Below are positions 1 through 64,000 of a stretch of 64,000 nt of DNA, one piece after another. The position numbers were made by a program, and so were the translations under genes. The stretch comes from Luteibacter jiangsuensis (GTDB taxonomy: Bacteria > Pseudomonadota > Gammaproteobacteria > Xanthomonadales > Rhodanobacteraceae), in the NCBI RefSeq assembly GCF_011742555.1, contig NZ_JAAQQR010000003.1, forward strand, positions 372,001-436,000, written 5' to 3'. The stretch's first letter is position 1, and every line of letters starts with the position of its first letter. The notes beneath the pieces are model-generated. The model saw nothing but the letters and a program-made list of their open reading frames with translations, was not told the origin of the DNA and searched no databases.

Positions 1-609
1 GACACCAAGCTGCGCGAACTCACCAAGAACAAGCGCTCGCTGGACGATTTCGCCAAGGCCTTCTTCGGCATGAAGGACGGCGACTGGAAGGTGAATCCGT
101 ACACGTTCGAGGACGTGGCATCCACGCTCAACGGCATCGCCCCGTATGACTGGGCCACTTACCTGCGCGATCGCATCGACGGCCACAAGGGCGACCTGGA
201 AGGCATCGAGCGCGGCGGCTGGAAGCTGGTGTACAACGACAAGCCGTCCGACGTGGTGAAGGCCGCGGAAGGCCGCCGCCACTACACCGACCTGACCTAC
301 TCGGCCGGTTTCGCGGTCTCGTCGAAGGGCAGCATCTCGGACGTCCTCTGGGACGGCCCGGCCTTCAAGGCCGGCCTCTCGCCGGGCATGACCGTGGTCG
401 CGGTGAACAACAAGGAATTCGACGGCGACACGCTGAAGGACGCCGTCACCGCCGCGAAGACCGACAAGGCTCCGATCGAACTGCTGGTGAAGAACTTCGA
501 CACCTACAAGACGATCAAGATCGACTACCACGAAGGCCTGAAGTACCCGCACCTCGAGCGCGTCAAGGGCAAGCCCGACTGGCTGGGCGAACTCTACAAG
601 GCGAAGTAA
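1..609 (+). CDS. M61 family metallopeptidase with PDZ domain, C-terminal part
   Basis: The reading frame is open from the first base, so the gene starts outside the window and only about 202 C-terminal residues are seen. The visible part contains a PDZ-like module (around HYTDLTYSAGFAVSSKG, then GPAFKAGLSPGM and VVAVNNKEF), which in M61 glycyl-aminopeptidase-type proteins follows the zinc peptidase domain and ends with a region such as YPHLERVKG. The catalytic HExxH part is not in the window, so activity cannot be judged. The gene is followed directly by a strong terminator hairpin. The family is inferred from the PDZ-plus-tail arrangement. Confidence 0.75.
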   Translation, partial: DTKLRELTKNKRSLDDFAKAFFGMKDGDWKVNPYTFEDVASTLNGIAPYDWATYLRDRIDGHKGDLEGIERGGWKLVYNDKPSDVVKAAEGRRHYTDLTYSAGFAVSSKGSISDVLWDGPAFKAGLSPGMTVVAVNNKEFDGDTLKDAVTAAKTDKAPIELLVKNFDTYKTIKIDYHEGLKYPHLERVKGKPDWLGELYKAK

Positions 610-621
610 TCACGACAAGGG

Positions 622-652
622 GAGGGCGCCGCGAGGCGCCCTCTTCCTTTTC
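622..652 (+). terminator. Rho-independent terminator after the M61 peptidase
   Basis: A 9-bp perfect stem (GAGGGCGCC / GGCGCCCTC) with a GCGA loop is followed by a pyrimidine-rich TTCCTTTTC tract, starting 13 nt after the stop codon. This is a standard intrinsic terminator for the plus-strand gene. Confidence 0.8.
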
Positions 653-669
653 AAACCTGGGCGAAACCT

Positions 670-750
670 TGTGGGAGCCGCTTCAGCGGCGATCCCGCGG
701 CAGCGGGCAACTCCCCGCAAGCACCCATCGCCGCTGAAGCGGCTCCCACA
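670..750. repeat. REP doublet (GTGGGAGC family), copy 1
   Basis: TGTGGGAGCC at the left end and its reverse complement at the right end enclose two hairpins: GCCGCTTCAGCGGC on the left and ATCGCCGCTGAAGCGGC on the right, with a CCCGCGGCAGCGGGC hairpin between. Four more copies of this ~80-nt inverted doublet occur in the window (30527, 47783, 54287, 56416). The organisation matches bacterial REP/BIME elements, which are thought to be mobilised by RAYT transposases; no RAYT gene is in this window. Confidence 0.8.
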
Positions 751-857
751 CAAAGCGCCGACCTTTATGCCCCCGGGGCCGGCGCCGACCTCAGTCCGGG
801 TGGGCCCAGGCTAGGCCCGCGTGGTCATTCCCGCTACAATGCCCGTCCGCTGCATAC

Positions 858-934
858 GCGCCCGTAGCTCAGCCGGATAGAGTAGTGGCTTCCGAAGCCA
901 TTGGTCGGGGGTTCGAATCCCTCCGGGCGCGCCA
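858..934 (+). tRNA. tRNA-Arg (anticodon CCG)
   Basis: A 7-bp acceptor stem (GCGCCCG with CGGGCGC), a D arm, an anticodon stem GTGGC/GCCAT with loop TTCCGAA (anticodon CCG, reading CGG), and a T arm with GTTCGAATCC are all present. The discriminator base is G and the 3' CCA is encoded. It lies convergent to, and 15 nt from, the end of the tautomerase gene. No integrase or att-like duplication was seen next to it. Confidence 0.95.
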
Positions 935-949
935 CTCTTTCGCAGCGGG

Positions 950-1330
950 TCAGGTGTACTGAGCTTCGCCGTTGCCGAACGACCAGTTTTCTTTCGGGAC
1001 TTCGACGAGGCTGATGACCACGTCTTCCCTGCGCAGGCCAACCTTCTCGTGCAGCCCGTCCGCGACGGCCTTGTAGAAAGCCTTCTTCATTTCCACCGTC
1101 CGGCCGCTGTTCAGCGTCAACTGGATCAGGATGCATTCCTCCGACCGCTGGATGCCTAGGTAGGTCGGATCGATGGCGAGTTCGTTCCTGGGATGCGCCG
1201 TGATGACGAAGAACCGGTCGTTCTCGGGAACGTTCAGTACCTTGACCATGGCGTCGTAGACGGCGTCGCCGACAGCCGTCGAATAGGACTCCGGCTTGCC
1301 TTGCGGAAGGTCGATGCGAACAAGGGGCAT
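950..1330 (-). CDS. Tautomerase family protein
   Basis: 126 residues. The start is ATG at 1330, preceded by AGGAGA at good spacing and giving the N-terminal MPLVRID; the Pro immediately after Met is the catalytic base of the tautomerase/4-oxalocrotonate tautomerase superfamily once Met is removed. The length and the motif ending in VEVPKENWSFGNG fit the longer Tautomerase_2-type proteins. It lies 56 nt downstream of a LysR gene in the same direction, so the two may be co-transcribed. The substrate cannot be told from sequence. Confidence 0.85.
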   Translation of the reverse strand: MPLVRIDLPQGKPESYSTAVGDAVYDAMVKVLNVPENDRFFVITAHPRNELAIDPTYLGIQRSEECILIQLTLNSGRTVEMKKAFYKAVADGLHEKVGLRREDVVISLVEVPKENWSFGNGEAQYT

Positions 1331-1386
1331 GATCGTCTCCTGACGGGGATGTGGACGCCAAGCATAAGTCCAAAACTCAGGCTCTA

Positions 1387-2295
1387 TCAGCCACCGGCCG
1401 ATCCATGCCTTTCGCGCAGGAAGTCGATGAACACCCGCAGCTTGCGTGGCATGTGCATGCGGCTGGGGTAGTAGACGTGGAATGGGCTGTAGGTGGGCCA
1501 GTAGTCCTGCAGCACCGGGATGATGGCACCGCTTTGCAGGTGCGGCGACGCAATGCTTTCGAAATGGCATCCCACGCCTACGCCATCGATGGCAGCCGCG
1601 AGGAGAAGGCTGTCGTCATTCGTGATCATGCCGGCACGGGTGTCCACTTCGACGATGCGATCGCCCTGCATGAATTCCCATCGCATGGGGCTGCGATCGT
1701 GGTCCAGACGCACGCCCACGCAGCGATGCTGCAGAAGGTCGGCCGGCGTTGCGGGAACGCCATACGCCCGCGCATAGCGGGGGGAGACGAACGTGGCGAC
1801 GCGCTGCGGCCCTCCGATGGGGTGCGCTACCACGTCTTTCCCCAACGACTCGCCGATGCGGAACCCGGCGTCGAAGCCTGCCGCGACCAGATCCACGAAA
1901 CGGTTGTCGCACTGCAGTTCGACGACCACGTCGGGGTATTGGGCCTGGAACGCGGCCAGGTGGGGCATGATCAGGACGTCGGCGATAGCACGCGGCAGAT
2001 TGATGCGCAGAAGGCCGGCCGGTACCTCTCGCGTCTCCGTTACCGCCGCCATGGCCGAAGCGAGTCCATCCAGCGATGGCAGCACATCGTGCAAGAACCG
2101 CTGCCCCACCTCGGTCAGACCGACGCGGCGAGTGGAGCGATCCAGCAGCCGTGCACCGAGGCGTGACTCGAGTGTGCGCACGGTTTGCGATAGCGCGGAG
2201 GTGGATACCCCCAGTTCGGCGGCTGCCCGGGTAAAGCTGGCGTGCCGGGCCACACAGGCAAACGCTGCCACGGCGGGGAACAGGTCGGGCGACAT
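1387..2295 (-). CDS. LysR family transcriptional regulator
   Basis: About 302 residues with an N-terminal winged HTH (FACVARHASFTRAAAELGVSTSALSQTVRTLE) and a C-terminal LysR substrate-binding domain. The start is ambiguous: ATG codons at 2307 and 2295 and a TTG at 2325 are in frame, and none has a convincing ribosome binding site; 2295 gives the usual short lead before the HTH. It is divergent from an aldo-keto reductase (start 2403) and upstream of the tautomerase, so it probably controls one or both. The inducer is unknown. Confidence 0.9.
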   Translation of the reverse strand: MSPDLFPAVAAFACVARHASFTRAAAELGVSTSALSQTVRTLESRLGARLLDRSTRRVGLTEVGQRFLHDVLPSLDGLASAMAAVTETREVPAGLLRINLPRAIADVLIMPHLAAFQAQYPDVVVELQCDNRFVDLVAAGFDAGFRIGESLGKDVVAHPIGGPQRVATFVSPRYARAYGVPATPADLLQHRCVGVRLDHDRSPMRWEFMQGDRIVEVDTRAGMITNDDSLLLAAAIDGVGVGCHFESIASPHLQSGAIIPVLQDYWPTYSPFHVYYPSRMHMPRKLRVFIDFLRERHGSAGG

Positions 2296-2402
2296 GCGGA
2301 AGCCCATTGTGAAGGAGGGCTTCAAAGCGTATGCGCGTTCGCCCGCTTTATCTACATGGTGCCGCTACCTAGATTCCAGTGACCCCTTCTGGAGCACCCC
2401 CC

Positions 2403-3467
2403 ATGAGCAAGCAACTTACCGATTACATCACGCTGGGCCGGTCCGGCCTGCGTGTCAGCCCCGTGTCCATCGGCACCATGACCTTCGGCAAGGACTGGGG
2501 CTGGGGTGCCACCGAAGAGGATGCCCGGCGGATGCTGGACACCTATATGGACCGCGGCGGCAACTTCATCGATACCGCCAACTTCTACACCGGCGGCACG
2601 TCAGAGCGTCTGCTCGGCGAGTTCCTGCGCGGACGCCGCGATCGCGCCGTGCTGGCCACCAAGTATTCGCTCAACGTGGATCCGACCAACATCAATGCGG
2701 GCGGCAACCATCGCCGCAATATGGTGCGGGCGGTGGAGGAGAGCCTGAAGCGTCTGGACACCGACTACATCGATCTCTACTACCTGCACGTGTGGGACGA
2801 AACCACGCCCGTGGAGGAGGTGATGCGCGCATTCGACGATCTGGTGCGCGCAGGCAAGATCGTCTACGCGGGCATCTCAGATACACCCGCGTGGCAGGTG
2901 GCGCGCATGCAGATGCTGGCCGATCTGCGCGGCTGGTCGCCTCTCGTGGCGTTGCAGATCGAGCACAGCCTGGTGGAGCGCACCGTGGAGCACGATCTGA
3001 TCCCCATGGCGCGCGAGCTGGGTCTTGGCGTCGTCGCGTGGTCGCCCCTGGCCAACGGAGTGCTGTCCGGCAAATACACGCGCGCTGACATCGAAGCGCA
3101 CAAGGGCGCCGACATGTTCACCGGTGGGCGTGCGGCGGTGGCCGCGGGCGTCGGCTCGCTGAGCGAGCGCAACCTCGACATCGTGGACGAGGTGATGGCC
3201 ATCGCGTCCGAGGTGGGACATAGCGCCGCCCAGGTCTCGCTGGCGTGGTTGCTCGCGAAGAACGCGCCAGCGATCATTCCGATCCTCGGAGCACGCACGG
3301 CGGCCCAGTTCGAGGAGAACCTGGATGCGCTGTCGGTTTCGCTGTCGGCCGGGCAGATAGCACGACTCGATCGCGCCAGCGAGATCGCCCTGCCGTTCCC
3401 GCATCGCTTCCTTCCTCTCGTGCAAGCCCAGGTGCTGGGGCAGGCACGGCTCACCGTCAGCCGCTGA
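2403..3467 (+). CDS. Aldo/keto reductase
   Basis: 354 residues starting MSKQLTDYITLGRSGLRVS. The AKR catalytic tetrad can be read: Asp and Tyr in NFIDTANFYTGG, Lys in LATKYSL, His in LYYLHVWDE. The C-terminal GARTAAQFEENLDAL matches the NADPH-binding end of AKR TIM barrels. The ATG at 2403 has GGAG 8 nt upstream; an in-frame ATG at 2379 is less likely. It is divergently transcribed from the LysR gene, a common regulator-target arrangement, and its stop is 12 nt from the convergent bufC stop. The physiological substrate is unknown. Confidence 0.9.
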   Translation: MSKQLTDYITLGRSGLRVSPVSIGTMTFGKDWGWGATEEDARRMLDTYMDRGGNFIDTANFYTGGTSERLLGEFLRGRRDRAVLATKYSLNVDPTNINAGGNHRRNMVRAVEESLKRLDTDYIDLYYLHVWDETTPVEEVMRAFDDLVRAGKIVYAGISDTPAWQVARMQMLADLRGWSPLVALQIEHSLVERTVEHDLIPMARELGLGVVAWSPLANGVLSGKYTRADIEAHKGADMFTGGRAAVAAGVGSLSERNLDIVDEVMAIASEVGHSAAQVSLAWLLAKNAPAIIPILGARTAAQFEENLDALSVSLSAGQIARLDRASEIALPFPHRFLPLVQAQVLGQARLTVSR

Positions 3468-3479
3468 GCCGGAGGGGGC

Positions 3480-4232
3480 TCAATTGTCCACGCCGACGAC
3501 GATGCCGGCGTCGAGCCAGTCGGCAAGGAGGGCGCCGGCACGCGCCACGCCGGCTTCCTCGCCCAGGCGCATCACCAGTGTGTCGCACATCGCTGCGAAG
3601 TGCCCCTCCCCGATGGCGAGGCGCAAGGCGGCGTCGTCGTCGGCGTCGAGGCGGCGCAGGCGCGAATGGAAGCCCTGGCGCCACACTACCAGGGCGCCGG
3701 CGACGTCGAGCATCTCGCCATCGGGCACGCTGTCCGCGTCGTTCTGCAGCGCGGACCAGACGTCGTCGGCGTTCGTCGTCGCCACCCGATGGCGCAGGCT
3801 TGGTGTCAGGCGAAGCCGCGCTTCATCCCAGTTCACGGACCAAAGCGCTTCGCGTGCCAAGGGCGACGCATCCGGAGCCACGAAAGCCTCGGACAGCGAC
3901 CACTCGATCCACGCCAGTTCGTGCAGGTCGGGGTTGCGCGGGAACACGGCCACCAGCGTGTCGACAAAATCGGCGCCATAGGTGTCGAGTGTCCAGCCTC
4001 GCGGCGGATGCGCGTCGATATGGGCCATGGCGGCGTTGCGGAAGTTCCCTTCGCCGATACGCCGCAGCAACTGCGGGTAGCTCACCTCCAGGCAGGTCAC
4101 GAGCTGCGTGCGGTAATTGTTCTGGTACACCGTGAGACCCGGCCACGCCCGATCCCCGAAGACGTCGGTGCTGTCGGCAGAGCCGGTGGTCAGCCAATCG
4201 CGAAAGCCTTCCTGCCATTGGGCCAGTTTCAT
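3480..4232 (-). CDS. bufC: BufC-type partner protein (DUF2063) of the bufferin MNIO enzyme
   Basis: 250 residues. The N-terminal half is a DUF2063 domain (WQEGFRDWL, then GLTVYQNNYRTQLVTCLEVSYPQL and LAWIEWSLSEAF), the recognition partner that delivers precursor peptides to MNIO (DUF692) oxidases. The ATG at 4232 overlaps the bufB stop by 4 nt (ATGA), so the two are translationally coupled, as is typical for the stable BufB-BufC complex. The C-terminal half is the usual, less conserved extension. It is the last gene of the minus-strand bufferin run. Confidence 0.9.
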   Translation of the reverse strand: MKLAQWQEGFRDWLTTGSADSTDVFGDRAWPGLTVYQNNYRTQLVTCLEVSYPQLLRRIGEGNFRNAAMAHIDAHPPRGWTLDTYGADFVDTLVAVFPRNPDLHELAWIEWSLSEAFVAPDASPLAREALWSVNWDEARLRLTPSLRHRVATTNADDVWSALQNDADSVPDGEMLDVAGALVVWRQGFHSRLRRLDADDDAALRLAIGEGHFAAMCDTLVMRLGEEAGVARAGALLADWLDAGIVVGVDN

Positions 4233-5065
4233 GCGGCCTCCCGCGCCGCGGCGCCCAGGCCGCGGGCCATATCCAGTTCGTCCAGCAACTCCGCCAGCGG
4301 GGGAATGGCGTCGTCGCGCTCGATCATGGTGGCAACCGGGCCAAGCAGCGACATGGCCGTGCGGTAAAGCGCCCATACGTCGTCGCACACCGGTTGGTCG
4401 TGGGTATCGATCAACAGGCCGGGCCCTTGCGAGTGCCCCGCCAGGTGCACCTGGCGCACGCGCTCCGCGGGAATGCCACGGAGGAACGCATGCGCATCGA
4501 AACCGTGGTTGCTCGCGCTCACGAAGACGTTGTTCACGTCGAGCAGCAGACCGCATCCCGTGCGCTTCGACATCTCCGCGAGGAATTCCCATTCGCTCAT
4601 CGTCGCGCCGTCGAAGGCGACGTAGCTGGACGGATTTTCAAACTGCATCGCGTGTCCGAGCACGTCCTGGGCCACCTCGATGTTTCGGCAGACGAGGGCG
4701 AGGGCCTCCTCTGTGTACGGCACGGGCAGCAAGTCGTGCGAACTGAAACCGGCCACACGCGACCAGCTCAGGTGATCGGAGACGAACAGCGGCTGCACTT
4801 CATCGGCCAGCGCCTTCAGCCTTCGTAGATAGGCGATATCCACGCCGTCGGCGGAACCGATCGACATCGACACGCCATGCAAGGCGACGGGATGCTTCTC
4901 GCGAACCCGGCGCAGGATGTCCCGCGGTTGCCCGCCGTCCACCATGAAGTTTTCCGAGATCACCTCCACGAAATCGACCGGCACGTCGCCGTCGAGAAAG
5001 TCGCGATAGTGCTCCTTGCGCAGGCCGAGGCCGTATCCGGAGAACGTCGGGGGAGGCGTGAACAT
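4229..5065 (-). CDS. bufB: BufB-type MNIO oxidase (DUF692), bufferin maturation
   Basis: 278 residues starting MFTPPPTFSGYGLGLR. It is a DUF692/MNIO (multinuclear non-heme iron oxidase) TIM barrel: candidate iron ligands appear in LHGVS, VSDHLSW, ENPSSYV, LLDVNNVFVSASNHGFD, VHLAGHS and DTHDQPV. Known family members turn Cys residues of bufferin precursors into thiooxazole-type heterocycles that bind copper or gold. An upstream in-frame ATG (5083) exists, but AGAGGA lies at good spacing for 5065. It is coupled to bufC and follows bufA2 by 95 nt. It is the only MNIO enzyme in the window, although two precursor genes are present. Confidence 0.93.
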   Translation of the reverse strand: MFTPPPTFSGYGLGLRKEHYRDFLDGDVPVDFVEVISENFMVDGGQPRDILRRVREKHPVALHGVSMSIGSADGVDIAYLRRLKALADEVQPLFVSDHLSWSRVAGFSSHDLLPVPYTEEALALVCRNIEVAQDVLGHAMQFENPSSYVAFDGATMSEWEFLAEMSKRTGCGLLLDVNNVFVSASNHGFDAHAFLRGIPAERVRQVHLAGHSQGPGLLIDTHDQPVCDDVWALYRTAMSLLGPVATMIERDDAIPPLAELLDELDMARGLGAAAREAA

Positions 5066-5160
5066 GGCGGAATTCCTCTGCATTGGCGTGACGTTGTCGC
5101 GGTGCGGCGTCTGGCGTCTCCGTCAACCTGCGGAGACGCCGGACGCCTTCTTTGCGGGAC

Positions 5161-5445
5161 TTACTTCGGCTCGGTCAGCGTGCCGCCGGCCGCCTTGCAT
5201 TCGCTTGGGGTCTTCACCAGCACGCCCTGGCCCTTGCACGTATTGAGGCCCTTGCAGTCGTTCTTTGCGGTGGCGCAGAGGCTGGTGCCCTTGCAGGTGT
5301 TGATGCCGTAGCAGCGGCCCGGTTCTTCCTTCGGCGCGGCGTTGTCGGCTGCGCGCACGGGCGTGTTGATGGAGGCGACGGCGAGGGCGACGAGCGCGGC
5401 GGCCGCGGCGAAGCCGGTGCGGGATTTGGTGGCGACAGTGTTCAT
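5161..5445 (-). CDS. bufA2: BufA2-type bufferin precursor peptide
   Basis: 94 residues. A signal peptide (about 1-32, ending PVRAA) is followed by a Cys-rich region with six cysteines (45, 51, 57, 64, 70, 83) in the pattern CYGINTCKG, CATAKNDCKG, CKGQG. The repeated CKG and NDCKG elements are the signature of the BufA2 class of periplasmic metal-sequestering bufferins. It lies directly upstream of bufBC. By family knowledge the Cys residues are the substrate of BufB, and the product should be exported to the periplasm to bind copper-like metals. Which Cys are modified cannot be seen from sequence. Confidence 0.88.
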   Translation of the reverse strand: MNTVATKSRTGFAAAAALVALAVASINTPVRAADNAAPKEEPGRCYGINTCKGTSLCATAKNDCKGLNTCKGQGVLVKTPSECKAAGGTLTEPK

Positions 5446-5499
5446 GGTTTTCTCTCCTGGAATGGTCCGACGTGGACCGGAAGGGTGGCGCTACGCCGT

Positions 5500-6264
5500 T
5501 CAGTGCACGCTGCGCGCAGCGTCTTCGATCACCTTCGCAACCGCTTCGGGTTGCGAGATGTAGGCGACGTGGCTCGCCTTGATTTCCGTGACCTTTGCGT
5601 TGGCTCGCTTGTACATCCAGCGCTCCAGTTCGGGACTCAGTGCGCGGTCCTCCGTGGCAACCACGCCCCACACGGGCTTCGTGTGCCACGCGGCCACCTG
5701 CATCGTGGCGCCGAACGCGGCAGTGGTGGCAGGCACCTGCGACACCGCCATGAAGTCGGTACGGTTCTTCGTGAGGTCGCCGGCGAAGTCGGTGCCGAAT
5801 TTCGCCTGGTCGAAGTACAGGTGGCCGTCGCGAGTGGGAACGACGTCGTTGCTCGGCGCCGGCATGGAGCCGACGAGCTGTGACAGGCTCTCGCCGACGT
5901 CGGGCACAACGGCGGCCACGTAGACCAGCGCCTTCACCTTGTCGCGATTGCCGGCTTGCGTGATGACCGCGCCGCCGTAGCTATGGCCGACGAGGACCAC
6001 CGGACCATCCTGTTTGCGGATCTGCTCGCGGGTCAGTTCGATGTCGTCGGCCAGCGTGTCGATACGCGGCTGCACCACGCTCACCGTATAGCCCTTGTGG
6101 ATGAGGATGTCGTGGACGACGCGCCAGCCCGACCCGTCGACGAACGCGCCCGGGACGATAACGATGTTCCTGACACCCGGGGGAGCGGGTGTGTCGGCCG
6201 CGGAAGCGATGGCCCCGGTGCCCAGTGCGAATGCGGCGACGGCGATGCTGAGAAGTTTGCGCAT
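5500..6264 (-). CDS. Secreted alpha/beta hydrolase
   Basis: 254 residues with a signal peptide (MRKLLSIAVAAFALGTGAIASA). The alpha/beta hydrolase core shows IVIVPGAFVDGSGW as the oxyanion region, the nucleophile elbow GHSYGG, an acid around WGVVATEDRAL and the catalytic His in IKASHVAYISQPE. The ATG at 6264 has AGGGAA upstream. It sits inside the bufferin run, 38 nt after doxX and 54 nt before bufA2, so it is probably co-transcribed with both precursor genes; hydrolases of this type are not standard bufferin components. The substrate is unknown. Confidence 0.88.
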   Translation of the reverse strand: MRKLLSIAVAAFALGTGAIASAADTPAPPGVRNIVIVPGAFVDGSGWRVVHDILIHKGYTVSVVQPRIDTLADDIELTREQIRKQDGPVVLVGHSYGGAVITQAGNRDKVKALVYVAAVVPDVGESLSQLVGSMPAPSNDVVPTRDGHLYFDQAKFGTDFAGDLTKNRTDFMAVSQVPATTAAFGATMQVAAWHTKPVWGVVATEDRALSPELERWMYKRANAKVTEIKASHVAYISQPEAVAKVIEDAARSVH

Positions 6265-6302
6265 GGAGTTCCCTGCGATAAGCGAGTGGTTGGAAGGAAG
6301 CG

Positions 6303-6737
6303 TCAGCGGCGAAGCAGGCGGTCGACGGACCAGGCGCCACCGCCGCGCGCCAGTAACGGCAGCAGCAGGCCGGCCCAGGTGAGATGCGTCGGCCATGCGT
6401 CCGGATAGACGAAGACTTCGATCACGGTGGTCATCGTCAACAGCCCTAGCGCGGACACCCGGGTGAAGAGACCGAGCACGAGCAATACCGGGAAGAGGTG
6501 TTCGGCATACGTCGCCAAATGTGCCGCCACGTTCGGTGACACCAGCGGCAACGCGTACTCGGAGGCGAACAGGTCGTACGTGGACGGCTTGATGCTCAGG
6601 AACCCCTCGACCTTGGTTCGGCCGGAGAGGAAGAACACGGAGGCGATCCCAAGCCGTGCCACGAGCAGGAGCAGGCTGTCCGGAAGCGCCCGTTGCAGGG
6701 CGCCCGCCAGTACGTCGCCGCGCCGCGAGGGAATCAC
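6303..6737 (-). CDS. DoxX family membrane protein of the bufferin operon
   Basis: 144 residues, with about four hydrophobic segments: [24 protein letters not shown] (the DoxX signature region), [38 protein letters not shown] and a C-terminal one. The start is GTG at 6737, which overlaps the bufA1 stop (GTGA) and has GGAG 9 nt upstream, so it is translationally coupled to bufA1. DoxX proteins are frequent members of DUF2282/BufA1 operons (for example the gold-induced operons of Legionella and Caulobacter). Their role is probably membrane redox or quinone-linked; this is inference. Confidence 0.87.
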
Positions 6738-7009
6738 GCCTGCGGCTCCAGCGTGCCGTGACCCTTCGGCGTCTTGATGGTCACGCAGGTGCCTTTCTCG
6801 ACCAGCACCCAGGCGTTGCCCTGGTAATCCTTCTTCGAGGTGGCGGCGCAGCTGGTGCCGGGGCCGGCTGCGCAGTCGTTCTGGCCGGCCTTGGCCACGC
6901 CGTAGCACTTTTCCATGGGCTTCTTCGCCTCGTCGGCATGGGCGACCGAGACGAGGGACACGAGGCCGAGGGCGAGGGTGGCGGCGAGCGAAGCGTGCTT
7001 GCGGTTCAT
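6734..7009 (-). CDS. bufA1: BufA1-type bufferin precursor peptide (DUF2282)
   Basis: 91 residues. A signal peptide (about 1-25, ending SVAHA) precedes a DUF2282 core with exactly four cysteines (35, 46, 54, 75): [22 protein letters not shown] and, later, VEKGTC. This is the classical BufA1 signature and differs clearly from the BufA2-type protein at 5161-5445. AAGGAGT precedes the ATG. In the family two of the Cys are converted by BufB/BufC, giving a copper-chelating periplasmic peptide. No BufB/C pair is adjacent; the only pair lies 2 kb further down the same strand. Confidence 0.92.
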
Positions 7010-7050
7010 CGAATGACTCCTTGGTGGGGATGCGTGGAGGGCGTGGCGGA

Positions 7051-7467
7051 TCAGGCGAGCTGGAGCGATACGTCGATGTTTCCGCGTGTGGCCTTGGAAT
7101 ACGGGCAGGTGGCGTGCGCGGCCTCGACGAGTTCCTGGGCGAGGGCGGTATCGATGCCGGGGAGGCTCACGGTCAGTCGCGCCTGCAGGAAATAGCCGCC
7201 CTCGCCGGTACCGAGGTCCACTTCGGCATCGATGGCGGTGTCCTTCGGCAGCGCGACCTTACGCTCGGCGGCGGCGTGGCCAAGGGCGCCGATGAAGCAG
7301 GCGGACCAGCCGGCGGCGAACAGCTGTTCCGGGTTGGTGCCGGCACCCGGGCCGCCGGGCGAGGACAGCTTCACGTCGAGGCGGTCGTCGGAGCTGCGGG
7401 CCTGGCCGTTGCGGCCGCCGGTGGTGTAGGTCTTGCCGGTATAGAGAACGTTCTGGATGCGGGACAT
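7051..7467 (-). CDS. ohr: Organic hydroperoxide resistance protein (Ohr/OsmC family)
   Basis: 138 residues. The two redox cysteines of Ohr are present: Cys57 in [14 protein letters not shown] and Cys121 in [10 protein letters not shown]. The Ohr-subfamily N-terminus ([16 protein letters not shown]) separates it from OsmC proper. Ohr reduces organic hydroperoxides using lipoylated partners in the cytoplasm. It is the first gene of the minus-strand run and lies 41 nt before bufA1, linking peroxide defence to the bufferin genes. No ohrR (MarR) gene was found nearby; the divergent two-component system may regulate it. Confidence 0.93.
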
Positions 7468-7574
7468 GGCCGGTTTCCGTTGCAGTGGAAGGTGTGCAAA
7501 GGAAACCGCGGCGGCGTATCCGGCCTGTGTCGCGAAGCGGACGGAATCGCATCGAAACGTGTAGCGCGGGGCCC

Positions 7575-7621
7575 CCGATACATTCGGATACAAAGTGGGT
7601 CGGTTTGTACAAACCGATACA
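7575..7621. promoter_or_regulatory. Operator-like palindrome and repeated half-sites between ohr and the thioredoxin gene
   Basis: The 247-nt divergent spacer (7468-7714) contains a perfect 18-bp palindrome TCGGTTTGTACAAACCGA at 7600-7617. Three copies of CSGATACA lie at 7575-7582, 7585-7592 and 7614-7621, the last overlapping the right arm of the palindrome. Position and symmetry fit a shared control region for the ohr-buf run and the trx-RR-HK operon. The binding protein is not identified; candidates are the adjacent OmpR-type regulator (direct repeats) or an unlinked TetR/MarR-type repressor (palindrome). Confidence 0.6.
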
Positions 7622-7714
7622 AAAAGCCAAGGCCACGGACATGAGGTAGACAACACAGGGGATTCGAATGGATCCATGCGGGTACCTCTCCCGCGCCCAT
7701 GCCGAGGTCTTCTC

Positions 7715-8257
7715 ATGAAACCCATTCGTCTTGTCGCCGCCGTTCTCGCCGTGGGCCTCGCGCTCGCCGCCGCCTGGCCGTCGGGGTGGGGCGCGGCGCG
7801 CGCCGGCGATTCAGCGGCCGCGCCCGCCGCGCCCGAATTCGCCGGTATCGACCGCTGGTTCAATTCCCCGCCGCTGACCGTGTCCGGCCTGCGGGGCAAG
7901 GTGGTGCTGGTGGAGTTCTGGACGCACGAATGCATCAACTGCCTGCACGTGCTTCCGCATACGAAGGCGCTCTACGACACCTATGCGAAGCAGGGGCTGG
8001 TCGTGGTAGGCGTGCACACACCCGAATTCGAGGAGGAGCGCGACCCGGCGCGTGTCGCTGCCGCCATCCGCCAATACGGCATCACCTGGCCCGTGGCCAC
8101 CGACAACGAGATGCGCACGTGGGATGCGTGGGGTAACCAGTTCTGGCCCGCACTTTACCTCATCGATCGCGACGGACGGGTGGTCTATCGCCACTTCGGT
8201 GAGGGAAACTACGATGAAACCGAGCAGCGCATCCGCCAACTCCTGGCCAAGGCATAA
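7715..8257 (+). CDS. Exported thioredoxin-like (TlpA/redoxin) protein
   Basis: 180 residues with an N-terminal hydrophobic signal or anchor (about 5-30). The thioredoxin fold carries a CxxC motif, Cys73-Ile-Asn-Cys76, in VEFWTHECINCLHVLP, which resembles the periplasmic DipZ/TlpA C-terminal domain type, and the cis-Pro region is WPALYLIDRDG. The ATG at 7715 has GAGG upstream. It is divergent from ohr and ends 6 nt before the response regulator gene, so it is in one operon with the two-component system. A periplasmic thiol-redox role is likely; the substrate is unknown. Confidence 0.87.
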   Translation: MKPIRLVAAVLAVGLALAAAWPSGWGAARAGDSAAAPAAPEFAGIDRWFNSPPLTVSGLRGKVVLVEFWTHECINCLHVLPHTKALYDTYAKQGLVVVGVHTPEFEEERDPARVAAAIRQYGITWPVATDNEMRTWDAWGNQFWPALYLIDRDGRVVYRHFGEGNYDETEQRIRQLLAKA

Positions 8258-8263
8258 CCCTGT

Positions 8264-9004
8264 ATGGAACACACCGACAACATCCTCGTGGTCGACGACG
8301 ACCACGGTATCCGCACCGGGGTCGTGGACTACCTGCGCAAGAACGGCCTTCGCGCGACCGGTGCGGCCGACGGCCGCGAAATGATGGCCGCACTAGATGC
8401 GTCCGCGTTCGACCTCGTGGTGCTCGATATCATGATGCCCGGCGACGACGGACTGGTGCTCTGTCGAAACCTGCGCAGCGGCAAGCATCGCGCCCTGCCG
8501 GTGCTTCTGCTCACCGCGCGCGACGACGAGACGGATCGCATTATCGGGCTGGAGATGGGCGCGGACGACTACGTGGTGAAGCCGTTCTCGCCACGCGAGC
8601 TGCTCGCCCGGATCAAGGCGGTGATCCGCCGCACGCGCATGCTGCCGCCCAATCTGCGCATCACGGAAACAAGCGACATCATCTCGTTCGGTCGGTGGCG
8701 ACTGGACACGACGGCGCGCCACCTGCTGGACGAGGAGGGCACCGTGGTGTCTTTGAGCGGTGCCGAGTTTCGCCTGCTGCGTGTGCTTCTGGATCATCCG
8801 CAGCGGGTGCTGTCGCGCGACCAGTTGCTCAACCTTACCCAGGGACGCGACGCCGAGCTCTTCGACCGCTCCATCGACCTGATGATCAGCCGCCTGCGTC
8901 AACGTCTCCGGGATGACGCGAAAGAGCCCGCGTACATCAAGACCGTGCGCAGCGAAGGCTACGTGTTCGCCATGCCGGTCACCGTGCACGGGGACGCGCG
9001 GTGA
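8264..9004 (+). CDS. OmpR/PhoB-family response regulator
   Basis: 246 residues. The receiver domain (about 5-120) has the acidic pocket VVDDDHG, the phosphoacceptor Asp55 in VVLDIMMPG, the Thr in LLLTARDDE and the Lys in VVKPFSP. The C-terminal winged HTH (about 145-240) carries LSGAEFRLLRVLLDHPQRVLSRDQLL and ISRLRQRL, typical of OmpR-type DNA binding. It is 6 nt after the thioredoxin gene and overlaps the kinase start (GTGA). A probable local target is the divergent ohr-buf promoter (inference). Confidence 0.95.
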   Translation: MEHTDNILVVDDDHGIRTGVVDYLRKNGLRATGAADGREMMAALDASAFDLVVLDIMMPGDDGLVLCRNLRSGKHRALPVLLLTARDDETDRIIGLEMGADDYVVKPFSPRELLARIKAVIRRTRMLPPNLRITETSDIISFGRWRLDTTARHLLDEEGTVVSLSGAEFRLLRVLLDHPQRVLSRDQLLNLTQGRDAELFDRSIDLMISRLRQRLRDDAKEPAYIKTVRSEGYVFAMPVTVHGDAR

Positions 9005-10317
9005 CGGCGGCATCGCGCGCCTGGCGTCCCTGGCCACGGCGCATGACCTCGCGCATGTACCTCATCCTTTTCGCCGGACTTCTGCTGGCGCACGGGCTCT
9101 CGTTCGGGCTCATGTTCTATGAGCGCTACCAGTCGGCCACCAGCGTCATGCTCAATACGCTGGAGAATGAGGTCGGGACGTCGGTAGCCATCCTCGACAG
9201 GCTTCCCGCGAGCGAGCGCCCGCAGTGGTTGCCGCGGCTGCAGCGCGACAACTACCGGTTCGTGCTCGGCCCGGGGCAGCCCGGGGCGGCGCTCGCCACG
9301 CAGCGCTCGCGCGACGTCACGGCAATGATCGCGAAGGAGGTCGGCGCGGGTTACCGGGTGCGAGGCGATACCCTTTCCACGGCACCCGAACGGTACCAGG
9401 TGCACCTCACGCTCCACGACGGTTCCCCCCTCACGCTCGTGGTGACGCCGCGCGGTGTCATGCCGCTGGCCGAATGGTTGCCGTTCGTGCTCGTACTGCA
9501 AGTGGTGTTGCTCCTCGCCTGCGGCTGGTTCGCGGTGCGGCAGGCCGCGCAGCCGTTGGCCCGCCTGGCGAGAGCGGCGGAATCCATGACGCCCGCCGCC
9601 GACGGCCCGCGCGTGGACGAGAGCGGCCCCGCCGAAGTCGCCCATGCGGCCATGGCCTTCAATGCCATGCAGGACCGCATCGGTCGGTACCTCAAGGAGC
9701 GGTTGCACATCCTTGCTTCCATATCGCACGATCTGCAGACACCGATCACCCGCATGCGCCTGCGCGCGGAGTCGCTGGAGGAAGGCATCGAACGTGAGAG
9801 GATCCTCGACGACCTCAGCGAGATGGAGCATCTCGTGCGCGAAGGCGTGGCCTACGCGCGCAGCGCCCATGGCGGCGATGAAACCCCGGTGCGCATCGAC
9901 ACCGCGGCGTTCCTCGAGAGCCTCGTCTTCGACTACCAGGACGTCGGCCAGCCGGTCAAACTTGCCGCTGCCGCGGAAGGTGTCGCCACGGTACGACCGC
10001 GTGCGCTGCGGCGCGTGCTCGGCAACCTCATCGACAACGCCGTCAAGTACGGTGGAGCGGCCGAGGTGGGCATCTGCCGCGACGAGCAAGGCCGCCTCTG
10101 TGTCACGGTATCGGACCGCGGCCTTGGCGTGCCGGAGCACGAACTGGAGCAGGTGCTGCAACCGTTCTATCGCCTGGAAGCGTCGCGCAACCGCGACACT
10201 GGTGGCGCGGGTCTTGGCCTTGCCATCGCCACGCAATTGATGCGTTCGACCGGCGGCGATCTTCGCCTCGCGAACCGGGAAGGCGGTGGGCTTGTGGCGA
10301 CGGTGGTGCTGCCCTGA
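9001..10317 (+). CDS. Membrane sensor histidine kinase (HisKA/HATPase)
   Basis: 438 residues from a GTG start overlapping the response regulator stop. Two membrane segments (about 20-40 and 161-180) flank a periplasmic domain of about 120 residues; then come a HAMP linker, the HisKA H-box ASISHDLQTPITRMRLR (His243), the N-box NLIDNAVKYGG, the D/F region VSDRGLGVP and the G-box GGAGLGLAIATQL. It is the cognate kinase of the upstream regulator. The signal is unknown; the neighbouring thiol, peroxide and metal-binding genes suggest redox or metal stress (inference). Confidence 0.95.
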   Translation: MTAASRAWRPWPRRMTSRMYLILFAGLLLAHGLSFGLMFYERYQSATSVMLNTLENEVGTSVAILDRLPASERPQWLPRLQRDNYRFVLGPGQPGAALATQRSRDVTAMIAKEVGAGYRVRGDTLSTAPERYQVHLTLHDGSPLTLVVTPRGVMPLAEWLPFVLVLQVVLLLACGWFAVRQAAQPLARLARAAESMTPAADGPRVDESGPAEVAHAAMAFNAMQDRIGRYLKERLHILASISHDLQTPITRMRLRAESLEEGIERERILDDLSEMEHLVREGVAYARSAHGGDETPVRIDTAAFLESLVFDYQDVGQPVKLAAAAEGVATVRPRALRRVLGNLIDNAVKYGGAAEVGICRDEQGRLCVTVSDRGLGVPEHELEQVLQPFYRLEASRNRDTGGAGLGLAIATQLMRSTGGDLRLANREGGGLVATVVLP

Positions 10318-10346
10318 GCACCGCCCGGCGGTGACCTGGCGGGTCC

Positions 10347-11345
10347 CTAATCTGCCCAGCGGTGCTCGACGAAGCGGACGATCTCTTGCTGCAACTCTCG
10401 ATCTTCCGGCGTCGCGCCGCCGAAACCGCCGTGGGGCATGGCCTCGAAAACATGCAGTTCGGCGGGCACCCCCGCCCGGCGCAATGCCCGGTGCATTCGC
10501 ACGGTGTTCGAAAGGAACAGGTCGCGCGTGCCCGATTGCAGGAAGGTAGGCGGAAAGCCGGTCAGATCGGCGAACAGTGGCGACACGTAGGGCTGTGTCA
10601 GGTCCGCACCGTTTGCGTAGAGCAGATTGCTCGACCTCAGCGAGCCCGGCAGCACCACGTCGATCAGTTGGTGGGTTGCGAAGCTGTCGCCGGATTCGGT
10701 CAGATCGACTTGCGGTGACAGCAGGACTAGGCCGGCGGGTAATGGCAGCCCTTCGTCCCTCGCCTTCAGCAATGTCGCCACGGCGATGTTGCCGCCTGCG
10801 GAGCGTCCGCCTACCACGATATTTTCCGGCCCGTGGCGTTCGAGCGCATGGCGGTAAGCCGAAACACCGTCTTCCACGGCTGCAGGAAAGGGATGCTCGG
10901 GAGGCATCCTGTAGTCGACGCCATAGCACAGCACGCCGTGTTGGTCGGCCTGCATCTGCGCACCTGTACGACAGGCTTCGCCCCCGCCGAATACCAGGGC
11001 GCCGCCGTGAAAGTCGATATAGGCGCCGTTCGATGCCTTCAGCGCGACGGGCGTAGCGACATGCACCGTCGCCGCGCCGGTGGCGATGGTTTCGACGGTC
11101 GACTGCGTGCGGCCCGCAAGGCCCTTCAACGCGTTCGCATATTGTCCGCCGACCGCCGCTTTCATGCGCAGCCAGCCCTCATGATCGTCGGGCCCGGGCG
11201 TGACGAAGGCAGCGTTCAAAACGCTGCCATCTTCCCCGACGAGCCGCTCCAACGCGGTACGCGCTTCCACGCTTATCGAGGAAGGGAAGGGAACGGTGTG
11301 CGCGGGAATCGCTACACCGCGCTTTGAATCTTTGGTCGTCGTCAT
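10347..11345 (-). CDS. Alpha/beta hydrolase, HSL (hormone-sensitive lipase) family
   Basis: 332 residues. The HSL-family oxyanion motif HGG lies at about 113-115 (DFHGGALVFGGG), the nucleophile Ser182 in GRSAGGN, the acid in LQSGTRDLFLSN and the catalytic His in EAMPHGGFGG. Members are carboxylesterases acting on short acyl esters, mostly cytoplasmic; no signal peptide is seen. It is convergent with the kinase gene (30-nt gap) and transcribed away from the next operon. The substrate is unknown. Confidence 0.9.
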   Translation of the reverse strand: MTTTKDSKRGVAIPAHTVPFPSSISVEARTALERLVGEDGSVLNAAFVTPGPDDHEGWLRMKAAVGGQYANALKGLAGRTQSTVETIATGAATVHVATPVALKASNGAYIDFHGGALVFGGGEACRTGAQMQADQHGVLCYGVDYRMPPEHPFPAAVEDGVSAYRHALERHGPENIVVGGRSAGGNIAVATLLKARDEGLPLPAGLVLLSPQVDLTESGDSFATHQLIDVVLPGSLRSSNLLYANGADLTQPYVSPLFADLTGFPPTFLQSGTRDLFLSNTVRMHRALRRAGVPAELHVFEAMPHGGFGGATPEDRELQQEIVRFVEHRWAD

Positions 11346-11448
11346 ACCGGCGCATTGTGGCAGGCTTCGCGGCGAATTGGTTTACACGCATACGCAGACG
11401 GAGTTGTGTCCGTGAACTCCTGTAGAGGTTGTTGGTGGTGATCCGCCT

Positions 11449-12357
11449 TCAGGTTCCAGCGGGCTCGAACACGAGTGCCTGATGCAGAGCCGTGCCTGCG
11501 GTCACGCCATCGGCAGCCGCCCAAGTCGCGTTATGCGGTACGCGTGCCGCATCACCAGCCGCGTAGACACCGGGTACCGTGGTCAACCTGGAGGCATCGG
11601 TACGGATGATGGGGCCGACCGGGCCATCCTCCAGTTTGCAGCCGAGTTGCTCGGCGATCGGACTGTTCAGCCGGGTGCGTGGCGCGAGATAGAGTGCATC
11701 GATGTCGATCTCTCGACCGTCCGACAGGAGGATGGCGGACAGCGACGTATTGTCACCGCGGAGTTCGAGGACGGGAGCGGGCTCGATCACCACGCCGCGT
11801 CGATGCAGTTTGGCCGTCGTCTCGGCATCCGGTGCCTCGCCGCCGTTTAGATAAAACGTCGTCGGGCCCCAGTCAGCGATCAACTGCGCCTGATGCGCTG
11901 ATAGCGGCATCGTCTGGAGCACGCCGAGGCGTCCGCCCGCGTATTCGAAGCCGTGGCAATAGGGGCAATGCAGCACACTCTTGCCCCAGCGTTCCGCGAG
12001 ACCCGGTACATCGGGCAGCGTGTCGGAGATCCCGAAAGCCAGCACGAGTTTGGTCGCGGTCAGCACGTCGTCGTTGGCAAGCCGAATCTCGAACCCGCCG
12101 GAAATGGCGGACGCACCGACAGCCTCTCCGGCAATCGTTCGCACGGTCGGATATCGCTGAAGTTGCGCACGCGCCTTCGCGATCATGGCCTTTGGGTCAT
12201 CGCCATCCTGTCCGAAGAAGCCATGCGACGCATCCGCGAAGCGGTTTCGCGGAAGGCCGGTGTCGATGACGCACACCGAGCGACGAGCGCGGGCGATGTG
12301 AATGGCGGCGGACAGCCCTGCGAAGCTGCCGCCGACAACGATCGCGTCATGCTGCAT
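11449..12357 (-). CDS. Thioredoxin-reductase-like FAD/NAD(P) oxidoreductase
   Basis: 302 residues. The FAD-binding GxGxxG-like motif is at the N-terminus ([19 protein letters not shown]), the redox pair Cys131-Pro-Tyr-Cys134 is in [10 protein letters not shown], and the C-terminal FAD motif is [11 protein letters not shown]. The length matches short TrxB-like proteins. The ATG at 12357 lies inside the end of the Rrf2 gene (11-nt overlap), so the pair is translationally coupled; Rrf2 regulators next to such flavoproteins are a frequent arrangement. The electron acceptor is unknown, since no thioredoxin gene is adjacent. Confidence 0.9.
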
Positions 12358-12811
12358 GAACGCTCTCCAGGTCGATGGTTTTCCCGCTCGCGACCATGCG
12401 AGCGTGGAAGTCGGCACTGAGCGCCGCGAGCGTCACCTCGCCGAAGCGGTCGAGCAACAGGGCTTCGGCGTCGCGAAACGCACCGTCGAGCGCGGCATTG
12501 ACCGCCTGCTCCACGAGGCAGCCCGGCGATTCGGTGCGATGGCCCAGTGCGAAGGGCTCCGGTGCGCCGAGGGCGGTGTAAACGTCACGCAAGGTGATCG
12601 AGGCGAGGTCTCGCGCCATCGTCCAGCCCCCGCCATGGCCTTTTTCCGAGCGCACGAAGCCCATGTCGCGAAGGCCCGCCATGATCCGGCGGACGACGAC
12701 GGGGTTGGTCTGCATGGCTCTGGCCATGGCCTCGGAGGTGACGGGAGCCCCGGCCTCGGCCATGTGCAGAAGGACGTGGAGCACGCCCGACAAACGACTG
12801 TCTCTTTTCAT
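12347..12811 (-). CDS. Rrf2 family transcriptional regulator
   Basis: 154 residues. The N-terminal winged HTH contains [40 protein letters not shown], the Rrf2 signature including the GxGGG wing. Only one Cys (in ESPGCLVE) is present, so the three-Cys [2Fe-2S] ligand set of IscR/NsrR is absent; it may sense through a single thiol or a ligand. It is coupled to the downstream flavoprotein. Its start codon lies inside a 23-bp inverted repeat, suggesting autorepression. Confidence 0.92.
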
Positions 12812-12831
12812 GCAACTTTATATATTGCATG
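12809..12831 (-). promoter_or_regulatory. Probable Rrf2 operator overlapping the gene's own start codon
   Basis: An inverted repeat CATGCAA-N9-TTGCATG with an AT-rich centre (CTTTATATA) spans the ATG of the Rrf2 gene. Its 23-bp span is typical for Rrf2-type operators such as NsrR sites. The AT-rich centre stands out strongly from the GC-rich surroundings. Binding by the adjacent regulator is inference. Confidence 0.6.
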
Positions 12832-12857
12832 AGTTGGGAAAAATCAATGCGCCTCGC

Positions 12858-13838
12858 TCACCGGGGCGTTTCCTTCAGCCCATGCCGGCGCAGCACGTCC
12901 GAAATATCGAACCGCCACAGGTTGCGCGAACCGTTCAACGGTCCGGACAGCCTTTGCTGCAACGAGGCCGCATCGTCACGCTTCTTCGGAAACGCTACCG
13001 CAGGCTGGCGATCGCTCGCGACATACAGTTCGCCGAAATGCGGACCGAGGGACGGCGCGTTTTCCAGCCCCTCGCTGTTCACGTCGCCAGCGAGGTGCTC
13101 GGGTTTGCCCCAGCGCCCGTCCGCCTCGCGGAAGGCGATGTAGAGGTCGGCGCGACCGAGCGAATCGCCCTCGTCGCCGGCGTAGACGATGAAGCGCTGG
13201 GCGGGATCGATGGCCGGGTCCATGCGATTCCGGGTCATGTCGCCGAGCTCGACGCGCTGCGGCGGTGCGAGGCCCTGAGGGGTCTGGCGCGACACATAGA
13301 TCTGGAACAATCTGCCGGAATCGGCACGGTGTGCGGAGAAGTACACGTCGCCGTTGGCGGCGATCGAAGGGTTGTAGATCATGGCGCCATCGTTGAGCGC
13401 ACCTTCGACATGCACGGGATGGCCCCAGCGGCCGTTCGTGTCCCGCGGCACGTACCAGAGGTTGGTCCCCGGAAAACGGTGTCCGCCCATTTCGGCGACA
13501 AGCGGTGCGTCACCGGAGTGCGGTGGTCTGTTGGACACGAAATACAGGCGGCGACCATCCGGTGAGAACGTGGGCTCGGAGTCGTGCCACTCGCCCGAGA
13601 ACGCAGGCACCTCGGGCGTGGACCATTGCCCTTCCTGGCGTCGGGACAGCAGCAGGGTATCGTCCTTTTCCGCCAGGTCGGAGCGCATGAAGACCAGCGT
13701 GTTGCCGTCGGGCGATACGGCGGCGGTGGTTTCCTGAAGGCCGGTGGAAACGATGCCCGGGGCGAGTAGATCGCCGGCGGTGGCGGCATGGCAGGAGAGG
13801 GCCAGTGCCATGGCCCAGGCGATGCGGTACGAAGTCAT
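12858..13838 (-). CDS. Secreted PD40/TolB-like beta-propeller protein
   Basis: 326 residues with a signal peptide (MTSYRIAWAMALALSCHAATA). Several PD40 (WD40-like) blades are visible: AVSPDGNTLVFMRSD, TFSPDGRRLYFVSNRP, SIAANGDVYFSA and DPAQRFIVYAGDE. Such proteins are periplasmic or outer-membrane-associated and often bind proteins or glycans; no enzymatic motif is seen. It lies 46 nt downstream of the Rrf2 start but transcribed from its own region, and precedes the LytTR system. The role is unknown. Confidence 0.85.
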   Translation of the reverse strand: MTSYRIAWAMALALSCHAATAGDLLAPGIVSTGLQETTAAVSPDGNTLVFMRSDLAEKDDTLLLSRRQEGQWSTPEVPAFSGEWHDSEPTFSPDGRRLYFVSNRPPHSGDAPLVAEMGGHRFPGTNLWYVPRDTNGRWGHPVHVEGALNDGAMIYNPSIAANGDVYFSAHRADSGRLFQIYVSRQTPQGLAPPQRVELGDMTRNRMDPAIDPAQRFIVYAGDEGDSLGRADLYIAFREADGRWGKPEHLAGDVNSEGLENAPSLGPHFGELYVASDRQPAVAFPKKRDDAASLQQRLSGPLNGSRNLWRFDISDVLRRHGLKETPR

Positions 13839-13959
13839 GCGTGGCTTCCTTGTGGGGCGAGAACGCAGGGTGGACCGTCACCGGAGTGTTCGCGCCGGGT
13901 TTGTGACGAACGGTCGTATCGCGGCGACAAGCGGAAGGCGTCGCGGGGGAAGGGTGATC

Positions 13960-14706
13960 TCAGGCGATGCCGAGCGCCCGTCGGGCATGCACACGGAAGC
14001 GGCGGCTCAGGTTGAGGCGTGTGCCATCGTGGAGGACGACCTCGGCATTTCCCTGGAACAACGGATGAACTTCGCGAATGCGCTCGATGTTCACCAGCGT
14101 GCCACGGTGAATGCGGAGGAAGCGTTGCGGATCGAGCGTGGCGAGCAGGCCGCGAAGCGTATCGCGGTGCAGGTAACACTGTGTGCCGAGGTGGATCTGC
14201 ACGTAGTTGCCGTCCGCCTCTATCCAGTCGATGGCATCGGTGGCGATCACCCGCACGTGCTCGCCCACGCGCACGCTTATCCGCTGCAGCGGAAGGGTCG
14301 ATGCCATTGGCACCTTTGTCGGCGTGTGCGCATGCAGGCCGTGCCAGTGTCGCCGCACGCGGTCCATCGCCTGGTCGAAGCGTGCCTGGTCGAGCGGCTT
14401 CAGCACATAGTCGAGCGCATTGGCATCGAATGCGCGCAGCGCATGCTGGTCGTATGCGGTGGTGAACACGACCATCGGCAAGGTGTCGGGCTTCAGCTCG
14501 CCCAGCAGTTCGAAACCGTCCAGGCCGGGCATGCGGATATCGAGGAAAAGAAGGTCGGGAGTGAGCGCGGCATAGGCCTGCAAGGCTTCGGCCGCGTTTC
14601 CGCATTCCCCGACGATCTCCACGTTCGGGTGCGCGCAGAGTGCCTGTCGCAGCGCCAGGCGTGCCAGGACCTCGTCGTCCACCAGCAGCGTGCGTATCGC
14701 CTTCAT
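13960..14706 (-). CDS. LytTR-family response regulator
   Basis: 248 residues. The receiver domain has LLVDDEV, the phosphoacceptor Asp56 in LLFLDIRMPG, Thr in VVFTTAY and Lys in YVLKPLD. The C-terminal LytTR DNA-binding domain (about 145-245) shows IDWIEADGNYVQIH and FLRIHRGTLVNIERI. The ATG at 14706 overlaps the end of the kinase gene (ATGA). This is an AlgR/LytR-like regulator; the targets are not evident, although the downstream PD40 gene is a neighbour. Confidence 0.95.
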   Translation of the reverse strand: MKAIRTLLVDDEVLARLALRQALCAHPNVEIVGECGNAAEALQAYAALTPDLLFLDIRMPGLDGFELLGELKPDTLPMVVFTTAYDQHALRAFDANALDYVLKPLDQARFDQAMDRVRRHWHGLHAHTPTKVPMASTLPLQRISVRVGEHVRVIATDAIDWIEADGNYVQIHLGTQCYLHRDTLRGLLATLDPQRFLRIHRGTLVNIERIREVHPLFQGNAEVVLHDGTRLNLSRRFRVHARRALGIA

Positions 14707-15788
14707 GCCGCGTACTCGCGGAACGGGAAGCGCAGCTCCACGCACGTGCCGCCGTCGGCGTTGCGGCTCAGTTCCATGCTGGCTTCCGCACCGAACAGCA
14801 CGTCGAGCCGCGCACGGGTATTGCCCAGCCCCACACCTTCGCTCACCCCGCCGGGAGGCAGGCCAAGGCCATCGTCGTCGACGCGCAGGTGGAGCACGTG
14901 GCCTTCCCGGTGGCTGGCGACACGCAGCTTGCCGGGCTCGGCCTTGGCAAGCAGACCGTGGCGCAGGGCGTTCTCCACCAGCGGCTGCAGGATCATGCTG
15001 GGCACGGAGGCGCGCAGCGTGTCGTCCGCCACGTCCAGGCGCGTCGAGAGGCGATCCTGGAAGCGCACCTGCTGGATGTCCAGGTAGCAGCGCAGGAATT
15101 CCACCTCCTGCGACAGCGGCACCTGTTGCGCATGCCGCTGCTCCAGGGTCATGCGCAGGAAGTCGCTGAGCCGCGCGATCATCAGGCGGGCCCGCAGGGG
15201 CTCGGCCAGGGCGAGGGCAGAGATCGCATTGAGCGTGTTGAACAGGAAGTGCGGCTGCAACTGCATGCGCAGGGCCTGCAATTGCGACTGCGCCAGTTGT
15301 GTCTCGAGCCGCGCATTGCGCAGGCGTTCGTCACGCAGCCGTCGACGCGATTCCAGACCCCGCAGCACGACGAGGATGAGCCAGTAGGTGAGCAGGGCCA
15401 GGTGGAAGTTGTAGGCGAACTGCATGCCCACGAAACCCGCGAGCGAATGCACGGGCGCATGGCCCGGCCCGCACAGGACCCAGAACACCGACAGCTGGGC
15501 CAGCATCTGAACCAGGGCCACCAGCAGGCTTGCCGGTACGTGCACGGCGCAGAAGCGTTGCCACCCCGCGCCCGTTGCCTGACGCCCGAACCAGCCGACG
15601 AGCGGTGCCAGAACCATCCACAGCCAGAAGTTGGCCAGGTTCCAAACGAGCGCACGTGGCCAGTCCGGCGTACGGCCCTCGCTGATGGACGAGAGCACCG
15701 CGCTGACCGAGTACGAGAGCGCAAGGAGCGTCCAGAAACCGAACGCCAGCGCTGGCCGCGCCAGCCGGGCGTCCCGGATCGAGTTCAC
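14703..15788 (-). CDS. LytS/YpdA-type sensor histidine kinase
   Basis: 361 residues from a GTG start at 15788 preceded by GGGGAGG at ideal spacing. Four hydrophobic segments (about 13-32, 48-66, 85-105, 120-142) are followed by a His_kinase domain with the phospho-His180 in LQPHFLFNTLNAIS and a HATPase domain (QPLVENALRHG, GVGLGNTRARL). This is the AlgZ/FimS-like 'short' kinase architecture that pairs with LytTR regulators. It is translationally coupled to the regulator gene. The stimulus is unknown. Confidence 0.93.
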   Translation of the reverse strand: MNSIRDARLARPALAFGFWTLLALSYSVSAVLSSISEGRTPDWPRALVWNLANFWLWMVLAPLVGWFGRQATGAGWQRFCAVHVPASLLVALVQMLAQLSVFWVLCGPGHAPVHSLAGFVGMQFAYNFHLALLTYWLILVVLRGLESRRRLRDERLRNARLETQLAQSQLQALRMQLQPHFLFNTLNAISALALAEPLRARLMIARLSDFLRMTLEQRHAQQVPLSQEVEFLRCYLDIQQVRFQDRLSTRLDVADDTLRASVPSMILQPLVENALRHGLLAKAEPGKLRVASHREGHVLHLRVDDDGLGLPPGGVSEGVGLGNTRARLDVLFGAEASMELSRNADGGTCVELRFPFREYAA

Positions 15789-15950
15789 GTCGGATGCCTC
15801 CCCATGCGAGCCAGGAGGCAGTGTGCGGCCAACCCGCGACCGGGGAAAGTGCGGTGAGGACGAGCGGCACGCTGGCGGTGACGAGCGGCATGGCCGCATC
15901 CTGGTAACGCTGTTATCGCTCTTCCTTGCCCGGGGGCTATGCGATGAACC

Positions 15951-15981
15951 AAAAAAAGCCCCGGTCTGGGGCCGGGGCTTT
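15951..15981 (-). terminator. Rho-independent terminator downstream of the DUF1328 gene
   Basis: Read on the minus strand, a stem AAAGCCCCGG / CCGGGGCTTT with a 7-nt loop (CCCCAGA) is followed by a run of seven T. It lies 24 nt after the DUF1328 stop and terminates the csbD-DUF1328 transcript before the LytS gene. Confidence 0.85.
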
Positions 15982-16004
15982 GAGTGTTCTCAAGGTGCTG
16001 CCGA

Positions 16005-16178
16005 CTAGACTCTCGGCCCGCGACGCAGACCGCCGAACAGCAGCGAAAGAATGAACAGGATCAGGAAGACCACGAAAAGGATCTTCGCGATGCTGGCGGC
16101 ACCGGCGGCGATGCCGGTGAAGCCGAAGACCGCGGCAATAAGCGCGATCACGAAAAAGATGACGGCCCAATGAAGCAT
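16005..16178 (-). CDS. DUF1328 (YtjA-type) small membrane protein
   Basis: 57 residues starting [20 protein letters not shown]. It is almost entirely hydrophobic, with two membrane segments separated by [11 protein letters not shown] and a basic tail GGLRRGPRV. This matches the YtjA/DUF1328 family of tiny inner-membrane proteins, which are often induced by envelope or osmotic stress. It lies 33 nt after csbD on the same strand and is followed by a strong terminator, so the two probably form a stress operon. Confidence 0.9.
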
Positions 16179-16211
16179 GGTGTGGGTCTCCTTCAGCGAA
16201 TGGGGGTGAGA

Positions 16212-16430
16212 TCAGTGCTTCCGATCGTGCTGTTCGAATTCCTTGCGGAATTCCTTTACCTGCCTTTCGGCCTCGTCCTTTGCAACGCCATAGCGCTCCT
16301 GGACCTTGCCGGCGAGGTACTCGCTGCTGCCTTCGGCAACCTTGAGGTCGTCGTCGGTCAACTTCCCCCACTTCTCCTTCACCTTGCCGCTCAGCTGCTT
16401 CCACTGGCCCTTGAGGGTGTCTTCGTTCAT
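16212..16430 (-). CDS. CsbD family general stress protein
   Basis: 72 residues starting MNEDTLKGQWKQLSGKVKEKWGKLTDDDL, the CsbD/YjbJ signature, with a charged amphipathic second half (RYGVAKDEAERQVKEFRKEF). The ATG at 16430 is preceded by AGGAAA. CsbD-like proteins are small, abundant and hydrophilic, and are induced in stationary phase or osmotic stress; the molecular function is not established. It is probably co-transcribed with the DUF1328 gene. Confidence 0.92.
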   Translation of the reverse strand: MNEDTLKGQWKQLSGKVKEKWGKLTDDDLKVAEGSSEYLAGKVQERYGVAKDEAERQVKEFRKEFEQHDRKH

Positions 16431-16659
16431 GGCGTTTCCTCGATCGATGTGGCCGGCACGACGGCTGTCGCCAGGCCGGGTCGGGGGCCATTCGAGCATC
16501 GAGGTGTTGAACGCCGTGTCTGTGACGGGTGAGGCGGTGGCTCACCGCGTCTTGGCGTCTCCTACACGGTCCATGCGCCGAATCGGCGCCCGAAACGCGG
16601 TTGCGGTCCTGCCGGACTTGGGAGATGGTGGCTCGACCTTCGTCCCGGGAAAACGCCGC

Positions 16660-17436
16660 ATGAATGCCCAACGACTCCGCGATCTGCACAATGGATCGGC
16701 CCTCCTTGTGCTCCCCAACGCGTGGGACGCTGCCAGCGCCGCGGTGGTGCAGCATGCCGGCGCCAGCGCCGTTGCCACGACCAGCGCCGGCGTGGCCTGG
16801 TCCTGCGGTTGGCCGGATGGCGATCGCTTGCCGGCGGAGGAGATGTTGGCGGCGCTCCGCCGTATCGTCCGCGTGATCGATGTTCCCCTTACGGCCGACA
16901 TCGAAGAGGGATGCGACGACGAACCGTCCGCGGTGGCCTCGTTTGTATCCCGTCTCGTGGACGCGGGCGTGGCGGGCATCAACATCGAGGATGGCAACAA
17001 GGACCCGGCGCTGCTGGCGGCGAAACTGCGCGCGATACGCGACGCCCTCGGGGAACGCGACCTCTTCATCAACGCGCGCACCGACGTCTTCCTTCGCGGC
17101 GTGGCTTCGGGCGACGCGGGTGTGGAAGAAGTGCTACGGCGCGGCGCGCTTTATCGCGACGCGGGCGCGGACGGGCTCTTCGTGCCTGGCATCAAGATCG
17201 TCGACGAGGTGCGCCGGGTGGCGGGCGGGATCGCACCCATGCCGCTCAATGTCATGCTGGTGCCCGGGCTCCCGTCGCGCCAGGAGCTGTTCGACGCCGG
17301 TGCGCGCCGGCTGAGCGCCGGTATCGCGCTTTCGCTGGAAGCGTATGTGGCGGCCGGGCGCAAGGCCGCCGAACTGCTGGAACGGGAGGGGCCGGACGTC
17401 GGGTATGGCACCCTCAACGAGTGGCTGGCTCGCTAG
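16660..17436 (+). CDS. Isocitrate lyase/PEP mutase family protein
   Basis: 258 residues of a TIM-barrel PEP-mutase/ICL superfamily protein: PNAWDAASAAVVQHAGASAVATTSAGVAWSCGWPDGD, VPLTADIEEGCDD (metal-binding Asp/Glu), AGINIEDGNKDP, LFINARTDVFLRG. The subfamily related to 2-methylisocitrate lyase and oxaloacetate decarboxylase is the closest type, but the ICL catalytic KKCGH loop is missing. The reaction is therefore undefined. Its stop overlaps the convergent truC stop (both TAG codons share CTAG at 17433-17436). Confidence 0.87.
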   Translation: MNAQRLRDLHNGSALLVLPNAWDAASAAVVQHAGASAVATTSAGVAWSCGWPDGDRLPAEEMLAALRRIVRVIDVPLTADIEEGCDDEPSAVASFVSRLVDAGVAGINIEDGNKDPALLAAKLRAIRDALGERDLFINARTDVFLRGVASGDAGVEEVLRRGALYRDAGADGLFVPGIKIVDEVRRVAGGIAPMPLNVMLVPGLPSRQELFDAGARRLSAGIALSLEAYVAAGRKAAELLEREGPDVGYGTLNEWLAR

Positions 17437-18164
17437 AACCTGCCCGGGGAGGCATCCATCCACGATGCGCATGCCTCTTGCCACGCAAAACGTTCCAGGA
17501 GGCGGACCCAGGTATCGTCCAGGCCGGCGGCGACGGTGAGGGGACGTCCGTTGGCCGGATGAAAGAAGGACAACGACGCCGCGTGCAGAAGCAGCCGATG
17601 CGAGGCGAAGTGTTGCTTGAACAGGCGATTGTGGTCGCCGCGGCCGTGTTGGCTATCGCCCACGATCGGATGATGGATATGGGCGAAGTGCTTGCGGATC
17701 TGGCGGAAGCGACCCGTCTGCGGTTCCGCCGCCACCAGAGCGTAGCGCTGCTTCTCGTAACGGCCCAGTGGAATGTCCACCTCGACGGTGGCAAGGCGGC
17801 GATAGTCGGTTCGGGCATCCTTGCGCGGCCCGGTGTCGCGTGAGCCGGGAAGGGGATAGTCCACCGTTCCCTCGGTGGGCTCCGGCCACCCGCGAACGAC
17901 CGCGAGGTAGCGCTTGCGCACGCTGCGCCCCATGAATTGCTCGCCGAGCTGCGCGGCCATCTCGGGCGAACGCGCGACCAGCAACACGCCGGACGTCGCC
18001 CGATCGAGGCGGTGCGCCAGATGCAACCGGCCTTCCACCTGCTCCCGCAGCAGGTCGACGAGGAAGGCGTCGTCCGGGCCCACGAACTTCGACCGGTGCA
18101 CGGCGAGGTTCGCGGGCTTGTTGACGGCGACGAGGTCGTCGTCCTGGTAGAGGATTTCCAGCAC
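17433..18164 (-). CDS. truC: tRNA pseudouridine(65) synthase TruC
   Basis: 243 residues. The RluA-family catalytic motif HRLDRATSGVLLVA (Asp nucleophile) is present, with a TruC-type start MLEILYQDDDLVAVNKPANLAVHRS and late motifs GRFRQIRKHFAHIHHPIVGDSQHG and AAGLDDTWVRLL. These features match TruC, which modifies U65 of tRNA, better than the rRNA enzymes RluA/C/D. The start codon is GTG at 18164, 3 nt after the ubiB stop, so it ends the trmL-ubiJ-ubiB-truC run. Confidence 0.9.
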   Translation of the reverse strand: MLEILYQDDDLVAVNKPANLAVHRSKFVGPDDAFLVDLLREQVEGRLHLAHRLDRATSGVLLVARSPEMAAQLGEQFMGRSVRKRYLAVVRGWPEPTEGTVDYPLPGSRDTGPRKDARTDYRRLATVEVDIPLGRYEKQRYALVAAEPQTGRFRQIRKHFAHIHHPIVGDSQHGRGDHNRLFKQHFASHRLLLHAASLSFFHPANGRPLTVAAGLDDTWVRLLERFAWQEACASWMDASPGRF

Positions 18165-18167
18165 GGC

Positions 18168-19817
18168 TCAGGGCAGGCGGCGCGGCCAGCCCGCGGCGAA
18201 CGCGACGAGGCCCGCAACCGCGACGGCCGCGGCCGGCCACACCGCCCGCGGCGCCAGCGTGCCGATGAGCGCGGCACAGACCAGCAGCGCCGAGCCGAGC
18301 AAGGCGCACGCCACGAGCCGCCGCATGCGCCGCGCATCCTCGCGCGCCAGCGCAAGCGCCACCGGGTCCGCTACCTGCATCTGCCGCCCGCTCGCCACCT
18401 GGCGCAGGGCGTCGCGAACGAGTTCCGGCATGCGCGGGGCGTTGTGCATCCACTCGGGCAGGCGTCGACGCACGTCGCGGAGCGTGCTGCGCACGCTGTA
18501 GCGTTCGCGCAGGATACGCCGCAGCACCGGATGCGCGACGGCCCAGATATCGATCTCCGGATCGAGCATGCGGCCGACGCCCTCGATATTGAGCAGCGTC
18601 TTCTGCAGCAGGATGAGTTGCGGTTGCAGCGTCAGTTCGAAGCGGCGCGCGGTCTGGAACAGCTTGACCACCAGTTCCGCGATGGAGATCTGCGCTAGCG
18701 GGCGGGTGAAGTACGGTTCGCACACCGTACGCACGGCGGCTTCCAGTTCGTCGATGCGGATGGTGGAAGGCATCCAGCCCGCCGCCACATGCAGCTGCGC
18801 GATGCGCGCGTAGTCGCGCTCGAACAGCGCGATGAAGTTTTCCGCCAGCCAGTATTGGTCCGCTTCGGGAAGCGATCCCATGATGCCGAAGTCGAGTGCG
18901 ATGAAACGCGGTTCCTCCAGGCGCGAGGTGTCCACCCAGATGTTTCCCGGATGCGCGTCGGCGTGGAAGAAGTTGTCGCGGAACACCTGTTCGTAGAAGA
19001 GCCTGACGCCCTTCTCCGCTAGCTGCTTGCGATCGAGACCCGCGGCGTCGATCGCTTCGATGTCGTCGGAGCTCACGCCACGTACGCGTTCGAGCGTCAG
19101 CACGCGTTCGGTGCTGTAGTCCCAGTGCACTTCCGGCACGTAGAGGTCGATGCCGCTGGCGAAGTTCCGGCGCAGCAGGCTGGCGCTGGCGCCTTCCCGC
19201 TGCAGGTCGAGCTCGTTCGAGAGCATCTTCTCGACTTCGGCCACCACATCGAGCGGGCGGATCTTGTCGGCGTTGGGATGCCAGCGCTGGGCGAGTCGGC
19301 CGAGCGCGTGCAGGAGGTCGACGTCGCGCGCGATGCGTCGGTCGATGCCGGGGCGCAACACTTTCACCACCACCTCGCGGCCGTCGTGCAGCGTCGCGGC
19401 GTGCACCTGGGCGATGGATGCGGAGGCCAGCGCGATTTCGTCGAAGGCCGCGAACAGGGTGCCGATGGGCGCGCGCAGTTCCCGTTCGACGATGGCGCGC
19501 GCCTCGCTGCCCGGAAACGGGGGAACCTGGTCCTGCAGCAGGGCAAGCTCGTCGGCCACATCGGCGGGCACGAGGTCGCGGCGCGTGGAGAGCACCTGCC
19601 CCGCCTTGACGAAGATGGGGCCGAGTTCGGTCAGCGCGAGACGAAGGCGCGCACCGCGCGGCAGCCCGCGCACATCGGCCGGTGGCCCCGGAAACAGCGG
19701 ACGCACGAGCTTCAGCGGACGAAAGAGGTGCGCGCTGTCAACCAGTTCGTCGAGTTGGTACTTGAGGAGGACGGCGGTGACGCGCAGCAGGCGCGGCGCA
19801 AGGCGCAGCGACGTCAT
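18168..19817 (-). CDS. ubiB: Ubiquinone biosynthesis regulatory protein UbiB (ABC1/ADCK kinase-like)
   Basis: 549 residues. The atypical kinase motifs of the UbiB family are present: the KxGQ motif in [18 protein letters not shown], the A-rich loop [21 protein letters not shown] with the Lys, the catalytic region [13 protein letters not shown] and DFGIMG. Two C-terminal membrane segments (about 497-545) anchor it to the inner membrane. UbiB has ATPase activity required for delivery of ubiquinone intermediates. The ATG overlaps the ubiJ stop by 4 nt, which agrees with the shared pathway. Confidence 0.95.
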
Positions 19818-20482
19818 GCGCCATGCTCCTTCAGCGCGCGCTCGAGCCGGGCCAGCCGTGCCTCGGCGCGCTCGGTGCGCTCGCGCACCGCGTCCACGCC
19901 GTCGAGGAATCCATCCATCTCGCCGGGCGCCACCGCCACCCGGCCCTCGTCGCGCAGCCAGTCGGCGGTGTCCTCGCCGAGGTGCGCGAACGATTCCTTC
20001 GCGTGCGTCAGTGCTTCACGCAGCGCCTTGGCCAGCGGCACTCCGACGACATCGCCGAAGGTCCTGGCAAACGCCTCCTCGACGTCGGGTGCGTACTGCC
20101 TCGCAAGGCGTTCCAGCCGGCGGGCCAGCTCGGCGTCGCCGGCGATCTCCACCTTGCCCGGGGCCACGCCGTCCTCGTCGCGCCGGAGCGCCATGGCCAG
20201 CAGGCTGCCCGGCGAAGCATTGACGCGGAGGCTGCCGCCCTCTTCGGGCGGCCCGACCCGGAGCCGGCCCTTGCCGACCGAGATGCGCAGCGCCAGCTCA
20301 GGACCGTCCAGGTGCACCTGAACGCTGCGGCCTTCGAGGGCGTCGAGCCGAGAGCGTGTGTCCGGGTCGAGGTCGACCGCACGATTGAGCGCGACTTCCA
20401 TCGCGCGGCCGGCAAGGACACGCAAGGGACGGGGCAGGAAACGGTTGGGGCCGGCGTCGGCCGCGGGGCGATCGGTGGTCAT
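19814..20482 (-). CDS. ubiJ: Ubiquinone biosynthesis accessory factor UbiJ (SCP2 domain)
   Basis: 222 residues. The N-terminal part forms an SCP2-like lipid-binding domain ([24 protein letters not shown], then [24 protein letters not shown] and GSLLAMAL). The C-terminal half is helical and charged, ending in a coiled coil ([22 protein letters not shown]), as in UbiJ, which scaffolds the soluble ubiquinone-biosynthesis metabolon with UbiK. It is coupled to ubiB and lies 21 nt after trmL. It is unusual only in that ubiE is not next to it. Confidence 0.9.
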
Positions 20483-20503
20483 GCCCCGGATTGTAGCTTG
20501 GGC

Positions 20504-20971
20504 CTAGGTAGCCGCGCCGTCGAACCCCGCCTGGCGCCAGGCCTCGAATACCGCGACCGCCACCGCGTTCGACAGATTGAGGCTGCGGTTGCCGGGGCGC
20601 ATGGGCAGGCGGATGCGCTGCTCGTCCGGAATCGCGTCGAGCACGGCGTCCGGCAGGCCGGCGGTTTCGCAGCCGAACAGCAGCGCGTCATTTTCCTGGA
20701 AGGCGACGTCCGTATGCAGCCGGCGGCCCCGGGTGGAGAAGGCAAAGACGCGAGGGTGGCCGATCGCGGCGAGGCAGGCGTCGAGGTCGTCGTGGACGGC
20801 GACGCGGGCGAACTCGTGGTAATCCAGTCCGGCGCGGCGCAGGCGGGTGTCGTCCAGCTCGAAGCCAAGCGGTCGCACGAGGTGCAAAGCCGCGCCGGTA
20901 TTGGCGCAGAGGCGGATCACGTTGCCCGTATTGGGCGGAATCTCAGGTCGGAACAGGATGACGTGGGGCAT
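20504..20971 (-). CDS. trmL: tRNA (cytidine(34)-2'-O)-methyltransferase TrmL
   Basis: 155 residues, the size of minimal SPOUT enzymes. The TrmL motifs are clear: ILFRPEIPPNTGNVIRLCANTGAALHLVRPLGF at the N-terminus, LLFGCETAGLP in the middle, and the trefoil-knot SAM motif RLPMRPGNRSLNLSNAVAVAVFEAWRQ. The enzyme methylates the wobble nucleotide of tRNA-Leu. The ATG at 20971 is 8 nt from the stop of a small peptide gene on the same strand, so the sigma-54 promoter upstream could read into this operon. Confidence 0.95.
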   Translation of the reverse strand: MPHVILFRPEIPPNTGNVIRLCANTGAALHLVRPLGFELDDTRLRRAGLDYHEFARVAVHDDLDACLAAIGHPRVFAFSTRGRRLHTDVAFQENDALLFGCETAGLPDAVLDAIPDEQRIRLPMRPGNRSLNLSNAVAVAVFEAWRQAGFDGAAT

Positions 20972-20978
20972 GCGCCCA

Positions 20979-21176
20979 TTATGAGGCCGCGAAGGGGCAC
21001 ACGACGCCATCCGGCGGGAGCGGGCAGGCCGGCGCGGTGCTGCCGACGCTCGCCGCACCCACATGGGCCAGCTGGATCGGCTCGCCGGCGTAGGTGAGCA
21101 TGTTGCCGAGGATCAGGCCACAGACCAGCAGCGAGGCCACCAGCAGGCTGCGGAGCATCAGAAGTTCGTGTTTCAT
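20979..21176 (-). CDS. Small membrane peptide, paralogue of the next one (65 aa)
   Basis: 65 residues; AAGGAAA precedes the ATG. A single membrane helix (about 8-28, LRSLLVASLLVCGLILGNML) follows the polar start MKHEL. A 37-residue tail carries two Cys near the end (PACPLPPDGVVCPFAAS). Residues 1-26 are clearly homologous to the 27-residue peptide encoded at 21212-21295 (shared MK-E-LMLRSLLV and CGL-LG-M pattern), so this is a duplicated gene with an added tail. The function is unknown. It lies downstream of a sigma-54-type promoter. Confidence 0.65.
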   Translation of the reverse strand: MKHELLMLRSLLVASLLVCGLILGNMLTYAGEPIQLAHVGAASVGSTAPACPLPPDGVVCPFAAS

Positions 21177-21211
21177 GGTGTCGTTTCCTTGCATCGTGTG
21201 GGTACGCATGG

Positions 21212-21295
21212 TCAGAACATCTGGCCGAGGGTCAGGCCGCAGATCAGCATCGTGGTGACCAGCAGGCTGCGGAGCATCAGCATTTCGTACTTCAT
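21212..21295 (-). CDS. Very small membrane peptide (27 aa)
   Basis: The reading frame gives 27 residues beginning MKYEMLMLRSLLV and ending LGQMF, i.e. a short polar start and one membrane helix. A strong ribosome binding site, GAGGAGA, lies 5-6 nt before the ATG, and the sequence is paralogous to the start of the downstream 65-residue peptide, which argues strongly that both are translated. It is too short for most gene callers. The 5' leader of about 47 nt begins at a sigma-54-type promoter. The function is unknown; a regulator of a membrane complex is one possibility. Confidence 0.6.
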   Translation of the reverse strand: MKYEMLMLRSLLVTTMLICGLTLGQMF

Positions 21296-21352
21296 GGCGT
21301 TCTCCTCGTCGGGGTGCCGGCGGTGTATCCACCGGCTTCGTATGCCTAGTAA

Positions 21353-21368
21353 CGCAAACGCCGTGCCA
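21353..21368 (-). promoter_or_regulatory. Sigma-54 (RpoN) promoter for the small membrane peptides
   Basis: On the minus strand the sequence is TGGCACGGCGTTTGCG, matching the consensus TGGCAC-N5-TTGC with exactly 10 nt between the invariant GG (-24) and GC (-12). The expected start is near 21341, about 45 nt before the 27-residue peptide's ATG. Two palindromes about 80-120 nt upstream are suitable enhancer sites. Confidence 0.75.
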
Positions 21369-21433
21369 GCTTTTAAGTTCGCGCAATCAGCTGATTCGCA
21401 TGAGGTTTGTCAGATCGCCCCGATACGCGTGTC

Positions 21434-21474
21434 TGTCCGCGGACACTGCCCGCGCCCGAGCGGACACCGTCCGC
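21434..21474. promoter_or_regulatory. Tandem palindromes, likely enhancer-binding-protein sites
   Basis: A perfect 12-bp palindrome TGTCCGCGGACA (21434-21445) and a related inverted repeat GCGGAC-ACC-GTCCGC (21460-21474) lie 26 nt apart centre to centre, between the divergent small-peptide genes and the M16 peptidase gene. Both share the GTCCGC half-site. The position upstream of a sigma-54 promoter fits activator sites for an unlinked enhancer-binding protein, which is not in this window. Confidence 0.6.
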
Positions 21475-21561
21475 GACCATGACCAGGGGCCGATTGCGCC
21501 GGACGGACGACGCGGGCTAGCCTCGATGAGTCGAGGCCACGAAGGCCCTGAGGAGCCATAG

Positions 21562-24447
21562 ATGAAGAAGCGCTACACCCTGCTTGCCGCGGGGCTGATG
21601 TTCCTGGTCGGTGCCGTGTCCGCCGCCCCCGCGTCGACCGACGCCATTCCCGATATCCCCTTCACCCGATTCCAGTTGTCCAACGGACTCACCGTGGTGG
21701 TCCACGAGGACCATAAGGCGCCCGTGGTCGCGGTCAGCATCTGGTACCACGTCGGTTCCGCCGACGAGCCGAAGGGCAAGACGGGTTTCGCGCACCTCTT
21801 CGAGCACCTCATGTTCTCGGGCTCCGAGAACCGCAAGGGCACGTACTTCCAGCCGTTCGAACTGGCCGGCGCCACCGACATGAACGGCACCACCTGGTTC
21901 GACCGCACGAACTACTTCGAAACCGTGCCCACCACCGCGCTCGACATGGCGCTGTGGATGGAGTCCGACCGCATGGGCCACCTGCTCGGTGCCATCGGCC
22001 AGAAGGAACTCGACACGCAGCGCGGCGTGGTGCAGAACGAAAAGCGCCAGGGCGAAAACCGCCCGTATGGCCGCGTCGACGAGAACGTCCTGCTCAACAC
22101 CTATCCGGCGAATCACCCCTACCACCACGACACCATCGGCTCCATGGCCGACCTGGACGCCGCCTCGCTCGCCGACGTCAAGAAGTGGTTCCACGACTAC
22201 TACGGCGCCGCGAACACCACCCTGGTGCTGGCTGGCGACATCACGCCGGCGCAGGCGAAGGCAAAGGCCGAGAAATACTTCGGCGACATTCCGGCCGGCC
22301 CGCCGGTACCCCGCCAGCAGCCGTGGATCACCCCGCTGCAAACCTCCACGCGCGGCGTGCAGCACGACCAGGTGGCGCAGGTGCGCATCCTGCGTACGTG
22401 GGTCGTGCCGCAACTCGGCAGCGACGACGCCATCCAGCTCGACCTCGCCACCACCGTGCTCGGCGGCGGCAAGACCTCGCGCCTCTATCAGCGCCTCGTG
22501 TACCAGGACAAGCTCGCCGACGACGTCAGCGTCGGCATCGCTCCGTTCGCCCTTGCCGGCCAGGTGCAGCTCAGCGTCGACGTGAAGAACGGCGTCGACC
22601 CCGCGAAGGTCGAAGCAGCCATCGCCGACGTATGGAAGGAATTCCTGGCCAACGGTCCGACAGACGACGAGCTGGCTCGCGCCAGGGTCGTCAACAGCGC
22701 GGGCTTCATCCGCGGCATCGAGAAAGTGGGTGGATCCGGCAAGGCGGCGATCCTTGCCGAGGGGCAGGTGTACCGGAACGATCCGGCGGCCTATAAGAAA
22801 GACCTGGAACGCGCGCAGGGGGCTACGGTTGCCTCGGTGCTGAAGGCTTCCAAGACCTGGCTGGCGAAGGGCGACTACACCCTTACCGTGCTTCCGGCCG
22901 CTCCCGGTTTCGATCCCGAGGCCGAAGACAAGGCGGTGGTGGGGCTCGGTCCTGCGGGCAAGAAGCCCGCCCCTGTGTTGCCGAAGCCCGGCAACTACAC
23001 CGTGGCCAAGTCGGACGTGGACCGCGCCAAGGGCGTGCCTTCGGTCGACAGCTTCCCCAACCTCGTCTTCCCGGCCCTTCAGCGCGGCAAGCTGAAGAAC
23101 GGCGTGGAAGTGGTGCTCGCCGAACGCCACACCGTGCCGGTGACGCAGGTGCAGGTGCTCTTCGACGCCGGCTACGCCGCCGACCAGGGCCGCAAGCTCG
23201 GCACGGCAAGCTTCACCTCCACGTTGCTGGAAGAAAGCACGGCGTCGCTGGATTCGGTGGAAGTGGCCCGTCGCAAGGAACGCCTCGGCGCCTTCGTCAC
23301 CGCCAACTGCTCGCTGGACACCTGTGCCGTCGGGCTCAACGCGCTCAATGCGCAGTTGAAGCCTTCGCTGGACCTGTTCGCCGATATCGTGCGCCATCCG
23401 GCGTTCAAGGCGGAGGACATCGAGCGCATCCGCGGGCAGTGGCTCGCCGGCATCGCGCAGGAAAAGACCGAACCGACCGGGCTCGCGCTGCGCACGCTTC
23501 CGCCGCTGCTTTACGGCCCGGGCCACGCCTACGGCATTCCGTTCACCGGTAGCGGCACCGCCGAGGCCATCGCCTCGCTGAAAGCCGACGACCTGAAGGC
23601 CTTCCAGCGCGACTTCCTGCGCCCCGACAACATGCGCATCCTCGTGGCCGGGGACACCACGCTGGCCGAGATCCTGCCGCAACTGAATGCGGTCTTCGGC
23701 GACTGGACGCCGCCGGCAAGCCCCGTGCCGAAGAAGAACCTGGGCATGGTCGCCGTGCAGCCCAAGCCGCGCGTCTTTCTCATCAACCGCACCGACGCGC
23801 CGCAGTCGCTCATCCTCGCCGGCCTGATCGCGCCCTCGACGAAGGCGAAGAACGCGCTCGACCTGGGTATCGCCAACGGCGCGTTCGGCGGCACGTTCAC
23901 CTCGCGACTCAACATGAACCTGCGCGAGGAAAAGCGCTGGGCGTATGGCGCCGGCAGCATGCTGTCGGATGCGCAGGGGCAGCGCCCCATGCTCATCTAC
24001 GCGCCCGTGCAGACGGACAAGACGGCGCAGTCGGCGGAGGAAATCCTTAAGGAAGCGAAGGCCGTCGTCGGCGCGAAGCCGTTGACCGACGACGAGATCG
24101 CCAAGATTCGCGCGCAGCGCGTGCGCGCCCTCCCGGGCAGCTTCGAGACCACCAGCGCCGTGCTCGGCGCGATGACCGGCATCCTCGTGTACGACCGCCC
24201 CGACGACTACGTGCAGACGTTGAAGCCGCGCATCGAGGCGGTGGATCGCCGCGCCGCCGAGGCCGCCTTGTCCGAGGTGGTTCGCCCCGACGCACTCACG
24301 TGGGTGATCGTGGGCGACCTGCGCAAGATCGAGGCCCCCATCCGGGCGCTGAACCTCGGCGAGGTGCAGGTCATCGATGCCGACGGTCACCCGGTGAAAC
24401 AGGCGGGTGCGGGGAAGGACAAGCACGAGGCAGCCCCCGCGAACTGA
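21562..24447 (+). CDS. M16 family zinc metallopeptidase (two-domain), first copy
   Basis: 961 residues with a signal peptide (MKKRYTLLAAGLMFLVGAVSA). The N-terminal M16 domain has the inverted zinc motif HLFEH (His78, Glu81, His82) and the distal Glu in GVVQNEKRQGEN; the C-terminal M16 domain (from about 510, LVFPALQRGKLKNGVEVVLAERH) lacks a zinc motif, as usual for the non-catalytic half. Such pitrilysin/PqqL-like proteins are periplasmic and degrade peptides. The ATG at 21562 follows GAGGAGCC. A second M16 gene lies 0.6 kb downstream. Confidence 0.93.
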   Translation: MKKRYTLLAAGLMFLVGAVSAAPASTDAIPDIPFTRFQLSNGLTVVVHEDHKAPVVAVSIWYHVGSADEPKGKTGFAHLFEHLMFSGSENRKGTYFQPFELAGATDMNGTTWFDRTNYFETVPTTALDMALWMESDRMGHLLGAIGQKELDTQRGVVQNEKRQGENRPYGRVDENVLLNTYPANHPYHHDTIGSMADLDAASLADVKKWFHDYYGAANTTLVLAGDITPAQAKAKAEKYFGDIPAGPPVPRQQPWITPLQTSTRGVQHDQVAQVRILRTWVVPQLGSDDAIQLDLATTVLGGGKTSRLYQRLVYQDKLADDVSVGIAPFALAGQVQLSVDVKNGVDPAKVEAAIADVWKEFLANGPTDDELARARVVNSAGFIRGIEKVGGSGKAAILAEGQVYRNDPAAYKKDLERAQGATVASVLKASKTWLAKGDYTLTVLPAAPGFDPEAEDKAVVGLGPAGKKPAPVLPKPGNYTVAKSDVDRAKGVPSVDSFPNLVFPALQRGKLKNGVEVVLAERHTVPVTQVQVLFDAGYAADQGRKLGTASFTSTLLEESTASLDSVEVARRKERLGAFVTANCSLDTCAVGLNALNAQLKPSLDLFADIVRHPAFKAEDIERIRGQWLAGIAQEKTEPTGLALRTLPPLLYGPGHAYGIPFTGSGTAEAIASLKADDLKAFQRDFLRPDNMRILVAGDTTLAEILPQLNAVFGDWTPPASPVPKKNLGMVAVQPKPRVFLINRTDAPQSLILAGLIAPSTKAKNALDLGIANGAFGGTFTSRLNMNLREEKRWAYGAGSMLSDAQGQRPMLIYAPVQTDKTAQSAEEILKEAKAVVGAKPLTDDEIAKIRAQRVRALPGSFETTSAVLGAMTGILVYDRPDDYVQTLKPRIEAVDRRAAEAALSEVVRPDALTWVIVGDLRKIEAPIRALNLGEVQVIDADGHPVKQAGAGKDKHEAAPAN

Positions 24448-24455
24448 ACGGCAGG

Positions 24456-24485
24456 GAGGCGCGATCCACGCATGGATCGCGCCTC
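24456..24485 (+). terminator. Strong hairpin after the first M16 gene (terminator-like, no U-tract)
   Basis: A perfect 12-bp stem GAGGCGCGATCC / GGATCGCGCCTC with a 6-nt loop begins 9 nt after the stop. No T-run follows, so it may act as an mRNA 3'-end stabiliser or a weak terminator rather than a classical intrinsic terminator. Confidence 0.5.
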
Positions 24486-24534
24486 GACGTCATCCCCGTT
24501 AGCATAAGCGCCGAACGTTCGGCCGGAGCCTCCC

Positions 24535-24942
24535 ATGCGCAAGATCCTCCTTCTCCTCATTCCACTCGCGCTTTCCGGTTGCGACTGGGGTATCAAGCTC
24601 GACGACAGCGCGCGCAACGTGCGCACGGCGTGGAACGGCGACGTCGGCAGCTGCCGCGATCAAGGCAAGATCACCGTCTCGGTCACCAGCCGTATCGGTC
24701 CCGTCGATCGCAACGACCTGAAGGTGCGCGACGAACTCGAAGTGATGGCCCGCAACGAAGCCGCGAAGATGGGTGCCGACACGGTGAAGCCGCTGGGCGA
24801 GCCCAGCAACGGTTCACAGGATTGGGGCGCGTACACATGTGGCAGCCGCACCCTGACGCCGACGCGAAGCGATACGCCGCCTCCGCCGCCGGCGAACACC
24901 ACGCCGCAGGGCGGTTTCGAAACCGTGCCCCTCAAGAACTGA
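24535..24942 (+). CDS. Small lipoprotein (DUF4156-like)
   Basis: 135 residues. A lipoprotein signal peptide ends in the lipobox LSGC (Cys20), with the mature protein starting CDWGIKLDDSA. The central part (VRDELEVMARNEAAKMGADTVKPLG, then WGAYTC) resembles DUF4156 lipoproteins, in which a conserved Asn/Ala-rich helix precedes GADTV. The tail is proline- and threonine-rich (TPPPPPANTTP). It stands between the two M16 genes on the same strand; no functional link is established. Confidence 0.8.
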   Translation: MRKILLLLIPLALSGCDWGIKLDDSARNVRTAWNGDVGSCRDQGKITVSVTSRIGPVDRNDLKVRDELEVMARNEAAKMGADTVKPLGEPSNGSQDWGAYTCGSRTLTPTRSDTPPPPPANTTPQGGFETVPLKN

Positions 24943-25035
24943 TACACAAACCCCACCTGGGCGGGTGGCACCGACCGATAGGATCGCCACCGCCCGGCAC
25001 CTAACTTCCATGCTCCATCCGCATGGGAGTTTTGT

Positions 25036-27837
25036 ATGACCGCCTCGTTTTCCGGTGCCGCGCTGTTGCGGGCTGCCGTATTCGCTTCACTGGGCGCGTG
25101 GCCCGCGGCGTCCGCCGCGGAGGTCCTTGCCTATCGGAACCTGCGCCTTCCCAACGGCCTGAACGTCGTCGTGCATGAAGACCACAGTGCGCCGATCGTG
25201 TCGCTCGCCGTTTGGTATCGCGTGGGTTCCGCCGACGAACCGGCCGGTCGCACCGGTTTCGCCCATCTGTTCGAACACCTCATGTTCCGCGGGTCGAAGC
25301 ATTACAACGCGCCCTTCCTCGACGCGATGAACGACATGGGCGGCGGAAACGTCAACGCCGATACTTCGTTCGACCACACCGCGTACTACGCCACCGTGCC
25401 GACGGCCGCCCTGGACAGGGCGTTATGGCTGGAGTCGGATCGGATGGGGCATCTGCTGGGCCCGCTCGACCACACGCGGCTGACGACCGAGCGCGCGGTC
25501 GTCCGTAACGAGCATCGCGACAATCTGGACCTCCCTTACGCGCGTGCATACCCGCATCTGCTCCGGCATCTGTTTCCAGCGAATCATCCCTACCACCACG
25601 ACGTCGACGGTCACGCGGCGGATCTCGACAACCTCACCGTCGAAGACGCTCGTTCATGGTTCCGCAGCCATTACGGCGCCGCCAATGCCACGCTGGTTAT
25701 GGCCGGGGACATCACGCCGGAAGCCGCAAGGGAAAAGGCCATGACCTACTTCGGCGACCTGGCGCCGGGCCCCGACCTGATGCGACAGCAGCCGTGGGTC
25801 GTTCCGTTGCGTGTAGCGGCTCGCGGCACGATGCACGACCACGTAGCCAAGCACCGTATTGTCCGGGCGTGGCCCATCCCGCAGGCAGGGACCGATGCCG
25901 CGGCGCGTTTGCGGCTGGCGGCGCGCATCCTGGGCGACGGCGCCGCGTCGCGCCTGCATGCCCGGCTGGTCACGCAAGACGGTGTGGCCACCGACGTCGC
26001 CGCGTACGTTCCGTCCCTCGCACTTGCCGGCATGTTGTGGCTGATCGTCGATGTGGCCGAAGGGGCGGATCCCGCGGCCGTCGAATCGACACTCGATGAG
26101 GAATTGCGCCGGTTCCTGGCAAGCGGCCCGGACCGCGACGAGATCGCACTGGCGCAAGTGCAGGAGAACACGGATTTCCTCGCAGCAACCGAGCGGATGG
26201 ATGCCAAGGCACGACGCCTGGCTCTGGGGCAGGCATTGCACGACGATCCGGGAGAGGAGTGGGTGGCCCAGCTGCGGATGGCACATGCGGATGCGGAGTC
26301 GGTACGCCGCGAGGCAGCGGCCTGGCTCAGTCAACCCAGCTACACGCTGTCGGTGCTGCCGGCGCCGGAGGGATTCGACGCCGAGGCCGAAGATGCGTCC
26401 GACACGGGCCTTGGCATCGCCGAAGGACAACCTGCGCCGGGGGGCGCAGCGACCGGCGCCTTTCGCGCCGTGCACGGGTGGGCGGTCGACCGCCAGGTCC
26501 CGCCGCCCGTCGTCGAAAATGCCGCGGAATTCTCGTTCCCAACCGTGCACCGGAGTCGGCTCCGCCGTGGGTCCACGCTCGTGTCCGCGCAACGTACCGG
26601 TTCGCCGTTCGTGCGCGTCCGCTTCCAGTTTGGCGGAGGCAGTGCCGGCGATTTCGGGCGGCTGCCCGGCACTGCGCTGTTCACCCTGTCGCTGCTCGAT
26701 GGCGCCGCCGCGATGCAGGCAAATCGTTTGGGCGCCACGTTCGAAACCGGTTGCGAGATCGACGCATGCGTGGTCGGCCTGCGCGTGCCTCGCGAGAGGC
26801 TGCAAGCCGGCCTCGCGCTCATGGTCGATGCCATCCGTCACAATGTCGGCCAGGACGACATCGATCACGTGCGAACGCAGCGATTGGCGGCAACCGATAC
26901 GGGCACGATGACGTCCTTCGGCCTCGCCCACGGGCTGATGAATCGCCTGCTTTTCGGCGAAAGCCATCCCTATGGCTTTGCGGCCTTTCCCCATGGCACG
27001 CGCGAATCGCTGCAGGCCATGGATGCGGATGCGGTCGGCGCCTATCGTCGCGATTACCTGCGGCCCGACAACCTCACCGTGGTCATGGTCGGGGACGTAA
27101 CGCACGAGGAGGGCGCACGCGCGCTCGAAAGCGCATTCGAAGAGTGGGTACCTCCCGTCTCGCCGATACCGTCCGTGCCCATGCATACCGTGAAGAGAGA
27201 GCCGGGCGATGTGGCCTATCTCGTCGACCGGCCGGGGACCCGGCAAGCACACATTGCCGTCGGCTCACTGGCCCCACCGGCAGGCGAGGACCTGAATCTC
27301 GATCTGGCAAGCCAGGTGTTCATCGACCTGCCGGGCTCGCGTCTGAATGCCAACCTGCGGCAAGACAAGGGGTGGAGCTACGGCGTGGCGGGCGGCATGT
27401 CCCGTCAACGCGGGCAGCGAACGTTTACCTTCCACGCGCCGGTACAGGCCGATCGCACGGTCGATGCCGTTGCCGAGATTCGCCGCGAGATCTTCGCGCT
27501 GGTCGATGGCTCGGCGCCCCTTTCGGAAACGGAAGTGGCCAGCGTGCGGACAGGCCTTGCACGCTCGCTGACGGCGGCGCTGCAAGCGGACAGCGCGGTC
27601 ATGCTCAATCTTGCCAGCTCGGTGAAGCTTGGGCGCCGCGACGATTTCTGGCAGACGCTGCCTGCCGTGCTGCAAGGTTTGAGCGCGCCGCGGGTCAGCG
27701 GCGCGCTGGAGGATCTTCTCCGCACGCAAGGCAGAACCTGGGTGATCGTCGGCGACCGCACCCGTATCGAAGCCCAGCTGCGGCAGCAGTTTCCCGCGTT
27801 GCACGTCGTGGACACTGAGGGCCGCGTCGTCGACTGA
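25036..27837 (+). CDS. M16 family zinc metallopeptidase (two-domain), second copy
   Basis: 933 residues with a signal peptide ending around PAASA (residues 1-28). The zinc motif HLFEH (His77, Glu80, His81) and the downstream Glu in AVVRNEHRDN are intact. The second M16 domain begins near 480 and lacks metal ligands. It aligns over its whole length with the 961-residue protein upstream (shared VVVHEDH-AP, VGSADEP, TGFAHLFEHLMF, PANHPYHHD, TWVIVGD), so the pair arose by duplication, but the two have diverged strongly. GGGAG precedes the ATG. It probably acts as a periplasmic peptidase. Confidence 0.92.
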   Translation: MTASFSGAALLRAAVFASLGAWPAASAAEVLAYRNLRLPNGLNVVVHEDHSAPIVSLAVWYRVGSADEPAGRTGFAHLFEHLMFRGSKHYNAPFLDAMNDMGGGNVNADTSFDHTAYYATVPTAALDRALWLESDRMGHLLGPLDHTRLTTERAVVRNEHRDNLDLPYARAYPHLLRHLFPANHPYHHDVDGHAADLDNLTVEDARSWFRSHYGAANATLVMAGDITPEAAREKAMTYFGDLAPGPDLMRQQPWVVPLRVAARGTMHDHVAKHRIVRAWPIPQAGTDAAARLRLAARILGDGAASRLHARLVTQDGVATDVAAYVPSLALAGMLWLIVDVAEGADPAAVESTLDEELRRFLASGPDRDEIALAQVQENTDFLAATERMDAKARRLALGQALHDDPGEEWVAQLRMAHADAESVRREAAAWLSQPSYTLSVLPAPEGFDAEAEDASDTGLGIAEGQPAPGGAATGAFRAVHGWAVDRQVPPPVVENAAEFSFPTVHRSRLRRGSTLVSAQRTGSPFVRVRFQFGGGSAGDFGRLPGTALFTLSLLDGAAAMQANRLGATFETGCEIDACVVGLRVPRERLQAGLALMVDAIRHNVGQDDIDHVRTQRLAATDTGTMTSFGLAHGLMNRLLFGESHPYGFAAFPHGTRESLQAMDADAVGAYRRDYLRPDNLTVVMVGDVTHEEGARALESAFEEWVPPVSPIPSVPMHTVKREPGDVAYLVDRPGTRQAHIAVGSLAPPAGEDLNLDLASQVFIDLPGSRLNANLRQDKGWSYGVAGGMSRQRGQRTFTFHAPVQADRTVDAVAEIRREIFALVDGSAPLSETEVASVRTGLARSLTAALQADSAVMLNLASSVKLGRRDDFWQTLPAVLQGLSAPRVSGALEDLLRTQGRTWVIVGDRTRIEAQLRQQFPALHVVDTEGRVVD

Positions 27838-27846
27838 CGATGGCCG

Positions 27847-28764
27847 TCAGATCATCGTGACGCCCTCGCCGGCACGTGCGCTGAACGTGCCGGCGAGCCA
27901 GTCGATGAATACACGCACGCGTGGCGATAGCTGGCGACTGTGCGGATACAGCAGGGATACGGGCGAGGGCGTCGGCGGCTGGTCGGGCAATACGCGCACC
28001 AGCGTGCCGTCGGCGAGGTCCTTCGCCACGTGATAGAGCGGCACCTGGATCAGGCCGAGGCCGAGACGAGCGAGCATCGTGTTCGTTTCCGCACCGGAAA
28101 CGGTCACGACCGACGGCAGCGTGACGTTGCGCACCTCGCCCCCGTGCACGAACTCGAGCGGCAGGGTGCTGCCGGTGGCCGTGGACACGAAGCCGATGGC
28201 AACGTGGCCCTCGAGGTCGTCCAGGGTCTGCGGCGTACCATGTCGCTCGAGGTAACCAGGACTGGCGCAGGTCACTTCCTCCAGCATCGCAATGCGCCGG
28301 CCCACCATGCTGCTGTCGTGAAGATCGCCGACTCGCAGCACGCAATCCACGCCCTCGCGCACGAGGTCCACCAGGCGGTCGCCCTCACCGATATGCACGC
28401 GCAGGCCCGGGTAGCGGGCCAGGAAGTCCGGCAGGTCGGGAAGGACGAAGGCACGCGCGAGGGTGCCGTGCACGTCCACACGAAGTAGTCCGGTCGGCCG
28501 CGCGTCCGTGAATGCGGCCTCCGCATCTTCCACGTCCGCCAGGATGGCGAGACAACGTCGATGGTAGGCCTCGCCGTCGAGGGTGGGGCTCACATGACGC
28601 GTCGTCCTCTGAAGCAGGCGCACGCCGAGGCGGCTCTCGAGGCGCTTGATGGCCTGGGTCGCCGTCGACCGGGGCAGGTCGAGGTCGCTCGCGGCGAGCG
28701 TGAAACTGCGCCGTTCCACGATCCGGACGAAGAGCCGCATGGTGTCGAATCGGTCCAGTGCCAT
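27847..28764 (-). CDS. LysR family transcriptional regulator
   Basis: 305 residues. The N-terminal HTH is MRLFVRIVERRSFTLAASDLDLPRSTATQAIKRLESRLGVRLLQRTTR, of the CrgA-like subgroup, followed by a LysR effector domain. It is divergent from two short-chain dehydrogenase genes across a 113-nt spacer with a TTCCA-N5-TGGAA inverted repeat, which makes it their probable regulator. It is convergent with the second M16 gene (9-nt gap). The effector is unknown. Confidence 0.93.
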   Translation of the reverse strand: MALDRFDTMRLFVRIVERRSFTLAASDLDLPRSTATQAIKRLESRLGVRLLQRTTRHVSPTLDGEAYHRRCLAILADVEDAEAAFTDARPTGLLRVDVHGTLARAFVLPDLPDFLARYPGLRVHIGEGDRLVDLVREGVDCVLRVGDLHDSSMVGRRIAMLEEVTCASPGYLERHGTPQTLDDLEGHVAIGFVSTATGSTLPLEFVHGGEVRNVTLPSVVTVSGAETNTMLARLGLGLIQVPLYHVAKDLADGTLVRVLPDQPPTPSPVSLLYPHSRQLSPRVRVFIDWLAGTFSARAGEGVTMI

Positions 28765-28771
28765 CGAATTG

Positions 28772-28786
28772 TTCCACTGAATGGAA
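28772..28786. promoter_or_regulatory. LysR-type binding site between the LysR gene and the SDR genes
   Basis: The inverted repeat TTCCA-CTGAA-TGGAA contains the T-N11-A core typical of LysR boxes and lies 8 nt upstream of the LysR start codon, in the divergent spacer. It is suited to autoregulation and to activation of the SDR genes; binding is inferred. Confidence 0.5.
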
Positions 28787-28877
28787 TGCTCTAGTCGAAT
28801 TCTGGCGGATTATCCGGTGTGAGACAACGCGCATCCTTATCTCAGCCCGGCAATGGCGCCGGAACCGGAGGATCGAC

Positions 28878-29621
28878 ATGAACGCGAATACTCAAGCAAA
28901 GATTGCCCTCGTCACGGGCGCCTCGCGCGGCATCGGGGCCGCAGTGGCCAAACGCCTCGCCCGGGACGGGTACACCGTGGTGGTGAACTACGCCGGCAGC
29001 GCCCAGGCCGCCGAAAACGTCGTGCGTGAGATCGAGTCCGCGGGCGGCCAGGCCATCAGTGCCCAGGGCGACGTGTCCAAGGTGGCCGATGTCCGCCGCC
29101 TGTTCGACACCGTCGAAGAGGTCTACGGCGGTATGGACGTGCTCGTGAACAACGCCGGCGTCATGCAGCTCGCGCCGATCGCGGAGCTGACCGAGGAGGA
29201 CTACGACCGCCTGTTCGACATCAACGTGAAGGGCAGCTTCAACACCATGCGCGAAGCGGCTCGACGCTTGCGCAAGGGCGGCCGCATCGTCAACTTCTCT
29301 TCCAGTGTCGTCGGTCTTCTGCAACCTGGCTACGGGCCCTATGCCGCCACGAAGGCCGCGATCGAGGCGGCCACCATGGTGCTTGCCCGCGAACTGCGTG
29401 GCCGCGAGATCACGGTGAATGTGATCGCTCCCGGCCCGACCGCGACGGACCTGTTCCTCAACGGCAAGTCGGAAGAACTGGTCGACCGCCTCGCCAAGCT
29501 GTCGCCGCTCGAACGCCTGGGCACTCCGGAAGACATTGCGGCGGCCGTGTCCTTCCTCGTCGGAGCGGACGGCGCATGGATCAACGGCCAGGTTCTTCGT
29601 GCCAACGGCGGAGTCGTTTGA
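28878..29621 (+). CDS. Short-chain dehydrogenase/reductase (classical SDR)
   Basis: 247 residues from ATG 28878 with GGAGGATC before it. The cofactor motif TGASRGIG (residues about 13-20), the NNAG motif (VLVNNAGVMQ), the catalytic Ser in VNFSSSVVG, and the YxxxK in YGPYAATKAA are all present; an early Arg after the glycine motif suggests NADPH. It ends WINGQVLRANGGV, typical of FabG-like SDRs. It lies 2 nt before a second, unrelated SDR gene. The substrate is unknown. Confidence 0.93.
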   Translation: MNANTQAKIALVTGASRGIGAAVAKRLARDGYTVVVNYAGSAQAAENVVREIESAGGQAISAQGDVSKVADVRRLFDTVEEVYGGMDVLVNNAGVMQLAPIAELTEEDYDRLFDINVKGSFNTMREAARRLRKGGRIVNFSSSVVGLLQPGYGPYAATKAAIEAATMVLARELRGREITVNVIAPGPTATDLFLNGKSEELVDRLAKLSPLERLGTPEDIAAAVSFLVGADGAWINGQVLRANGGVV

Positions 29622-29623
29622 AC

Positions 29624-30517
29624 ATGAAACAGATCGTACTCATCACCGGCGCTTCCAGCGGCTTTGGCCTGCTGACCGCACGCGCCCTCGCCGATGCCGG
29701 CCACACCGTCTACGCGAGCATGCGCGATATCGCGGGCCGCAATGCGGCCCAGGCGGACGCTGTCCTGAAGGAAGCGAAGGAACGGAGCGTCGACCTGCGC
29801 GTGGTCGAACTTGACGTGACCTCCGACGCCTCCGCCGACGCCGCGATCGAACAGATCCTGAAACGCGACGGCCGGCTCGACGTGCTCGTGCACAACGCGG
29901 GGCACATGGTCTTCGGGCCGGCTGAAGCCTTCACCGCGGAGCAATACGCGCAGCTCTACGACGTTAACGTGCTGGGGACCCAGCGTGTGAACCGTGCAGC
30001 CCTGCCCGCGATGCGCCGCCAGGGACGCGGCCTGCTGCTCTGGGTATCGTCGAGCAGCACACGCGGCGGAACGCCGCCGTTCCTCGCGCCCTACTTCGCG
30101 GCGAAAGCGGCGATGGATTCGCTGGCGGTGAGCTACGCGGGCGAACTCACCCGCTGGGGCATCGAGACCTCCATCATGGTGCCCGGTGCGTTCACGAAGG
30201 GAACGAACCACTTCGCGCATGCCGGGAAGCCCGCCGACACGGCACGCGAAGCGGCATACATGGAAGGCCCGTACGCCGGCATGCCCGACAAGATCCTCAA
30301 GGGGCTTGCAGCCCTGGAACCGGCCGACGCGGACGCCGCCGAGGTGGCGCGCAAGATGGTCGAGGTGGTGGACATGCCCTTCGGCAAGCGGCCGTTCCGC
30401 GTGCACGTCGATCCGTCCCAGGACGGCGCCGAGATCGTGAACGGCGTGGCCGACCGCGTGCGCCGCGAGCTGTTCTGGCGCGCCGGCATCGAAGACCTGC
30501 TGCAGCCGCGCGGCTGA
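29624..30517 (+). CDS. Short-chain dehydrogenase/reductase (classical SDR, longer type)
   Basis: 297 residues. The cofactor motif TGASSGFG (residues about 8-15), HNAGHMVFG, a serine run LLWVSSSSTRGG, and YFAAKAAMDSLAVSYAGEL as the YxxxK element. The extended C-terminus (after VPGAFTKGTNHF) is typical of the SDR subgroup acting on larger substrates. It starts 2 nt after the previous gene's stop and is therefore in the same operon, under the divergent LysR regulator. It is not a recent duplicate of its neighbour. Confidence 0.92.
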   Translation: MKQIVLITGASSGFGLLTARALADAGHTVYASMRDIAGRNAAQADAVLKEAKERSVDLRVVELDVTSDASADAAIEQILKRDGRLDVLVHNAGHMVFGPAEAFTAEQYAQLYDVNVLGTQRVNRAALPAMRRQGRGLLLWVSSSSTRGGTPPFLAPYFAAKAAMDSLAVSYAGELTRWGIETSIMVPGAFTKGTNHFAHAGKPADTAREAAYMEGPYAGMPDKILKGLAALEPADADAAEVARKMVEVVDMPFGKRPFRVHVDPSQDGAEIVNGVADRVRRELFWRAGIEDLLQPRG

Positions 30518-30526
30518 TCCTGGTCT

Positions 30527-30609
30527 TGTGGGAGCCGGCTGTGCCGGCGATTCCGCGGCAGCGGGCAATCCTGTCGCAAGCACCCATCGCCGCTGAAGCG
30601 GCTCCCACA
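30527..30609. repeat. REP doublet, copy 2
   Basis: TGTGGGAGCC and its reverse complement bound the element. The left hairpin is the GCCGGCTGTGCCGGC variant and the right one the GCCGCTGAAGCGGC variant, with CCGCGGCAGCGGG between. It fills the gap between the convergent SDR and aldo-keto reductase genes and ends 2 nt before the latter's stop. Confidence 0.8.
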
Positions 30610-30610
30610 A

Positions 30611-31558
30611 TCAGGCGTCGCTGGCCGTGCGCAGCTTGGCCAACTCGTCCGCACTGAGCGCCAGCGCTGCGCTCTTCGCCAGTTCGTCGAGTTGTTCGCG
30701 CGATGTGGCGCTGGCGATCGTGGCGGTGATGCCCGGCTGGGCCATCGTCCACGCCAGCGCCACCTGTGCCGGGGTGGCGCCGTGCGCCTCGGCCACGTCG
30801 TCCAGCGCGGTGAGGACACGCGAGCCGCGCTCGCCGAGGTAGTTCTTCACGCGCGCGCCGCGCGCCGAACTCTTGGCGAGGTCGGCCTCGCTCCGATACT
30901 TGCCGGTGAGGAAGCCGCTGGCGAGGGAGTAGTAGCTGATGACGCTCACCTGTTCCTTCACGCACAACGCCTGCAAGGCATCTTCGAAGCCGGCGCGGTC
31001 CATGAGGTTGTACTCCGGCTGCATCGACTCATAACGTGCAAGCCCCTTCGAAGCGCTGGTATCCAGCGCGTCGGCGAGCCGGGTGGCAGCGTAGTTGGAC
31101 GCGCCAATGACGCGCACCTTGCCGGCCTTTACCAGGTCGTCAAACGCGCGCAGGGTTTCCTCCAGCGGTACCTTCGGATCGTCCTCGTGCGATTGGTAGA
31201 GGTCGATGTGGTCGGTGCGCAGCCGGCGCAGGGAATCCTCCACTGCCTCGCGGATATTCGTCGGCGAAAGGCCAGGATAGCGTGCCCACTTGCCGACCTT
31301 GGTCGCGATCACGACCTTGTCGCGCTTGCCGCTGCGGGCCAGCCAGTTGCCGATGATCGTTTCCGACTCGCCGCCTTCGTTGCCGGGTACCCACGCCTCG
31401 TAGACGTCGGCGGTATCGATCAGGTTGAAACCGTGGTCGACGAAAGCGTCGAGGAGGTCGAACGAGCGGGGCTCGTCGACACTCCATCCGAACACGTTGC
31501 CCCCGAAGGCGAGGGGAGCCACCTGCAAGGGCGAACGGCCGAGTTGGCGAAGCATCAT
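30611..31558 (-). CDS. Aldo/keto reductase
   Basis: 315 residues starting MMLRQLGRSPLQVAPLAFGGNVFGW. The catalytic residues are visible in NLIDTADVYEAW (Asp, Tyr), VIATKVGKW (Lys) and DLYQSHEDD (His); the C-terminal cofactor segment is TIASATSREQLDEL. It resembles the AKR12/YajO-like group (no close tie to the AKR at 2403). GGAG lies 7 nt before the first of two adjacent ATG codons. It is convergent with the SDR operon; the substrate is unknown. Confidence 0.9.
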   Translation of the reverse strand: MMLRQLGRSPLQVAPLAFGGNVFGWSVDEPRSFDLLDAFVDHGFNLIDTADVYEAWVPGNEGGESETIIGNWLARSGKRDKVVIATKVGKWARYPGLSPTNIREAVEDSLRRLRTDHIDLYQSHEDDPKVPLEETLRAFDDLVKAGKVRVIGASNYAATRLADALDTSASKGLARYESMQPEYNLMDRAGFEDALQALCVKEQVSVISYYSLASGFLTGKYRSEADLAKSSARGARVKNYLGERGSRVLTALDDVAEAHGATPAQVALAWTMAQPGITATIASATSREQLDELAKSAALALSADELAKLRTASDA

Positions 31559-31622
31559 GGGCGATCTCCGATAGAGCGGAAACCGCCATGATGGCGCAGC
31601 CGAGGTTGAGGCGGCGTATCCG

Positions 31623-31796
31623 TCAGCAGGTGGCGCAGGCCGCGCCGGCGGGTGCCCGCGGAGGTGCGGGGGCCGGCTTCTCGGCGGCGCGTGCGCCCGC
31701 TCCGCGTTCCGGTTCGCTCCTGCCGAGGCGAAGCACGAGTTCACGGTCGACGATGTGCCCGTGCATGAAGGCCAATCCGGTGAAAATCGAAGCCAT
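31623..31796 (-). CDS. Small hypothetical protein with C-terminal CATC motif
   Basis: 57 residues beginning MASIFTGLAFMHGHIVDRELVLRLG and ending in an Ala/Pro-rich tail that closes with CATC, a CxxC at the extreme C-terminus. GGGAGGG lies 8 nt before the ATG, strong support for translation. No signal peptide is obvious, although the first 15 residues are hydrophobic. It is divergent from a LysR gene (120-nt spacer). The family is not recognised; the two terminal Cys suggest metal or thiol chemistry (inference). Confidence 0.6.
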   Translation of the reverse strand: MASIFTGLAFMHGHIVDRELVLRLGRSEPERGAGARAAEKPAPAPPRAPAGAACATC

Positions 31797-31916
31797 GGCG
31801 ACGCCCTCCCGAAGCGATGCCGCAATGTCCTGCGGCTTGAGTGGAGGTGAAGGGTGCTCTTTCCGACGGCGGCGAAAAAGCGATATGTTTGCAACCCGGT
31901 CTTGAGGATTTTTCAC

Positions 31917-32840
31917 ATGTCCCGCCTGCCGCTCGGTTTGCTTCAGGGGTTTGTCCTGGTCGCCCGGACGGGCAAGCTCTCGCGCGCGGCGGAACAGTTG
32001 AACCTCACCGTCAGCGCCTTGAGCCACCAGATCCGCAACCTGGAGGAACGCCTGGGCCGCCCGCTGTTCGACCGGGGGCCGCGCGGCGTCACCCTCACCG
32101 CAGAGGGTGCCAACCTCCTCGAGGCCATCGGTCACCATTACGAAGGCATCGAACACGCGCTCGGCAGGTACGAAAGCCGGCACCAGGACGCGGTGACGGT
32201 GAGCGTGCTTCCCTCGGTGGCGTCGAGCTGGCTGGTGCCCCGGCTGCCGCGGCTGGTGGGCAAGCACCCCGAACTGGAGCTCAGCCTGCACTCCTCTGTC
32301 TCGGTGGTCGATTTCGACCGCGAACCCACGGTCGACGTGGCGTTCCGGTACGGACTCGGCTCCTGGCCGCGGACGAAGGCGGAGCGACTGTTCGACGAAT
32401 ACATCGTGCCGATCGCCAGTCCCTCGCTGGTACGCCGCATGGGCGGCCTGCCGGGCGCATCGCTTTCCGGGTGGCCGCTGCTCGGCGACCCGTCCGGCCG
32501 CTGGAACGATTGGGCCGAGGCCTTCGGCATGCCCTTGCCCTCGCGCTATGTCGCCCGCTTCGACAATACGGAGCATCTGCAACGCGCCGTGCTCGAAGGC
32601 ATGGGCGTGGCCCTCGGCCGCCTCGTGATGGCGCGCTCGCTGATCGAGTGCGGTGCGCTCACCGTATTGTGCGAAGAGCGCCTGCGCGTCACGGAAGCGT
32701 ATTACCTCGTGTACCCGAAACGCTCCGAAGGCCACAGCGGCGTATCCCGCTTCCGCGAATGGCTGCTGGCCGAGGCTAAGGAATACGAAGAGGGGCTCGG
32801 CGACGGCACGCGCCTGGGGGCGTGGCGGTACCTTCCGTGA
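31917..32840 (+). CDS. LysR family transcriptional regulator (GcvA-like)
   Basis: 307 residues from ATG 31917. The HTH region is LLQGFVLVARTGKLSRAAEQLNLTVSALSHQIRNLEERLGRPLFDR, the GcvA-like subgroup, and the effector domain follows (LPSVASSWLVPRLPRL, a hallmark of GcvA/AmpR relatives). It is divergent from the 57-residue Cys-ended protein, its likely target. The following 638 nt to mgtA hold only short ORFs and a promoter. Confidence 0.92.
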   Translation: MSRLPLGLLQGFVLVARTGKLSRAAEQLNLTVSALSHQIRNLEERLGRPLFDRGPRGVTLTAEGANLLEAIGHHYEGIEHALGRYESRHQDAVTVSVLPSVASSWLVPRLPRLVGKHPELELSLHSSVSVVDFDREPTVDVAFRYGLGSWPRTKAERLFDEYIVPIASPSLVRRMGGLPGASLSGWPLLGDPSGRWNDWAEAFGMPLPSRYVARFDNTEHLQRAVLEGMGVALGRLVMARSLIECGALTVLCEERLRVTEAYYLVYPKRSEGHSGVSRFREWLLAEAKEYEEGLGDGTRLGAWRYLP

Positions 32841-32886
32841 CATCGTGAACGGGTCGCAACAGTCGCGGCGGCGGTATTTCGCGCCC

Positions 32887-32915
32887 TTGACCGATCCACG
32901 CTGCGGCGCGACAAT
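32887..32915 (+). promoter_or_regulatory. Putative sigma-70 promoter of the mgtA leader
   Basis: TTGACC (-35, 32887-32892) and GACAAT (-10, 32910-32915) are separated by exactly 17 nt and lie 47 nt after the LysR stop. If used, the mgtA transcript would have a leader of about 555 nt. The prediction rests on consensus match only. Confidence 0.45.
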
Positions 32916-32973
32916 TCGCCGGCTACCACACGATGTCTCGTGTGACGGCACCTTCCTTACCTTACCCAGGCAT

Positions 32974-33087
32974 ATGGACGTCTACCCTAGTCGACGCGCC
33001 GGCTCCCGCACGCATCGGGTCCCGGCGCTGGCAAAACTCATCGCCCGCGGCGACCGCACCCGGTCGGCCGGCGCTTTCCTCCGCTAG
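32974..33087 (+). CDS. Short upstream ORF in the mgtA leader (37 aa)
   Basis: 37 codons encoding MDVYPSRRAGSRTHRV and a basic remainder ending GAFLR. The ATG is the first after the predicted promoter. No strong ribosome binding site is visible. It is of interest because mgtA leaders in enteric bacteria contain short regulatory ORFs (mgtL) whose translation senses magnesium or proline supply; this one has only two prolines. Coding status is unproven. Confidence 0.3.
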   Translation: MDVYPSRRAGSRTHRVPALAKLIARGDRTRSAGAFLR

Positions 33088-33146
33088 GGAAAGTCCGGCT
33101 CTCCTCGTCCGGAAGCCGTGAGCTTCCGTTATTCGAGGATTGAGCC

Positions 33147-33326
33147 ATGAACCTCCAGCTCGAAAAGACCGGTCCGCGCATGTTCGGCCGCCGTCTCGCT
33201 TTCGCACTCGCCCGTCGCCGTGCCACCGGACCCGTACCGGCCAAGCGCACGATCACCGTGCCGCGTTCGCTCGAAGCCACCGAAAGCCACACGAAACCGG
33301 CGGATGGCAAACTCCCGCGGCCATGA
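33147..33326 (+). CDS. Small basic protein upstream of mgtA (59 aa)
   Basis: 59 residues beginning MNLQLEKTGPRMFGRRLAFA, very Arg/Lys-rich (FGRRLAFALARRRATG) with a polar, Pro-containing tail. GAGGA precedes the ATG at good spacing. A hairpin GGAAGC-CGTGA-GCTTCC (33111-33127) lies just upstream of this site. The stop codon overlaps the ATG of a further short ORF (ATGA). The position directly before mgtA suggests a leader peptide or an MgtA accessory peptide; no family is recognised. Confidence 0.5.
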   Translation: MNLQLEKTGPRMFGRRLAFALARRRATGPVPAKRTITVPRSLEATESHTKPADGKLPRP

Positions 33327-33427
33327 ACTGCGACATAGACACGACGGCGCGGCTTACGCCGCTCTCCGCCCGATTCCATAGCGACACCGAACGTCGGCTC
33401 CGTGCCGGCGCGACCGCTCTCGGCTGA
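33323..33427 (+). CDS. Short ORF coupled to the 59-aa protein (34 aa)
   Basis: 34 codons starting MNCDIDTTARLTPLSARF, beginning in an ATGA overlap with the preceding ORF and ending 51 nt before mgtA. The coupling is the main argument that it is translated. It contains no recognisable motif and is Arg/Ala-rich like random high-GC sequence, so it may be an incidental frame. Confidence 0.25.
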   Translation: MNCDIDTTARLTPLSARFHSDTERRLRAGATALG

Positions 33428-33447
33428 CGCCGACGACCGCTCGCGCC

Positions 33448-33465
33448 TCCGGACTGAGGTCCGGA
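33448..33465 (+). promoter_or_regulatory. Hairpin adjoining the mgtA ribosome binding site
   Basis: A perfect 7-bp stem TCCGGAC/GTCCGGA with a TGAG loop ends at the first base of the AAAGG ribosome binding site region of mgtA. It could modulate translation initiation; alternative pairing with the upstream GTCCGG (33093-33098) or GTCCGG (33107-33112) copies is possible. Regulatory function is inferred from position. Confidence 0.4.
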
Positions 33466-33478
33466 AAGGCAGCGAGCC

Positions 33479-36103
33479 ATGAAGATCCACACCTCGCCGG
33501 CGGCCATGGCTGCCAAGACACCCACCATCGCAAGCGCGGACGCCTACCGTCCGGCGGACGAACTGCTGCGCGCGCTCGACACGCGTCCCGACGGCCTGGA
33601 CGAAGCCGCGATCGCGGAACGCCTGGACCGCGACGGCGTCAACGAAGTGGGCCACGAGAAACCGCCGCACTGGTCGGTGCAGCTGCTGCGTGCGTTCCGC
33701 AGCCCGTTCATCGTGGTCCTGCTTGCCCTCGCGGTGGTGCAACTCTTCACCGAGCCCGACGACTACACCGGTCCGATCATCATCGCCGCGATGGTCGGCA
33801 TCAGCGTGGTGCTGTCGTTCACCCAGGAATTCCGCTCGTCGCGTGCTGCCGAAGCGCTGAAGGCGATGGTGCGCAACACTGCCACCGTGACGCGCCGTGC
33901 CGACGACGGTCACGCCGAGCGCATCGAGGTCCCGGTGGAGGAGCTTGTCGCGGGCGATATCGTGCACCTCGGCGCGGGCGACATGGTGCCCGCTGACCTC
34001 CGCCTGCTTGCTGCGAAAGACCTGTTCATCAGCCAGGCGATCCTCACGGGCGAATCCATTCCCGTGGAGAAGTCGGCCCCGAACGGAACGACGGCCGCCG
34101 GGAACGCCGGCCCGCTGGACCTTCCGACGGTGTGCTACATGGGCACGAACGTGGTGTCCGGCACCGCGACCGCGGTGGTGCTCGCCACCGGAGCGCGCAC
34201 CTACCTCGGTTCGCTGGCCCGCACGCTTTCCGGCGAACGCGTACAGACCAGCTTCGACCGCGGAATCGCCTCCGTGAGCTGGCTGCTGATCCGCTTCATG
34301 GCCGTGATGGTGCCGGTGGTGTTCGTCATCAACGGCATCGACAAGCACGACTGGCTGGAAGCCTTCATGTTCGGCCTCTCGGTTGCCGTCGGCCTCACGC
34401 CGGAGATGCTTCCGCTGATCGTCACCGCCAACCTCGGCAAGGGCGCCATCGCCATGTCGAAGCGCAAGGTGGTGGTGAAGCGCCTGAACGCCATCCAGAA
34501 CTTCGGGGCGATGGACGTGCTGTGCACGGACAAGACCGGCACGCTCACGCTGGACAAGATCGTGCTGGAGCGCCACGTCGACCTCGCCGGCGACGACAGT
34601 GACGAAGCGCTGGAATACGGCTACCTCAACAGCCGCTTCCAGACCGGTCTGCGCAACCTGATGGACAAGGCGGTGCTTGCCCATCGCGATCTGGAGCCGT
34701 CCGCGGGCCGCTACCGCATCGTCGACGAGATTCCGTTCGACTTCCAGCGCCGGCGCATGTCGGTGGTGGTGACGGACGGCCAGGGAGAACAGCTCCTGGT
34801 GTGCAAGGGGGCCGTCGAGGAAATGCTGGCGATCTGCACGCAGGCGCGCACCGGCGATGTCGTCGAGCCCATGACGGAGGAAAAGCGCCTGGCGATCCGC
34901 GCCATGACCAATCGCCTCAACGAGGATGGCCTGCGTGTGCTGATCGTCGCGATCCGGCGCGATCCCTCCGGCGACCGCGCCTATGGCGTGGCCGACGAGT
35001 CCGGCCTCACCGCCGTGGGATGCCTGGCCTTCCTCGATCCTCCGAAAGACTCCGCCGCCACGGCCATCCGAGCGCTGCACCACCACGGCGTGGCCGTGAA
35101 GGTGATCACCGGTGACAACGAGGCCGTCACGCGCAAGATCTGCGTGGAGGTGGGCCTGGACGTGGAAGCGTCCGCACTGGGGCGCGACATCGAGCAACTC
35201 GACGACGCGGCGCTCGACGCCATGGTCGAGCACACCACCGTGTTCGCGAAGATGTCGCCGGTGCAGAAGGCCCGGGTGGTGAAGTCGCTGCAACGGCTGG
35301 GGCACACCGTGGGCTTCCTGGGCGACGGCATCAACGATGCGCCGGCGTTGCGCGACGCCGACGTGGGCATCTCGGTGGACACCGCCACGGATATCGCGAA
35401 GGAGTCGGCGGACATCATCCTGCTGGAAAAGAACCTGACGGTGCTGGAGGAGGGCGTGGTGGAAGGCCGCGTCACCTTCGGCAACATCATGAAGTACATC
35501 AAGATGACCGCCAGCTCGAACTTCGGCAACGTGTTCAGCGTGCTGGTGGCCAGCGCCTTCCTGCCGTTCCTGCCGATGCTGCCGTTGCAGATCCTGGTGC
35601 AGAACCTGCTGTACGACCTGTCGCAGCTTTCGATTCCGTTCGACCGCATGGACGAGGAATACCTGCGTCAACCGCGCAAGTGGGACGCGGGGGACATCGG
35701 CCGCTTCATGGTGTGGATCGGGCCGGTGAGTTCCGTATTCGACATCACCACGTTCTGGCTCATGTGGCACTACTTCGGCGCGAACGACGTGGCGCACCAG
35801 TCGTTGTTCCAGTCCGGCTGGTTCATCGAAGGCCTGCTGTCGCAAACGCTGGTGGTGCACATGATCCGTACGCGGCGCATTCCGTTCCTGCGCAGCATGG
35901 CCTCGGCGCCGGTGCTGGCGCTCACTGGGGCGATCATGCTGGCCGGCATGTTCATTCCGTACTCCGCACTGGGCGCGCGCATCGGCATGCAGCCCTTGCC
36001 CGGCGTCTATTTCGCCTGGCTGGCGCTGACGCTGGTGAGCTACTGCATGCTCACGCAGCTGGTGAAGACGCTCTACATCCGCCGCTACGGGCGCTGGCTG
36101 TAG
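33479..36103 (+). CDS. mgtA: Magnesium-translocating P-type ATPase MgtA
   Basis: 874 residues. P-type ATPase landmarks are in order: the actuator TGES motif in AILTGESIPVEK, membrane helix M4 with VGLTPEMLPLIV, the phosphorylation motif DKTGT (Asp351), KGAVEEML in the nucleotide-binding domain, the hinge GDGINDAPALRDADVG, and C-terminal helices with NLLYDLSQLSIPFD, characteristic of the MgtA/MgtB (P3B) group. It imports Mg2+ across the inner membrane. It has a long leader with several short ORFs and hairpins, the usual place for Mg2+ control of this gene. Confidence 0.96.
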   Translation: MKIHTSPAAMAAKTPTIASADAYRPADELLRALDTRPDGLDEAAIAERLDRDGVNEVGHEKPPHWSVQLLRAFRSPFIVVLLALAVVQLFTEPDDYTGPIIIAAMVGISVVLSFTQEFRSSRAAEALKAMVRNTATVTRRADDGHAERIEVPVEELVAGDIVHLGAGDMVPADLRLLAAKDLFISQAILTGESIPVEKSAPNGTTAAGNAGPLDLPTVCYMGTNVVSGTATAVVLATGARTYLGSLARTLSGERVQTSFDRGIASVSWLLIRFMAVMVPVVFVINGIDKHDWLEAFMFGLSVAVGLTPEMLPLIVTANLGKGAIAMSKRKVVVKRLNAIQNFGAMDVLCTDKTGTLTLDKIVLERHVDLAGDDSDEALEYGYLNSRFQTGLRNLMDKAVLAHRDLEPSAGRYRIVDEIPFDFQRRRMSVVVTDGQGEQLLVCKGAVEEMLAICTQARTGDVVEPMTEEKRLAIRAMTNRLNEDGLRVLIVAIRRDPSGDRAYGVADESGLTAVGCLAFLDPPKDSAATAIRALHHHGVAVKVITGDNEAVTRKICVEVGLDVEASALGRDIEQLDDAALDAMVEHTTVFAKMSPVQKARVVKSLQRLGHTVGFLGDGINDAPALRDADVGISVDTATDIAKESADIILLEKNLTVLEEGVVEGRVTFGNIMKYIKMTASSNFGNVFSVLVASAFLPFLPMLPLQILVQNLLYDLSQLSIPFDRMDEEYLRQPRKWDAGDIGRFMVWIGPVSSVFDITTFWLMWHYFGANDVAHQSLFQSGWFIEGLLSQTLVVHMIRTRRIPFLRSMASAPVLALTGAIMLAGMFIPYSALGARIGMQPLPGVYFAWLALTLVSYCMLTQLVKTLYIRRYGRWL

Positions 36104-36197
36104 CGCCTATCGCTACGGCCTTGCGTGGGCGGGAGGGGACAGACGCGATGTGGCGGAAGGGAGTTCCATACGCGCTCCCTTTGCTGGAGACACCGCC

Positions 36198-36683
36198 ATG
36201 CGCCATGCCTTTCTTGCTATTGCCTCGTTGGTCTTCCCCGCCGCCTGCCTCGCGCATGCTGCGGGGAACATGCCCCCGCGCTACGTCGATGCGATCGATT
36301 GGCCCACGAAGGAAGCGGGCCTGGAGAAGTTCGCGCTCGCCGAGCATATGCTCTCGTTGAGCTTCGAGAGGTTCTGCGGCGACGCATTCTGCGAGGGTCC
36401 GTATCCGAACCTTCGGCCCATGCAGCTGAGCTGCTCGGTGGACACGTCGAATGGGACCATCAAGCGCTGCCTCTGGATCTTCGCAGGCAGCGACACGTCG
36501 GTGGATGCTTCCAGCGGCGCCGTGCGGTCGTCGGCCAAGGTCTACAAATGCAACCTCCGGCTCGCGCGGAACACCCCGGTCGACGTGTTCTACGAAGCGA
36601 TGAACGACGGCGAGCTGCTCGGCAAGAAGCTGCCGATGACGCGCCATACGGTGTACGACAGCTTGGTCGGCTGTCTTCCGTGA
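36198..36683 (+). CDS. Secreted Cys-rich protein, tandem paralogue 1
   Basis: 161 residues with a signal peptide ending LAHA. The mature part has six conserved Cys shared with the next gene: in RFCGDAFCEGPYPNLRPM, LSCSVD, IKRCLWIF, VYKCNLRL and LVGCLP. GGAG lies before the ATG. Residue pairing suggests three disulfides in the periplasm. The gene and its upstream region (CATACG-GCTCC and GGAGACA) are duplicated at 36777-37268. The family is not recognised; the neighbour mgtA gives no clear link. Confidence 0.8.
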   Translation: MRHAFLAIASLVFPAACLAHAAGNMPPRYVDAIDWPTKEAGLEKFALAEHMLSLSFERFCGDAFCEGPYPNLRPMQLSCSVDTSNGTIKRCLWIFAGSDTSVDASSGAVRSSAKVYKCNLRLARNTPVDVFYEAMNDGELLGKKLPMTRHTVYDSLVGCLP

Positions 36684-36776
36684 TGCAACGGACTACAAGG
36701 TTCCGTGGGCCGCGGCGAGCAGACCCGCGCAAGCATTGAGGGTTTCATACGTGCTCCTTTCAACGGAGACAAACGC

Positions 36777-37268
36777 ATGATCCGAAAGACCCTCGCCGCC
36801 AGCCTGTTCGCCGTCACCGCCGCCGGCTTCGCCGGCACTGCCTTCGCGGCGGAACCCATCGCCGAGCGTTACGTCGACGCCTCCAACTGGCCGGCCCACG
36901 AGGCGGGTATCGAACGATTCGCGAATGCGGAGGCCAAGCTTGTCGCGGGCTTCAATCGCATCTGCGGCGACACGTTCTGTGAAGGCGAATTCGCCAACCT
37001 TCGTCCAATGGAACTGCGCTGCTCGGTAGACGTCACGAAGTCCACGCTGAAGCAGTGCCTGTGGACATTCTCGGGCAGCAGTTCCACCGTCAACAAGAAA
37101 ACCGGCGCGGTGACCACCAGCGCCCGGCTGTTCAAGTGCAAGCTCATGCTCGCCAAGAACACGCCGATCGAATCCTTCTACGAGGTGGTGGACGGCGAAG
37201 ACCCGCTCGATGCGAAGCTTCCGATGTCGCGTCACTCCGTGTACGACAGCATCAACGGCTGCCTGTAA
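36777..37268 (+). CDS. Secreted Cys-rich protein, tandem paralogue 2
   Basis: 163 residues with a typical signal peptide (about 1-23, FAGTAFAAEP). It shares with its upstream neighbour the framework RYVDA-(I/S)-W-EAG-E-FA-AE, CGD-FCEG, NLRPM, CSVD, CLW-F-GS and (M/T)RH-VYDS-GCL, i.e. all six cysteines are kept. GGAGACA precedes the ATG. The two copies differ at about half of the positions, so the duplication is old and both are maintained. The function is unknown. Confidence 0.82.
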   Translation: MIRKTLAASLFAVTAAGFAGTAFAAEPIAERYVDASNWPAHEAGIERFANAEAKLVAGFNRICGDTFCEGEFANLRPMELRCSVDVTKSTLKQCLWTFSGSSSTVNKKTGAVTTSARLFKCKLMLAKNTPIESFYEVVDGEDPLDAKLPMSRHSVYDSINGCL

Positions 37269-37275
37269 CGCGTCG

Positions 37276-37302
37276 GCCGGGCCTTCCTCTGGAAGGCCCG
37301 GC
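37276..37302. terminator. Bidirectional hairpin between convergent genes
   Basis: A perfect 12-bp stem GCCGGGCCTTCC / GGAAGGCCCGGC with a TCT loop lies 7 nt after the paralogue-2 stop and 11 nt from the GGDEF gene stop. No T-run is present on either side, so termination strength is uncertain, but the position between convergent stops is typical. Confidence 0.55.
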
Positions 37303-37313
37303 ACAGGTCCATC

Positions 37314-39143
37314 TCAGGACCGGGCCAGCCCGAGCGGCTTCGACGCCAGGGGCGCCACCGGTGCCCGCGCTTTCCCGGCGCCGGAATGCGCCACGGCCAC
37401 CACCACGCGGTCGCGCCCGGCCGATTTACCTTCGTAAAGCGCCTCGTCGGCGACCACGAGCAGGCGGTCGAGGTCGGCGCCATGGCGCCGCGTGCAAGCC
37501 ACGCCGAAGCTCGCCGTCACCCTTGCGCTCGAAGGTCCCCCGGCGGGAGGCGCGGCGATGGCGGCGCGGATCAGTTCCGCGCGTTTCATTCCGTCGGCCT
37601 CGTCGACGCCGGGCAACAGGATCGCGAACTCCTCGCCGCCGAGGCGGCCGAACACGTCGTCCTGAAGCAAGTGATCGCGGCATTCCGCGACCACGCGCAA
37701 CAGCACCCAGTCGCCTTCCGAATGGCCATAGGTATCGTTCACCAGCTTGAAATGGTCCAGGTCGAACAGGATCAGGCATGAGGCCCTGCCTGCCTTGTGG
37801 GAAGCCAGCAATACCTGCTGAGCCCGTTCCACGAAGTGCTGACGATTGCAGATGCCGGTGAGGCTGTCGCGGCGTGCCATGCGCATGAAGCGCAACTGCG
37901 CGCGTTTGGTGCGAATCAACCACAGCGCAATGGTGCCGGCCACCGTCAGCAGCAGCACGATGTAGAGCCGGCTCGTCTCGATGGACCGCCTGTCCACCTC
38001 GCGTTGCAGGTGGAGGATCTGGTTCTGTCTGTCCAGGACATCGGCCTCCATGCGGCTGGACACGACCTGCTGCTTCACCATCTGATAGGCGAGGGCACGC
38101 GCGCTCACGTCGTCGAGGTACCCCTTGTCCGCTTGCATGTAGCGTTCGAGCCACTGGGTCGCGGACTGGAAGTCGCCCTGTTTCCTCGCGATGAGGTAAA
38201 GGGTGCGCAGAGCCACCGCGAGCGGTTCGGAGTACTCGCCGCCAGGTGCGCTCTTCACCGCGGCACTGGCATATTTGCCCGCGGCATCGGTGTTGTTTTC
38301 GTTCCAGTAGGCCTGCGCGAGCAGCGATTCCACCTGCGAGGCCAGGCTGGGATAGCCATAGCGAAGCACCTCGGCGTAGTGCGATTCCAGGACGTGAATG
38401 GCATCGCGTGGCCGCCCGTTGCGAATGGCGGTATCCGCCACGTCGGCGCGCAGCGCGTTCGCGATGAGGTTTTCCCCGGCGGCCTGGCAATCGGCGATGC
38501 CTCGCGCGTAGCGGTCGTCGGTTCCATCGATCCGCTTGCCGCGGAACATGGCGTGCAGCTTGATGAATGTACCCTTGCATGCGCTGTCGCCGGCCGGGGT
38601 GCTTTGGATCATGCGTTCCGCGTAATCGGCGGCGAGGTCGTACTGCCCGGCCGTTGCGAGCATCTGCGCGGCCTCGCCAAGGCCCTGGAGGCGCGCCTGG
38701 GGATCGGTGACCGCGGGAAGCATGTCCGTCAGTTCCGTCAGGCGGGAAAACGCTTCCTGGTAACGATGGCCGATGCCGAGGATGTTGATCAGTGTCGCCG
38801 TGGCGCGAAACCGCAGCACCTTGTCCGGCGAACTGCCGGCGACGGTCTCCAGCAGGGGCGTGGCCGCATCGTAGTCGCCGGCGTAGGCTACCTGCCAGGC
38901 TTCCAGGTACTGGAGGTGGGCTCGCTGCTTTTCGGTCAGTCGCGTCGAATCGTTTTCCAGCCGCACCAGGGTGTCGACGAACTTCTGGTGGTCGGAAGTC
39001 TTGGTGAGGTCGGCCCGGGCGAGGGTCGCGGTTGCGTCCTCGCCCGGTTGCAACTGCGCGAACGCGACGGCGGCATGGCCGCACAGGGCAAGCAGCGCGA
39101 CGAACGGCCGGCAGCAGCGTCCGATGCGGCGTGCCATCTCCAT
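37314..39143 (-). CDS. TPR-sensor diguanylate cyclase (GGDEF)
   Basis: 609 residues: signal peptide (about 1-29), a long periplasmic helical-repeat (TPR-like) region to about 390, a coiled coil (VLDRQNQILHLQREVDRRS), one membrane helix (about 405-422), and a GGDEF domain (about 440-590). The active site is GGEEF and DLDHFKLVNDTYGH is intact, so cyclic-di-GMP synthesis is expected. The usual inhibitory I-site RxxD is replaced (LLQDDVF before GRLGGEEF), so product inhibition may be lost. The start lies 11 nt after the borosin precursor stop, suggesting co-transcription. Confidence 0.92.
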   Translation of the reverse strand: MEMARRIGRCCRPFVALLALCGHAAVAFAQLQPGEDATATLARADLTKTSDHQKFVDTLVRLENDSTRLTEKQRAHLQYLEAWQVAYAGDYDAATPLLETVAGSSPDKVLRFRATATLINILGIGHRYQEAFSRLTELTDMLPAVTDPQARLQGLGEAAQMLATAGQYDLAADYAERMIQSTPAGDSACKGTFIKLHAMFRGKRIDGTDDRYARGIADCQAAGENLIANALRADVADTAIRNGRPRDAIHVLESHYAEVLRYGYPSLASQVESLLAQAYWNENNTDAAGKYASAAVKSAPGGEYSEPLAVALRTLYLIARKQGDFQSATQWLERYMQADKGYLDDVSARALAYQMVKQQVVSSRMEADVLDRQNQILHLQREVDRRSIETSRLYIVLLLTVAGTIALWLIRTKRAQLRFMRMARRDSLTGICNRQHFVERAQQVLLASHKAGRASCLILFDLDHFKLVNDTYGHSEGDWVLLRVVAECRDHLLQDDVFGRLGGEEFAILLPGVDEADGMKRAELIRAAIAAPPAGGPSSARVTASFGVACTRRHGADLDRLLVVADEALYEGKSAGRDRVVVAVAHSGAGKARAPVAPLASKPLGLARS

Positions 39144-39154
39144 CGCGAAGCGCC

Positions 39155-39421
39155 TTACGCCCTGCGTTGTGCGAAACGGACGGACGACTCTTCGTCGCCG
39201 TCGTCCTGCTCCTCGGGCTCATCCTGATCGAGCTGGATGCCAAAGAACTTGCCGGGCGCGAGTCGGTCGCGCAGCGCGGCGTCATCGCCGGCCAGGATGG
39301 CGGCAGCGAGCGTGGGCTCGACGTCGGAAGCGGTCAATGCGTTGGCCAGGTCGGCCTTGCCGGAGGTGCGCAGCGTGGCGCTGGCGCCCATGCGCGCAAG
39401 AAAATCGATGATGTTCGACAT
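39155..39421 (-). CDS. Split-borosin precursor peptide
   Basis: 88 residues. The N-terminal 55 residues resemble the borosin-binding (leader) domain of split borosin precursors: MSNIIDFLARMGASATLR, a second helix, then AAAILAGDDAALRDRL. The C-terminal part, APGKFFGIQLDQDEPEEQDD and an acidic/Arg tail, is the probable core, with the hydrophobic FFGIQL stretch as the likely N-methylation site. GGGGAA precedes the ATG at 39421. The partner methyltransferase gene lies 97 nt upstream on the same strand. The core sequence assignment is inference from the SonA-type arrangement. Confidence 0.8.
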   Translation of the reverse strand: MSNIIDFLARMGASATLRTSGKADLANALTASDVEPTLAAAILAGDDAALRDRLAPGKFFGIQLDQDEPEEQDDGDEESSVRFAQRRA

Positions 39422-39518
39422 GTGTTCCCCTGATTGATGGCGCCGTGTACCTCCCCAGGTGCACGTACGCAGCCCGATCATAGCGCGACCCAGGCGGCCA
39501 CCTGTTAAGTGTCCCGAT

Positions 39519-40319
39519 TCAGGTTTGTGTATTGAGCGCGGCCAGCCGTTCGCGAACGATCGGGTCGGGCTCCAGGGCGCGGCAGGGCGGTACCGCCAGC
39601 GTGTCGGACATCCCCAGCGCGATCCGTGGCAGCTCGGCCAGCGGCAGGCGCTCGATGCGCGGCTCCTGGAAGGGAAGCGTGGCGGCGCGATAGACCGCCA
39701 CCTCGTGCGTTTCCGGGTAGTGACGGGCGAGCACCTCCACAAGCAGCGCGAGGCGGGCCGGGTCGGTCTCGAAGCGTCCGCCGCTGAGATCGCCGGCAAT
39801 GCCCACCTGCCAAAGGATCAGCCACGCGGACGGATCAACGATGCGCCGGTTGAGCATGAATTGCGTGGCCTCGAAGTGTTGGCATCCGACCCGGCCCGGG
39901 TCGATTCCGAGGTCGGCATACAGGCAATCCTCCGATGACACGCCCGGTTCCATGCGCGCGGCATAGCCTTCCTCGCGGGCACGTGCTATCGCCTCGTGGG
40001 GCGCCTGGGCGAACACGCCCGGGTGACCGTAAAACACGCCGCAAACCTTCCGGCCGGCCCGGACCTCGGCAAGCATGGTATCGACCATCTCGCGATAGGT
40101 GGCCTGCCGCGGCTTGTCGTCGGCATAGAAGCCTTGCAGGCTGCGAACGTCGGCGTGCATCTGCCGCACCCATTGCTCCACGAGACCGTCCGATACGGCA
40201 ACGAACACCACGTCGGCCGATTCGATGTGGCTCCGCGCCAGGGGCGTGAGATGGGAACCCAGGGTCATTCCCACACCCACACAGGCGAGCGAGCCGGGTG
40301 CCGCTTCCGTCATTGCCAT
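39519..40319 (-). CDS. Borosin-type peptide backbone alpha-N-methyltransferase (SonM-like)
   Basis: 266 residues of the tetrapyrrole-methylase fold. The SAM motif is GSLACVGVGMTLGSHLTPLARSHIESAD; signature blocks of split-borosin enzymes follow: GFYADDKPRQATYREMV (catalytic-type Tyr65, Arg71, Tyr75), FYGHPGVFA (Tyr97), ARMEPGVSSEDCLYADLGIDPG, FEATQFML, LILWQVGIAGD and PRIERLPLAELP. These match the Shewanella SonM type. In this family the enzyme methylates backbone amides of a separate precursor, here the 88-residue protein encoded downstream. It is not fused to its substrate, unlike the fungal OphMA. Confidence 0.9.
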   Translation of the reverse strand: MAMTEAAPGSLACVGVGMTLGSHLTPLARSHIESADVVFVAVSDGLVEQWVRQMHADVRSLQGFYADDKPRQATYREMVDTMLAEVRAGRKVCGVFYGHPGVFAQAPHEAIARAREEGYAARMEPGVSSEDCLYADLGIDPGRVGCQHFEATQFMLNRRIVDPSAWLILWQVGIAGDLSGGRFETDPARLALLVEVLARHYPETHEVAVYRAATLPFQEPRIERLPLAELPRIALGMSDTLAVPPCRALEPDPIVRERLAALNTQT

Positions 40320-40455
40320 GTATCCCGTTATTCGTGTGGGAGCATCTTACCGGCCGCGATGCGACAGGCGCATTGCCCGCAAATCGCCACGAGCCGCGCC
40401 GCGGCATGTCCCGCCGATGGCCGAACATCGCGCCACCGACAGGGGGAGGACATCG

Positions 40456-41604
40456 ATGCACAGGACGCCTGGCTTGGACACGCTTCGCGCCATCGCGATC
40501 GTATGGGTGATGTTGTTCCACAGCTATCTGGTCGGCGGGCTGGGCGACGGGTTCGGCGCCCTGGAGCGCTCCGGCTGGATGGGGGTAGACCTGTTCTTCG
40601 TGCTCAGCGGCTACCTGATCGGTTCGCAGGTGATGAAGTCGCTGCGCGACACGGGCCGGATCGACGCCGCCGGTTTCTATCGGCGGCGATGCGTGCGTAT
40701 CCTGCCTGCCTTCTTTGTGGTGTTCGCGATCTATGCCCTCATGCCGGGCTGGCGGGAGACGCCCGGCATGCAGCCGTGGTGGCAGTTCCCGACCTTCACG
40801 TTCAACCTGCTGTTCGACAACAGCGACAACTACGCGTTCTCGCACGTATGGTCGCTGTGCGTCGAAGAACACTTCTATCTCCTGTTCCCGTTCCTCGCTT
40901 TCGTGCTTGCGCGGCGCCCGGCGGCATGGAAGTTCGCCGCCGTGTGTACCGCCGTGGTCGTCGGCGGCATGCTCTTGCGGGCCTGGTTGTGGACGCACGA
41001 GGTGGCGCCCGTCCAGGCGAGCGGCGGGAACGCCGGGCTGGCGTATCTGCGCCACCTCTATTACCCGACATGGTCGCGGCTCGACGGCCTCATGGCCGGG
41101 GTGGCCCTCGCCGCATGTCGGGTATACCGGCCGACGGCCATGGCCTGGATGCAGGCACGGGTCACCACGGTGCTGGCGGTCGGATCGGTTCTCCTGATCG
41201 GATCGCTCGTACTGTTCGACGGCGCCCGCACGGCGTTCTGGCCCTGCGTGATCGGCTATCCGCTGCTCTCGCTGGCGCTGGCCGCCTTCGTGGTGGCGGC
41301 CAGCGGTTCCACCTGGCTGGCGCGCCTCGACATTCCCGGTGCCGGCTGGCTTGCGCGTGCTTCCTATAGTCTCTATCTGAGCCACAAGCTGGCCTTCGCC
41401 ATGGTGGAGAGACATCTGGACGGCTATCTGGCAGACCATCGCTACCTGCGCTTCGCCATCTTCGCCGTCGCGATCCTCGCCGTTGGCGCCCTGCTGCACT
41501 ACGCCGTGGAGCGCCCCTTCCTCCGTTGGCGTGACCGTCGTGGCCCGGCTTCGGCTACACTGTCGCCGCCCAAGGTGATCCAAGGCGTCAGCGCCGCGGA
41601 TTGA
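40456..41604 (+). CDS. Membrane acyltransferase (Acyltransferase_3/OafA family)
   Basis: 382 residues from ATG 40456 behind GGGGGAGG. About ten membrane helices are visible. The family motifs are LDTLRAIAIVWVMLFHSY (catalytic His) and GVDLFFVLSGYLIGSQV, with FYRRRCVRILPAFF. Such proteins O-acylate surface polysaccharides or lipids. It is divergent from the borosin methyltransferase (136-nt spacer) and its last codons overlap the 5' end of the cobalamin riboswitch. The substrate is unknown. Confidence 0.9.
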   Translation: MHRTPGLDTLRAIAIVWVMLFHSYLVGGLGDGFGALERSGWMGVDLFFVLSGYLIGSQVMKSLRDTGRIDAAGFYRRRCVRILPAFFVVFAIYALMPGWRETPGMQPWWQFPTFTFNLLFDNSDNYAFSHVWSLCVEEHFYLLFPFLAFVLARRPAAWKFAAVCTAVVVGGMLLRAWLWTHEVAPVQASGGNAGLAYLRHLYYPTWSRLDGLMAGVALAACRVYRPTAMAWMQARVTTVLAVGSVLLIGSLVLFDGARTAFWPCVIGYPLLSLALAAFVVAASGSTWLARLDIPGAGWLARASYSLYLSHKLAFAMVERHLDGYLADHRYLRFAIFAVAILAVGALLHYAVERPFLRWRDRRGPASATLSPPKVIQGVSAAD

Positions 41605-41785
41605 AACGGGAATCCGGTGACGCGCGCGGTCTCCACGCCGCCGCCATTCCGGAGCTGCCCCCGCAACGGTAGGCGAGCAAGAGGTCGGCATCCAGCCACT
41701 GTGCCCACGAGGCATGGGAAGGCGCCGTCCGGCAGGCAACCCCTGCGCTCGCAAGCCCGGAGACCGGCCTCGAGGTACACCGGAC
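41572..41785 (+). ncRNA. Cobalamin (B12) riboswitch
   Basis: Conserved elements appear in order: GGTGATCC-rich P1/P2 start, GAAACGGGAATCCGGTG (41603-41618), the B12 box GAGCTGCCCCCGCAACGGTA (41652-41671), AGCCACTG, TGGGAAGGCG and the closing AAGCCCGGAGACCGGCC (to 41768). It lies upstream of a TonB-dependent receptor and the cob genes, which it should repress when adenosylcobalamin is abundant. Its first ~33 nt overlap the acyltransferase coding end. Exact 5' and 3' borders are approximate. Confidence 0.95.
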
Positions 41786-41905
41786 AGGCGGAGGGCCATG
41801 TCGTGGGTGGCCGTCGCCTCTCGCCGCCGGCATCCCGCGTTTCCCTGCACCCGTCCCTCGCCATTCATGCCGCGCGGGTTGGCGCGGTCAGCAGGGAGTC
41901 ACCAC

Positions 41906-43783
41906 GTGTCGTTTCGTTCTTCCACCCTCGCGCTCGCTATCGCGACGGGTTTCCTCGTGCCCGCCGTGTCGTTCGCGGACGGGGCTTCCACCGACATGGA
42001 TTCGGTCGTCGTCACCGCCAGCCGCACCGAGCGGTCGCTGAACCAGGTGCTGGCGGCCTCCACGGTGCTCGATCGCGCCGACATCGAGCGCTTGCAGCCG
42101 CGCTCGCTCGCCGACCTGCTGGGCAGCACGCCCGGCGTGTCGATCGCCAACAACGGTGGCCCGGGCAAGGCGACCTCCGTGTTCATGCGCGGGACCGAAG
42201 CGGACCACGTGCTGGTGCTGGTGGATGGCGTGAAGGTCGGATCGGCCACGTCCGGCACCGCCGCCTTCCAGGACATTCCTGTCGACCAGATCGAGCGCAT
42301 CGAGATCGTGCGTGGTCCGTACTCGAGCCTGTACGGCTCCGACGCCCTCGGTGGCGTCATCCAGATATTCACGCGCCATCCCGAAGGTGCCTTCGTGCCG
42401 AATGCCTCCATCGGCGTGGGCAGCTACGACACCTTGCGCGGTTCCGCCGGATTCGCGGGCCGCGGCACACAGGGCTGGTACTCGGTGGAGGCCAGCCACG
42501 ACCAGACCGACGGGATCAACGCCTGTCGCGGCAAGCCCAGCCCGCGCGGCGGCGGTTGCTTCACCTATGAGCCCGACAAGGACGGCTACCGTAACAACGC
42601 CTTGTCCCTGAAGGGCGGCTGGCGTTTCGACGAGCAATGGGACGCCGACGCGACGGCCACGCGCACCGAAGGCCGCAACCATTACGACGGTACCAGCAGC
42701 AACTTCGCGGAGTCGGCGACGCAGGTGCTTGGGGGCCGCTTGCGCTACAGGCCGGCCAGGGACGTCGTGGTCACGGCCAACGTAGGCCGCAGCGAAGACC
42801 TCTCCACCGATTACGAGGACGGCACCTACGCCGATACGTTCAACACGCATCGCGACGTGGCGTCATTGCAGGCGGACATCGGCCGTGTGTCCAGCAACAC
42901 CGGACTCACCACGCTCGGCTTCGACTGGCAGCGCGATCGCGTGGTCGGCAGCACCGACTACCTCGTCGATGCACGCCGCAACCACGCGCTGTACGCGCAA
43001 TGGCAGGGCGAATTCGGCGACAACTCCGTGCAAGCCAGCCTGCGGCGCGACGAGAACAGCCAGTTCGGCGGCAAGACCACCGGCAGCCTCCAATACGGCT
43101 ACGCCCTGACGAAGACCCTGCGCGTGACCGGCAGCTACGGGACGGCCTTCAAGGCGCCGACGTTCAACGATCTGTATTACCCCGACTACGGCAATCCCGA
43201 GCTCGGTCCCGAAACTTCCCGGAACTGGGAGCTGGGCCTGCGCGGTACGCCGGGCTGGGGCACCTGGTCGGTCAATGCCTTCCAGAACAGGATCGACAAC
43301 CTCATCGTCTTCGACTCGAGCTTGAGCGGACCGCTGTTTCCGTTCGGGGGAGCGAACAACATCGCCCGGTCGCGTATCCGTGGCGTGGAACTGGCGGGTG
43401 ACACGACGCTGGGCGCGTGGCGCCTGTCGGGCAACGCCACGTGGCTGCAACCCGAGGACGAAAGCGACGGCCCCACCGACGGCAACCTGCTGCCGCGTCG
43501 TGCGCGCCGCACGGCACGCTTCGACGCGGACCGCAGCTTCGGTCCGTTGAGCATCGGCGCCAGCGTCTCCGGATTCAGCTATCGCTACGACGATACCGCC
43601 AATGCCAACCGCCTCGGCGGCTACGCCCTCACCGACCTGCGAGCGGCCTACGCCTTCGCCGATGCGTGGAAGGTGGAGCTGTCGGCGAACAACGTGTTCG
43701 ACCGTCACTACGAAACCGCTCGCTACTTCAACCAGCCCGGCCGCAACTGGCTGCTCACGCTGCGCTACCAACCGCGTTCCTGA
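41906..43783 (+). CDS. btuB: TonB-dependent vitamin B12 receptor (BtuB-like)
   Basis: 625 residues from GTG 41906, preceded by AGGGAG, with the signal peptide ending VSFADG. The TonB box region (MDSVVVTASRTERSLN), the plug domain (SLADLLGSTPGVSIANNGGPGKATSVFMRGTEADHVLVLVDGVKVGSAT, IERIEIVRGPYSSLYGSDALGGVIQIFT) and a C-terminal barrel ending LLTLRYQPRS are present. The PGKATSVFMRG-type plug matches BtuB. It should import corrinoids through the outer membrane; the riboswitch upstream and the cob genes downstream support this. An in-frame upstream ATG is less likely. Confidence 0.93.
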   Translation: MSFRSSTLALAIATGFLVPAVSFADGASTDMDSVVVTASRTERSLNQVLAASTVLDRADIERLQPRSLADLLGSTPGVSIANNGGPGKATSVFMRGTEADHVLVLVDGVKVGSATSGTAAFQDIPVDQIERIEIVRGPYSSLYGSDALGGVIQIFTRHPEGAFVPNASIGVGSYDTLRGSAGFAGRGTQGWYSVEASHDQTDGINACRGKPSPRGGGCFTYEPDKDGYRNNALSLKGGWRFDEQWDADATATRTEGRNHYDGTSSNFAESATQVLGGRLRYRPARDVVVTANVGRSEDLSTDYEDGTYADTFNTHRDVASLQADIGRVSSNTGLTTLGFDWQRDRVVGSTDYLVDARRNHALYAQWQGEFGDNSVQASLRRDENSQFGGKTTGSLQYGYALTKTLRVTGSYGTAFKAPTFNDLYYPDYGNPELGPETSRNWELGLRGTPGWGTWSVNAFQNRIDNLIVFDSSLSGPLFPFGGANNIARSRIRGVELAGDTTLGAWRLSGNATWLQPEDESDGPTDGNLLPRRARRTARFDADRSFGPLSIGASVSGFSYRYDDTANANRLGGYALTDLRAAYAFADAWKVELSANNVFDRHYETARYFNQPGRNWLLTLRYQPRS

Positions 43784-43808
43784 TCCACCCACCCTGGGAG
43801 AGTTTGTC

Positions 43809-44390
43809 ATGAAGCCCTTGTCCCGCCCGATGTTCACTGCCGTCGCCGCGATCTTCGCCATGGTCATGATCGCGACCCGCTTCCACCACTTCGGCGATGC
43901 GCTGCATCTGCCGGACGCGTCGATGGCACTGTTCTTCCTGGGCGGCATCTATCTGCGCAAGCATCTCGCCTTCGTGGGCTTTGTCGTCCTCTCGGTGCTG
44001 GTTGACTGGTACTCGATCCGCTATACCGGGGTAAGCGACTTCTGCATCACGATCGCATACTCGTTCATGCCACTCGCGTACTCGGTGCTCTGGTATGCCG
44101 GCCGTTTGGTCGCGCCGCGCTATGACGGAAGCCTGGCATCGCATGTCACCGTGTTTGCCGCCATTCTGGTCGGCGCCACGTTGTCGTACGCCGTGTCGAA
44201 CGGTGCCTTCTACTGGCTGGGCGGACGTTACACCGACCCGAACATGACCCAGTACGTGGAACGATTCGCCCAGTGGGCGCCGTTGTTCGTTCGTGCCGCG
44301 GCGGGCTACGTGCTGGTCGCGCAGGCGATCCAGGCCCTGGTGTTCCGCTTTGCGCCCCGCGCCGGCGACGGCAGGGCCGCACAGGCATGA
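43809..44390 (+). CDS. DUF6580 family membrane protein of B12 operons
   Basis: 193 residues with about five hydrophobic segments (MFTAVAAIFAMVMIATR, SMALFFLGGIYL, LAFVGFVVLSVLVDW, VTVFAAILVGATLSYAV, and a C-terminal one with LFVRAAAGYVLVAQAI). Such proteins resemble the S component of ECF transporters and occur in Xanthomonad B12 operons, so a cobalt or corrinoid transport role is plausible. It starts 25 nt after btuB and overlaps cobO by 4 nt (ATGA). The substrate is inferred from context. Confidence 0.75.
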   Translation: MKPLSRPMFTAVAAIFAMVMIATRFHHFGDALHLPDASMALFFLGGIYLRKHLAFVGFVVLSVLVDWYSIRYTGVSDFCITIAYSFMPLAYSVLWYAGRLVAPRYDGSLASHVTVFAAILVGATLSYAVSNGAFYWLGGRYTDPNMTQYVERFAQWAPLFVRAAAGYVLVAQAIQALVFRFAPRAGDGRAAQA

Positions 44391-45016
44391 GCGGCAACAC
44401 GCCGTGGCAGGACATGGACGAGGACGCGCGCCACCGCGACCGCATGCGCCGCAAGAAGGAACTGATCGACCGGCGCATCGCGCGGGCCACGATCGACCGC
44501 GGCGTGCTGGTAGTGAATACCGGTAACGGCAAGGGCAAGAGCTCGTCCGGCTTCGGTATGCTGGCGCGGTCGCTCGGCCACGGCTTCCGCTGCGGCGTGG
44601 TGCAGTTCATCAAGGGAAGCTTCTCCACGGGCGAGGAGGCGTTCTTCCGCATGTTCGAAGACGGTCCGCTCGACTACCGCGTGATGGGCGAGGGCTATAC
44701 CTGGGAAACCCAGGACAAGGCGCGCGACATCGCGGCGGCCATGGCCGCGTGGGAGGAAGCCGAGCGCATGCTCGGCGATGCGTCCTACGACTTCGTGCTG
44801 CTCGACGAACTCAACATTGCCCTGGTGAAGAATTACATCCCGCTGGACCGCGTGTTGCACGCCCTCGCGACGCGCCCCGAGCGGCAGCACGTGGTCGTGA
44901 CCGGGCGCGGCGCACCCGATGCCCTCGTCGAGGCGGCGGACACGGTCACGGAGATGCGTGTGGTCAAGCACGCCTACCAGGCGGGCATCCGCGCGCAGAA
45001 GGGGGTGGAACTGTGA
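44387..45016 (+). CDS. cobO: Corrinoid adenosyltransferase CobO/BtuR
   Basis: 209 residues. The CobA/BtuR-type P-loop is LVVNTGNGKGKSSSGFGML; the DELNIAL and VVTGRGAPDALVEAADTVTEM motifs and an N-terminal stretch MRRKKELIDRRIARATIDRG are typical. It adenosylates Co(I) corrinoids with ATP in the cytoplasm. The ATG overlaps the preceding stop (ATGA) and the next gene starts with a GTGA overlap. Confidence 0.96.
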   Translation: MSGNTPWQDMDEDARHRDRMRRKKELIDRRIARATIDRGVLVVNTGNGKGKSSSGFGMLARSLGHGFRCGVVQFIKGSFSTGEEAFFRMFEDGPLDYRVMGEGYTWETQDKARDIAAAMAAWEEAERMLGDASYDFVLLDELNIALVKNYIPLDRVLHALATRPERQHVVVTGRGAPDALVEAADTVTEMRVVKHAYQAGIRAQKGVEL

Positions 45017-46302
45017 CCCGGCACTGCCCCGCGCTACTCGTTTCCGCCCCGGCCTCGGGCCAGGGCAAGACGAGCGTCACGGCAGCGCTGGCGCGGGCGC
45101 ATGCACGGCAGGGACGGCGCGTGCGCGTGTTCAAGACCGGGCCCGACTTCCTCGACCCGATGATCCTCGAGCGCGCCAGCGGCGCACCGGTCTATCAGCT
45201 CGACCCATGGATGGGCGGCGCGGACGACGTGCGCGCGCGGCTCTACGACGCTGCTGGTGATGCGGACCTCATCCTGGTCGAGGGCGTGATGGGCCTGTTC
45301 GACGGGGCGCCTTCCAGCGCCGATCTCGCCGTCGCGCACGGTTTGCCGGTCATGGCCGTGATCGACGGCAGCGCCATGGCGCAGACCTTCGGGGCGCTCG
45401 CGCAGGGCCTTGCCAGCTATCGCCGCGATCTGGTGCTGAGCGGCGTTCTCGCGAATCGCGTCGGCAGCGCCTACCACGCGGATCTCCTCCGCGGCAGCCT
45501 GCCGCCGGGCATCGATTGGTACGGCACGCTGCCGCGCGACGCGGCCATGGCGCTACCGGAGCGGCACCTCGGCCTCGTCGCGGCCGGCGAACTGGCGGAC
45601 ATCGACGCGCGTCTGGATGCGCTCGCGGATGCCTGGCTCGCGCAGGGGGTGACGGTTCTTCCCCCGGCAGTGGCGTTCACGGCACCGCCGGCCGCTGCGG
45701 GCACGCGCCTGCTCGAAGGCCTGCGGATCGCCGTCGCACGCGATGCGGCGTTCGCCTTCATCTACCAGGCCAACCTCGACACATTGCGTGCCGCCGGCGC
45801 GGAACTCACGTTCTTCTCGCCGGTGGCCGGCGAATCCCTGCCTGCCTGCGATGCCGTCTGGTTGCCGGGCGGCTACCCGGAATTGCATCTGGATGCACTC
45901 GCGGCAAACCACTTCCTGCGTCGCGACCTGCGCGCGCATGTGGCCGCCGGTCGGCCGTTGCTCGCCGAGTGTGGTGGATTGCTCTACGCGCTGGAGCGGC
46001 TCGCCGACCGCGAGGGGCGCGATGGCGAGATGGCGGGCCTTCTGCCGGGCAGCGCGACGATGCAGCCGCGCATGGCCGCGCTGGGCATGCAGGAAGCCCA
46101 CCTTCCCGAAGGTATCTTGCGCGGCCACTCCTTCCACTACGCGAAGGCGGACGTCCACGCCGAACCGCTGGCGAAAGCCACGAATCCGCATGGCGGGCCC
46201 ACGGCGGAAAGCGTGTATCGCCAGGGGCGCATGACGGCGAGCTTCGTGCATTTCTATTTCCCCTCGAACGCGGACGGCGCCGCGCAATTGTTCCTGCCAT
46301 GA
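45013..46302 (+). CDS. cobB: Cobyrinate a,c-diamide synthase (CobB/CbiA)
   Basis: 429 residues from GTG 45013. The N-terminal P-loop domain is LLVSAPASGQGKTSVTAALARAHA with VFKTGPDFLDP; the C-terminal glutamine amidotransferase domain has the nucleophile Cys in LLAECGGLLYAL and FVHFYFPSNAD. It amidates cobyrinate or hydrogenobyrinate at positions a and c. Ring-forming cob/cbi genes are absent from the window, so the enzyme probably works on salvaged corrinoids or is a remnant of a longer pathway. Confidence 0.95.
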   Translation: MTRHCPALLVSAPASGQGKTSVTAALARAHARQGRRVRVFKTGPDFLDPMILERASGAPVYQLDPWMGGADDVRARLYDAAGDADLILVEGVMGLFDGAPSSADLAVAHGLPVMAVIDGSAMAQTFGALAQGLASYRRDLVLSGVLANRVGSAYHADLLRGSLPPGIDWYGTLPRDAAMALPERHLGLVAAGELADIDARLDALADAWLAQGVTVLPPAVAFTAPPAAAGTRLLEGLRIAVARDAAFAFIYQANLDTLRAAGAELTFFSPVAGESLPACDAVWLPGGYPELHLDALAANHFLRRDLRAHVAAGRPLLAECGGLLYALERLADREGRDGEMAGLLPGSATMQPRMAALGMQEAHLPEGILRGHSFHYAKADVHAEPLAKATNPHGGPTAESVYRQGRMTASFVHFYFPSNADGAAQLFLP

Positions 46303-47207
46303 CGACAGCGCTGAGCATGCCGGTGGCATTGTTGCTGGACGCCATGCTGGGCGAGCCGCGGCGCTATCACCCGCTGGTCGGCTTCGGACGCTTCGCGACC
46401 TGGTTGGAGACGAAGGTCTATGCGGACGCGCGCGCTGCGGGCGCCTTCGCGTGGTGCATGGCCGTGCTCGTGCCGGTCGGTGTGTTCTGCGTGTTGCGCG
46501 CCGCGTTGCCCTCTGTCGCTGTTTTCGTCATCGATGTGTCGGTGGCCTGTCTCGCGATCGGACGCCGGAGCCTGGCCGATCACGCGCGGCCGGTGGCGCG
46601 AGCCTTGTCCGATGGCGACCTTGACGCTGCACGGCGCGCGGTGGGCCGCATGGTGAGCCGCGATACCGAAGCGCTCGATGCGGGGCAGGTGGCCGCCGCC
46701 GCGACGGAATCCGTGCTCGAGAACGGACATGACGCCGTGTTCGGCGCCTTGTTCTGGTTCGCGCTGCTGGGTGGACCGGGCGTGCTGCTCTTTCGCCTGG
46801 CGAACACGCTGGACGCCATGTGGGGCTATCGCACGCCGCGCTACGAGCGCTTCGGTTGGGCTGCCGCGCGCGCGGACGATCTGCTCGGGTACGTACCCGC
46901 ACGGCTCACGGCGCTCACCTATGCGTGCGTGGGCGACTTCGCGAAGGCCATTCGCTGCTGGCGGCGGCAGGCTCCCTCCTGGGACAGCCCCAACGCCGGG
47001 CCGGTGATGGCGTCGGGCGCCGGCGCACTCGGCGTGCGACTGGGCGGCGCCGCGCCGTACCACGGCCATTGGGAGGAACGGCCCGTGCTCGGCGAACGCG
47101 ACGCGCCCGAAGCGAACGACATCCTGCGCGCGCTGCGGCTGGTGGATCGCGGAAGCGTCGCGTGGATGGCCGTTGCCGTCGTCATCGGGGTTGCCGCTCA
47201 TGCTTGA
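46299..47207 (+). CDS. cbiB: Adenosylcobinamide-phosphate synthase (CbiB/CobD type)
   Basis: 302 residues with several membrane helices. Conserved blocks include LLLDAMLGEPRRYHPLVGFGRF, GRMVSRDTEALDAGQVAAAATESVLENGHDAV, LFRLANTLDAMWGYRT, and WDSPNAGPVMASGAGALGVRLGG. It attaches aminopropanol phosphate or ethanolamine phosphate to cobyric acid in the membrane. The ATG overlaps cobB by 4 nt. The cobalt-corrinoid steps downstream of it (cobU, cobT, cobS) are all in the same operon. Confidence 0.94.
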   Translation: MTTALSMPVALLLDAMLGEPRRYHPLVGFGRFATWLETKVYADARAAGAFAWCMAVLVPVGVFCVLRAALPSVAVFVIDVSVACLAIGRRSLADHARPVARALSDGDLDAARRAVGRMVSRDTEALDAGQVAAAATESVLENGHDAVFGALFWFALLGGPGVLLFRLANTLDAMWGYRTPRYERFGWAAARADDLLGYVPARLTALTYACVGDFAKAIRCWRRQAPSWDSPNAGPVMASGAGALGVRLGGAAPYHGHWEERPVLGERDAPEANDILRALRLVDRGSVAWMAVAVVIGVAAHA

Positions 47208-48381
47208 GCACGGTGGACGTCTCGGCCGCGCGGTTCGCGAGTACGGTATGCCACGCGAAGCATGGCTCGATCTGTCGACGGGCGTGAGTCCTCATGCCTG
47301 GCCCGTTCCGCCGATACCTCCGGCGGCATGGCATCGCCTGCCGGAAGCCGACGATGCACTCGTCGAAGCCGCGCGTGCGTACTACGGTGCACGGCACGTT
47401 CTTCCCGTGGCCGGTTCCCAGGCGGCCATTGCCGCGTTGCCACGCCTGCGTCCGCCCTCGCGTGTGGCGGTGGTCGAACCCGGCTACGCCGAACACGCGC
47501 ACGCCTGGCGGCAGGCGGGGCATGACGTGGTGACGTTGCCGATGGATGCATTGCTCGCGCGCGCGGGCGAGTTCGATGTCGTCGTGCTGATCCGTCCGAA
47601 CAACCCGACCGGCGACTGCCCGGATATGGAAACCCTCCTGGCGCTCCATGCCGGAACAGTCCAGGCCAGGGCAATCCAGGCCGGAGCAGTCCAGGCCAGG
47701 GCAATCCAGGCCGGAACAGTCCAGGCCAGGGCAATCCAGGCCGGAACAGTCCAGGCCAGGGCAATCCAGACCGGAGCAGTATCTGTGGGAGCCGCTTCAG
47801 CGGCGATCCCGCGGCAGCGGGCCAGTTCACCGCGAGCGCCCATCGCCGCTGAAGCGGCTCCCACAGAAATGGCTTGGCTCGTCGTGGACGAGGCGTTCAT
47901 CGATACGCGCCCGGAGCAGAGTCTCGCACCCTACGTGCGCGAGGGAATCATCGTGCTGCGTTCGGTCGGTAAATTCTTCGGCCTCGCGGGTGCGCGAGCC
48001 GGTTTCGTCGTTGCCTCGCCCGGCCTGCTCGACGCATTGGCGGAAGCGCTTGGACCGTGGACGCTGACCGGCCCCACGCGTCATGTGGTGGCACAGGCGC
48101 TGTCCGACCGCGCGTGGCAGGCGTCGGCGCGGATACGGCTTCGCGAGGATTCGTCGCGACTGGCGAAACTCCTGACGAAGCATGGCCTGCCACCTTCCGG
48201 CGGCTGCGAGTTCTTCCATTACTGCGTGCATGCCGAGGCACGCGCGTTGCAGCATGCCCTGGCCGGGCAGGCCATCCTCGTGCGCCACTTCGATAACCCG
48301 CAGGCCCTGCGCTTCGGCTTGCCAGGCGACGACGACGCATTCGCGCGGCTGGACCGGACCCTCGCGGCGGTACTCGCATGA
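47200..48381 (+). CDS. cobC: Threonine-phosphate decarboxylase (CobC/CobD, PLP enzyme) with in-frame repeat insertion
   Basis: 393 residues of a fold-type I PLP enzyme: [13 protein letters not shown] at the N-terminus, [17 protein letters not shown] and the PLP-Lys region [18 protein letters not shown]. It makes aminopropanol phosphate for CbiB. Between residues 150 and 225 it carries an insertion absent from normal homologues: four copies of a 10-residue repeat ([AT]G[TA]VQARAIQ) followed by 27 residues encoded by a REP doublet. The frame is kept, and NPTG and the DEAF motifs lie on opposite sides of the insert. Activity may be reduced or the insert may loop out; it cannot be told here. Confidence 0.88.
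47651..47780 (+). repeat. 30-nt tandem repeat inside cobC (4.3 copies)
   Basis: Four consecutive 30-nt units of the type CCGGAACAGTCCAGGCCAGG followed by GCAATCCAGG, starting at 47651, 47681, 47711 and 47741, then a 10-nt partial copy at 47771. Copies differ at one or two positions (GGAGCAGT vs GGAACAGT). A 30-nt period keeps the cobC frame. It directly abuts a REP doublet. Confidence 0.95.
47783..47866. repeat. REP doublet, copy 3, inside the cobC coding sequence
   Basis: CTGTGGGAGCC and its reverse complement bound the element, with GCCGCTTCAGCGGC and GCCGCTGAAGCGGC hairpins and a CCGCGGCAGCGGG hairpin between, nearly identical to copy 1 at 670-750. It is 84 nt long (28 codons), contains no stop in the cobC frame and encodes [16 protein letters not shown] and a similar Ala-rich remainder. 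REP elements are normally intergenic. Confidence 0.9.
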
Positions 48382-49844
48382 GCGCGCGCGTCGTCATGGT
48401 GCAGGGGTGCACGTCGGACGCCGGCAAGAGCACGGTGGTGGCCGCCCTGTGCCGGTGGCTGCGCCGCCGCGGCGTGGCCGTCGCTCCATTCAAGCCGCAG
48501 AACATGGCGCTCAATTCCGCCGTGACGGTGGACGGCGGGGAGATCGGACGCGCGCAGGCCGTACAGGCGCAGGCGGCGGGCGTGGCACCACACACCGATT
48601 TCAATCCGGTGCTGTTGAAGCCGAACAGCGACACTGGCGCGCAGGTGATCGTGCATGGTCGTGCGGTGGGAAACATGGACGCCGTGGGGTACCACGCCTA
48701 TAAGCGCGTGGCGATGGACGCGGTGCTGGCCTCGCATGCGCGCCTGGCGGCGCGGTATGCCGCCGTCGTGGTGGAAGGCGCGGGCAGTCCGGCCGAGATC
48801 AATCTGCGCGACCGCGACATCGCCAACATGGGATATGCGGAGGCGGTGGATTGTCCCGTGATCCTGGTCGCCGATATCGATCGCGGCGGCGTCTTCGCCC
48901 ACCTCGTGGGAACGTTGGCATTGCTGTCCGAAAGCGAGAGGGCGCGTGTCGTCGGTTTCGTCGTCAATCGCTTCCGTGGCGATATCGGCTTGCTGCAACC
49001 GGGGCTCGACTGGCTGGAGCGGGAGACGGGAAAGCCGGTGCTCGGCGTGCTCCCCTATCTGCACGGTCTGGTGCTCGAGGCGGAGGACGCGCTGCCGCGA
49101 TCCCGCGAAGCGAAGGAAGGGACGCGCTTGCGCGTGGCCGTACCGGCGCTGCCCCGCATAAGCAATCACACCGACCTCGACGCCCTGCGCCTGCACCCGG
49201 AGGTGGAATGCCTGTTCGTCGGACCGGGCGAAAGCTTTCCGGCCTGCGACCTCGTGGTGCTGCCGGGTTCGAAGTCCACCCGCGCGGACCTGGCCTGGTT
49301 GCGTGCACAAGGCTGGGACAAGGCGATTCTTCGCCACGTTCGTTACGGCGGCAAGGTCATTGGCATTTGCGGCGGCATGCAGATGCTGGGTCGTGCCGTG
49401 CACGATCCCGAAGGCATCGAGGGCGCGGCGGGTTCGGACGCAGGTCTGGGCCTGCTCGATCTCGAAACGACACTGGCGCCGACGAAGCAATTGCGCAATG
49501 TCCGTGGCCGCCTGCTGCCGGGCGGCGCGACCGTCACCGGCTACGAGATCCACTGCGGTGTGAGCACCGGCCGCGGCATGACGATGCCGGTGGTGCAACT
49601 GGACGACGGACGCAGCGACGGCGCGCGATCCGGCGACGGCCGTGTGCTCGGAACCTACCTGCATGGTCTCTTCGATGCCCCGGACGCACTCGCGGCCTTG
49701 CTCGGCGACGCGGGTCTCGACCGTGCGGCGCCGCTCGACCTCGTCGCCCTGCGCGAGGCGACCTTCGACCGCCTGGCGGACACCGTCGACGCACATATGG
49801 ACACGGCCATGCTCGCATCGCTTTTCGGTTTGCCGCCATGCTGA
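48378..49844 (+). CDS. cobQ: Cobyric acid synthase CobQ/CbiP
   Basis: 488 residues. The N-terminal ATP-binding domain starts [22 protein letters not shown] and has [26 protein letters not shown] and [21 protein letters not shown]; the amidotransferase domain has the Cys in [11 protein letters not shown] and the His in GYEIHCGVS. It amidates positions b, d, e and g. It overlaps cobC by 4 nt. The Cys-His amidotransferase pair is intact. Confidence 0.96.
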
Positions 49845-50359
49845 GCCTCGTTCTCGGCGGTGCGCGTTCGGGCAAGAGTGCCCTGGCGGAAAGGCTCGCC
49901 GTCGAGAGCGGCCTTGAGGTGCTGTACGTCGCCACCGCGCAGGCGCTCGACGGTGAGATGAGAGAGCGCATCGCACATCACCGCTCGCGCCGTCCGGCGG
50001 CATGGGGGCTTGTCGAGGAGCCGCTCGCGCTTGCCGACACGCTGCTCCGCCATGCGCGCGCCGGGCGCTTCGTCATCGTGGATTGCCTCACCCTGTGGCT
50101 GTCGAACCTTCTCGGCGCGGAGGACGACGCTCGCTTCGAGACGGAGCGCGATGCGCTGCTGCGCGCCACGGCTGCACTGCCCGGCGACGTCTGCTTCGTC
50201 AGCAACGAGGTGGGCCTCGGCATCACGCCGCTGGGCGAACTCACTCGCCGCTTCGTCGACGAAGCAGGCCGGCTGCACCAGTCCCTTGCGCAGCGATGCG
50301 ACCGTGTCGTCTTCGTCGCCGCGGGCCTGCCCCTGACCCTCAAAGGAACACCTCCATGA
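49838..50359 (+). CDS. cobU: Adenosylcobinamide kinase/guanylyltransferase CobU/CobP
   Basis: 173 residues. The P-loop [42 protein letters not shown] (with the guanylylated His), [11 protein letters not shown] and [11 protein letters not shown] are the CobU motifs in order. It phosphorylates adenosylcobinamide and transfers GMP to it. The ATG lies inside the cobQ end (7-nt overlap) and the stop overlaps cobT by 4 nt. Confidence 0.96.
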
Positions 50360-51399
50360 ACGACTGGCTCGCGGGACCCTGCCGCGTACCCGACCAGACC
50401 GCCGCCGATGCCGCCGCCGCACGGCAGGCCACGCTGACCAAACCGCCCGGGTCACTCGGCAGGCTCGAAGCGCTGGCGGTCCATCTGGCAGGCCTGCAGG
50501 GGAGCGCTCGGCCGAACGCGGCGCGCGTACGCATCGCCGTGTTCGCGGCCGACCATGGCGTCGCGGCGGAAGGGATTTCCGCGTTTCCACAGGCGGTAAC
50601 GGGCGAGATGCTGCGCAATTTCGCTCGTGGCGGTGCGGCGATCGCCGTGCTCGCGCGCGAACTGCAGGCGACGCTCGAAGTGGTGAACCTGGGCACGGTG
50701 AACGATCCGGGCGAGATACCCGGCGTGCGTCGTCATGTCATCGCCGCGTCCACGGCGAACTTTTGCACCGGGCCCGCCATGACCGAGGCGAAACTCGAAG
50801 CGGCCCTGGCCGCAGGTGTCGCCAGCGCCGCCGACGCCGTGGCCACGGGTACGGATATCTATGTCGGCGGCGAGATGGGCATCGGCAACACGACCGCCGC
50901 TGCGGCGCTCGCCTGTGCACTGCTCGGCGAATCCCCGGTGACGTTGACCGGCGCCGGCACCGGCCTGGACGCGGCCGGCGTGGCGCGCAAGGCGAGCGTG
51001 ATCGCGCGTGCCCTCGATCTGCACGCGGATGCCGACACGCCGAGGGAACGGCTGCGCCGGCTCGGGGGATTCGAGATCGCGGCACTCGCCGGTGCGTTCA
51101 TCGCGGCGGCGCAACGAGGTCTGCCCGTTCTCGTCGACGGCTTCATCGCCAGCGTGGCGGCGCTCGCCGCGGTGGCGCTGCGTCCGGATGTACGGCCGTG
51201 GCTGATCTTCGCGCACCGCTCGCAGGAGCGCGGCCACGCACGTGTGCTGGAAGCACTCGGCGCCGACCCGCTGCTCGACCTGCACCTTCGCCTGGGCGAA
51301 GCCAGCGGTGCGGCCGTGGCGGTGCCGCTGCTGCGTATGGCGTGCGCGTTGCACGGATCGATGGCGACCTTCGCCGAGGCCGGAGTATCGGAAGCATGA
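50356..51399 (+). CDS. cobT: Nicotinate-nucleotide-dimethylbenzimidazole phosphoribosyltransferase CobT
   Basis: 347 residues. CobT blocks are present: [101 protein letters not shown] and [10 protein letters not shown], with the C-terminal Glu (AEAGVSEA). It makes alpha-ribazole phosphate for the lower ligand. The stop overlaps the next gene by 4 nt. Confidence 0.96.
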
Positions 51400-51977
51400 G
51401 CATCCACCTGCTACGGCATGGCGACACCGCGCAGCGCAGCTACCGCGGGCAACTGGACGATCCGCTATCGGCGCTGGGCTGGCGGCAGTTGCGCGAGGCC
51501 GTCGAAGGCATGGCGTGGGATCGTGTGGTGTCGTCGTCGCTGTCGCGTTGTGCCGCATTCGCCAGGGAACTCTCGGAGCGCCGGGGCTTGCCGTTGCGCA
51601 TCGATGCGCGCCTCGTCGAATACCATTTTGGCGAATGGCAGGGCGTACCCATCGAAACCATCGCCGAACGTGACGGCGAGGCGCTGGGACGCTTCTGGCG
51701 CGATCCGGTTGCCTGCCCACCGCCGGGCGGCGAAACGTTAGACGCGTTTCGCGCGCGACTCTCGGCAGCGCTCGACGACGTGGCCGCCGAAGCCGCTTCG
51801 GCACGCGTGCTGGTGGTAACACACGGCGGCGCGATCCGGCTGCTGCGTTGCGTCGCCGAGGGCCGCGACTTCGGCGACATGGCGGGCATCGACGTGCCGC
51901 ATGCGTCGCTGCATTCCCTCGTCTGGCAGCGTGTCGCTGCCGCGGCACCCGAAGCCCCTCGCCCATCGGAGGCCTGA
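51396..51977 (+). CDS. Histidine phosphatase, alpha-ribazole phosphatase type
   Basis: 193 residues. The phosphoglycerate-mutase-like catalytic motif LLRHGDTAQ (His nucleophile), [22 protein letters not shown] and [11 protein letters not shown] are present. In the cobalamin pathway this enzyme (CobC of Salmonella) removes the phosphate from alpha-ribazole phosphate. It lies between cobT and cobS with overlaps on both sides (ATGA and TGATG), which supports this role; similar phosphatases have other roles elsewhere. No symbol is assigned, since cobC is used above for the other enzyme. Confidence 0.9.
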
Positions 51978-52693
51978 TGCGGGGCCTCGTTACCGCATTC
52001 GGCTTCCTCACCCGCCTGCCGGTGCCGCGGATCGAGTTCCTGCCGGGAACGCAGGCCGGTTCGCTCAAATGGTATCCGCTGGTGGGCGCCGTGCTCGGTG
52101 GGTTGCTGGCTGGCGCAGCGGCCCTTTCGTGGACCGTACTTCCGCCGATTCCGGCGGCCGCGGTGATTCTCGTGGCGTGGGTCGCCCTCACCGGCGCGTT
52201 GCATCTGGACGGCCTCGCCGACAGCGCCGATGCCTGGATCGGCGGCATGGGGGATCGCGCCCGCACGCTCTCGATCATGAAGGATCCGCGCAGCGGCCCC
52301 GCCGGCGTGGTCGCACTCGTGCTGGTGCTGTTGCTGAAGTTCTCGGCGCTCGCGACGCTTGCCGATCCCTGGCTGCTCGTCTTGCCGCCCCTCCTTGGGC
52401 GCGCCGCGATCGTCGCGTGGTTCCTCACCACGCCCTATGTCCGCGTGGGCGGTCTGGGCGACCCATTGCGCGGTGCACCGGCCACGGGCTGCCGCGTGGC
52501 TCTCGTCGTGGCAGCGCTGTCGTCGCTGCTTTTCGGCAAGTCAGGCCTGCTCGCGTTCCTCGCCGCGCTCGCCGCCGGCGGTTTGTGGCGCCGCGCCGTG
52601 GTCCGCCGACTCGGCGGTTTCACCGGCGACACGGCGGGGGCCCTGGTCGAGATCGTGGAGGCCGCGACCCTGATCGTTCTCGTCTCGCGATGA
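51977..52693 (+). CDS. cobS: Adenosylcobinamide-GDP ribazoletransferase CobS
   Basis: 238 residues, about seven membrane helices. Typical motifs are FGFLTRLPVPR near the start, TGALHLDGLADSADAWIGG (the metal-binding Asp set), LSIMKDPRSGPAGVVALVLVLLLKF and GGFTGDTAGALVEI. It joins adenosylcobinamide-GDP and alpha-ribazole in the inner membrane, the last step of the pathway. It is the final gene of the operon; a hairpin CCATCGGC/GCCGATGG (52714-52735) follows without a T-run. Confidence 0.95.
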   Translation: MRGLVTAFGFLTRLPVPRIEFLPGTQAGSLKWYPLVGAVLGGLLAGAAALSWTVLPPIPAAAVILVAWVALTGALHLDGLADSADAWIGGMGDRARTLSIMKDPRSGPAGVVALVLVLLLKFSALATLADPWLLVLPPLLGRAAIVAWFLTTPYVRVGGLGDPLRGAPATGCRVALVVAALSSLLFGKSGLLAFLAALAAGGLWRRAVVRRLGGFTGDTAGALVEIVEAATLIVLVSR

Positions 52694-52787
52694 GGGGCAA
52701 AGGCGGCGCGATGCCATCGGCCATTCTGCCGATGGGCAGGTGCGCCGGACGGGCGTAGATTCCGTTCGTTCCCGAACGGAGTCTGAC

Positions 52788-54269
52788 ATGACCGGCTTCC
52801 TGCGCATTCTCGTCCTGTCTCTGTTCGTGGCGACCGCCGCCCAGGCCCAGGAGAGGCACGACCACGGCGTGCCCGAGAAGCTGGGCGATGTGTCGTTTCC
52901 CACTTCCTGCGCCCCGTCGGTGCAGGCATCGTTCAATCGCGGCGTGGCGCTCCTGCATTCGTTTGCCTACGCCGCGGCGCGACAGGCCTTCGAAGGCATC
53001 GTGGTGAAGGACCCGACATGCGCCATGGGCCACTGGGGCATCGCGATGGTCTTCTTCCATCCGGTATGGTCGCCGGCCCTGCCGTCCGACACGATGGCCC
53101 GGGGACAGGCGGAGGCACGCACGGCAACGCGGCTGGCGGTGAACGCGTCGCCGCGGGAGCAGGCATACATCCACGCGCTGGGCCGGCTCTATGCAGCCGG
53201 CGACGTCAAGGCTTCGCAGCGCACCCTCGACTACGAACAGGCGATGGCCGGCGTGGCGCACGACTATCCCGACGATGTCGAAGCACAGGTGTTCTACGCG
53301 CTGGCGCTGCTGTCGAACGCGTCGATGGCCGACAAGACACACGCGAAGCAGAAACAGTCCATCGCCATTCTCGAGCCGCTGTTCCGCGCGCACCCGGAGC
53401 ACCCCGGCATCGCGCACTACCTGATCCATGCCTGTGACAGCGCCGAACTGGCGCAACGCGGCCTGCCGGCGGCGCGGAAGTACGCCGACATTGCACCTTC
53501 CGCCCCGCACGCGCTGCACATGCCCTCGCATATCTTCACCCGGCTCGGCCTGTGGGACGATTCGATCCGCTCCAATCTCGCATCGAAGAAGGCGGCGCAC
53601 GAGCAACACGACACCATGGGCGAGGTACATGCGATGGACTATCTCGTTTACGCATACATGCAAACAGGCAGGGATCGGGAAGCTCGCGAAGTCATCGGCG
53701 AGTTGAAGGCCATGCGCGCCCTGGACATGAACGACTTCGGCGTCGCCTATCCCGTGACGGTCATGCCGATTCGCGAGATCGTCGAACAAGGGCGATGGAA
53801 CGAGGCAGCGACGATCGCGCCACCGGCCGGCGTTCCCGCCTCCGTAGCCGCCATCGCGGTGTGGGCGAAGGGTGTGGGTCTCGCCCGCACCGGTCACGCC
53901 GAAGAAGCACGTGCCCAGGCGAAGCGCCTCGACCAGATCCAGGCCCAGCTCAGTGCATCGGGCGACGACTATTGGTCCGTCCAGACCGGCGTCCTCGCCT
54001 CCGAAGTGAAGGCGTGGGCCGCCTACGCCAGCGGTGAAGGCACGGCGGCCGTGGCCCTGATGACCGATGCGGCCGAACGGGAAGACAGGGTAGAGAAACG
54101 TCCTGTGACACCGGGACCCATCGTTCCCGCACGCGAGCAACTCGGCGAACTGTTGCTCGCGCAGAAGCAACCGGGACCCGCACTGGCGGCTTTCAAGACG
54201 TCACTCGCCCAAGCCCCCGGCCGTGCCGGCGCGCTGCGCGGTGAGAAAGCCGCAGAAGCGATGCGGTAG
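52788..54269 (+). CDS. Secreted TPR-repeat protein
   Basis: 493 residues with a signal peptide (MTGFLRILVLSLFVATAAQAQ). The rest is helical repeats; blocks such as SFNRGVALLHSFAYAAARQAFEGIVVKDPTCAMGHWGIAMVFFHP, HPGIAHYLIHACD and HALHMPSHIFTRLGLWDDSIRSN are typical of a family of TPR proteins of unknown function found in many Proteobacteria. GGAG precedes the ATG, and a hairpin TCCGTTCG/CGAACGGA (52761-52780) lies immediately before the ribosome binding site. No enzymatic motif was seen. Confidence 0.85.
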   Translation: MTGFLRILVLSLFVATAAQAQERHDHGVPEKLGDVSFPTSCAPSVQASFNRGVALLHSFAYAAARQAFEGIVVKDPTCAMGHWGIAMVFFHPVWSPALPSDTMARGQAEARTATRLAVNASPREQAYIHALGRLYAAGDVKASQRTLDYEQAMAGVAHDYPDDVEAQVFYALALLSNASMADKTHAKQKQSIAILEPLFRAHPEHPGIAHYLIHACDSAELAQRGLPAARKYADIAPSAPHALHMPSHIFTRLGLWDDSIRSNLASKKAAHEQHDTMGEVHAMDYLVYAYMQTGRDREAREVIGELKAMRALDMNDFGVAYPVTVMPIREIVEQGRWNEAATIAPPAGVPASVAAIAVWAKGVGLARTGHAEEARAQAKRLDQIQAQLSASGDDYWSVQTGVLASEVKAWAAYASGEGTAAVALMTDAAEREDRVEKRPVTPGPIVPAREQLGELLLAQKQPGPALAAFKTSLAQAPGRAGALRGEKAAEAMR

Positions 54270-54286
54270 AACCTCGCGGGCGACAT

Positions 54287-54366
54287 TGTGGGAGCCGGCT
54301 ACGCCGGCGATCCCGCGCCAGCGGGCACCCTCACGAGAACGTATCGCCGCTGAAGCGGCTCCCACA
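54287..54366. repeat. REP doublet, copy 4
   Basis: TGTGGGAGCC and its reverse complement enclose GCCGGCTACGCCGGC on the left and ATCGCCGCTGAAGCGGC on the right, with CCCGCGCCAGCGGGC between. It lies 18 nt after the TPR gene stop and 18 nt before the terminator of the convergent grx gene. Confidence 0.8.
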
Positions 54367-54383
54367 GGGATCAGGTATCGGAT

Positions 54384-54413
54384 AAAAAAAGCGGCGCTCG
54401 AAGAGCGCCGCTT
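54384..54413 (-). terminator. Rho-independent terminator of the glutaredoxin-rhodanese gene
   Basis: On the minus strand the stem AAAGCGGCGCTC / GAGCGCCGCTTT with a TTC loop is followed by a T-run, 27 nt after the stop codon. On the plus strand CTTTGCTTT follows, so it may also stop transcription coming from the TPR gene. Confidence 0.85.
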
Positions 54414-54439
54414 TGCTTTACAGCAAAATGCTGGAAACG

Positions 54440-55348
54440 TTACGCGCCCACTTCGCGCATCCACGCATCCATGCCGCCTTCCACGTTGAAGACCTGGGTG
54501 AAGCCGTGCGCTGCAAAGCGTTCGGCCGCGGCGCGGCTGGAGGCGCCCACGTTGCAGATGAACGCGATGGGGGTGTCTTTCGGCAACTGCGCCAGGGCTT
54601 CATAGCCTTCGTTCTCGAGGATGCGCGCACCGTCGATGGGGGCAACCATCGCGCGGTTCTGCGCGGGGCGCACGTCGACCAGCACCACGTCGCCCGCATC
54701 GAGCTTCGCCTTCAGGTCCTGCACGCTCATCGAGCCGATCTCGACGGCGCCCGGGAACTTCAGGCTGAGGCCTTCGCCCTGCACTGTGGAAACCCAGTCG
54801 ATGACGATGCCCTTGGCGCGAGCCGCGCTGCCTGGGTCGAAGTGCACTTCGATACCGTTCGCCACCGTCACGATGTCGTGGTCGCCGGCGGGTGCGAGCT
54901 GGAAGCCGGCGCTGTGGTCGGGGCCGATCTCGAGGTGCAACGCCATGCCCTGCGCATTCGCCATGCCGCCGCGGATGGCCTCGGCGGCCTTCTCGGTGAT
55001 GGTGATCTCCGGCGGCGTGCGATCCGGTGCCGGGGCGCCGAACAGCGTGTAAAGCTCACCGCTGGTGTACATCTGGCGGATGATGTCCGAGCCGCCGACC
55101 AGCTCGCCCTTCACATAGAGCTGCGGAATGGTGGGCCACTGGCCGAATTCCTTGATGCCCTCGCGGATCTCCGGGTCTTCCAGCACGTTCACCGTGTGGT
55201 ACGAGGGAATCACGTCGTTCAGGGTATTGATCGCCGCGGCGGAGAATCCGCACATCGGCTGCTGGCGCGTGCCCTTCATGAACAGCACGACGTCGTGCTG
55301 GCCGAGCAGGGATTCGATGCGCTCGCGGGTGGGTGTATCGAGGGCCAT
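54440..55348 (-). CDS. Monothiol glutaredoxin-A-type-like-rhodanese fusion protein
   Basis: 302 residues, three domains. Residues 1-105 are a Grx4-type monothiol glutaredoxin: VVLFMKGTRQQPMCGFS (the CGFS motif) and WPTIPQLYVKGELVGG. Residues about 112-200 resemble an A-type Fe-S carrier (ITITEKAAEAIRGGM, VHFDPGSAARAKGIVIDWV) but have no cysteines. Residues about 205-302 are a rhodanese with VLVDVRP and the loop CNVGASSR, including the catalytic Cys. It is expected to act in Fe-S or sulfur trafficking in the cytoplasm. The ATG at 55348 aligns with Grx4 starts; an upstream ATG at 55378 is less likely. It is terminated by a strong hairpin. Confidence 0.9.
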   Translation of the reverse strand: MALDTPTRERIESLLGQHDVVLFMKGTRQQPMCGFSAAAINTLNDVIPSYHTVNVLEDPEIREGIKEFGQWPTIPQLYVKGELVGGSDIIRQMYTSGELYTLFGAPAPDRTPPEITITEKAAEAIRGGMANAQGMALHLEIGPDHSAGFQLAPAGDHDIVTVANGIEVHFDPGSAARAKGIVIDWVSTVQGEGLSLKFPGAVEIGSMSVQDLKAKLDAGDVVLVDVRPAQNRAMVAPIDGARILENEGYEALAQLPKDTPIAFICNVGASSRAAAERFAAHGFTQVFNVEGGMDAWMREVGA

Positions 55349-55419
55349 GGGGGTCACCGCGGGAAGGAAAGGGGCCATTTTAACGGCATCCCTCGCACAT
55401 GGGCCCGTTCGCCCCGGAT

Positions 55420-56292
55420 TCAACCGGGGACGGCGGCCTCGGCACCCCGCAACCCGGACAGGTCGGTCCGGCAATCCACCAGCGGGGCGAAGCCCAGGAC
55501 GGCCTCCGGCGAGGGGAGCACCGTCTCCCGGCTGGCCCGCCCCAGGGGCGTCACCCGGTCGGTCCAATGGATCAGCTCCATGGCGCCCGTGAAGTCCTCG
55601 ACGAGGGCGGTGCAGTGCTCGACCCAGTCGCCGTCGTTCAGGTAGAGAACCCCATCCATCGGCCGCACGTGCCCGAAATGGATGTGGCCGCAGATGTGGC
55701 CGTCGAGCCCTCGCTCCGCCGCGTCGCGCGCCACGCGCTGTTCGTAGTCGCGGATATAGGCCAGTGCGGCGCCCACGTGCGATTTGAGGATGATCGAGAA
55801 CGGGAGATAGGGCAGCTCCAGGCGCGAGCGCACGGCATGCACGCGGCGGTTGGCCCAGCAGATGAAGCGGTGCAGGGTGTCGCCCAGCCAGGAGATCCAG
55901 CGCCGGCCAACGTGTTCGGGATCGAACTCGTCGCCGTGGCTGACCCGGTAGCGGCGACCGTCGGCGCCCTCGTGGATGGCGTCCAGTGCCACGCGGACAC
56001 CCGCGATGCTGGAGCCGACGAGGCCGCGCATCTGACAGTCGTGGTTGCCGGGGATGTAGATCACTTCCACGCCACGTGCTGCGAGGGCGACGAATTCGGC
56101 GAGAACCGCGGTGTGGTCCGGATGCCACCAGTGGCGTTTCGCGAGCGCTTCCAGATCGACGATGTCGCCGACGAGGTAGAGCCGCTCGCAATCGACGTTG
56201 CGAAGGAAGTCGAGGAGGTAGGCCGCCTTGCAGTCGGGCGTGCCGAGGTGCACGTCGGAGATGAAGGCGCTGCGGCAGGTGAGCTTCGCCAT
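55420..56292 (-). CDS. LpxH-like calcineurin-type metallophosphoesterase
   Basis: 290 residues. Metallophosphoesterase motifs are in order: AFISDVHLGTPD (DxH), YLVGDIVD (GDxxD), IPGNHD (GNHD), VSHGDEFD and GHIHFGHVRP (GHxH). The family includes UDP-2,3-diacylglucosamine hydrolase LpxH and its relatives (YbbF/UDP-diacylglucosamine diphosphatase type); the C-terminal extension after 230 is unlike classical LpxH. It probably acts on lipid A-type or similar substrates. It is 71 nt upstream of grx on the same strand. Confidence 0.88.
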   Translation of the reverse strand: MAKLTCRSAFISDVHLGTPDCKAAYLLDFLRNVDCERLYLVGDIVDLEALAKRHWWHPDHTAVLAEFVALAARGVEVIYIPGNHDCQMRGLVGSSIAGVRVALDAIHEGADGRRYRVSHGDEFDPEHVGRRWISWLGDTLHRFICWANRRVHAVRSRLELPYLPFSIILKSHVGAALAYIRDYEQRVARDAAERGLDGHICGHIHFGHVRPMDGVLYLNDGDWVEHCTALVEDFTGAMELIHWTDRVTPLGRASRETVLPSPEAVLGFAPLVDCRTDLSGLRGAEAAVPG

Positions 56293-56415
56293 GGCATCGG
56301 TTCCCGGGGTTGTCCCGGGTCGCCAGTGTCGGGATGCGAGGTAACCGGGGCATGGCGCCCGTGTTGCAAGGGTGTTGCGACGCGACGGAGCAGTCCGCCG
56401 AGCGGCTTCGCCTTT

Positions 56416-56498
56416 TGTGGGAGCCGCTTCAGCGGCGAATGGTGCTCGCGGCGGCCTTGCCCGGTGGCGCGGGATCGCCGGCATAGCCGGCTCCCACA
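56416..56498. repeat. REP doublet, copy 5
   Basis: TGTGGGAGCC and its reverse complement at the ends. Here the left hairpin is GCCGCTTCAGCGGC and the right one is GCCGGCATAGCCGGC, i.e. the reverse variant order compared with copies 2 and 4; the middle is GGCGCGGGATC-like. It lies in the spacer between the metallophosphoesterase and the SGNH hydrolase genes. Confidence 0.78.
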
Positions 56499-56527
56499 AG
56501 ATCACCTCGTCGCCTTGGTGAAGGTCG

Positions 56528-57148
56528 CTACATGAAGCTATTTCGCGAGTTCAGCACGATTTCGGCTTCGGGAAGGATGCCTTCCAACCACGCCGCGTAC
56601 TGCTTCCCCGAAGGATGCAGCCCATCGTCCACCAGCATGTCCGGCTTGGCTCCGGCTTCGCGCGAGGCGGGTGTCACGTCGGCCCATCGCGCTTGCATGC
56701 GGGCCGTCTCTTCGCGGGCGATGGTGTTGAAGGTGTCGATCTCACGCGCGATGGCGGCGCGGTCGCGGCCTTCCGCGAAGGCGGTGACACCCCAGTCGGG
56801 AATGGATACCACCACGACGCGGCGCGGATCGCCGGCGAGTCCTACTGCGCGACGGAGCAACGAAACGAACTGCTCGCGATACTCATCGGCGGAACGGCCG
56901 CGGTACTGGTTGTTCACGCCGATCAGCAGCGTGACCAGATCGTAGTGTTCGTCGAGTGTGGCGGCATCCATCGCCGCCGACAGTTCGTCGGTGGTCCAGC
57001 CGGTGGTGGCGACGATGCGTGGCATTTCCACCGCGATGCCGAGCTCGGCAAGCCACGCGACGAGCTGTACCGGCCAGCGGTCGGCTGCTTCCACACCCTC
57101 GCCAATGGTGTAGGAGTCGCCGAGGGCGAGGAACGTCGCTTTCGCCAT
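56528..57148 (-). CDS. SGNH/GDSL hydrolase
   Basis: 206 residues. Block I FLALGDSYTIGEG (catalytic Ser), block III LLIGVNNQYRG, and block V DDGLHPSGKQYAAW (catalytic Asp and His) are intact. There is no signal peptide, so it is cytoplasmic. The gene follows the aminotransferase gene by 3 nt on the same strand and is probably co-transcribed. The enzyme hydrolyses ester or acetyl groups; the substrate is unknown. Confidence 0.92.
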   Translation of the reverse strand: MAKATFLALGDSYTIGEGVEAADRWPVQLVAWLAELGIAVEMPRIVATTGWTTDELSAAMDAATLDEHYDLVTLLIGVNNQYRGRSADEYREQFVSLLRRAVGLAGDPRRVVVVSIPDWGVTAFAEGRDRAAIAREIDTFNTIAREETARMQARWADVTPASREAGAKPDMLVDDGLHPSGKQYAAWLEGILPEAEIVLNSRNSFM

Positions 57149-57151
57149 GGA

Positions 57152-58396
57152 TCAGGCGACCGCGCTGGCGGTTGGTTCGGCCTCCACGGCCATGCGGCCG
57201 AGTACGCGATCGATGCGGACGAATACGTCCCGGAGCTGTGCGGGCTCCGGCAACAGCGTGAGGCGCAGGTGCCGGCTGGCAGAGAGATTGAAACTGGTGC
57301 CGGGCACGAGGAGGACGCTTTCTTCCTCGAGCAGGCGCAGGGCGAACGCGGTGTCGTCGAAATGCGGGAGTGCTTCCGCACGCACCTGCGGGAACGCGTA
57401 GATCGCGCCGCCCGGCGCCACCACATCGAGGAACGGACTGGCCGCCACGCCTTCGAGGACGATGCGGCGGGCCTCGTGCAGGCGACCGCCAGGCGCGGTG
57501 AGTTCGCCGATGGTGGGCTTGTCGAGCAGGGCGGGGCGCACGGCCCACTGCGCGGTAACGTTCGCGCACAGGCGCAGTGCGGCAAGTAGTTGCAACGCGT
57601 CGCGATACTCGGCGGTTCGCGCCGGGTCGCCGGAAAGGCTCATCCAGCCCACCCGGTACCCGCAGGCGCGATGCACCTTGGACAGGCCGCCGAAGCTCAC
57701 GCAGGGATGGTCGCCCGCGACGGCCGCCAGGGGCTGGAAGGGGACGCCGTCGTAAAGGATCTCGTCGTAGATCTCGTCGCAGAGAAGCAGCAACCCGTGC
57801 CGGCGCGCGACCTCCACGATGCGTTCCAGCAGGGCGGCCGGATACACGGCACCCGTGGGATTGTTCGGATTGATCAGCACCATTGCACGCGTGCGCGGAC
57901 CGACGAGGGCGTCGATCTCGTCCGGATCCGGGAGGTGGCCGTTCGCCGCGAGGCAGCGGTAATAGCGCGGGCTACCGTCGTTGAGGATGGTCGCCGCGCT
58001 CCACAACGGGTAATCGGGACTGGGCAGCAGCACCTCGTCGCCGGGCTGGAGCAAGGCGCGCAACGAGATGTCGATCAGCTCGCTGACACCGTTGCCCACG
58101 AAAACGCGCTCGACGTCGACCTGGCTGGCCCCCCGCGCGCGCTGCTGGGCGACGATGGCTTCGCGGGCCTCTTCCAGGCCCTGTTCATGGCCGTAGGCCT
58201 CGCTGTCGGCCAGGTGCGTGGCGATGGCTTCGCGCAGGTGCGGCGGTGTGGCGAAGCCATAACGACCGGGATTGCCGATGTTGAGCTTGATGATCGGCTG
58301 ACCGGCAGCCTCCATGTCGCGCGCGCGGCGGGTAAGCGCACCCCGGATTTCGTAACGCACCTCCGAGAGATGCGCGCTGGGCTTGATCGGTGACAC
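57152..58396 (-). CDS. Aminotransferase, AlaA/AspC-like fold-type I
   Basis: 414 residues. LNIGNPGRYGF at the substrate end, NPNNPTGAVYP (NPTG), LLCDEIYDEILYD (Asp of the PLP pyridine), the PLP-Lys in VSFGGLSKVHRACGYRVGWM, and LVPGTSFNLS near the C-terminus are typical of the glutamate-pyruvate (AlaA/YfbQ) group. It starts with MSPIKPSAHLSEVRYEIRG. Divergent from rsgA across a 119-nt spacer. AlaA assignment is by motif similarity only. Confidence 0.9.
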   Translation of the reverse strand: MSPIKPSAHLSEVRYEIRGALTRRARDMEAAGQPIIKLNIGNPGRYGFATPPHLREAIATHLADSEAYGHEQGLEEAREAIVAQQRARGASQVDVERVFVGNGVSELIDISLRALLQPGDEVLLPSPDYPLWSAATILNDGSPRYYRCLAANGHLPDPDEIDALVGPRTRAMVLINPNNPTGAVYPAALLERIVEVARRHGLLLLCDEIYDEILYDGVPFQPLAAVAGDHPCVSFGGLSKVHRACGYRVGWMSLSGDPARTAEYRDALQLLAALRLCANVTAQWAVRPALLDKPTIGELTAPGGRLHEARRIVLEGVAASPFLDVVAPGGAIYAFPQVRAEALPHFDDTAFALRLLEEESVLLVPGTSFNLSASRHLRLTLLPEPAQLRDVFVRIDRVLGRMAVEAEPTASAVA

Positions 58397-58515
58397 GTCG
58401 TACGTCCACTGTCTGCGCCGGACCTTCCCGGCGGTCGTGACCCGATCCTAACAGCGTCACCGTGGGGATGCGCCGTTCAGAGCATCTCTGGCCTGCGACC
58501 GGGCATAATTCCGCC

Positions 58516-59571
58516 ATGACCGACTCCCCGGACCTGGCGCGCCTGCGCCACATCGGCTGGCGCGACGCTGCCTTGCCCGACGATCCACGCCGCCTTGCGC
58601 GCGTGGTGGCGCAGCACCGTGCCGGCTACGAGGTGCACGACGGGTCGACGGCCTTCAACGCCCAGCCCGCGGGTCCGTTCCTCAAGCGCGGGCTGGATCC
58701 GTCGCTGCGGCCCGCCGTCGGCGACTTCGTGTTCCTGGACCATGCCAGCCATCCGGTGATCGAAACGGTGCTGCCCCGCCGTTCGGTGCTCACCCGCGCC
58801 GCGGCCGGCGAGCGTTACGAGCGGCAGATCATCGCCACGAACATCGATTACGTGCTGGTGCTGACCGGCCTGGACGGCGACTTCAATCCGTCGCGCATCG
58901 AACGCTATCTCACTCTGGTCGAAGGTTCCGGCGCACGGCCGGTGGTACTGCTGGGCAAGGCGGATACCGACGTCGATGTGGAAGGCGCGATCGCCACGCT
59001 CGTTCCGCGCCTGCCCGCCGATGCCGTGGTGCATGCCGTCAACGCGAAGGACCCGGCCACGGTGGCCCTTCTGGCGCCTTACCTCGGGCCGGGCATGAGC
59101 GCCGTGCTGGTCGGCTCGTCCGGCGCGGGCAAGTCCACCCTCACCAACACGCTCCTGGGCGAAGAGCGCATGGCCACCGGCGCCGTGCGTACGCACGATA
59201 GCCGCGGCCGCCACACCACCACCCATCGGGCGCTGCTCAGCCTGCCCTCGGGCGGTTGCCTCATCGACACCCCGGGCATGCGCGAGCTGAAACTCACCGG
59301 CGAGGAAAACCTCGACCTGTTCGCCGACATCGAGGCGCTTGCCGCGCAATGCCGCTTTGCCGATTGCAGCCATGGCAACGAGCCCGGCTGCGCGATCCAG
59401 GCGGCACTCGCGTCCGGCGAATTGTCGCCGCAGCGCTGGCGCAATTACCTCAAGCTGCACGACGAGCGGGAAGAGCAGGCGGCAACGCTCGAGGCGCGTC
59501 TGAAGCGCAAGTCCGGGCCCAAGCCAGGCGGTAAACCGAAACGTGGCGGCTGGTCGCGCGACGAGGATTGA
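58516..59571 (+). CDS. rsgA: Ribosome biogenesis GTPase RsgA
   Basis: 351 residues with the circularly permuted GTPase order G4-G1-G3: VLLGKADTD, then GSSGAGKSTLTN, then DTPGMRELKL. The N-terminal OB-fold (residues about 30-95, with VGDFVFLD) and the C-terminal zinc knuckle CRFADCSHGNEPGC identify RsgA, a 30S maturation factor. The C-terminus is basic (KRKSGPKPGGKPKRGG). It starts at ATG 58516; upstream ATG 58462 is less likely. Confidence 0.94.
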   Translation: MTDSPDLARLRHIGWRDAALPDDPRRLARVVAQHRAGYEVHDGSTAFNAQPAGPFLKRGLDPSLRPAVGDFVFLDHASHPVIETVLPRRSVLTRAAAGERYERQIIATNIDYVLVLTGLDGDFNPSRIERYLTLVEGSGARPVVLLGKADTDVDVEGAIATLVPRLPADAVVHAVNAKDPATVALLAPYLGPGMSAVLVGSSGAGKSTLTNTLLGEERMATGAVRTHDSRGRHTTTHRALLSLPSGGCLIDTPGMRELKLTGEENLDLFADIEALAAQCRFADCSHGNEPGCAIQAALASGELSPQRWRNYLKLHDEREEQAATLEARLKRKSGPKPGGKPKRGGWSRDED

Positions 59572-59645
59572 TTCCCTCTTCCGACATACGCCGTCGGCCC
59601 TGATGCCTAACGTTTCCTGCTCCGACCCCAGAGCAAGGAAAGCGC

Positions 59646-61949
59646 ATGGCTTCCAACGTTCCTGCACGCGGCGCAATGGCCGTTGCCATGGCCACCGTTC
59701 TGGCTGCGCCAGCAGCCGTTCGGGCGCATCCGAACCGCCTCGTCGTAGCGAGCGAAACGGCGGAGGCGCTCGATCCGGGCGAGATCCTGCGTAGCGCAGG
59801 TCCCGGCAGCATGGCGGTGCACGTGGAATCGCAGGCCACGCTCGATGCCGAGGGTGCCGGTTTCTTCAACGATGGCGGCGGCACGCGAGTCGAGCGCGCA
59901 TTCGGCGCGTTCGTCTCCGATGGGGGTGGGCTCACCCTCGCAGGTGGCCACGTGCGGGTGAGCGGGCCATGGGGCATTGGTGTGCAGGCCCAGGGCAAGG
60001 CCAGGGTGGACCTGTCGGGGTCGCTGGTCGAGGTACCGGGCGACGTGGGCATCGGCATCGTCGCGCGGCGTGAAAGCGAGTTCGCGTTCGATGGCCTTAC
60101 CCTTCGGGCCGACGGACGGCAGGGCGTGGCATTGTCCGTTTGGGGCGATTCGCGTGTCGTGGCGACAGGCAGCCAGGTGTTCGCGAACGGCAGCAGGGGC
60201 ATCGCACTCTCTATCGAAAGCGGTGAAGCGATCCTGCGCGGGAGCCTGCTGGAAGGCGCGACGGGGCACGCCGTTCGCACGCCCGAACGAGGCGAGGGCG
60301 TGGCAGTCGTTCGCATGGAGCACTCCCGTGTACGCGGTCGCATCGAAAGCGGCGCGCCCGGTCTCGCGGTGCATGCCGTGGGCGGCCGCATCGACGGCGA
60401 CATCGTGCGCGGCGGCACGGGGCGTCTCGACGTGAACCTCATGGAAGGCGCTTGGCATGGCCGCGGTAGCCGGTTGACCACGCTGTCGCTGGCGCGCGCG
60501 ACGTGGACGCTGACCGATAACAGCGAAGTCGACTCAGTGCGGCTCGAACGCGGCGGCCGGATCGACATCGGTGGCGGACATCCTGCCTTCCGCACACTGC
60601 GCGTGGGCGCCTGGCACGCGGAGGCGGGTGCCACGGGCGTTGTTCTCGGAACCCGTCTGGACGCGGGCGGCACACTGCGCCGGCAGGCCACGGGCCGCCT
60701 GCTCGTCGGCGGAGATGCCGTGGGGCGCACCGCCCTGCACGTGGCCCACGTCGGGGGACACGGCGCCGACACCGCCGGGCGCGACGGCGCCAACGGACCG
60801 GGTGACGGCATCAGTGTCGTGCAGGTCGCCGGCGCGGCGAGCGCCGAATCCTTCCGTCTCGCCGGAGACTACGTGGCCGTGGGGCCATGGCAGTACCGGC
60901 TCCGTGCGTTCGGCCCGGAAGCGAGCGATCCGGCGCAACGGCTGGTCGCGGGGAAAGGGGGGTACTGGGACTATCGGCTGCAAAGCGTGCGCACCGGCAA
61001 GAACGCACGCGCTTCACTGGTGCCGCAGGTACCCGCCTACCTCGTGCTCGGCCACGCGCTGTTCGGTTATGGCCGCACGGCCATCGACGCGTTGCGCCCG
61101 TCGGACGTATCTCCTTCGGACGCGCCGGCCCTTCGCGTCCACACGTTTGGCGGCAATGCCATGTATCGCGGTGCACCGCATACCGCCGACGGCATCGCAT
61201 ACCGACGCACCGATCGCGGGCTGCAAGTCACAGGCGACCTGCTCGTCCACCGCATCGGCGACACCATGCTGCGCACCGGCGCCTCGCTATCCGCAGGCAC
61301 GGCGCGCGCCACGCCGCGCGTCCTGGACAGCCGAAGCGACCTGCGCGTGACGGCGCGAGGCATCGCGTGGCACGCGGTGCTCAGCGGCGAAGGGGGATGG
61401 GAAATCGCCTCCTACTACGCCCACACCCGCTACCGCATCGACGTGCATACACCGTCACGCGGTCAGGTGTTGCCGCGCATGCGTGCGACGACCGACGAGG
61501 CGATGGTGTCCTCCGCCTTTCGCTGGCGTCCGACGGAACGCCTGCTCGTCGAACCGGGCGTCTCGCTCCTGTGGCAGCGCCTTGGCGCCGGCCGCGTGGA
61601 CGACCGCGACGGCATCGATGTGTCGATCGGCGCACCTCGCCGCGTCACCCTTCGCGGTGGCGCCAGGGCCTCGATGTCGTTCCGCCCCGAGGGGCGGATG
61701 CTCCGTACCTGGTCACCCTATGTCGACCTTCGCTACAGCGCGGCTCGCGACGCGGGCGCGCATGTACGCGCCGCCGGGGTGCCCCTTCCCGCCGCAAGGG
61801 CGGGTCGCCGAGTGGACCTCGCCGCGGGAGTCTCGTTCGAACTCGGCGAACGATGGATCGCCTACGCCAATGCCACGGCCAGCGTCGGGCACGGCCGCCA
61901 TGCGGAGGCGGGCCGGGGAGTGCGTCTCGGGGCGGCGTGGACATTCTAG
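59646..61949 (+). CDS. Autotransporter-like outer-membrane protein
   Basis: 767 residues with a signal peptide (about 1-27). The passenger (to about 480) is beta-helical in character: many short Gly/Val-rich repeats, e.g. GIGVQAQGKARVDLSG, GIALSIESGEAILRGSLLEG and GRIDGDIVRGGTGRL, similar to pertactin-type passengers. The C-terminal ~270 residues have alternating hydrophobic strands and end in LGAAWTF, with a terminal Phe as in Type V secretion barrels. AAGGAAA precedes the ATG. The passenger ends before the barrel without an obvious cleavage site; the ligand is unknown. Confidence 0.85.
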   Translation: MASNVPARGAMAVAMATVLAAPAAVRAHPNRLVVASETAEALDPGEILRSAGPGSMAVHVESQATLDAEGAGFFNDGGGTRVERAFGAFVSDGGGLTLAGGHVRVSGPWGIGVQAQGKARVDLSGSLVEVPGDVGIGIVARRESEFAFDGLTLRADGRQGVALSVWGDSRVVATGSQVFANGSRGIALSIESGEAILRGSLLEGATGHAVRTPERGEGVAVVRMEHSRVRGRIESGAPGLAVHAVGGRIDGDIVRGGTGRLDVNLMEGAWHGRGSRLTTLSLARATWTLTDNSEVDSVRLERGGRIDIGGGHPAFRTLRVGAWHAEAGATGVVLGTRLDAGGTLRRQATGRLLVGGDAVGRTALHVAHVGGHGADTAGRDGANGPGDGISVVQVAGAASAESFRLAGDYVAVGPWQYRLRAFGPEASDPAQRLVAGKGGYWDYRLQSVRTGKNARASLVPQVPAYLVLGHALFGYGRTAIDALRPSDVSPSDAPALRVHTFGGNAMYRGAPHTADGIAYRRTDRGLQVTGDLLVHRIGDTMLRTGASLSAGTARATPRVLDSRSDLRVTARGIAWHAVLSGEGGWEIASYYAHTRYRIDVHTPSRGQVLPRMRATTDEAMVSSAFRWRPTERLLVEPGVSLLWQRLGAGRVDDRDGIDVSIGAPRRVTLRGGARASMSFRPEGRMLRTWSPYVDLRYSAARDAGAHVRAAGVPLPAARAGRRVDLAAGVSFELGERWIAYANATASVGHGRHAEAGRGVRLGAAWTF

Positions 61950-61950
61950 G

Positions 61951-62016
61951 TGTCATGTAAAGCACGCTTGACACAGTCGCCGCGAAGTCGCAGCATGGTG
62001 TCAAGCGAGCTTGACA
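61951..62016. promoter_or_regulatory. Operators upstream of the membrane protein/HTH operon
   Basis: A perfect inverted repeat TGTCAAGC-GA-GCTTGACA lies at 61999-62016. A second imperfect site with TGTCA and GCTTGACA arms 23 bp end to end lies at 61951-61973, immediately after the autotransporter stop. Both precede an operon that encodes a small Cro/CI-type HTH protein, so autoregulation is likely. Confidence 0.65.
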
Positions 62017-62048
62017 TAGGCTCGCAGGGGACCGGACGGGGAAAGCCA

Positions 62049-62450
62049 ATGCGAGCCGTACACAAGCGTTACCTGCGCGAGTTCTTTCCGGCGATGTTCG
62101 CCTATGTCGTGCTGATCCTGCTGTCCGTGAGCTGGCTGAAGTCTCTGGAGGGCACGGCCCCGCGCACGGTCGTCACGCTCCTGCCCGTGCTGCCGATCGC
62201 CTTCGTCATCCGGGCGATGGTGCGGGTGATCCGCGACCAGGACGAGTTCGAGCGCCGTGTCGACCTGGAGGCCATCGCCATCGGCGGTGCGGTGGGCGGC
62301 TTCGGATTTTTCACCTACGGCATGTTGCTGAACGCCAAGGTGATCGCGCAGCCTTCGGCGGAATCCGTGGCGATCTGGGTGTTGCCAGTGCTCATGGGCA
62401 GCTTTGGCGTGGCCAAGTGCGCGCTCGGCTGGTACTACCGCTCGCGATGA
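62049..62450 (+). CDS. Small integral membrane protein
   Basis: 133 residues with four hydrophobic helices (FAYVVLILLSVSWL, VVTLLPVLPIAFVIRAM, AIAIGGAVGGFGFFTYGML, ESVAIWVLPVLMGSFGVAKC) and a charged cytoplasmic loop RVIRDQDEFERRVDLEA. The pair 'four-helix membrane protein plus ~65-residue HTH protein' is a common arrangement. GGGGAAA precedes the ATG; the stop overlaps the next start (ATGA). The function is unknown. Confidence 0.8.
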   Translation: MRAVHKRYLREFFPAMFAYVVLILLSVSWLKSLEGTAPRTVVTLLPVLPIAFVIRAMVRVIRDQDEFERRVDLEAIAIGGAVGGFGFFTYGMLLNAKVIAQPSAESVAIWVLPVLMGSFGVAKCALGWYYRSR

Positions 62451-62647
62451 ATAACCGCGTCCGCGAATTGCGCACGTTGTTGGGGTGGTCCCAGGCCGAC
62501 CTGGGCGACAAGCTCGACGTTTCCCGGCAGACCGTCAACGCGATCGAGACAGGGAAATACGATCCCAGCCTTCCGCTGGCCTTCAAGATAGCCAGGTTGT
62601 TCGAAATGCCCATCGAATCCATCTTCACTCCCGGGGAGCAGGCATGA
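62447..62647 (+). CDS. Small Cro/CI-type HTH regulator
   Basis: 66 residues consisting of one XRE HTH: RVRELRTLLGWSQADLGDKLDVSRQTVNAIETGKYDPSLPLAFKIARLF, followed by EMPIESIFTPGEQA, the same arrangement as YozG-like regulators. It overlaps the membrane-protein stop and the hydrolase start. The palindromes at 61951-62016 are its probable operators. Confidence 0.92.
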   Translation: MNNRVRELRTLLGWSQADLGDKLDVSRQTVNAIETGKYDPSLPLAFKIARLFEMPIESIFTPGEQA

Positions 62648-64000
62648 AACGAATGCCACGGATCGCCATGGTGGTCGTCATACTTGCCGCGGCTTTCGGC
62701 GTGCGGCAGTGGACACGACACGACGGTACCGACACGGCAACGGGCACCCAGCCCCTCGCCGCCACGAAACCCGCACCGCCGCGCGTCTGGAAACTGGGTT
62801 CGCTGGAACTGCGCCCGTGCGAACTCGCGCAACCGCATTCCGGCTTGTCGACCGCCGCGTGGTGCGCGCCTTTCGAGGTGCCGGAAGACCGCTCGCATCC
62901 CGAGGGACGGAAGATATCGCTTCGCCTGGCCGTGCTGCGCAGCAGTGCGCAGGTGCCCGCGCCCGACATAGTGACCTTCATCGCGGGAGGTCCCGGCCAG
63001 TCGGCGGCGGAAAGTTACACCGTGATCGCTCCCGCGCTGGCGCCGTTGCTCACACATCGCAACGTGCTGTTGCTCGACCAGCGCGGCACGGGCGAATCGA
63101 ATCCCCTGAGTTGCCGCGACGACGAACCGGGTGTGCCGGGCGGCGCGGAAGACGAGAGCGGCTTCGACGCGGCGGCGGTGCGGAAGGAAACCCTTGCCTG
63201 CCTCGACCGTCTTTCGAAAGAGGCCGACGTCCGCTTCTACACGACCACCGACGCGGTCGCCGATCTGGAAGACGTGCGTCGTGCGCTGGGTTCGCCACGC
63301 TTCGACATGCTGGGCGTGTCCTATGGCACGCGGGTGGCGCAGCAATACGCCATGCGCCACCCCGACGGACTGCGCACCCTGATCCTGGACGGGATTGCGC
63401 CGAACGGCCTGGTGCTCGGCGAGGACTTCGCGGTGAACCTCGACGCCGCGCTCAAGGCACAGTTCGCCCGCTGCCATGCCGACGAGGCCTGCCGCTCGCG
63501 CTTCAGCGACCCTTACCAGACGCTTTACCAGTTGAGGGATGCGCTGCGCGCCAACCCGCACAAGGTGAGTTTCCGCGACCCGCAGAACTACGCCTCGGTG
63601 CAGCGCGTGCTCAGCGAATATTCGCTGGCGACGGTGGTGCGCATGTTCGCCTATTCGCCCGAAACCGCCGCGCTTCTTCCCTTGTCCATCGATGCCGCCG
63701 CGCATGGCGACGTCGGCCCGCTTCTCGGGCAGGCCAAGCTTCTCACCGGCGACCTCGGCGACAGCATGGACGGCGGCATGCAGTATTCGGTGATCTGTTC
63801 CGAAGATGCCGACCTGCTGCGGTCGCGGCCGGAAGACAAGGACACCATCCTCGGCGACACCATGATCGAGGCGTTCCGCACCGCCTGTTCGGTGTGGCCG
63901 CACGGCACGCGGCCTGCGGACTTTCACCAGCCGCTCAAGAGCGACGTGCCTGCGTTGCTCATGTCCGGGGAGTTCGATCCCGTGACGCCGCCCCGCTACG
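62644..64000 (+). CDS. Secreted alpha/beta hydrolase (TAP-like), incomplete at the window end
   Basis: About 452 residues are seen and the frame is still open at the last base. The N-terminus has a hydrophobic anchor (MKRMPRIAMVVVILAAAFG). The hydrolase fold shows the oxyanion motif IAGGPGQSA, LLDQRGTGES, the nucleophile LGVSYGTRVAQQYA and a late GEFDPVTPP, which in SlpD/TAP-like proteases is the acid region; the catalytic His is expected beyond the window. It starts in an ATGA overlap with the HTH gene, so it belongs to the same operon. It is probably a periplasmic peptidase or esterase. Confidence 0.88.
   Translation, partial: MKRMPRIAMVVVILAAAFGVRQWTRHDGTDTATGTQPLAATKPAPPRVWKLGSLELRPCELAQPHSGLSTAAWCAPFEVPEDRSHPEGRKISLRLAVLRSSAQVPAPDIVTFIAGGPGQSAAESYTVIAPALAPLLTHRNVLLLDQRGTGESNPLSCRDDEPGVPGGAEDESGFDAAAVRKETLACLDRLSKEADVRFYTTTDAVADLEDVRRALGSPRFDMLGVSYGTRVAQQYAMRHPDGLRTLILDGIAPNGLVLGEDFAVNLDAALKAQFARCHADEACRSRFSDPYQTLYQLRDALRANPHKVSFRDPQNYASVQRVLSEYSLATVVRMFAYSPETAALLPLSIDAAAHGDVGPLLGQAKLLTGDLGDSMDGGMQYSVICSEDADLLRSRPEDKDTILGDTMIEAFRTACSVWPHGTRPADFHQPLKSDVPALLMSGEFDPVTPPRY

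Follow-up and report, generated by a model that had tools for sequence, protein, structure and literature searches.

A borosin methyltransferase, its precursor and a TPR-sensor diguanylate cyclase form a candidate peptide-signalling unit in Luteibacter jiangsuensis

A 64,000-nucleotide stretch of the Luteibacter jiangsuensis genome (contig NZ_JAAQQR010000003.1, positions 372,001 to 436,000; hereafter the window) contains three consecutive minus-strand genes, for a borosin-type methyltransferase (MT), a split-borosin precursor and a putative diguanylate cyclase (DGC) with a TPR sensor (Table 1). We propose that they make up one unit in which the precursor, or a peptide cut from it, acts on the sensor of the cyclase, a reading to which we assign a probability of about 0.5. 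Sequence comparison and structure prediction support the enzyme family, the borosin-binding domain (BBD) of the precursor, the architecture of the cyclase and the long-conserved linkage of the genes. The MT-precursor pair is an ordinary new member of the known split borosins, and the finding lies in the unit with its receptor-like cyclase rather than in that pair. A first-pass annotation had described the MT and the precursor, and both reading frames, as well as the peptide blocks that it quoted, are present in the sequence as placed. However, it ended one gene early and missed the adjacent TPR-GGDEF gene.

The MT and precursor genes are separated by 97 bases, and the precursor stop codon and the first ATG of the cyclase gene by 11 bases. 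The MT-precursor pair is kept in Luteibacter sp. SG786, the nearest named match, with 94% MT identity. Relative to a strain at 94% MT identity (L071), dN/dS was 0.22 for the MT and 0.13 for the precursor; the corresponding values against a further relative (L072) were 0.13 and 0.35. No sigma-70-like site was returned by a promoter scan of window positions 37000–40700. Likewise, no c-di-GMP riboswitch was found near the operon at Rfam gathering scores in 36000–44000, the sole match there being a cobalamin riboswitch. Next to the operon, on the plus strand, the window holds genes for two tandem secreted-looking proteins of 177 aa (36150–36683) and 187 aa (36705–37268), which are 51% identical over 173 aligned residues and have no Pfam match at E ≤ 0.01.

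Table 1 Features of the three-gene locus, in window coordinates, with the basis of each assignment.
Feature	Position	Strand	Basis
Borosin-type peptide alpha-N-methyltransferase (MT), 266 aa	39519..40319	-	Pfam TP_methylase, PDB SonM, active-site residues
Split-borosin precursor, 88 aa	39155..39421	-	Translation; genus profile matches SonA; structure model
Borosin-binding domain (BBD) of precursor, residues 1-54, five helices (predicted)	39260..39421	-	
Probable core of precursor, residues 58-64, KFFGIQL	39230..39250	-	Position relative to SonA core; genus patterns
Acidic tail of precursor, residues 65-88	39158..39229	-	Acidic-residue counts; dN/dS
TPR-sensor diguanylate cyclase (DGC), 609 aa, third gene	37314..39143	-	Pfam GGDEF, TPR_14; AlphaFold2
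Predicted periplasmic TPR superhelix of cyclase, residues 37-321	38181..39035	-	
Membrane helix of cyclase, residues 392-410	37914..37970	-	Hydropathy
GGDEF domain of cyclase, residues 424-579, motif GGEEF	37407..37874	-	Pfam; motif in sequence

The MT matches Pfam TP_methylase (E = 1.6e-28), and no NCBIfam model scores above its cut-off (best YabN, 1.4e-12). A search of the PDB at E ≤ 0.01 returned 26 sequences, 25 of which are SonM or fungal borosin MTs. SonM gives the best match (E = 5.6e-76) and the fungal enzymes range from 1.2e-51 to 6.8e-46. The matches are thus not limited to cobalamin-type or RsmI methylases, the best non-borosin one, a precorrin-2 C20-methyltransferase, reaching only E = 0.0012. 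Four active-site residues mutated in SonM (Y58, R67, Y71 and Y93; PMC8429565) correspond to Y65, R71, Y75 and Y97 of the window MT and are invariant in 121 of 121 aligned MTs, the window's included. At five further SonM positions, F99, W166 and Q167 are invariant among these 121 MTs, E146 is kept in 117, and E173 is mostly replaced by Asp. By sequence and active-site residues, the 266-aa protein is a SonM-type borosin alpha-N-methyltransferase, as the first-pass annotation had recognized. Its TP_methylase fold and a cobalamin riboswitch at 41556–41786 might place it instead with the nearby cobalamin genes as a methylase of a corrin, but we reject this role as exceedingly improbable given the SonM match (5.6e-76 against 0.0012 for the best corrin methylase), the invariant active-site residues, and a genome that holds only three TP_methylase genes, two of them borosin MTs. 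Three such genes are too few for a corrin ring pathway. The riboswitch (plus strand, 88 bits) lies in front of a TonB-dependent receptor gene; since the genome has only three TP_methylase genes, riboswitch and receptor probably serve salvage rather than corrin-ring synthesis.

The 88-aa neighbour is a split-borosin precursor with a predicted five-helix BBD, which bears out the separate precursor and BBD-like leader of the first-pass annotation. A profile of 31 genus precursors, built without SonA-like rows, has SonA as its best seven PDB matches (E = 2.3e-5 to 8.7e-5), and all 20 among the structural matches listed for the precursor model are SonA, OphMA-type or LigA chains. Behind the BBD, the hydrophobic stretch KFFGIQL falls roughly at the position of the SonA core in an ungapped profile alignment. 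Relatives in the genus carry the core-like patterns FYGIQL, FYSIQL, FYAIQM and FFATQM, and we regard KFFGIQL as the probable core. It is followed by 24 more residues, mostly acidic. This tail had been called strongly acidic and Arg-ended; it is acidic, and Arg-rich near its end, but its last residue is not Arg (...RFAQRRA). Across residues 56–88, dN/dS was 0.09 and 0.29 against two relatives. No signal sequence is apparent on the precursor by eye.

The type IV split borosin SonM-SonA of Shewanella oneidensis likewise has a separate MT and BBD precursor (PMC8429565). The active-site residues and the five-helix leader are alike in the two pairs, the leader being predicted for the window, whereas the 24-residue acidic tail of the window precursor sets it apart from SonA. 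A close SonA relative (L155, E = 7e-26 to SonA) has a homologous TPR-GGDEF gene downstream, as in the window. The words GGDEF, diguanylate and TPR do not appear in the available main text of the SonM paper (PMC8429565).

The third gene encodes a putative membrane sensor that, judging from domain matches and the predicted fold, should make c-di-GMP. From its N terminus, it comprises a hydrophobic stretch, a TPR superhelix, one membrane helix and a GGEEF domain. Pfam GGDEF matches at E = 7.6e-38 and TPR_14 barely above its cut-off, and the AlphaFold2 model (mean pLDDT 90.5, pTM 0.62) is close to many solved cyclases. Of 144 unfused homologues, 143 have a membrane-like segment ahead of GGDEF, but the N-terminal hydrophobic stretch passes the same crude threshold in only 87 of the 144. 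Among 147 homologues the motif is GGEEF in 142 and GGDEF in three, with none found in two. Two sensor cysteines are invariant in 50 aligned rows, and such a pair would fit a periplasmic disulfide.

When the whole cyclase model was compared with VIA-align, all but four of the 50 matches listed were GGDEF chains. Over ~300 residues, the sensor also resembles pheromone-bound phi3T Rap (PDB 8rtc, 8rsv, 8rsu and 8rst), which we take to be a member of the RRNPP peptide-pheromone receptors. The likeness consists in the TPR superhelix, with only 7–8% identity in the structural alignment, and when the sensor sequence was searched against the PDB, no Rap was returned, the sole match being one designed TPR protein. 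Unlike Rap, the window cyclase has an N-terminal hydrophobic stretch, a membrane helix and a GGDEF output. Because TPR superhelices look alike, the resemblance to Rap counts as weak evidence that the sensor binds a peptide, and other TPR families may match the sensor too, the comparison having used the full-length cyclase model. Control of a TPR-GGDEF cyclase through its TPR domain by an operon partner is described in Vibrio vulnificus, where RcbA relieves TPR repression of the DGC RcbB (PMC12282931). RcbA is a TPR protein rather than a peptide precursor, and the available portion of that report names no MT.

In a census starting from the MT, all 23 genus genomes and 162 of the 233 family genomes gave matches at E ≤ 1e-30. 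With the threshold at E ≤ 1e-20, matches came from 204 of 398 genomes sampled across the order and from 15 of 398 sampled across the phylum, 11 of these 15 lying outside the order. Within the 23 genus genomes, 37 of 41 MT genes have a TPR-DGC within 8 kb. We assembled 117 loci: 40 from the genus, 29 from elsewhere in the family, 12 from a second family and 13 from beyond the order, plus 23 taken across the order as a whole, among which are one additional locus of the first family and five additional loci of the second. The genus loci represent all 41 MT matches, two MTs standing in tandem in one locus; loci outside the genus were hand-picked among the matches listed to spread over genera and are not a random sample. 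A profile scan placed the cyclase downstream on the same strand in 98 loci, upstream in five and fused in three, and found none in 11. On a second look, these 11 comprised one divergent cyclase, three TPR sensors on a hybrid histidine kinase and seven loci with neither; 20-kb stretches around four of the seven held no cyclase. A BBD precursor was found in 96 of the 117 loci by a profile that was itself built by iteration on the same loci. Short precursor candidates were seen by eye in 11 of the 21 profile-negative loci and were not counted.

The cyclase still adjoins the MT at 48–59% MT identity outside the order. On the MT tree, a quick tree with long branches, the linked/none label changes four times, with the three fused rows gathered in a single starred group. 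Among ORFs of at least 120 aa, no other neighbour family recurs in more than 11 of the 117 loci, and no export or protease gene recurs; in most loci this test took in 1.5 kb upstream of the MT and ~6 kb downstream. Borosin MTs of other lineages also occur on plasmids; in three of 12 such records (Bradyrhizobium, Azospirillum and Mycetohabitans), whose gene tables are incomplete, no GGDEF gene is annotated within 6 kb of the MT. On the Bradyrhizobium conjugative plasmid p155_2 (L244), the MT lies by a TauD/TfdA-type dioxygenase, a second SAM methyltransferase and a prolyl oligopeptidase, a peptide cluster that looks more classical than the window locus.

Several variants of the arrangement were found. 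Nine ORFs of 829–881 aa (L181–L183 and L247–L252) fuse the TPR sensor, GGDEF and MT, in that order, and all nine have a BBD precursor just upstream; they were chosen for their long open frames, three lying within the 117 loci and six outside. At three further loci (L163, L164 and L165; longer stretches L259 and L257), a short ORF resembling a precursor accompanies the MT, together with a large protein that carries at its N terminus a TPR sensor recognized by the profile of the cyclase sensor. Pfam scans of two of these large proteins found HisKA, HATPase and receiver domains, which makes them hybrid histidine kinases. A separate 545-aa ORF (L185) holds two tandem borosin MT domains and is immediately preceded by a BBD precursor; no cyclase was found there.

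A sensor-domain search of the 23 genus genomes returned 66 genes, of which 41 have an MT within 8 kb and the other 25 do not. Of these 25 orphan TPR-DGC genes, 14 have a BBD precursor right in front; none was found before the other 11, one of which is on a cut contig. The window's genome has 22 GGDEF genes in all. All three of its TPR-DGCs come with a precursor, but an MT accompanies only two; the BBD profile had no matches at the 19 other GGDEF genes (16 stretches) or at the third TP_methylase gene. The closest relative of the window cyclase outside the MT-linked set belongs to an orphan pair (L194), with 75% identity over the sensor, and its precursor keeps the core FYSIQL.

The acidic tail is widespread in the lineage rather than peculiar to the window precursor. 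We compared 150 profile-found precursors: the 110 directly before a cyclase have a median of 12 acidic residues behind the BBD and a median tail length of 41, against 2 and 17 for the 40 that are not. In every one of the 12 scorable loci with several precursors, the DGC-proximal one had the most acidic tail (product of 1/n 3.4e-6), scorable loci being those with exactly one proximal plus further precursors, to the exclusion of loci with at least two proximal precursors or none. Some non-proximal precursors in these loci are mildly acidic, with up to 9 acidic residues. Two genus relatives (L086 and L087) have arrays of 12 and 7 borosin precursors with similar leaders and varied cores; a long acidic tail is found there on the last precursor before the cyclase only.

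Precursors that stand before a cyclase without an acidic tail include the SonA-like, fused-type and proline-tailed ones, one lysine-rich precursor, and those of L147 and L179, so the tail is not needed in every lineage. It is also absent from the precursors that visual inspection revealed beside the three kinases. In L138, a precursor-like protein just before the TPR cyclase gene has a lysine-rich tail (net +16) instead of an acidic one. Tail D and E are near-equal in number (623 and 631), which argues against a purine tract, and with GAC as the commonest acidic codon we do not favour a role of the tail-coding sequence as a purine-rich signal for translation. We also looked for covariation between the charge of the tail and that of the TPR sensor, which would have pointed to direct contact, and found none (rho -0.05 over 110 pairs).

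The cyclase stays beside the peptide gene in many related bacteria, and the peptide may therefore be a signal read by the sensor. We hypothesize that the MT binds the precursor through the BBD and N-methylates the backbone of the hydrophobic segment that follows (FFGIQL). Either the precursor itself or a peptide released from it would then act on the TPR sensor of the cyclase, which is translated next, and so alter c-di-GMP synthesis. The acidic tail would identify the cyclase's own precursor; other precursors of the same clusters, in which this tail is slight or absent, would probably serve elsewhere, and the MT may also serve the orphan precursor-cyclase pairs elsewhere in the genome. Overall, this would amount to a modified-peptide signal with its own receptor. 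Linkage, fusions, orphan pairs, the tail rule, the resemblance to Rap and the RcbA-RcbB precedent count for this reading, to which we give about an even chance. Counting against it are the seven of 117 MT loci that are sensor-less, the 11 of 25 orphan cyclases that are precursor-less, and the absence of charge covariation. It also counts against it that, among ORFs of at least 120 aa, no export or protease gene recurs that might help the precursor to a periplasmic sensor, and that the precursor shows no signal sequence by eye.

We favour direct action of the precursor or peptide on the sensor, at even odds, with two live rivals. The stronger of these, though unlikely in itself, is co-regulation only: the cyclase would sense something else in the periplasm, and c-di-GMP would switch the production or use of the borosin, with an ordinary secreted metabolite as its product, so that the peptide is not the ligand. 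In its favour are the seven MT loci without cyclase or sensor and the lack of covariation between tail and sensor charge, and among ORFs of at least 120 aa no transporter or protease connects peptide and sensor. However, a c-di-GMP switch requires no precursor gene of its own ahead of each cyclase, and 14 of 25 orphan cyclases are paired with a precursor with no MT nearby. Co-regulation also sits poorly with the placement of the most acidic tail on the cyclase-proximal precursor and with the retention of the same sensor with kinase output in three loci.

The less probable of the two is a partnership in the cytoplasm, in which the complete precursor (BBD and tail), with or without methylation, associates with the cyclase or the MT as a protein partner rather than a peptide signal, and the MT may sense the state of the ligand. 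Translation of precursor and cyclase is probably coupled, with a median gap of 10 bases from the precursor to the first possible DGC start, and the nine fused ORFs put the MT behind the GGDEF domain in one assembly that is cytosolic by prediction. A precursor that shows no signal sequence by eye would also be at home there. On the other hand, the conserved sensor is predicted to lie across the membrane, and what unites the cyclase and kinase versions is this sensor rather than the GGDEF domain. Passive synteny, in which the three genes remain together by common descent with no functional link, is very unlikely: all loci are related by descent and the linkage is clustered on the MT tree, with four changes, but other neighbours turn over (none in more than 11 of 117 loci among ORFs of at least 120 aa), the cyclase is adjacent even at 48–59% MT identity outside the order, and fusion, duplicated precursor-cyclase pairs and orphan pairs all speak against it.

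A GGDEF-containing borosin type is already in print, since the legend of Figure 1 in PMC11395268 explains a GGDEF domain in the borosin types drawn, and we do not claim the GGDEF-borosin link as such to be new. The nine fused TPR-GGDEF-MT ORFs may be that type. In the window, by contrast, MT, precursor and cyclase are three genes, and the legend gives no sensor, function or neighbourhood. Our literature search found no work joining borosin with diguanylate cyclase or c-di-GMP, and only PMC11395268 for borosin with GGDEF. Nor did it turn up text on the linkage to a split TPR cyclase, on orphan pairs, on the variant with a kinase or on the tail rule; Imani 2022 and Cho 2022, cited for types V–X, may already cover some of it.

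The 2021 SonM paper (PMC8429565) notes that type IV borosin pathways had yet to be linked to any final natural product. A candidate receptor next to the precursor, over much of the order and beyond, gives the borosin a testable role in the control of c-di-GMP, and the orphan precursor-cyclase pairs and the tail rule yield specific, cheap predictions. Backbone methylation is said to render peptides protease-resistant (PMC8429565), so a borosin would be an unusual peptide signal. More tentatively, and at less than even odds, the loci may represent a family of Gram-negative signalling systems that combine a borosin peptide signal with a Rap-like TPR sensor of exchangeable output (DGC or hybrid histidine kinase), in which one MT would serve several precursor-receptor pairs and an acidic tail would earmark the precursor.
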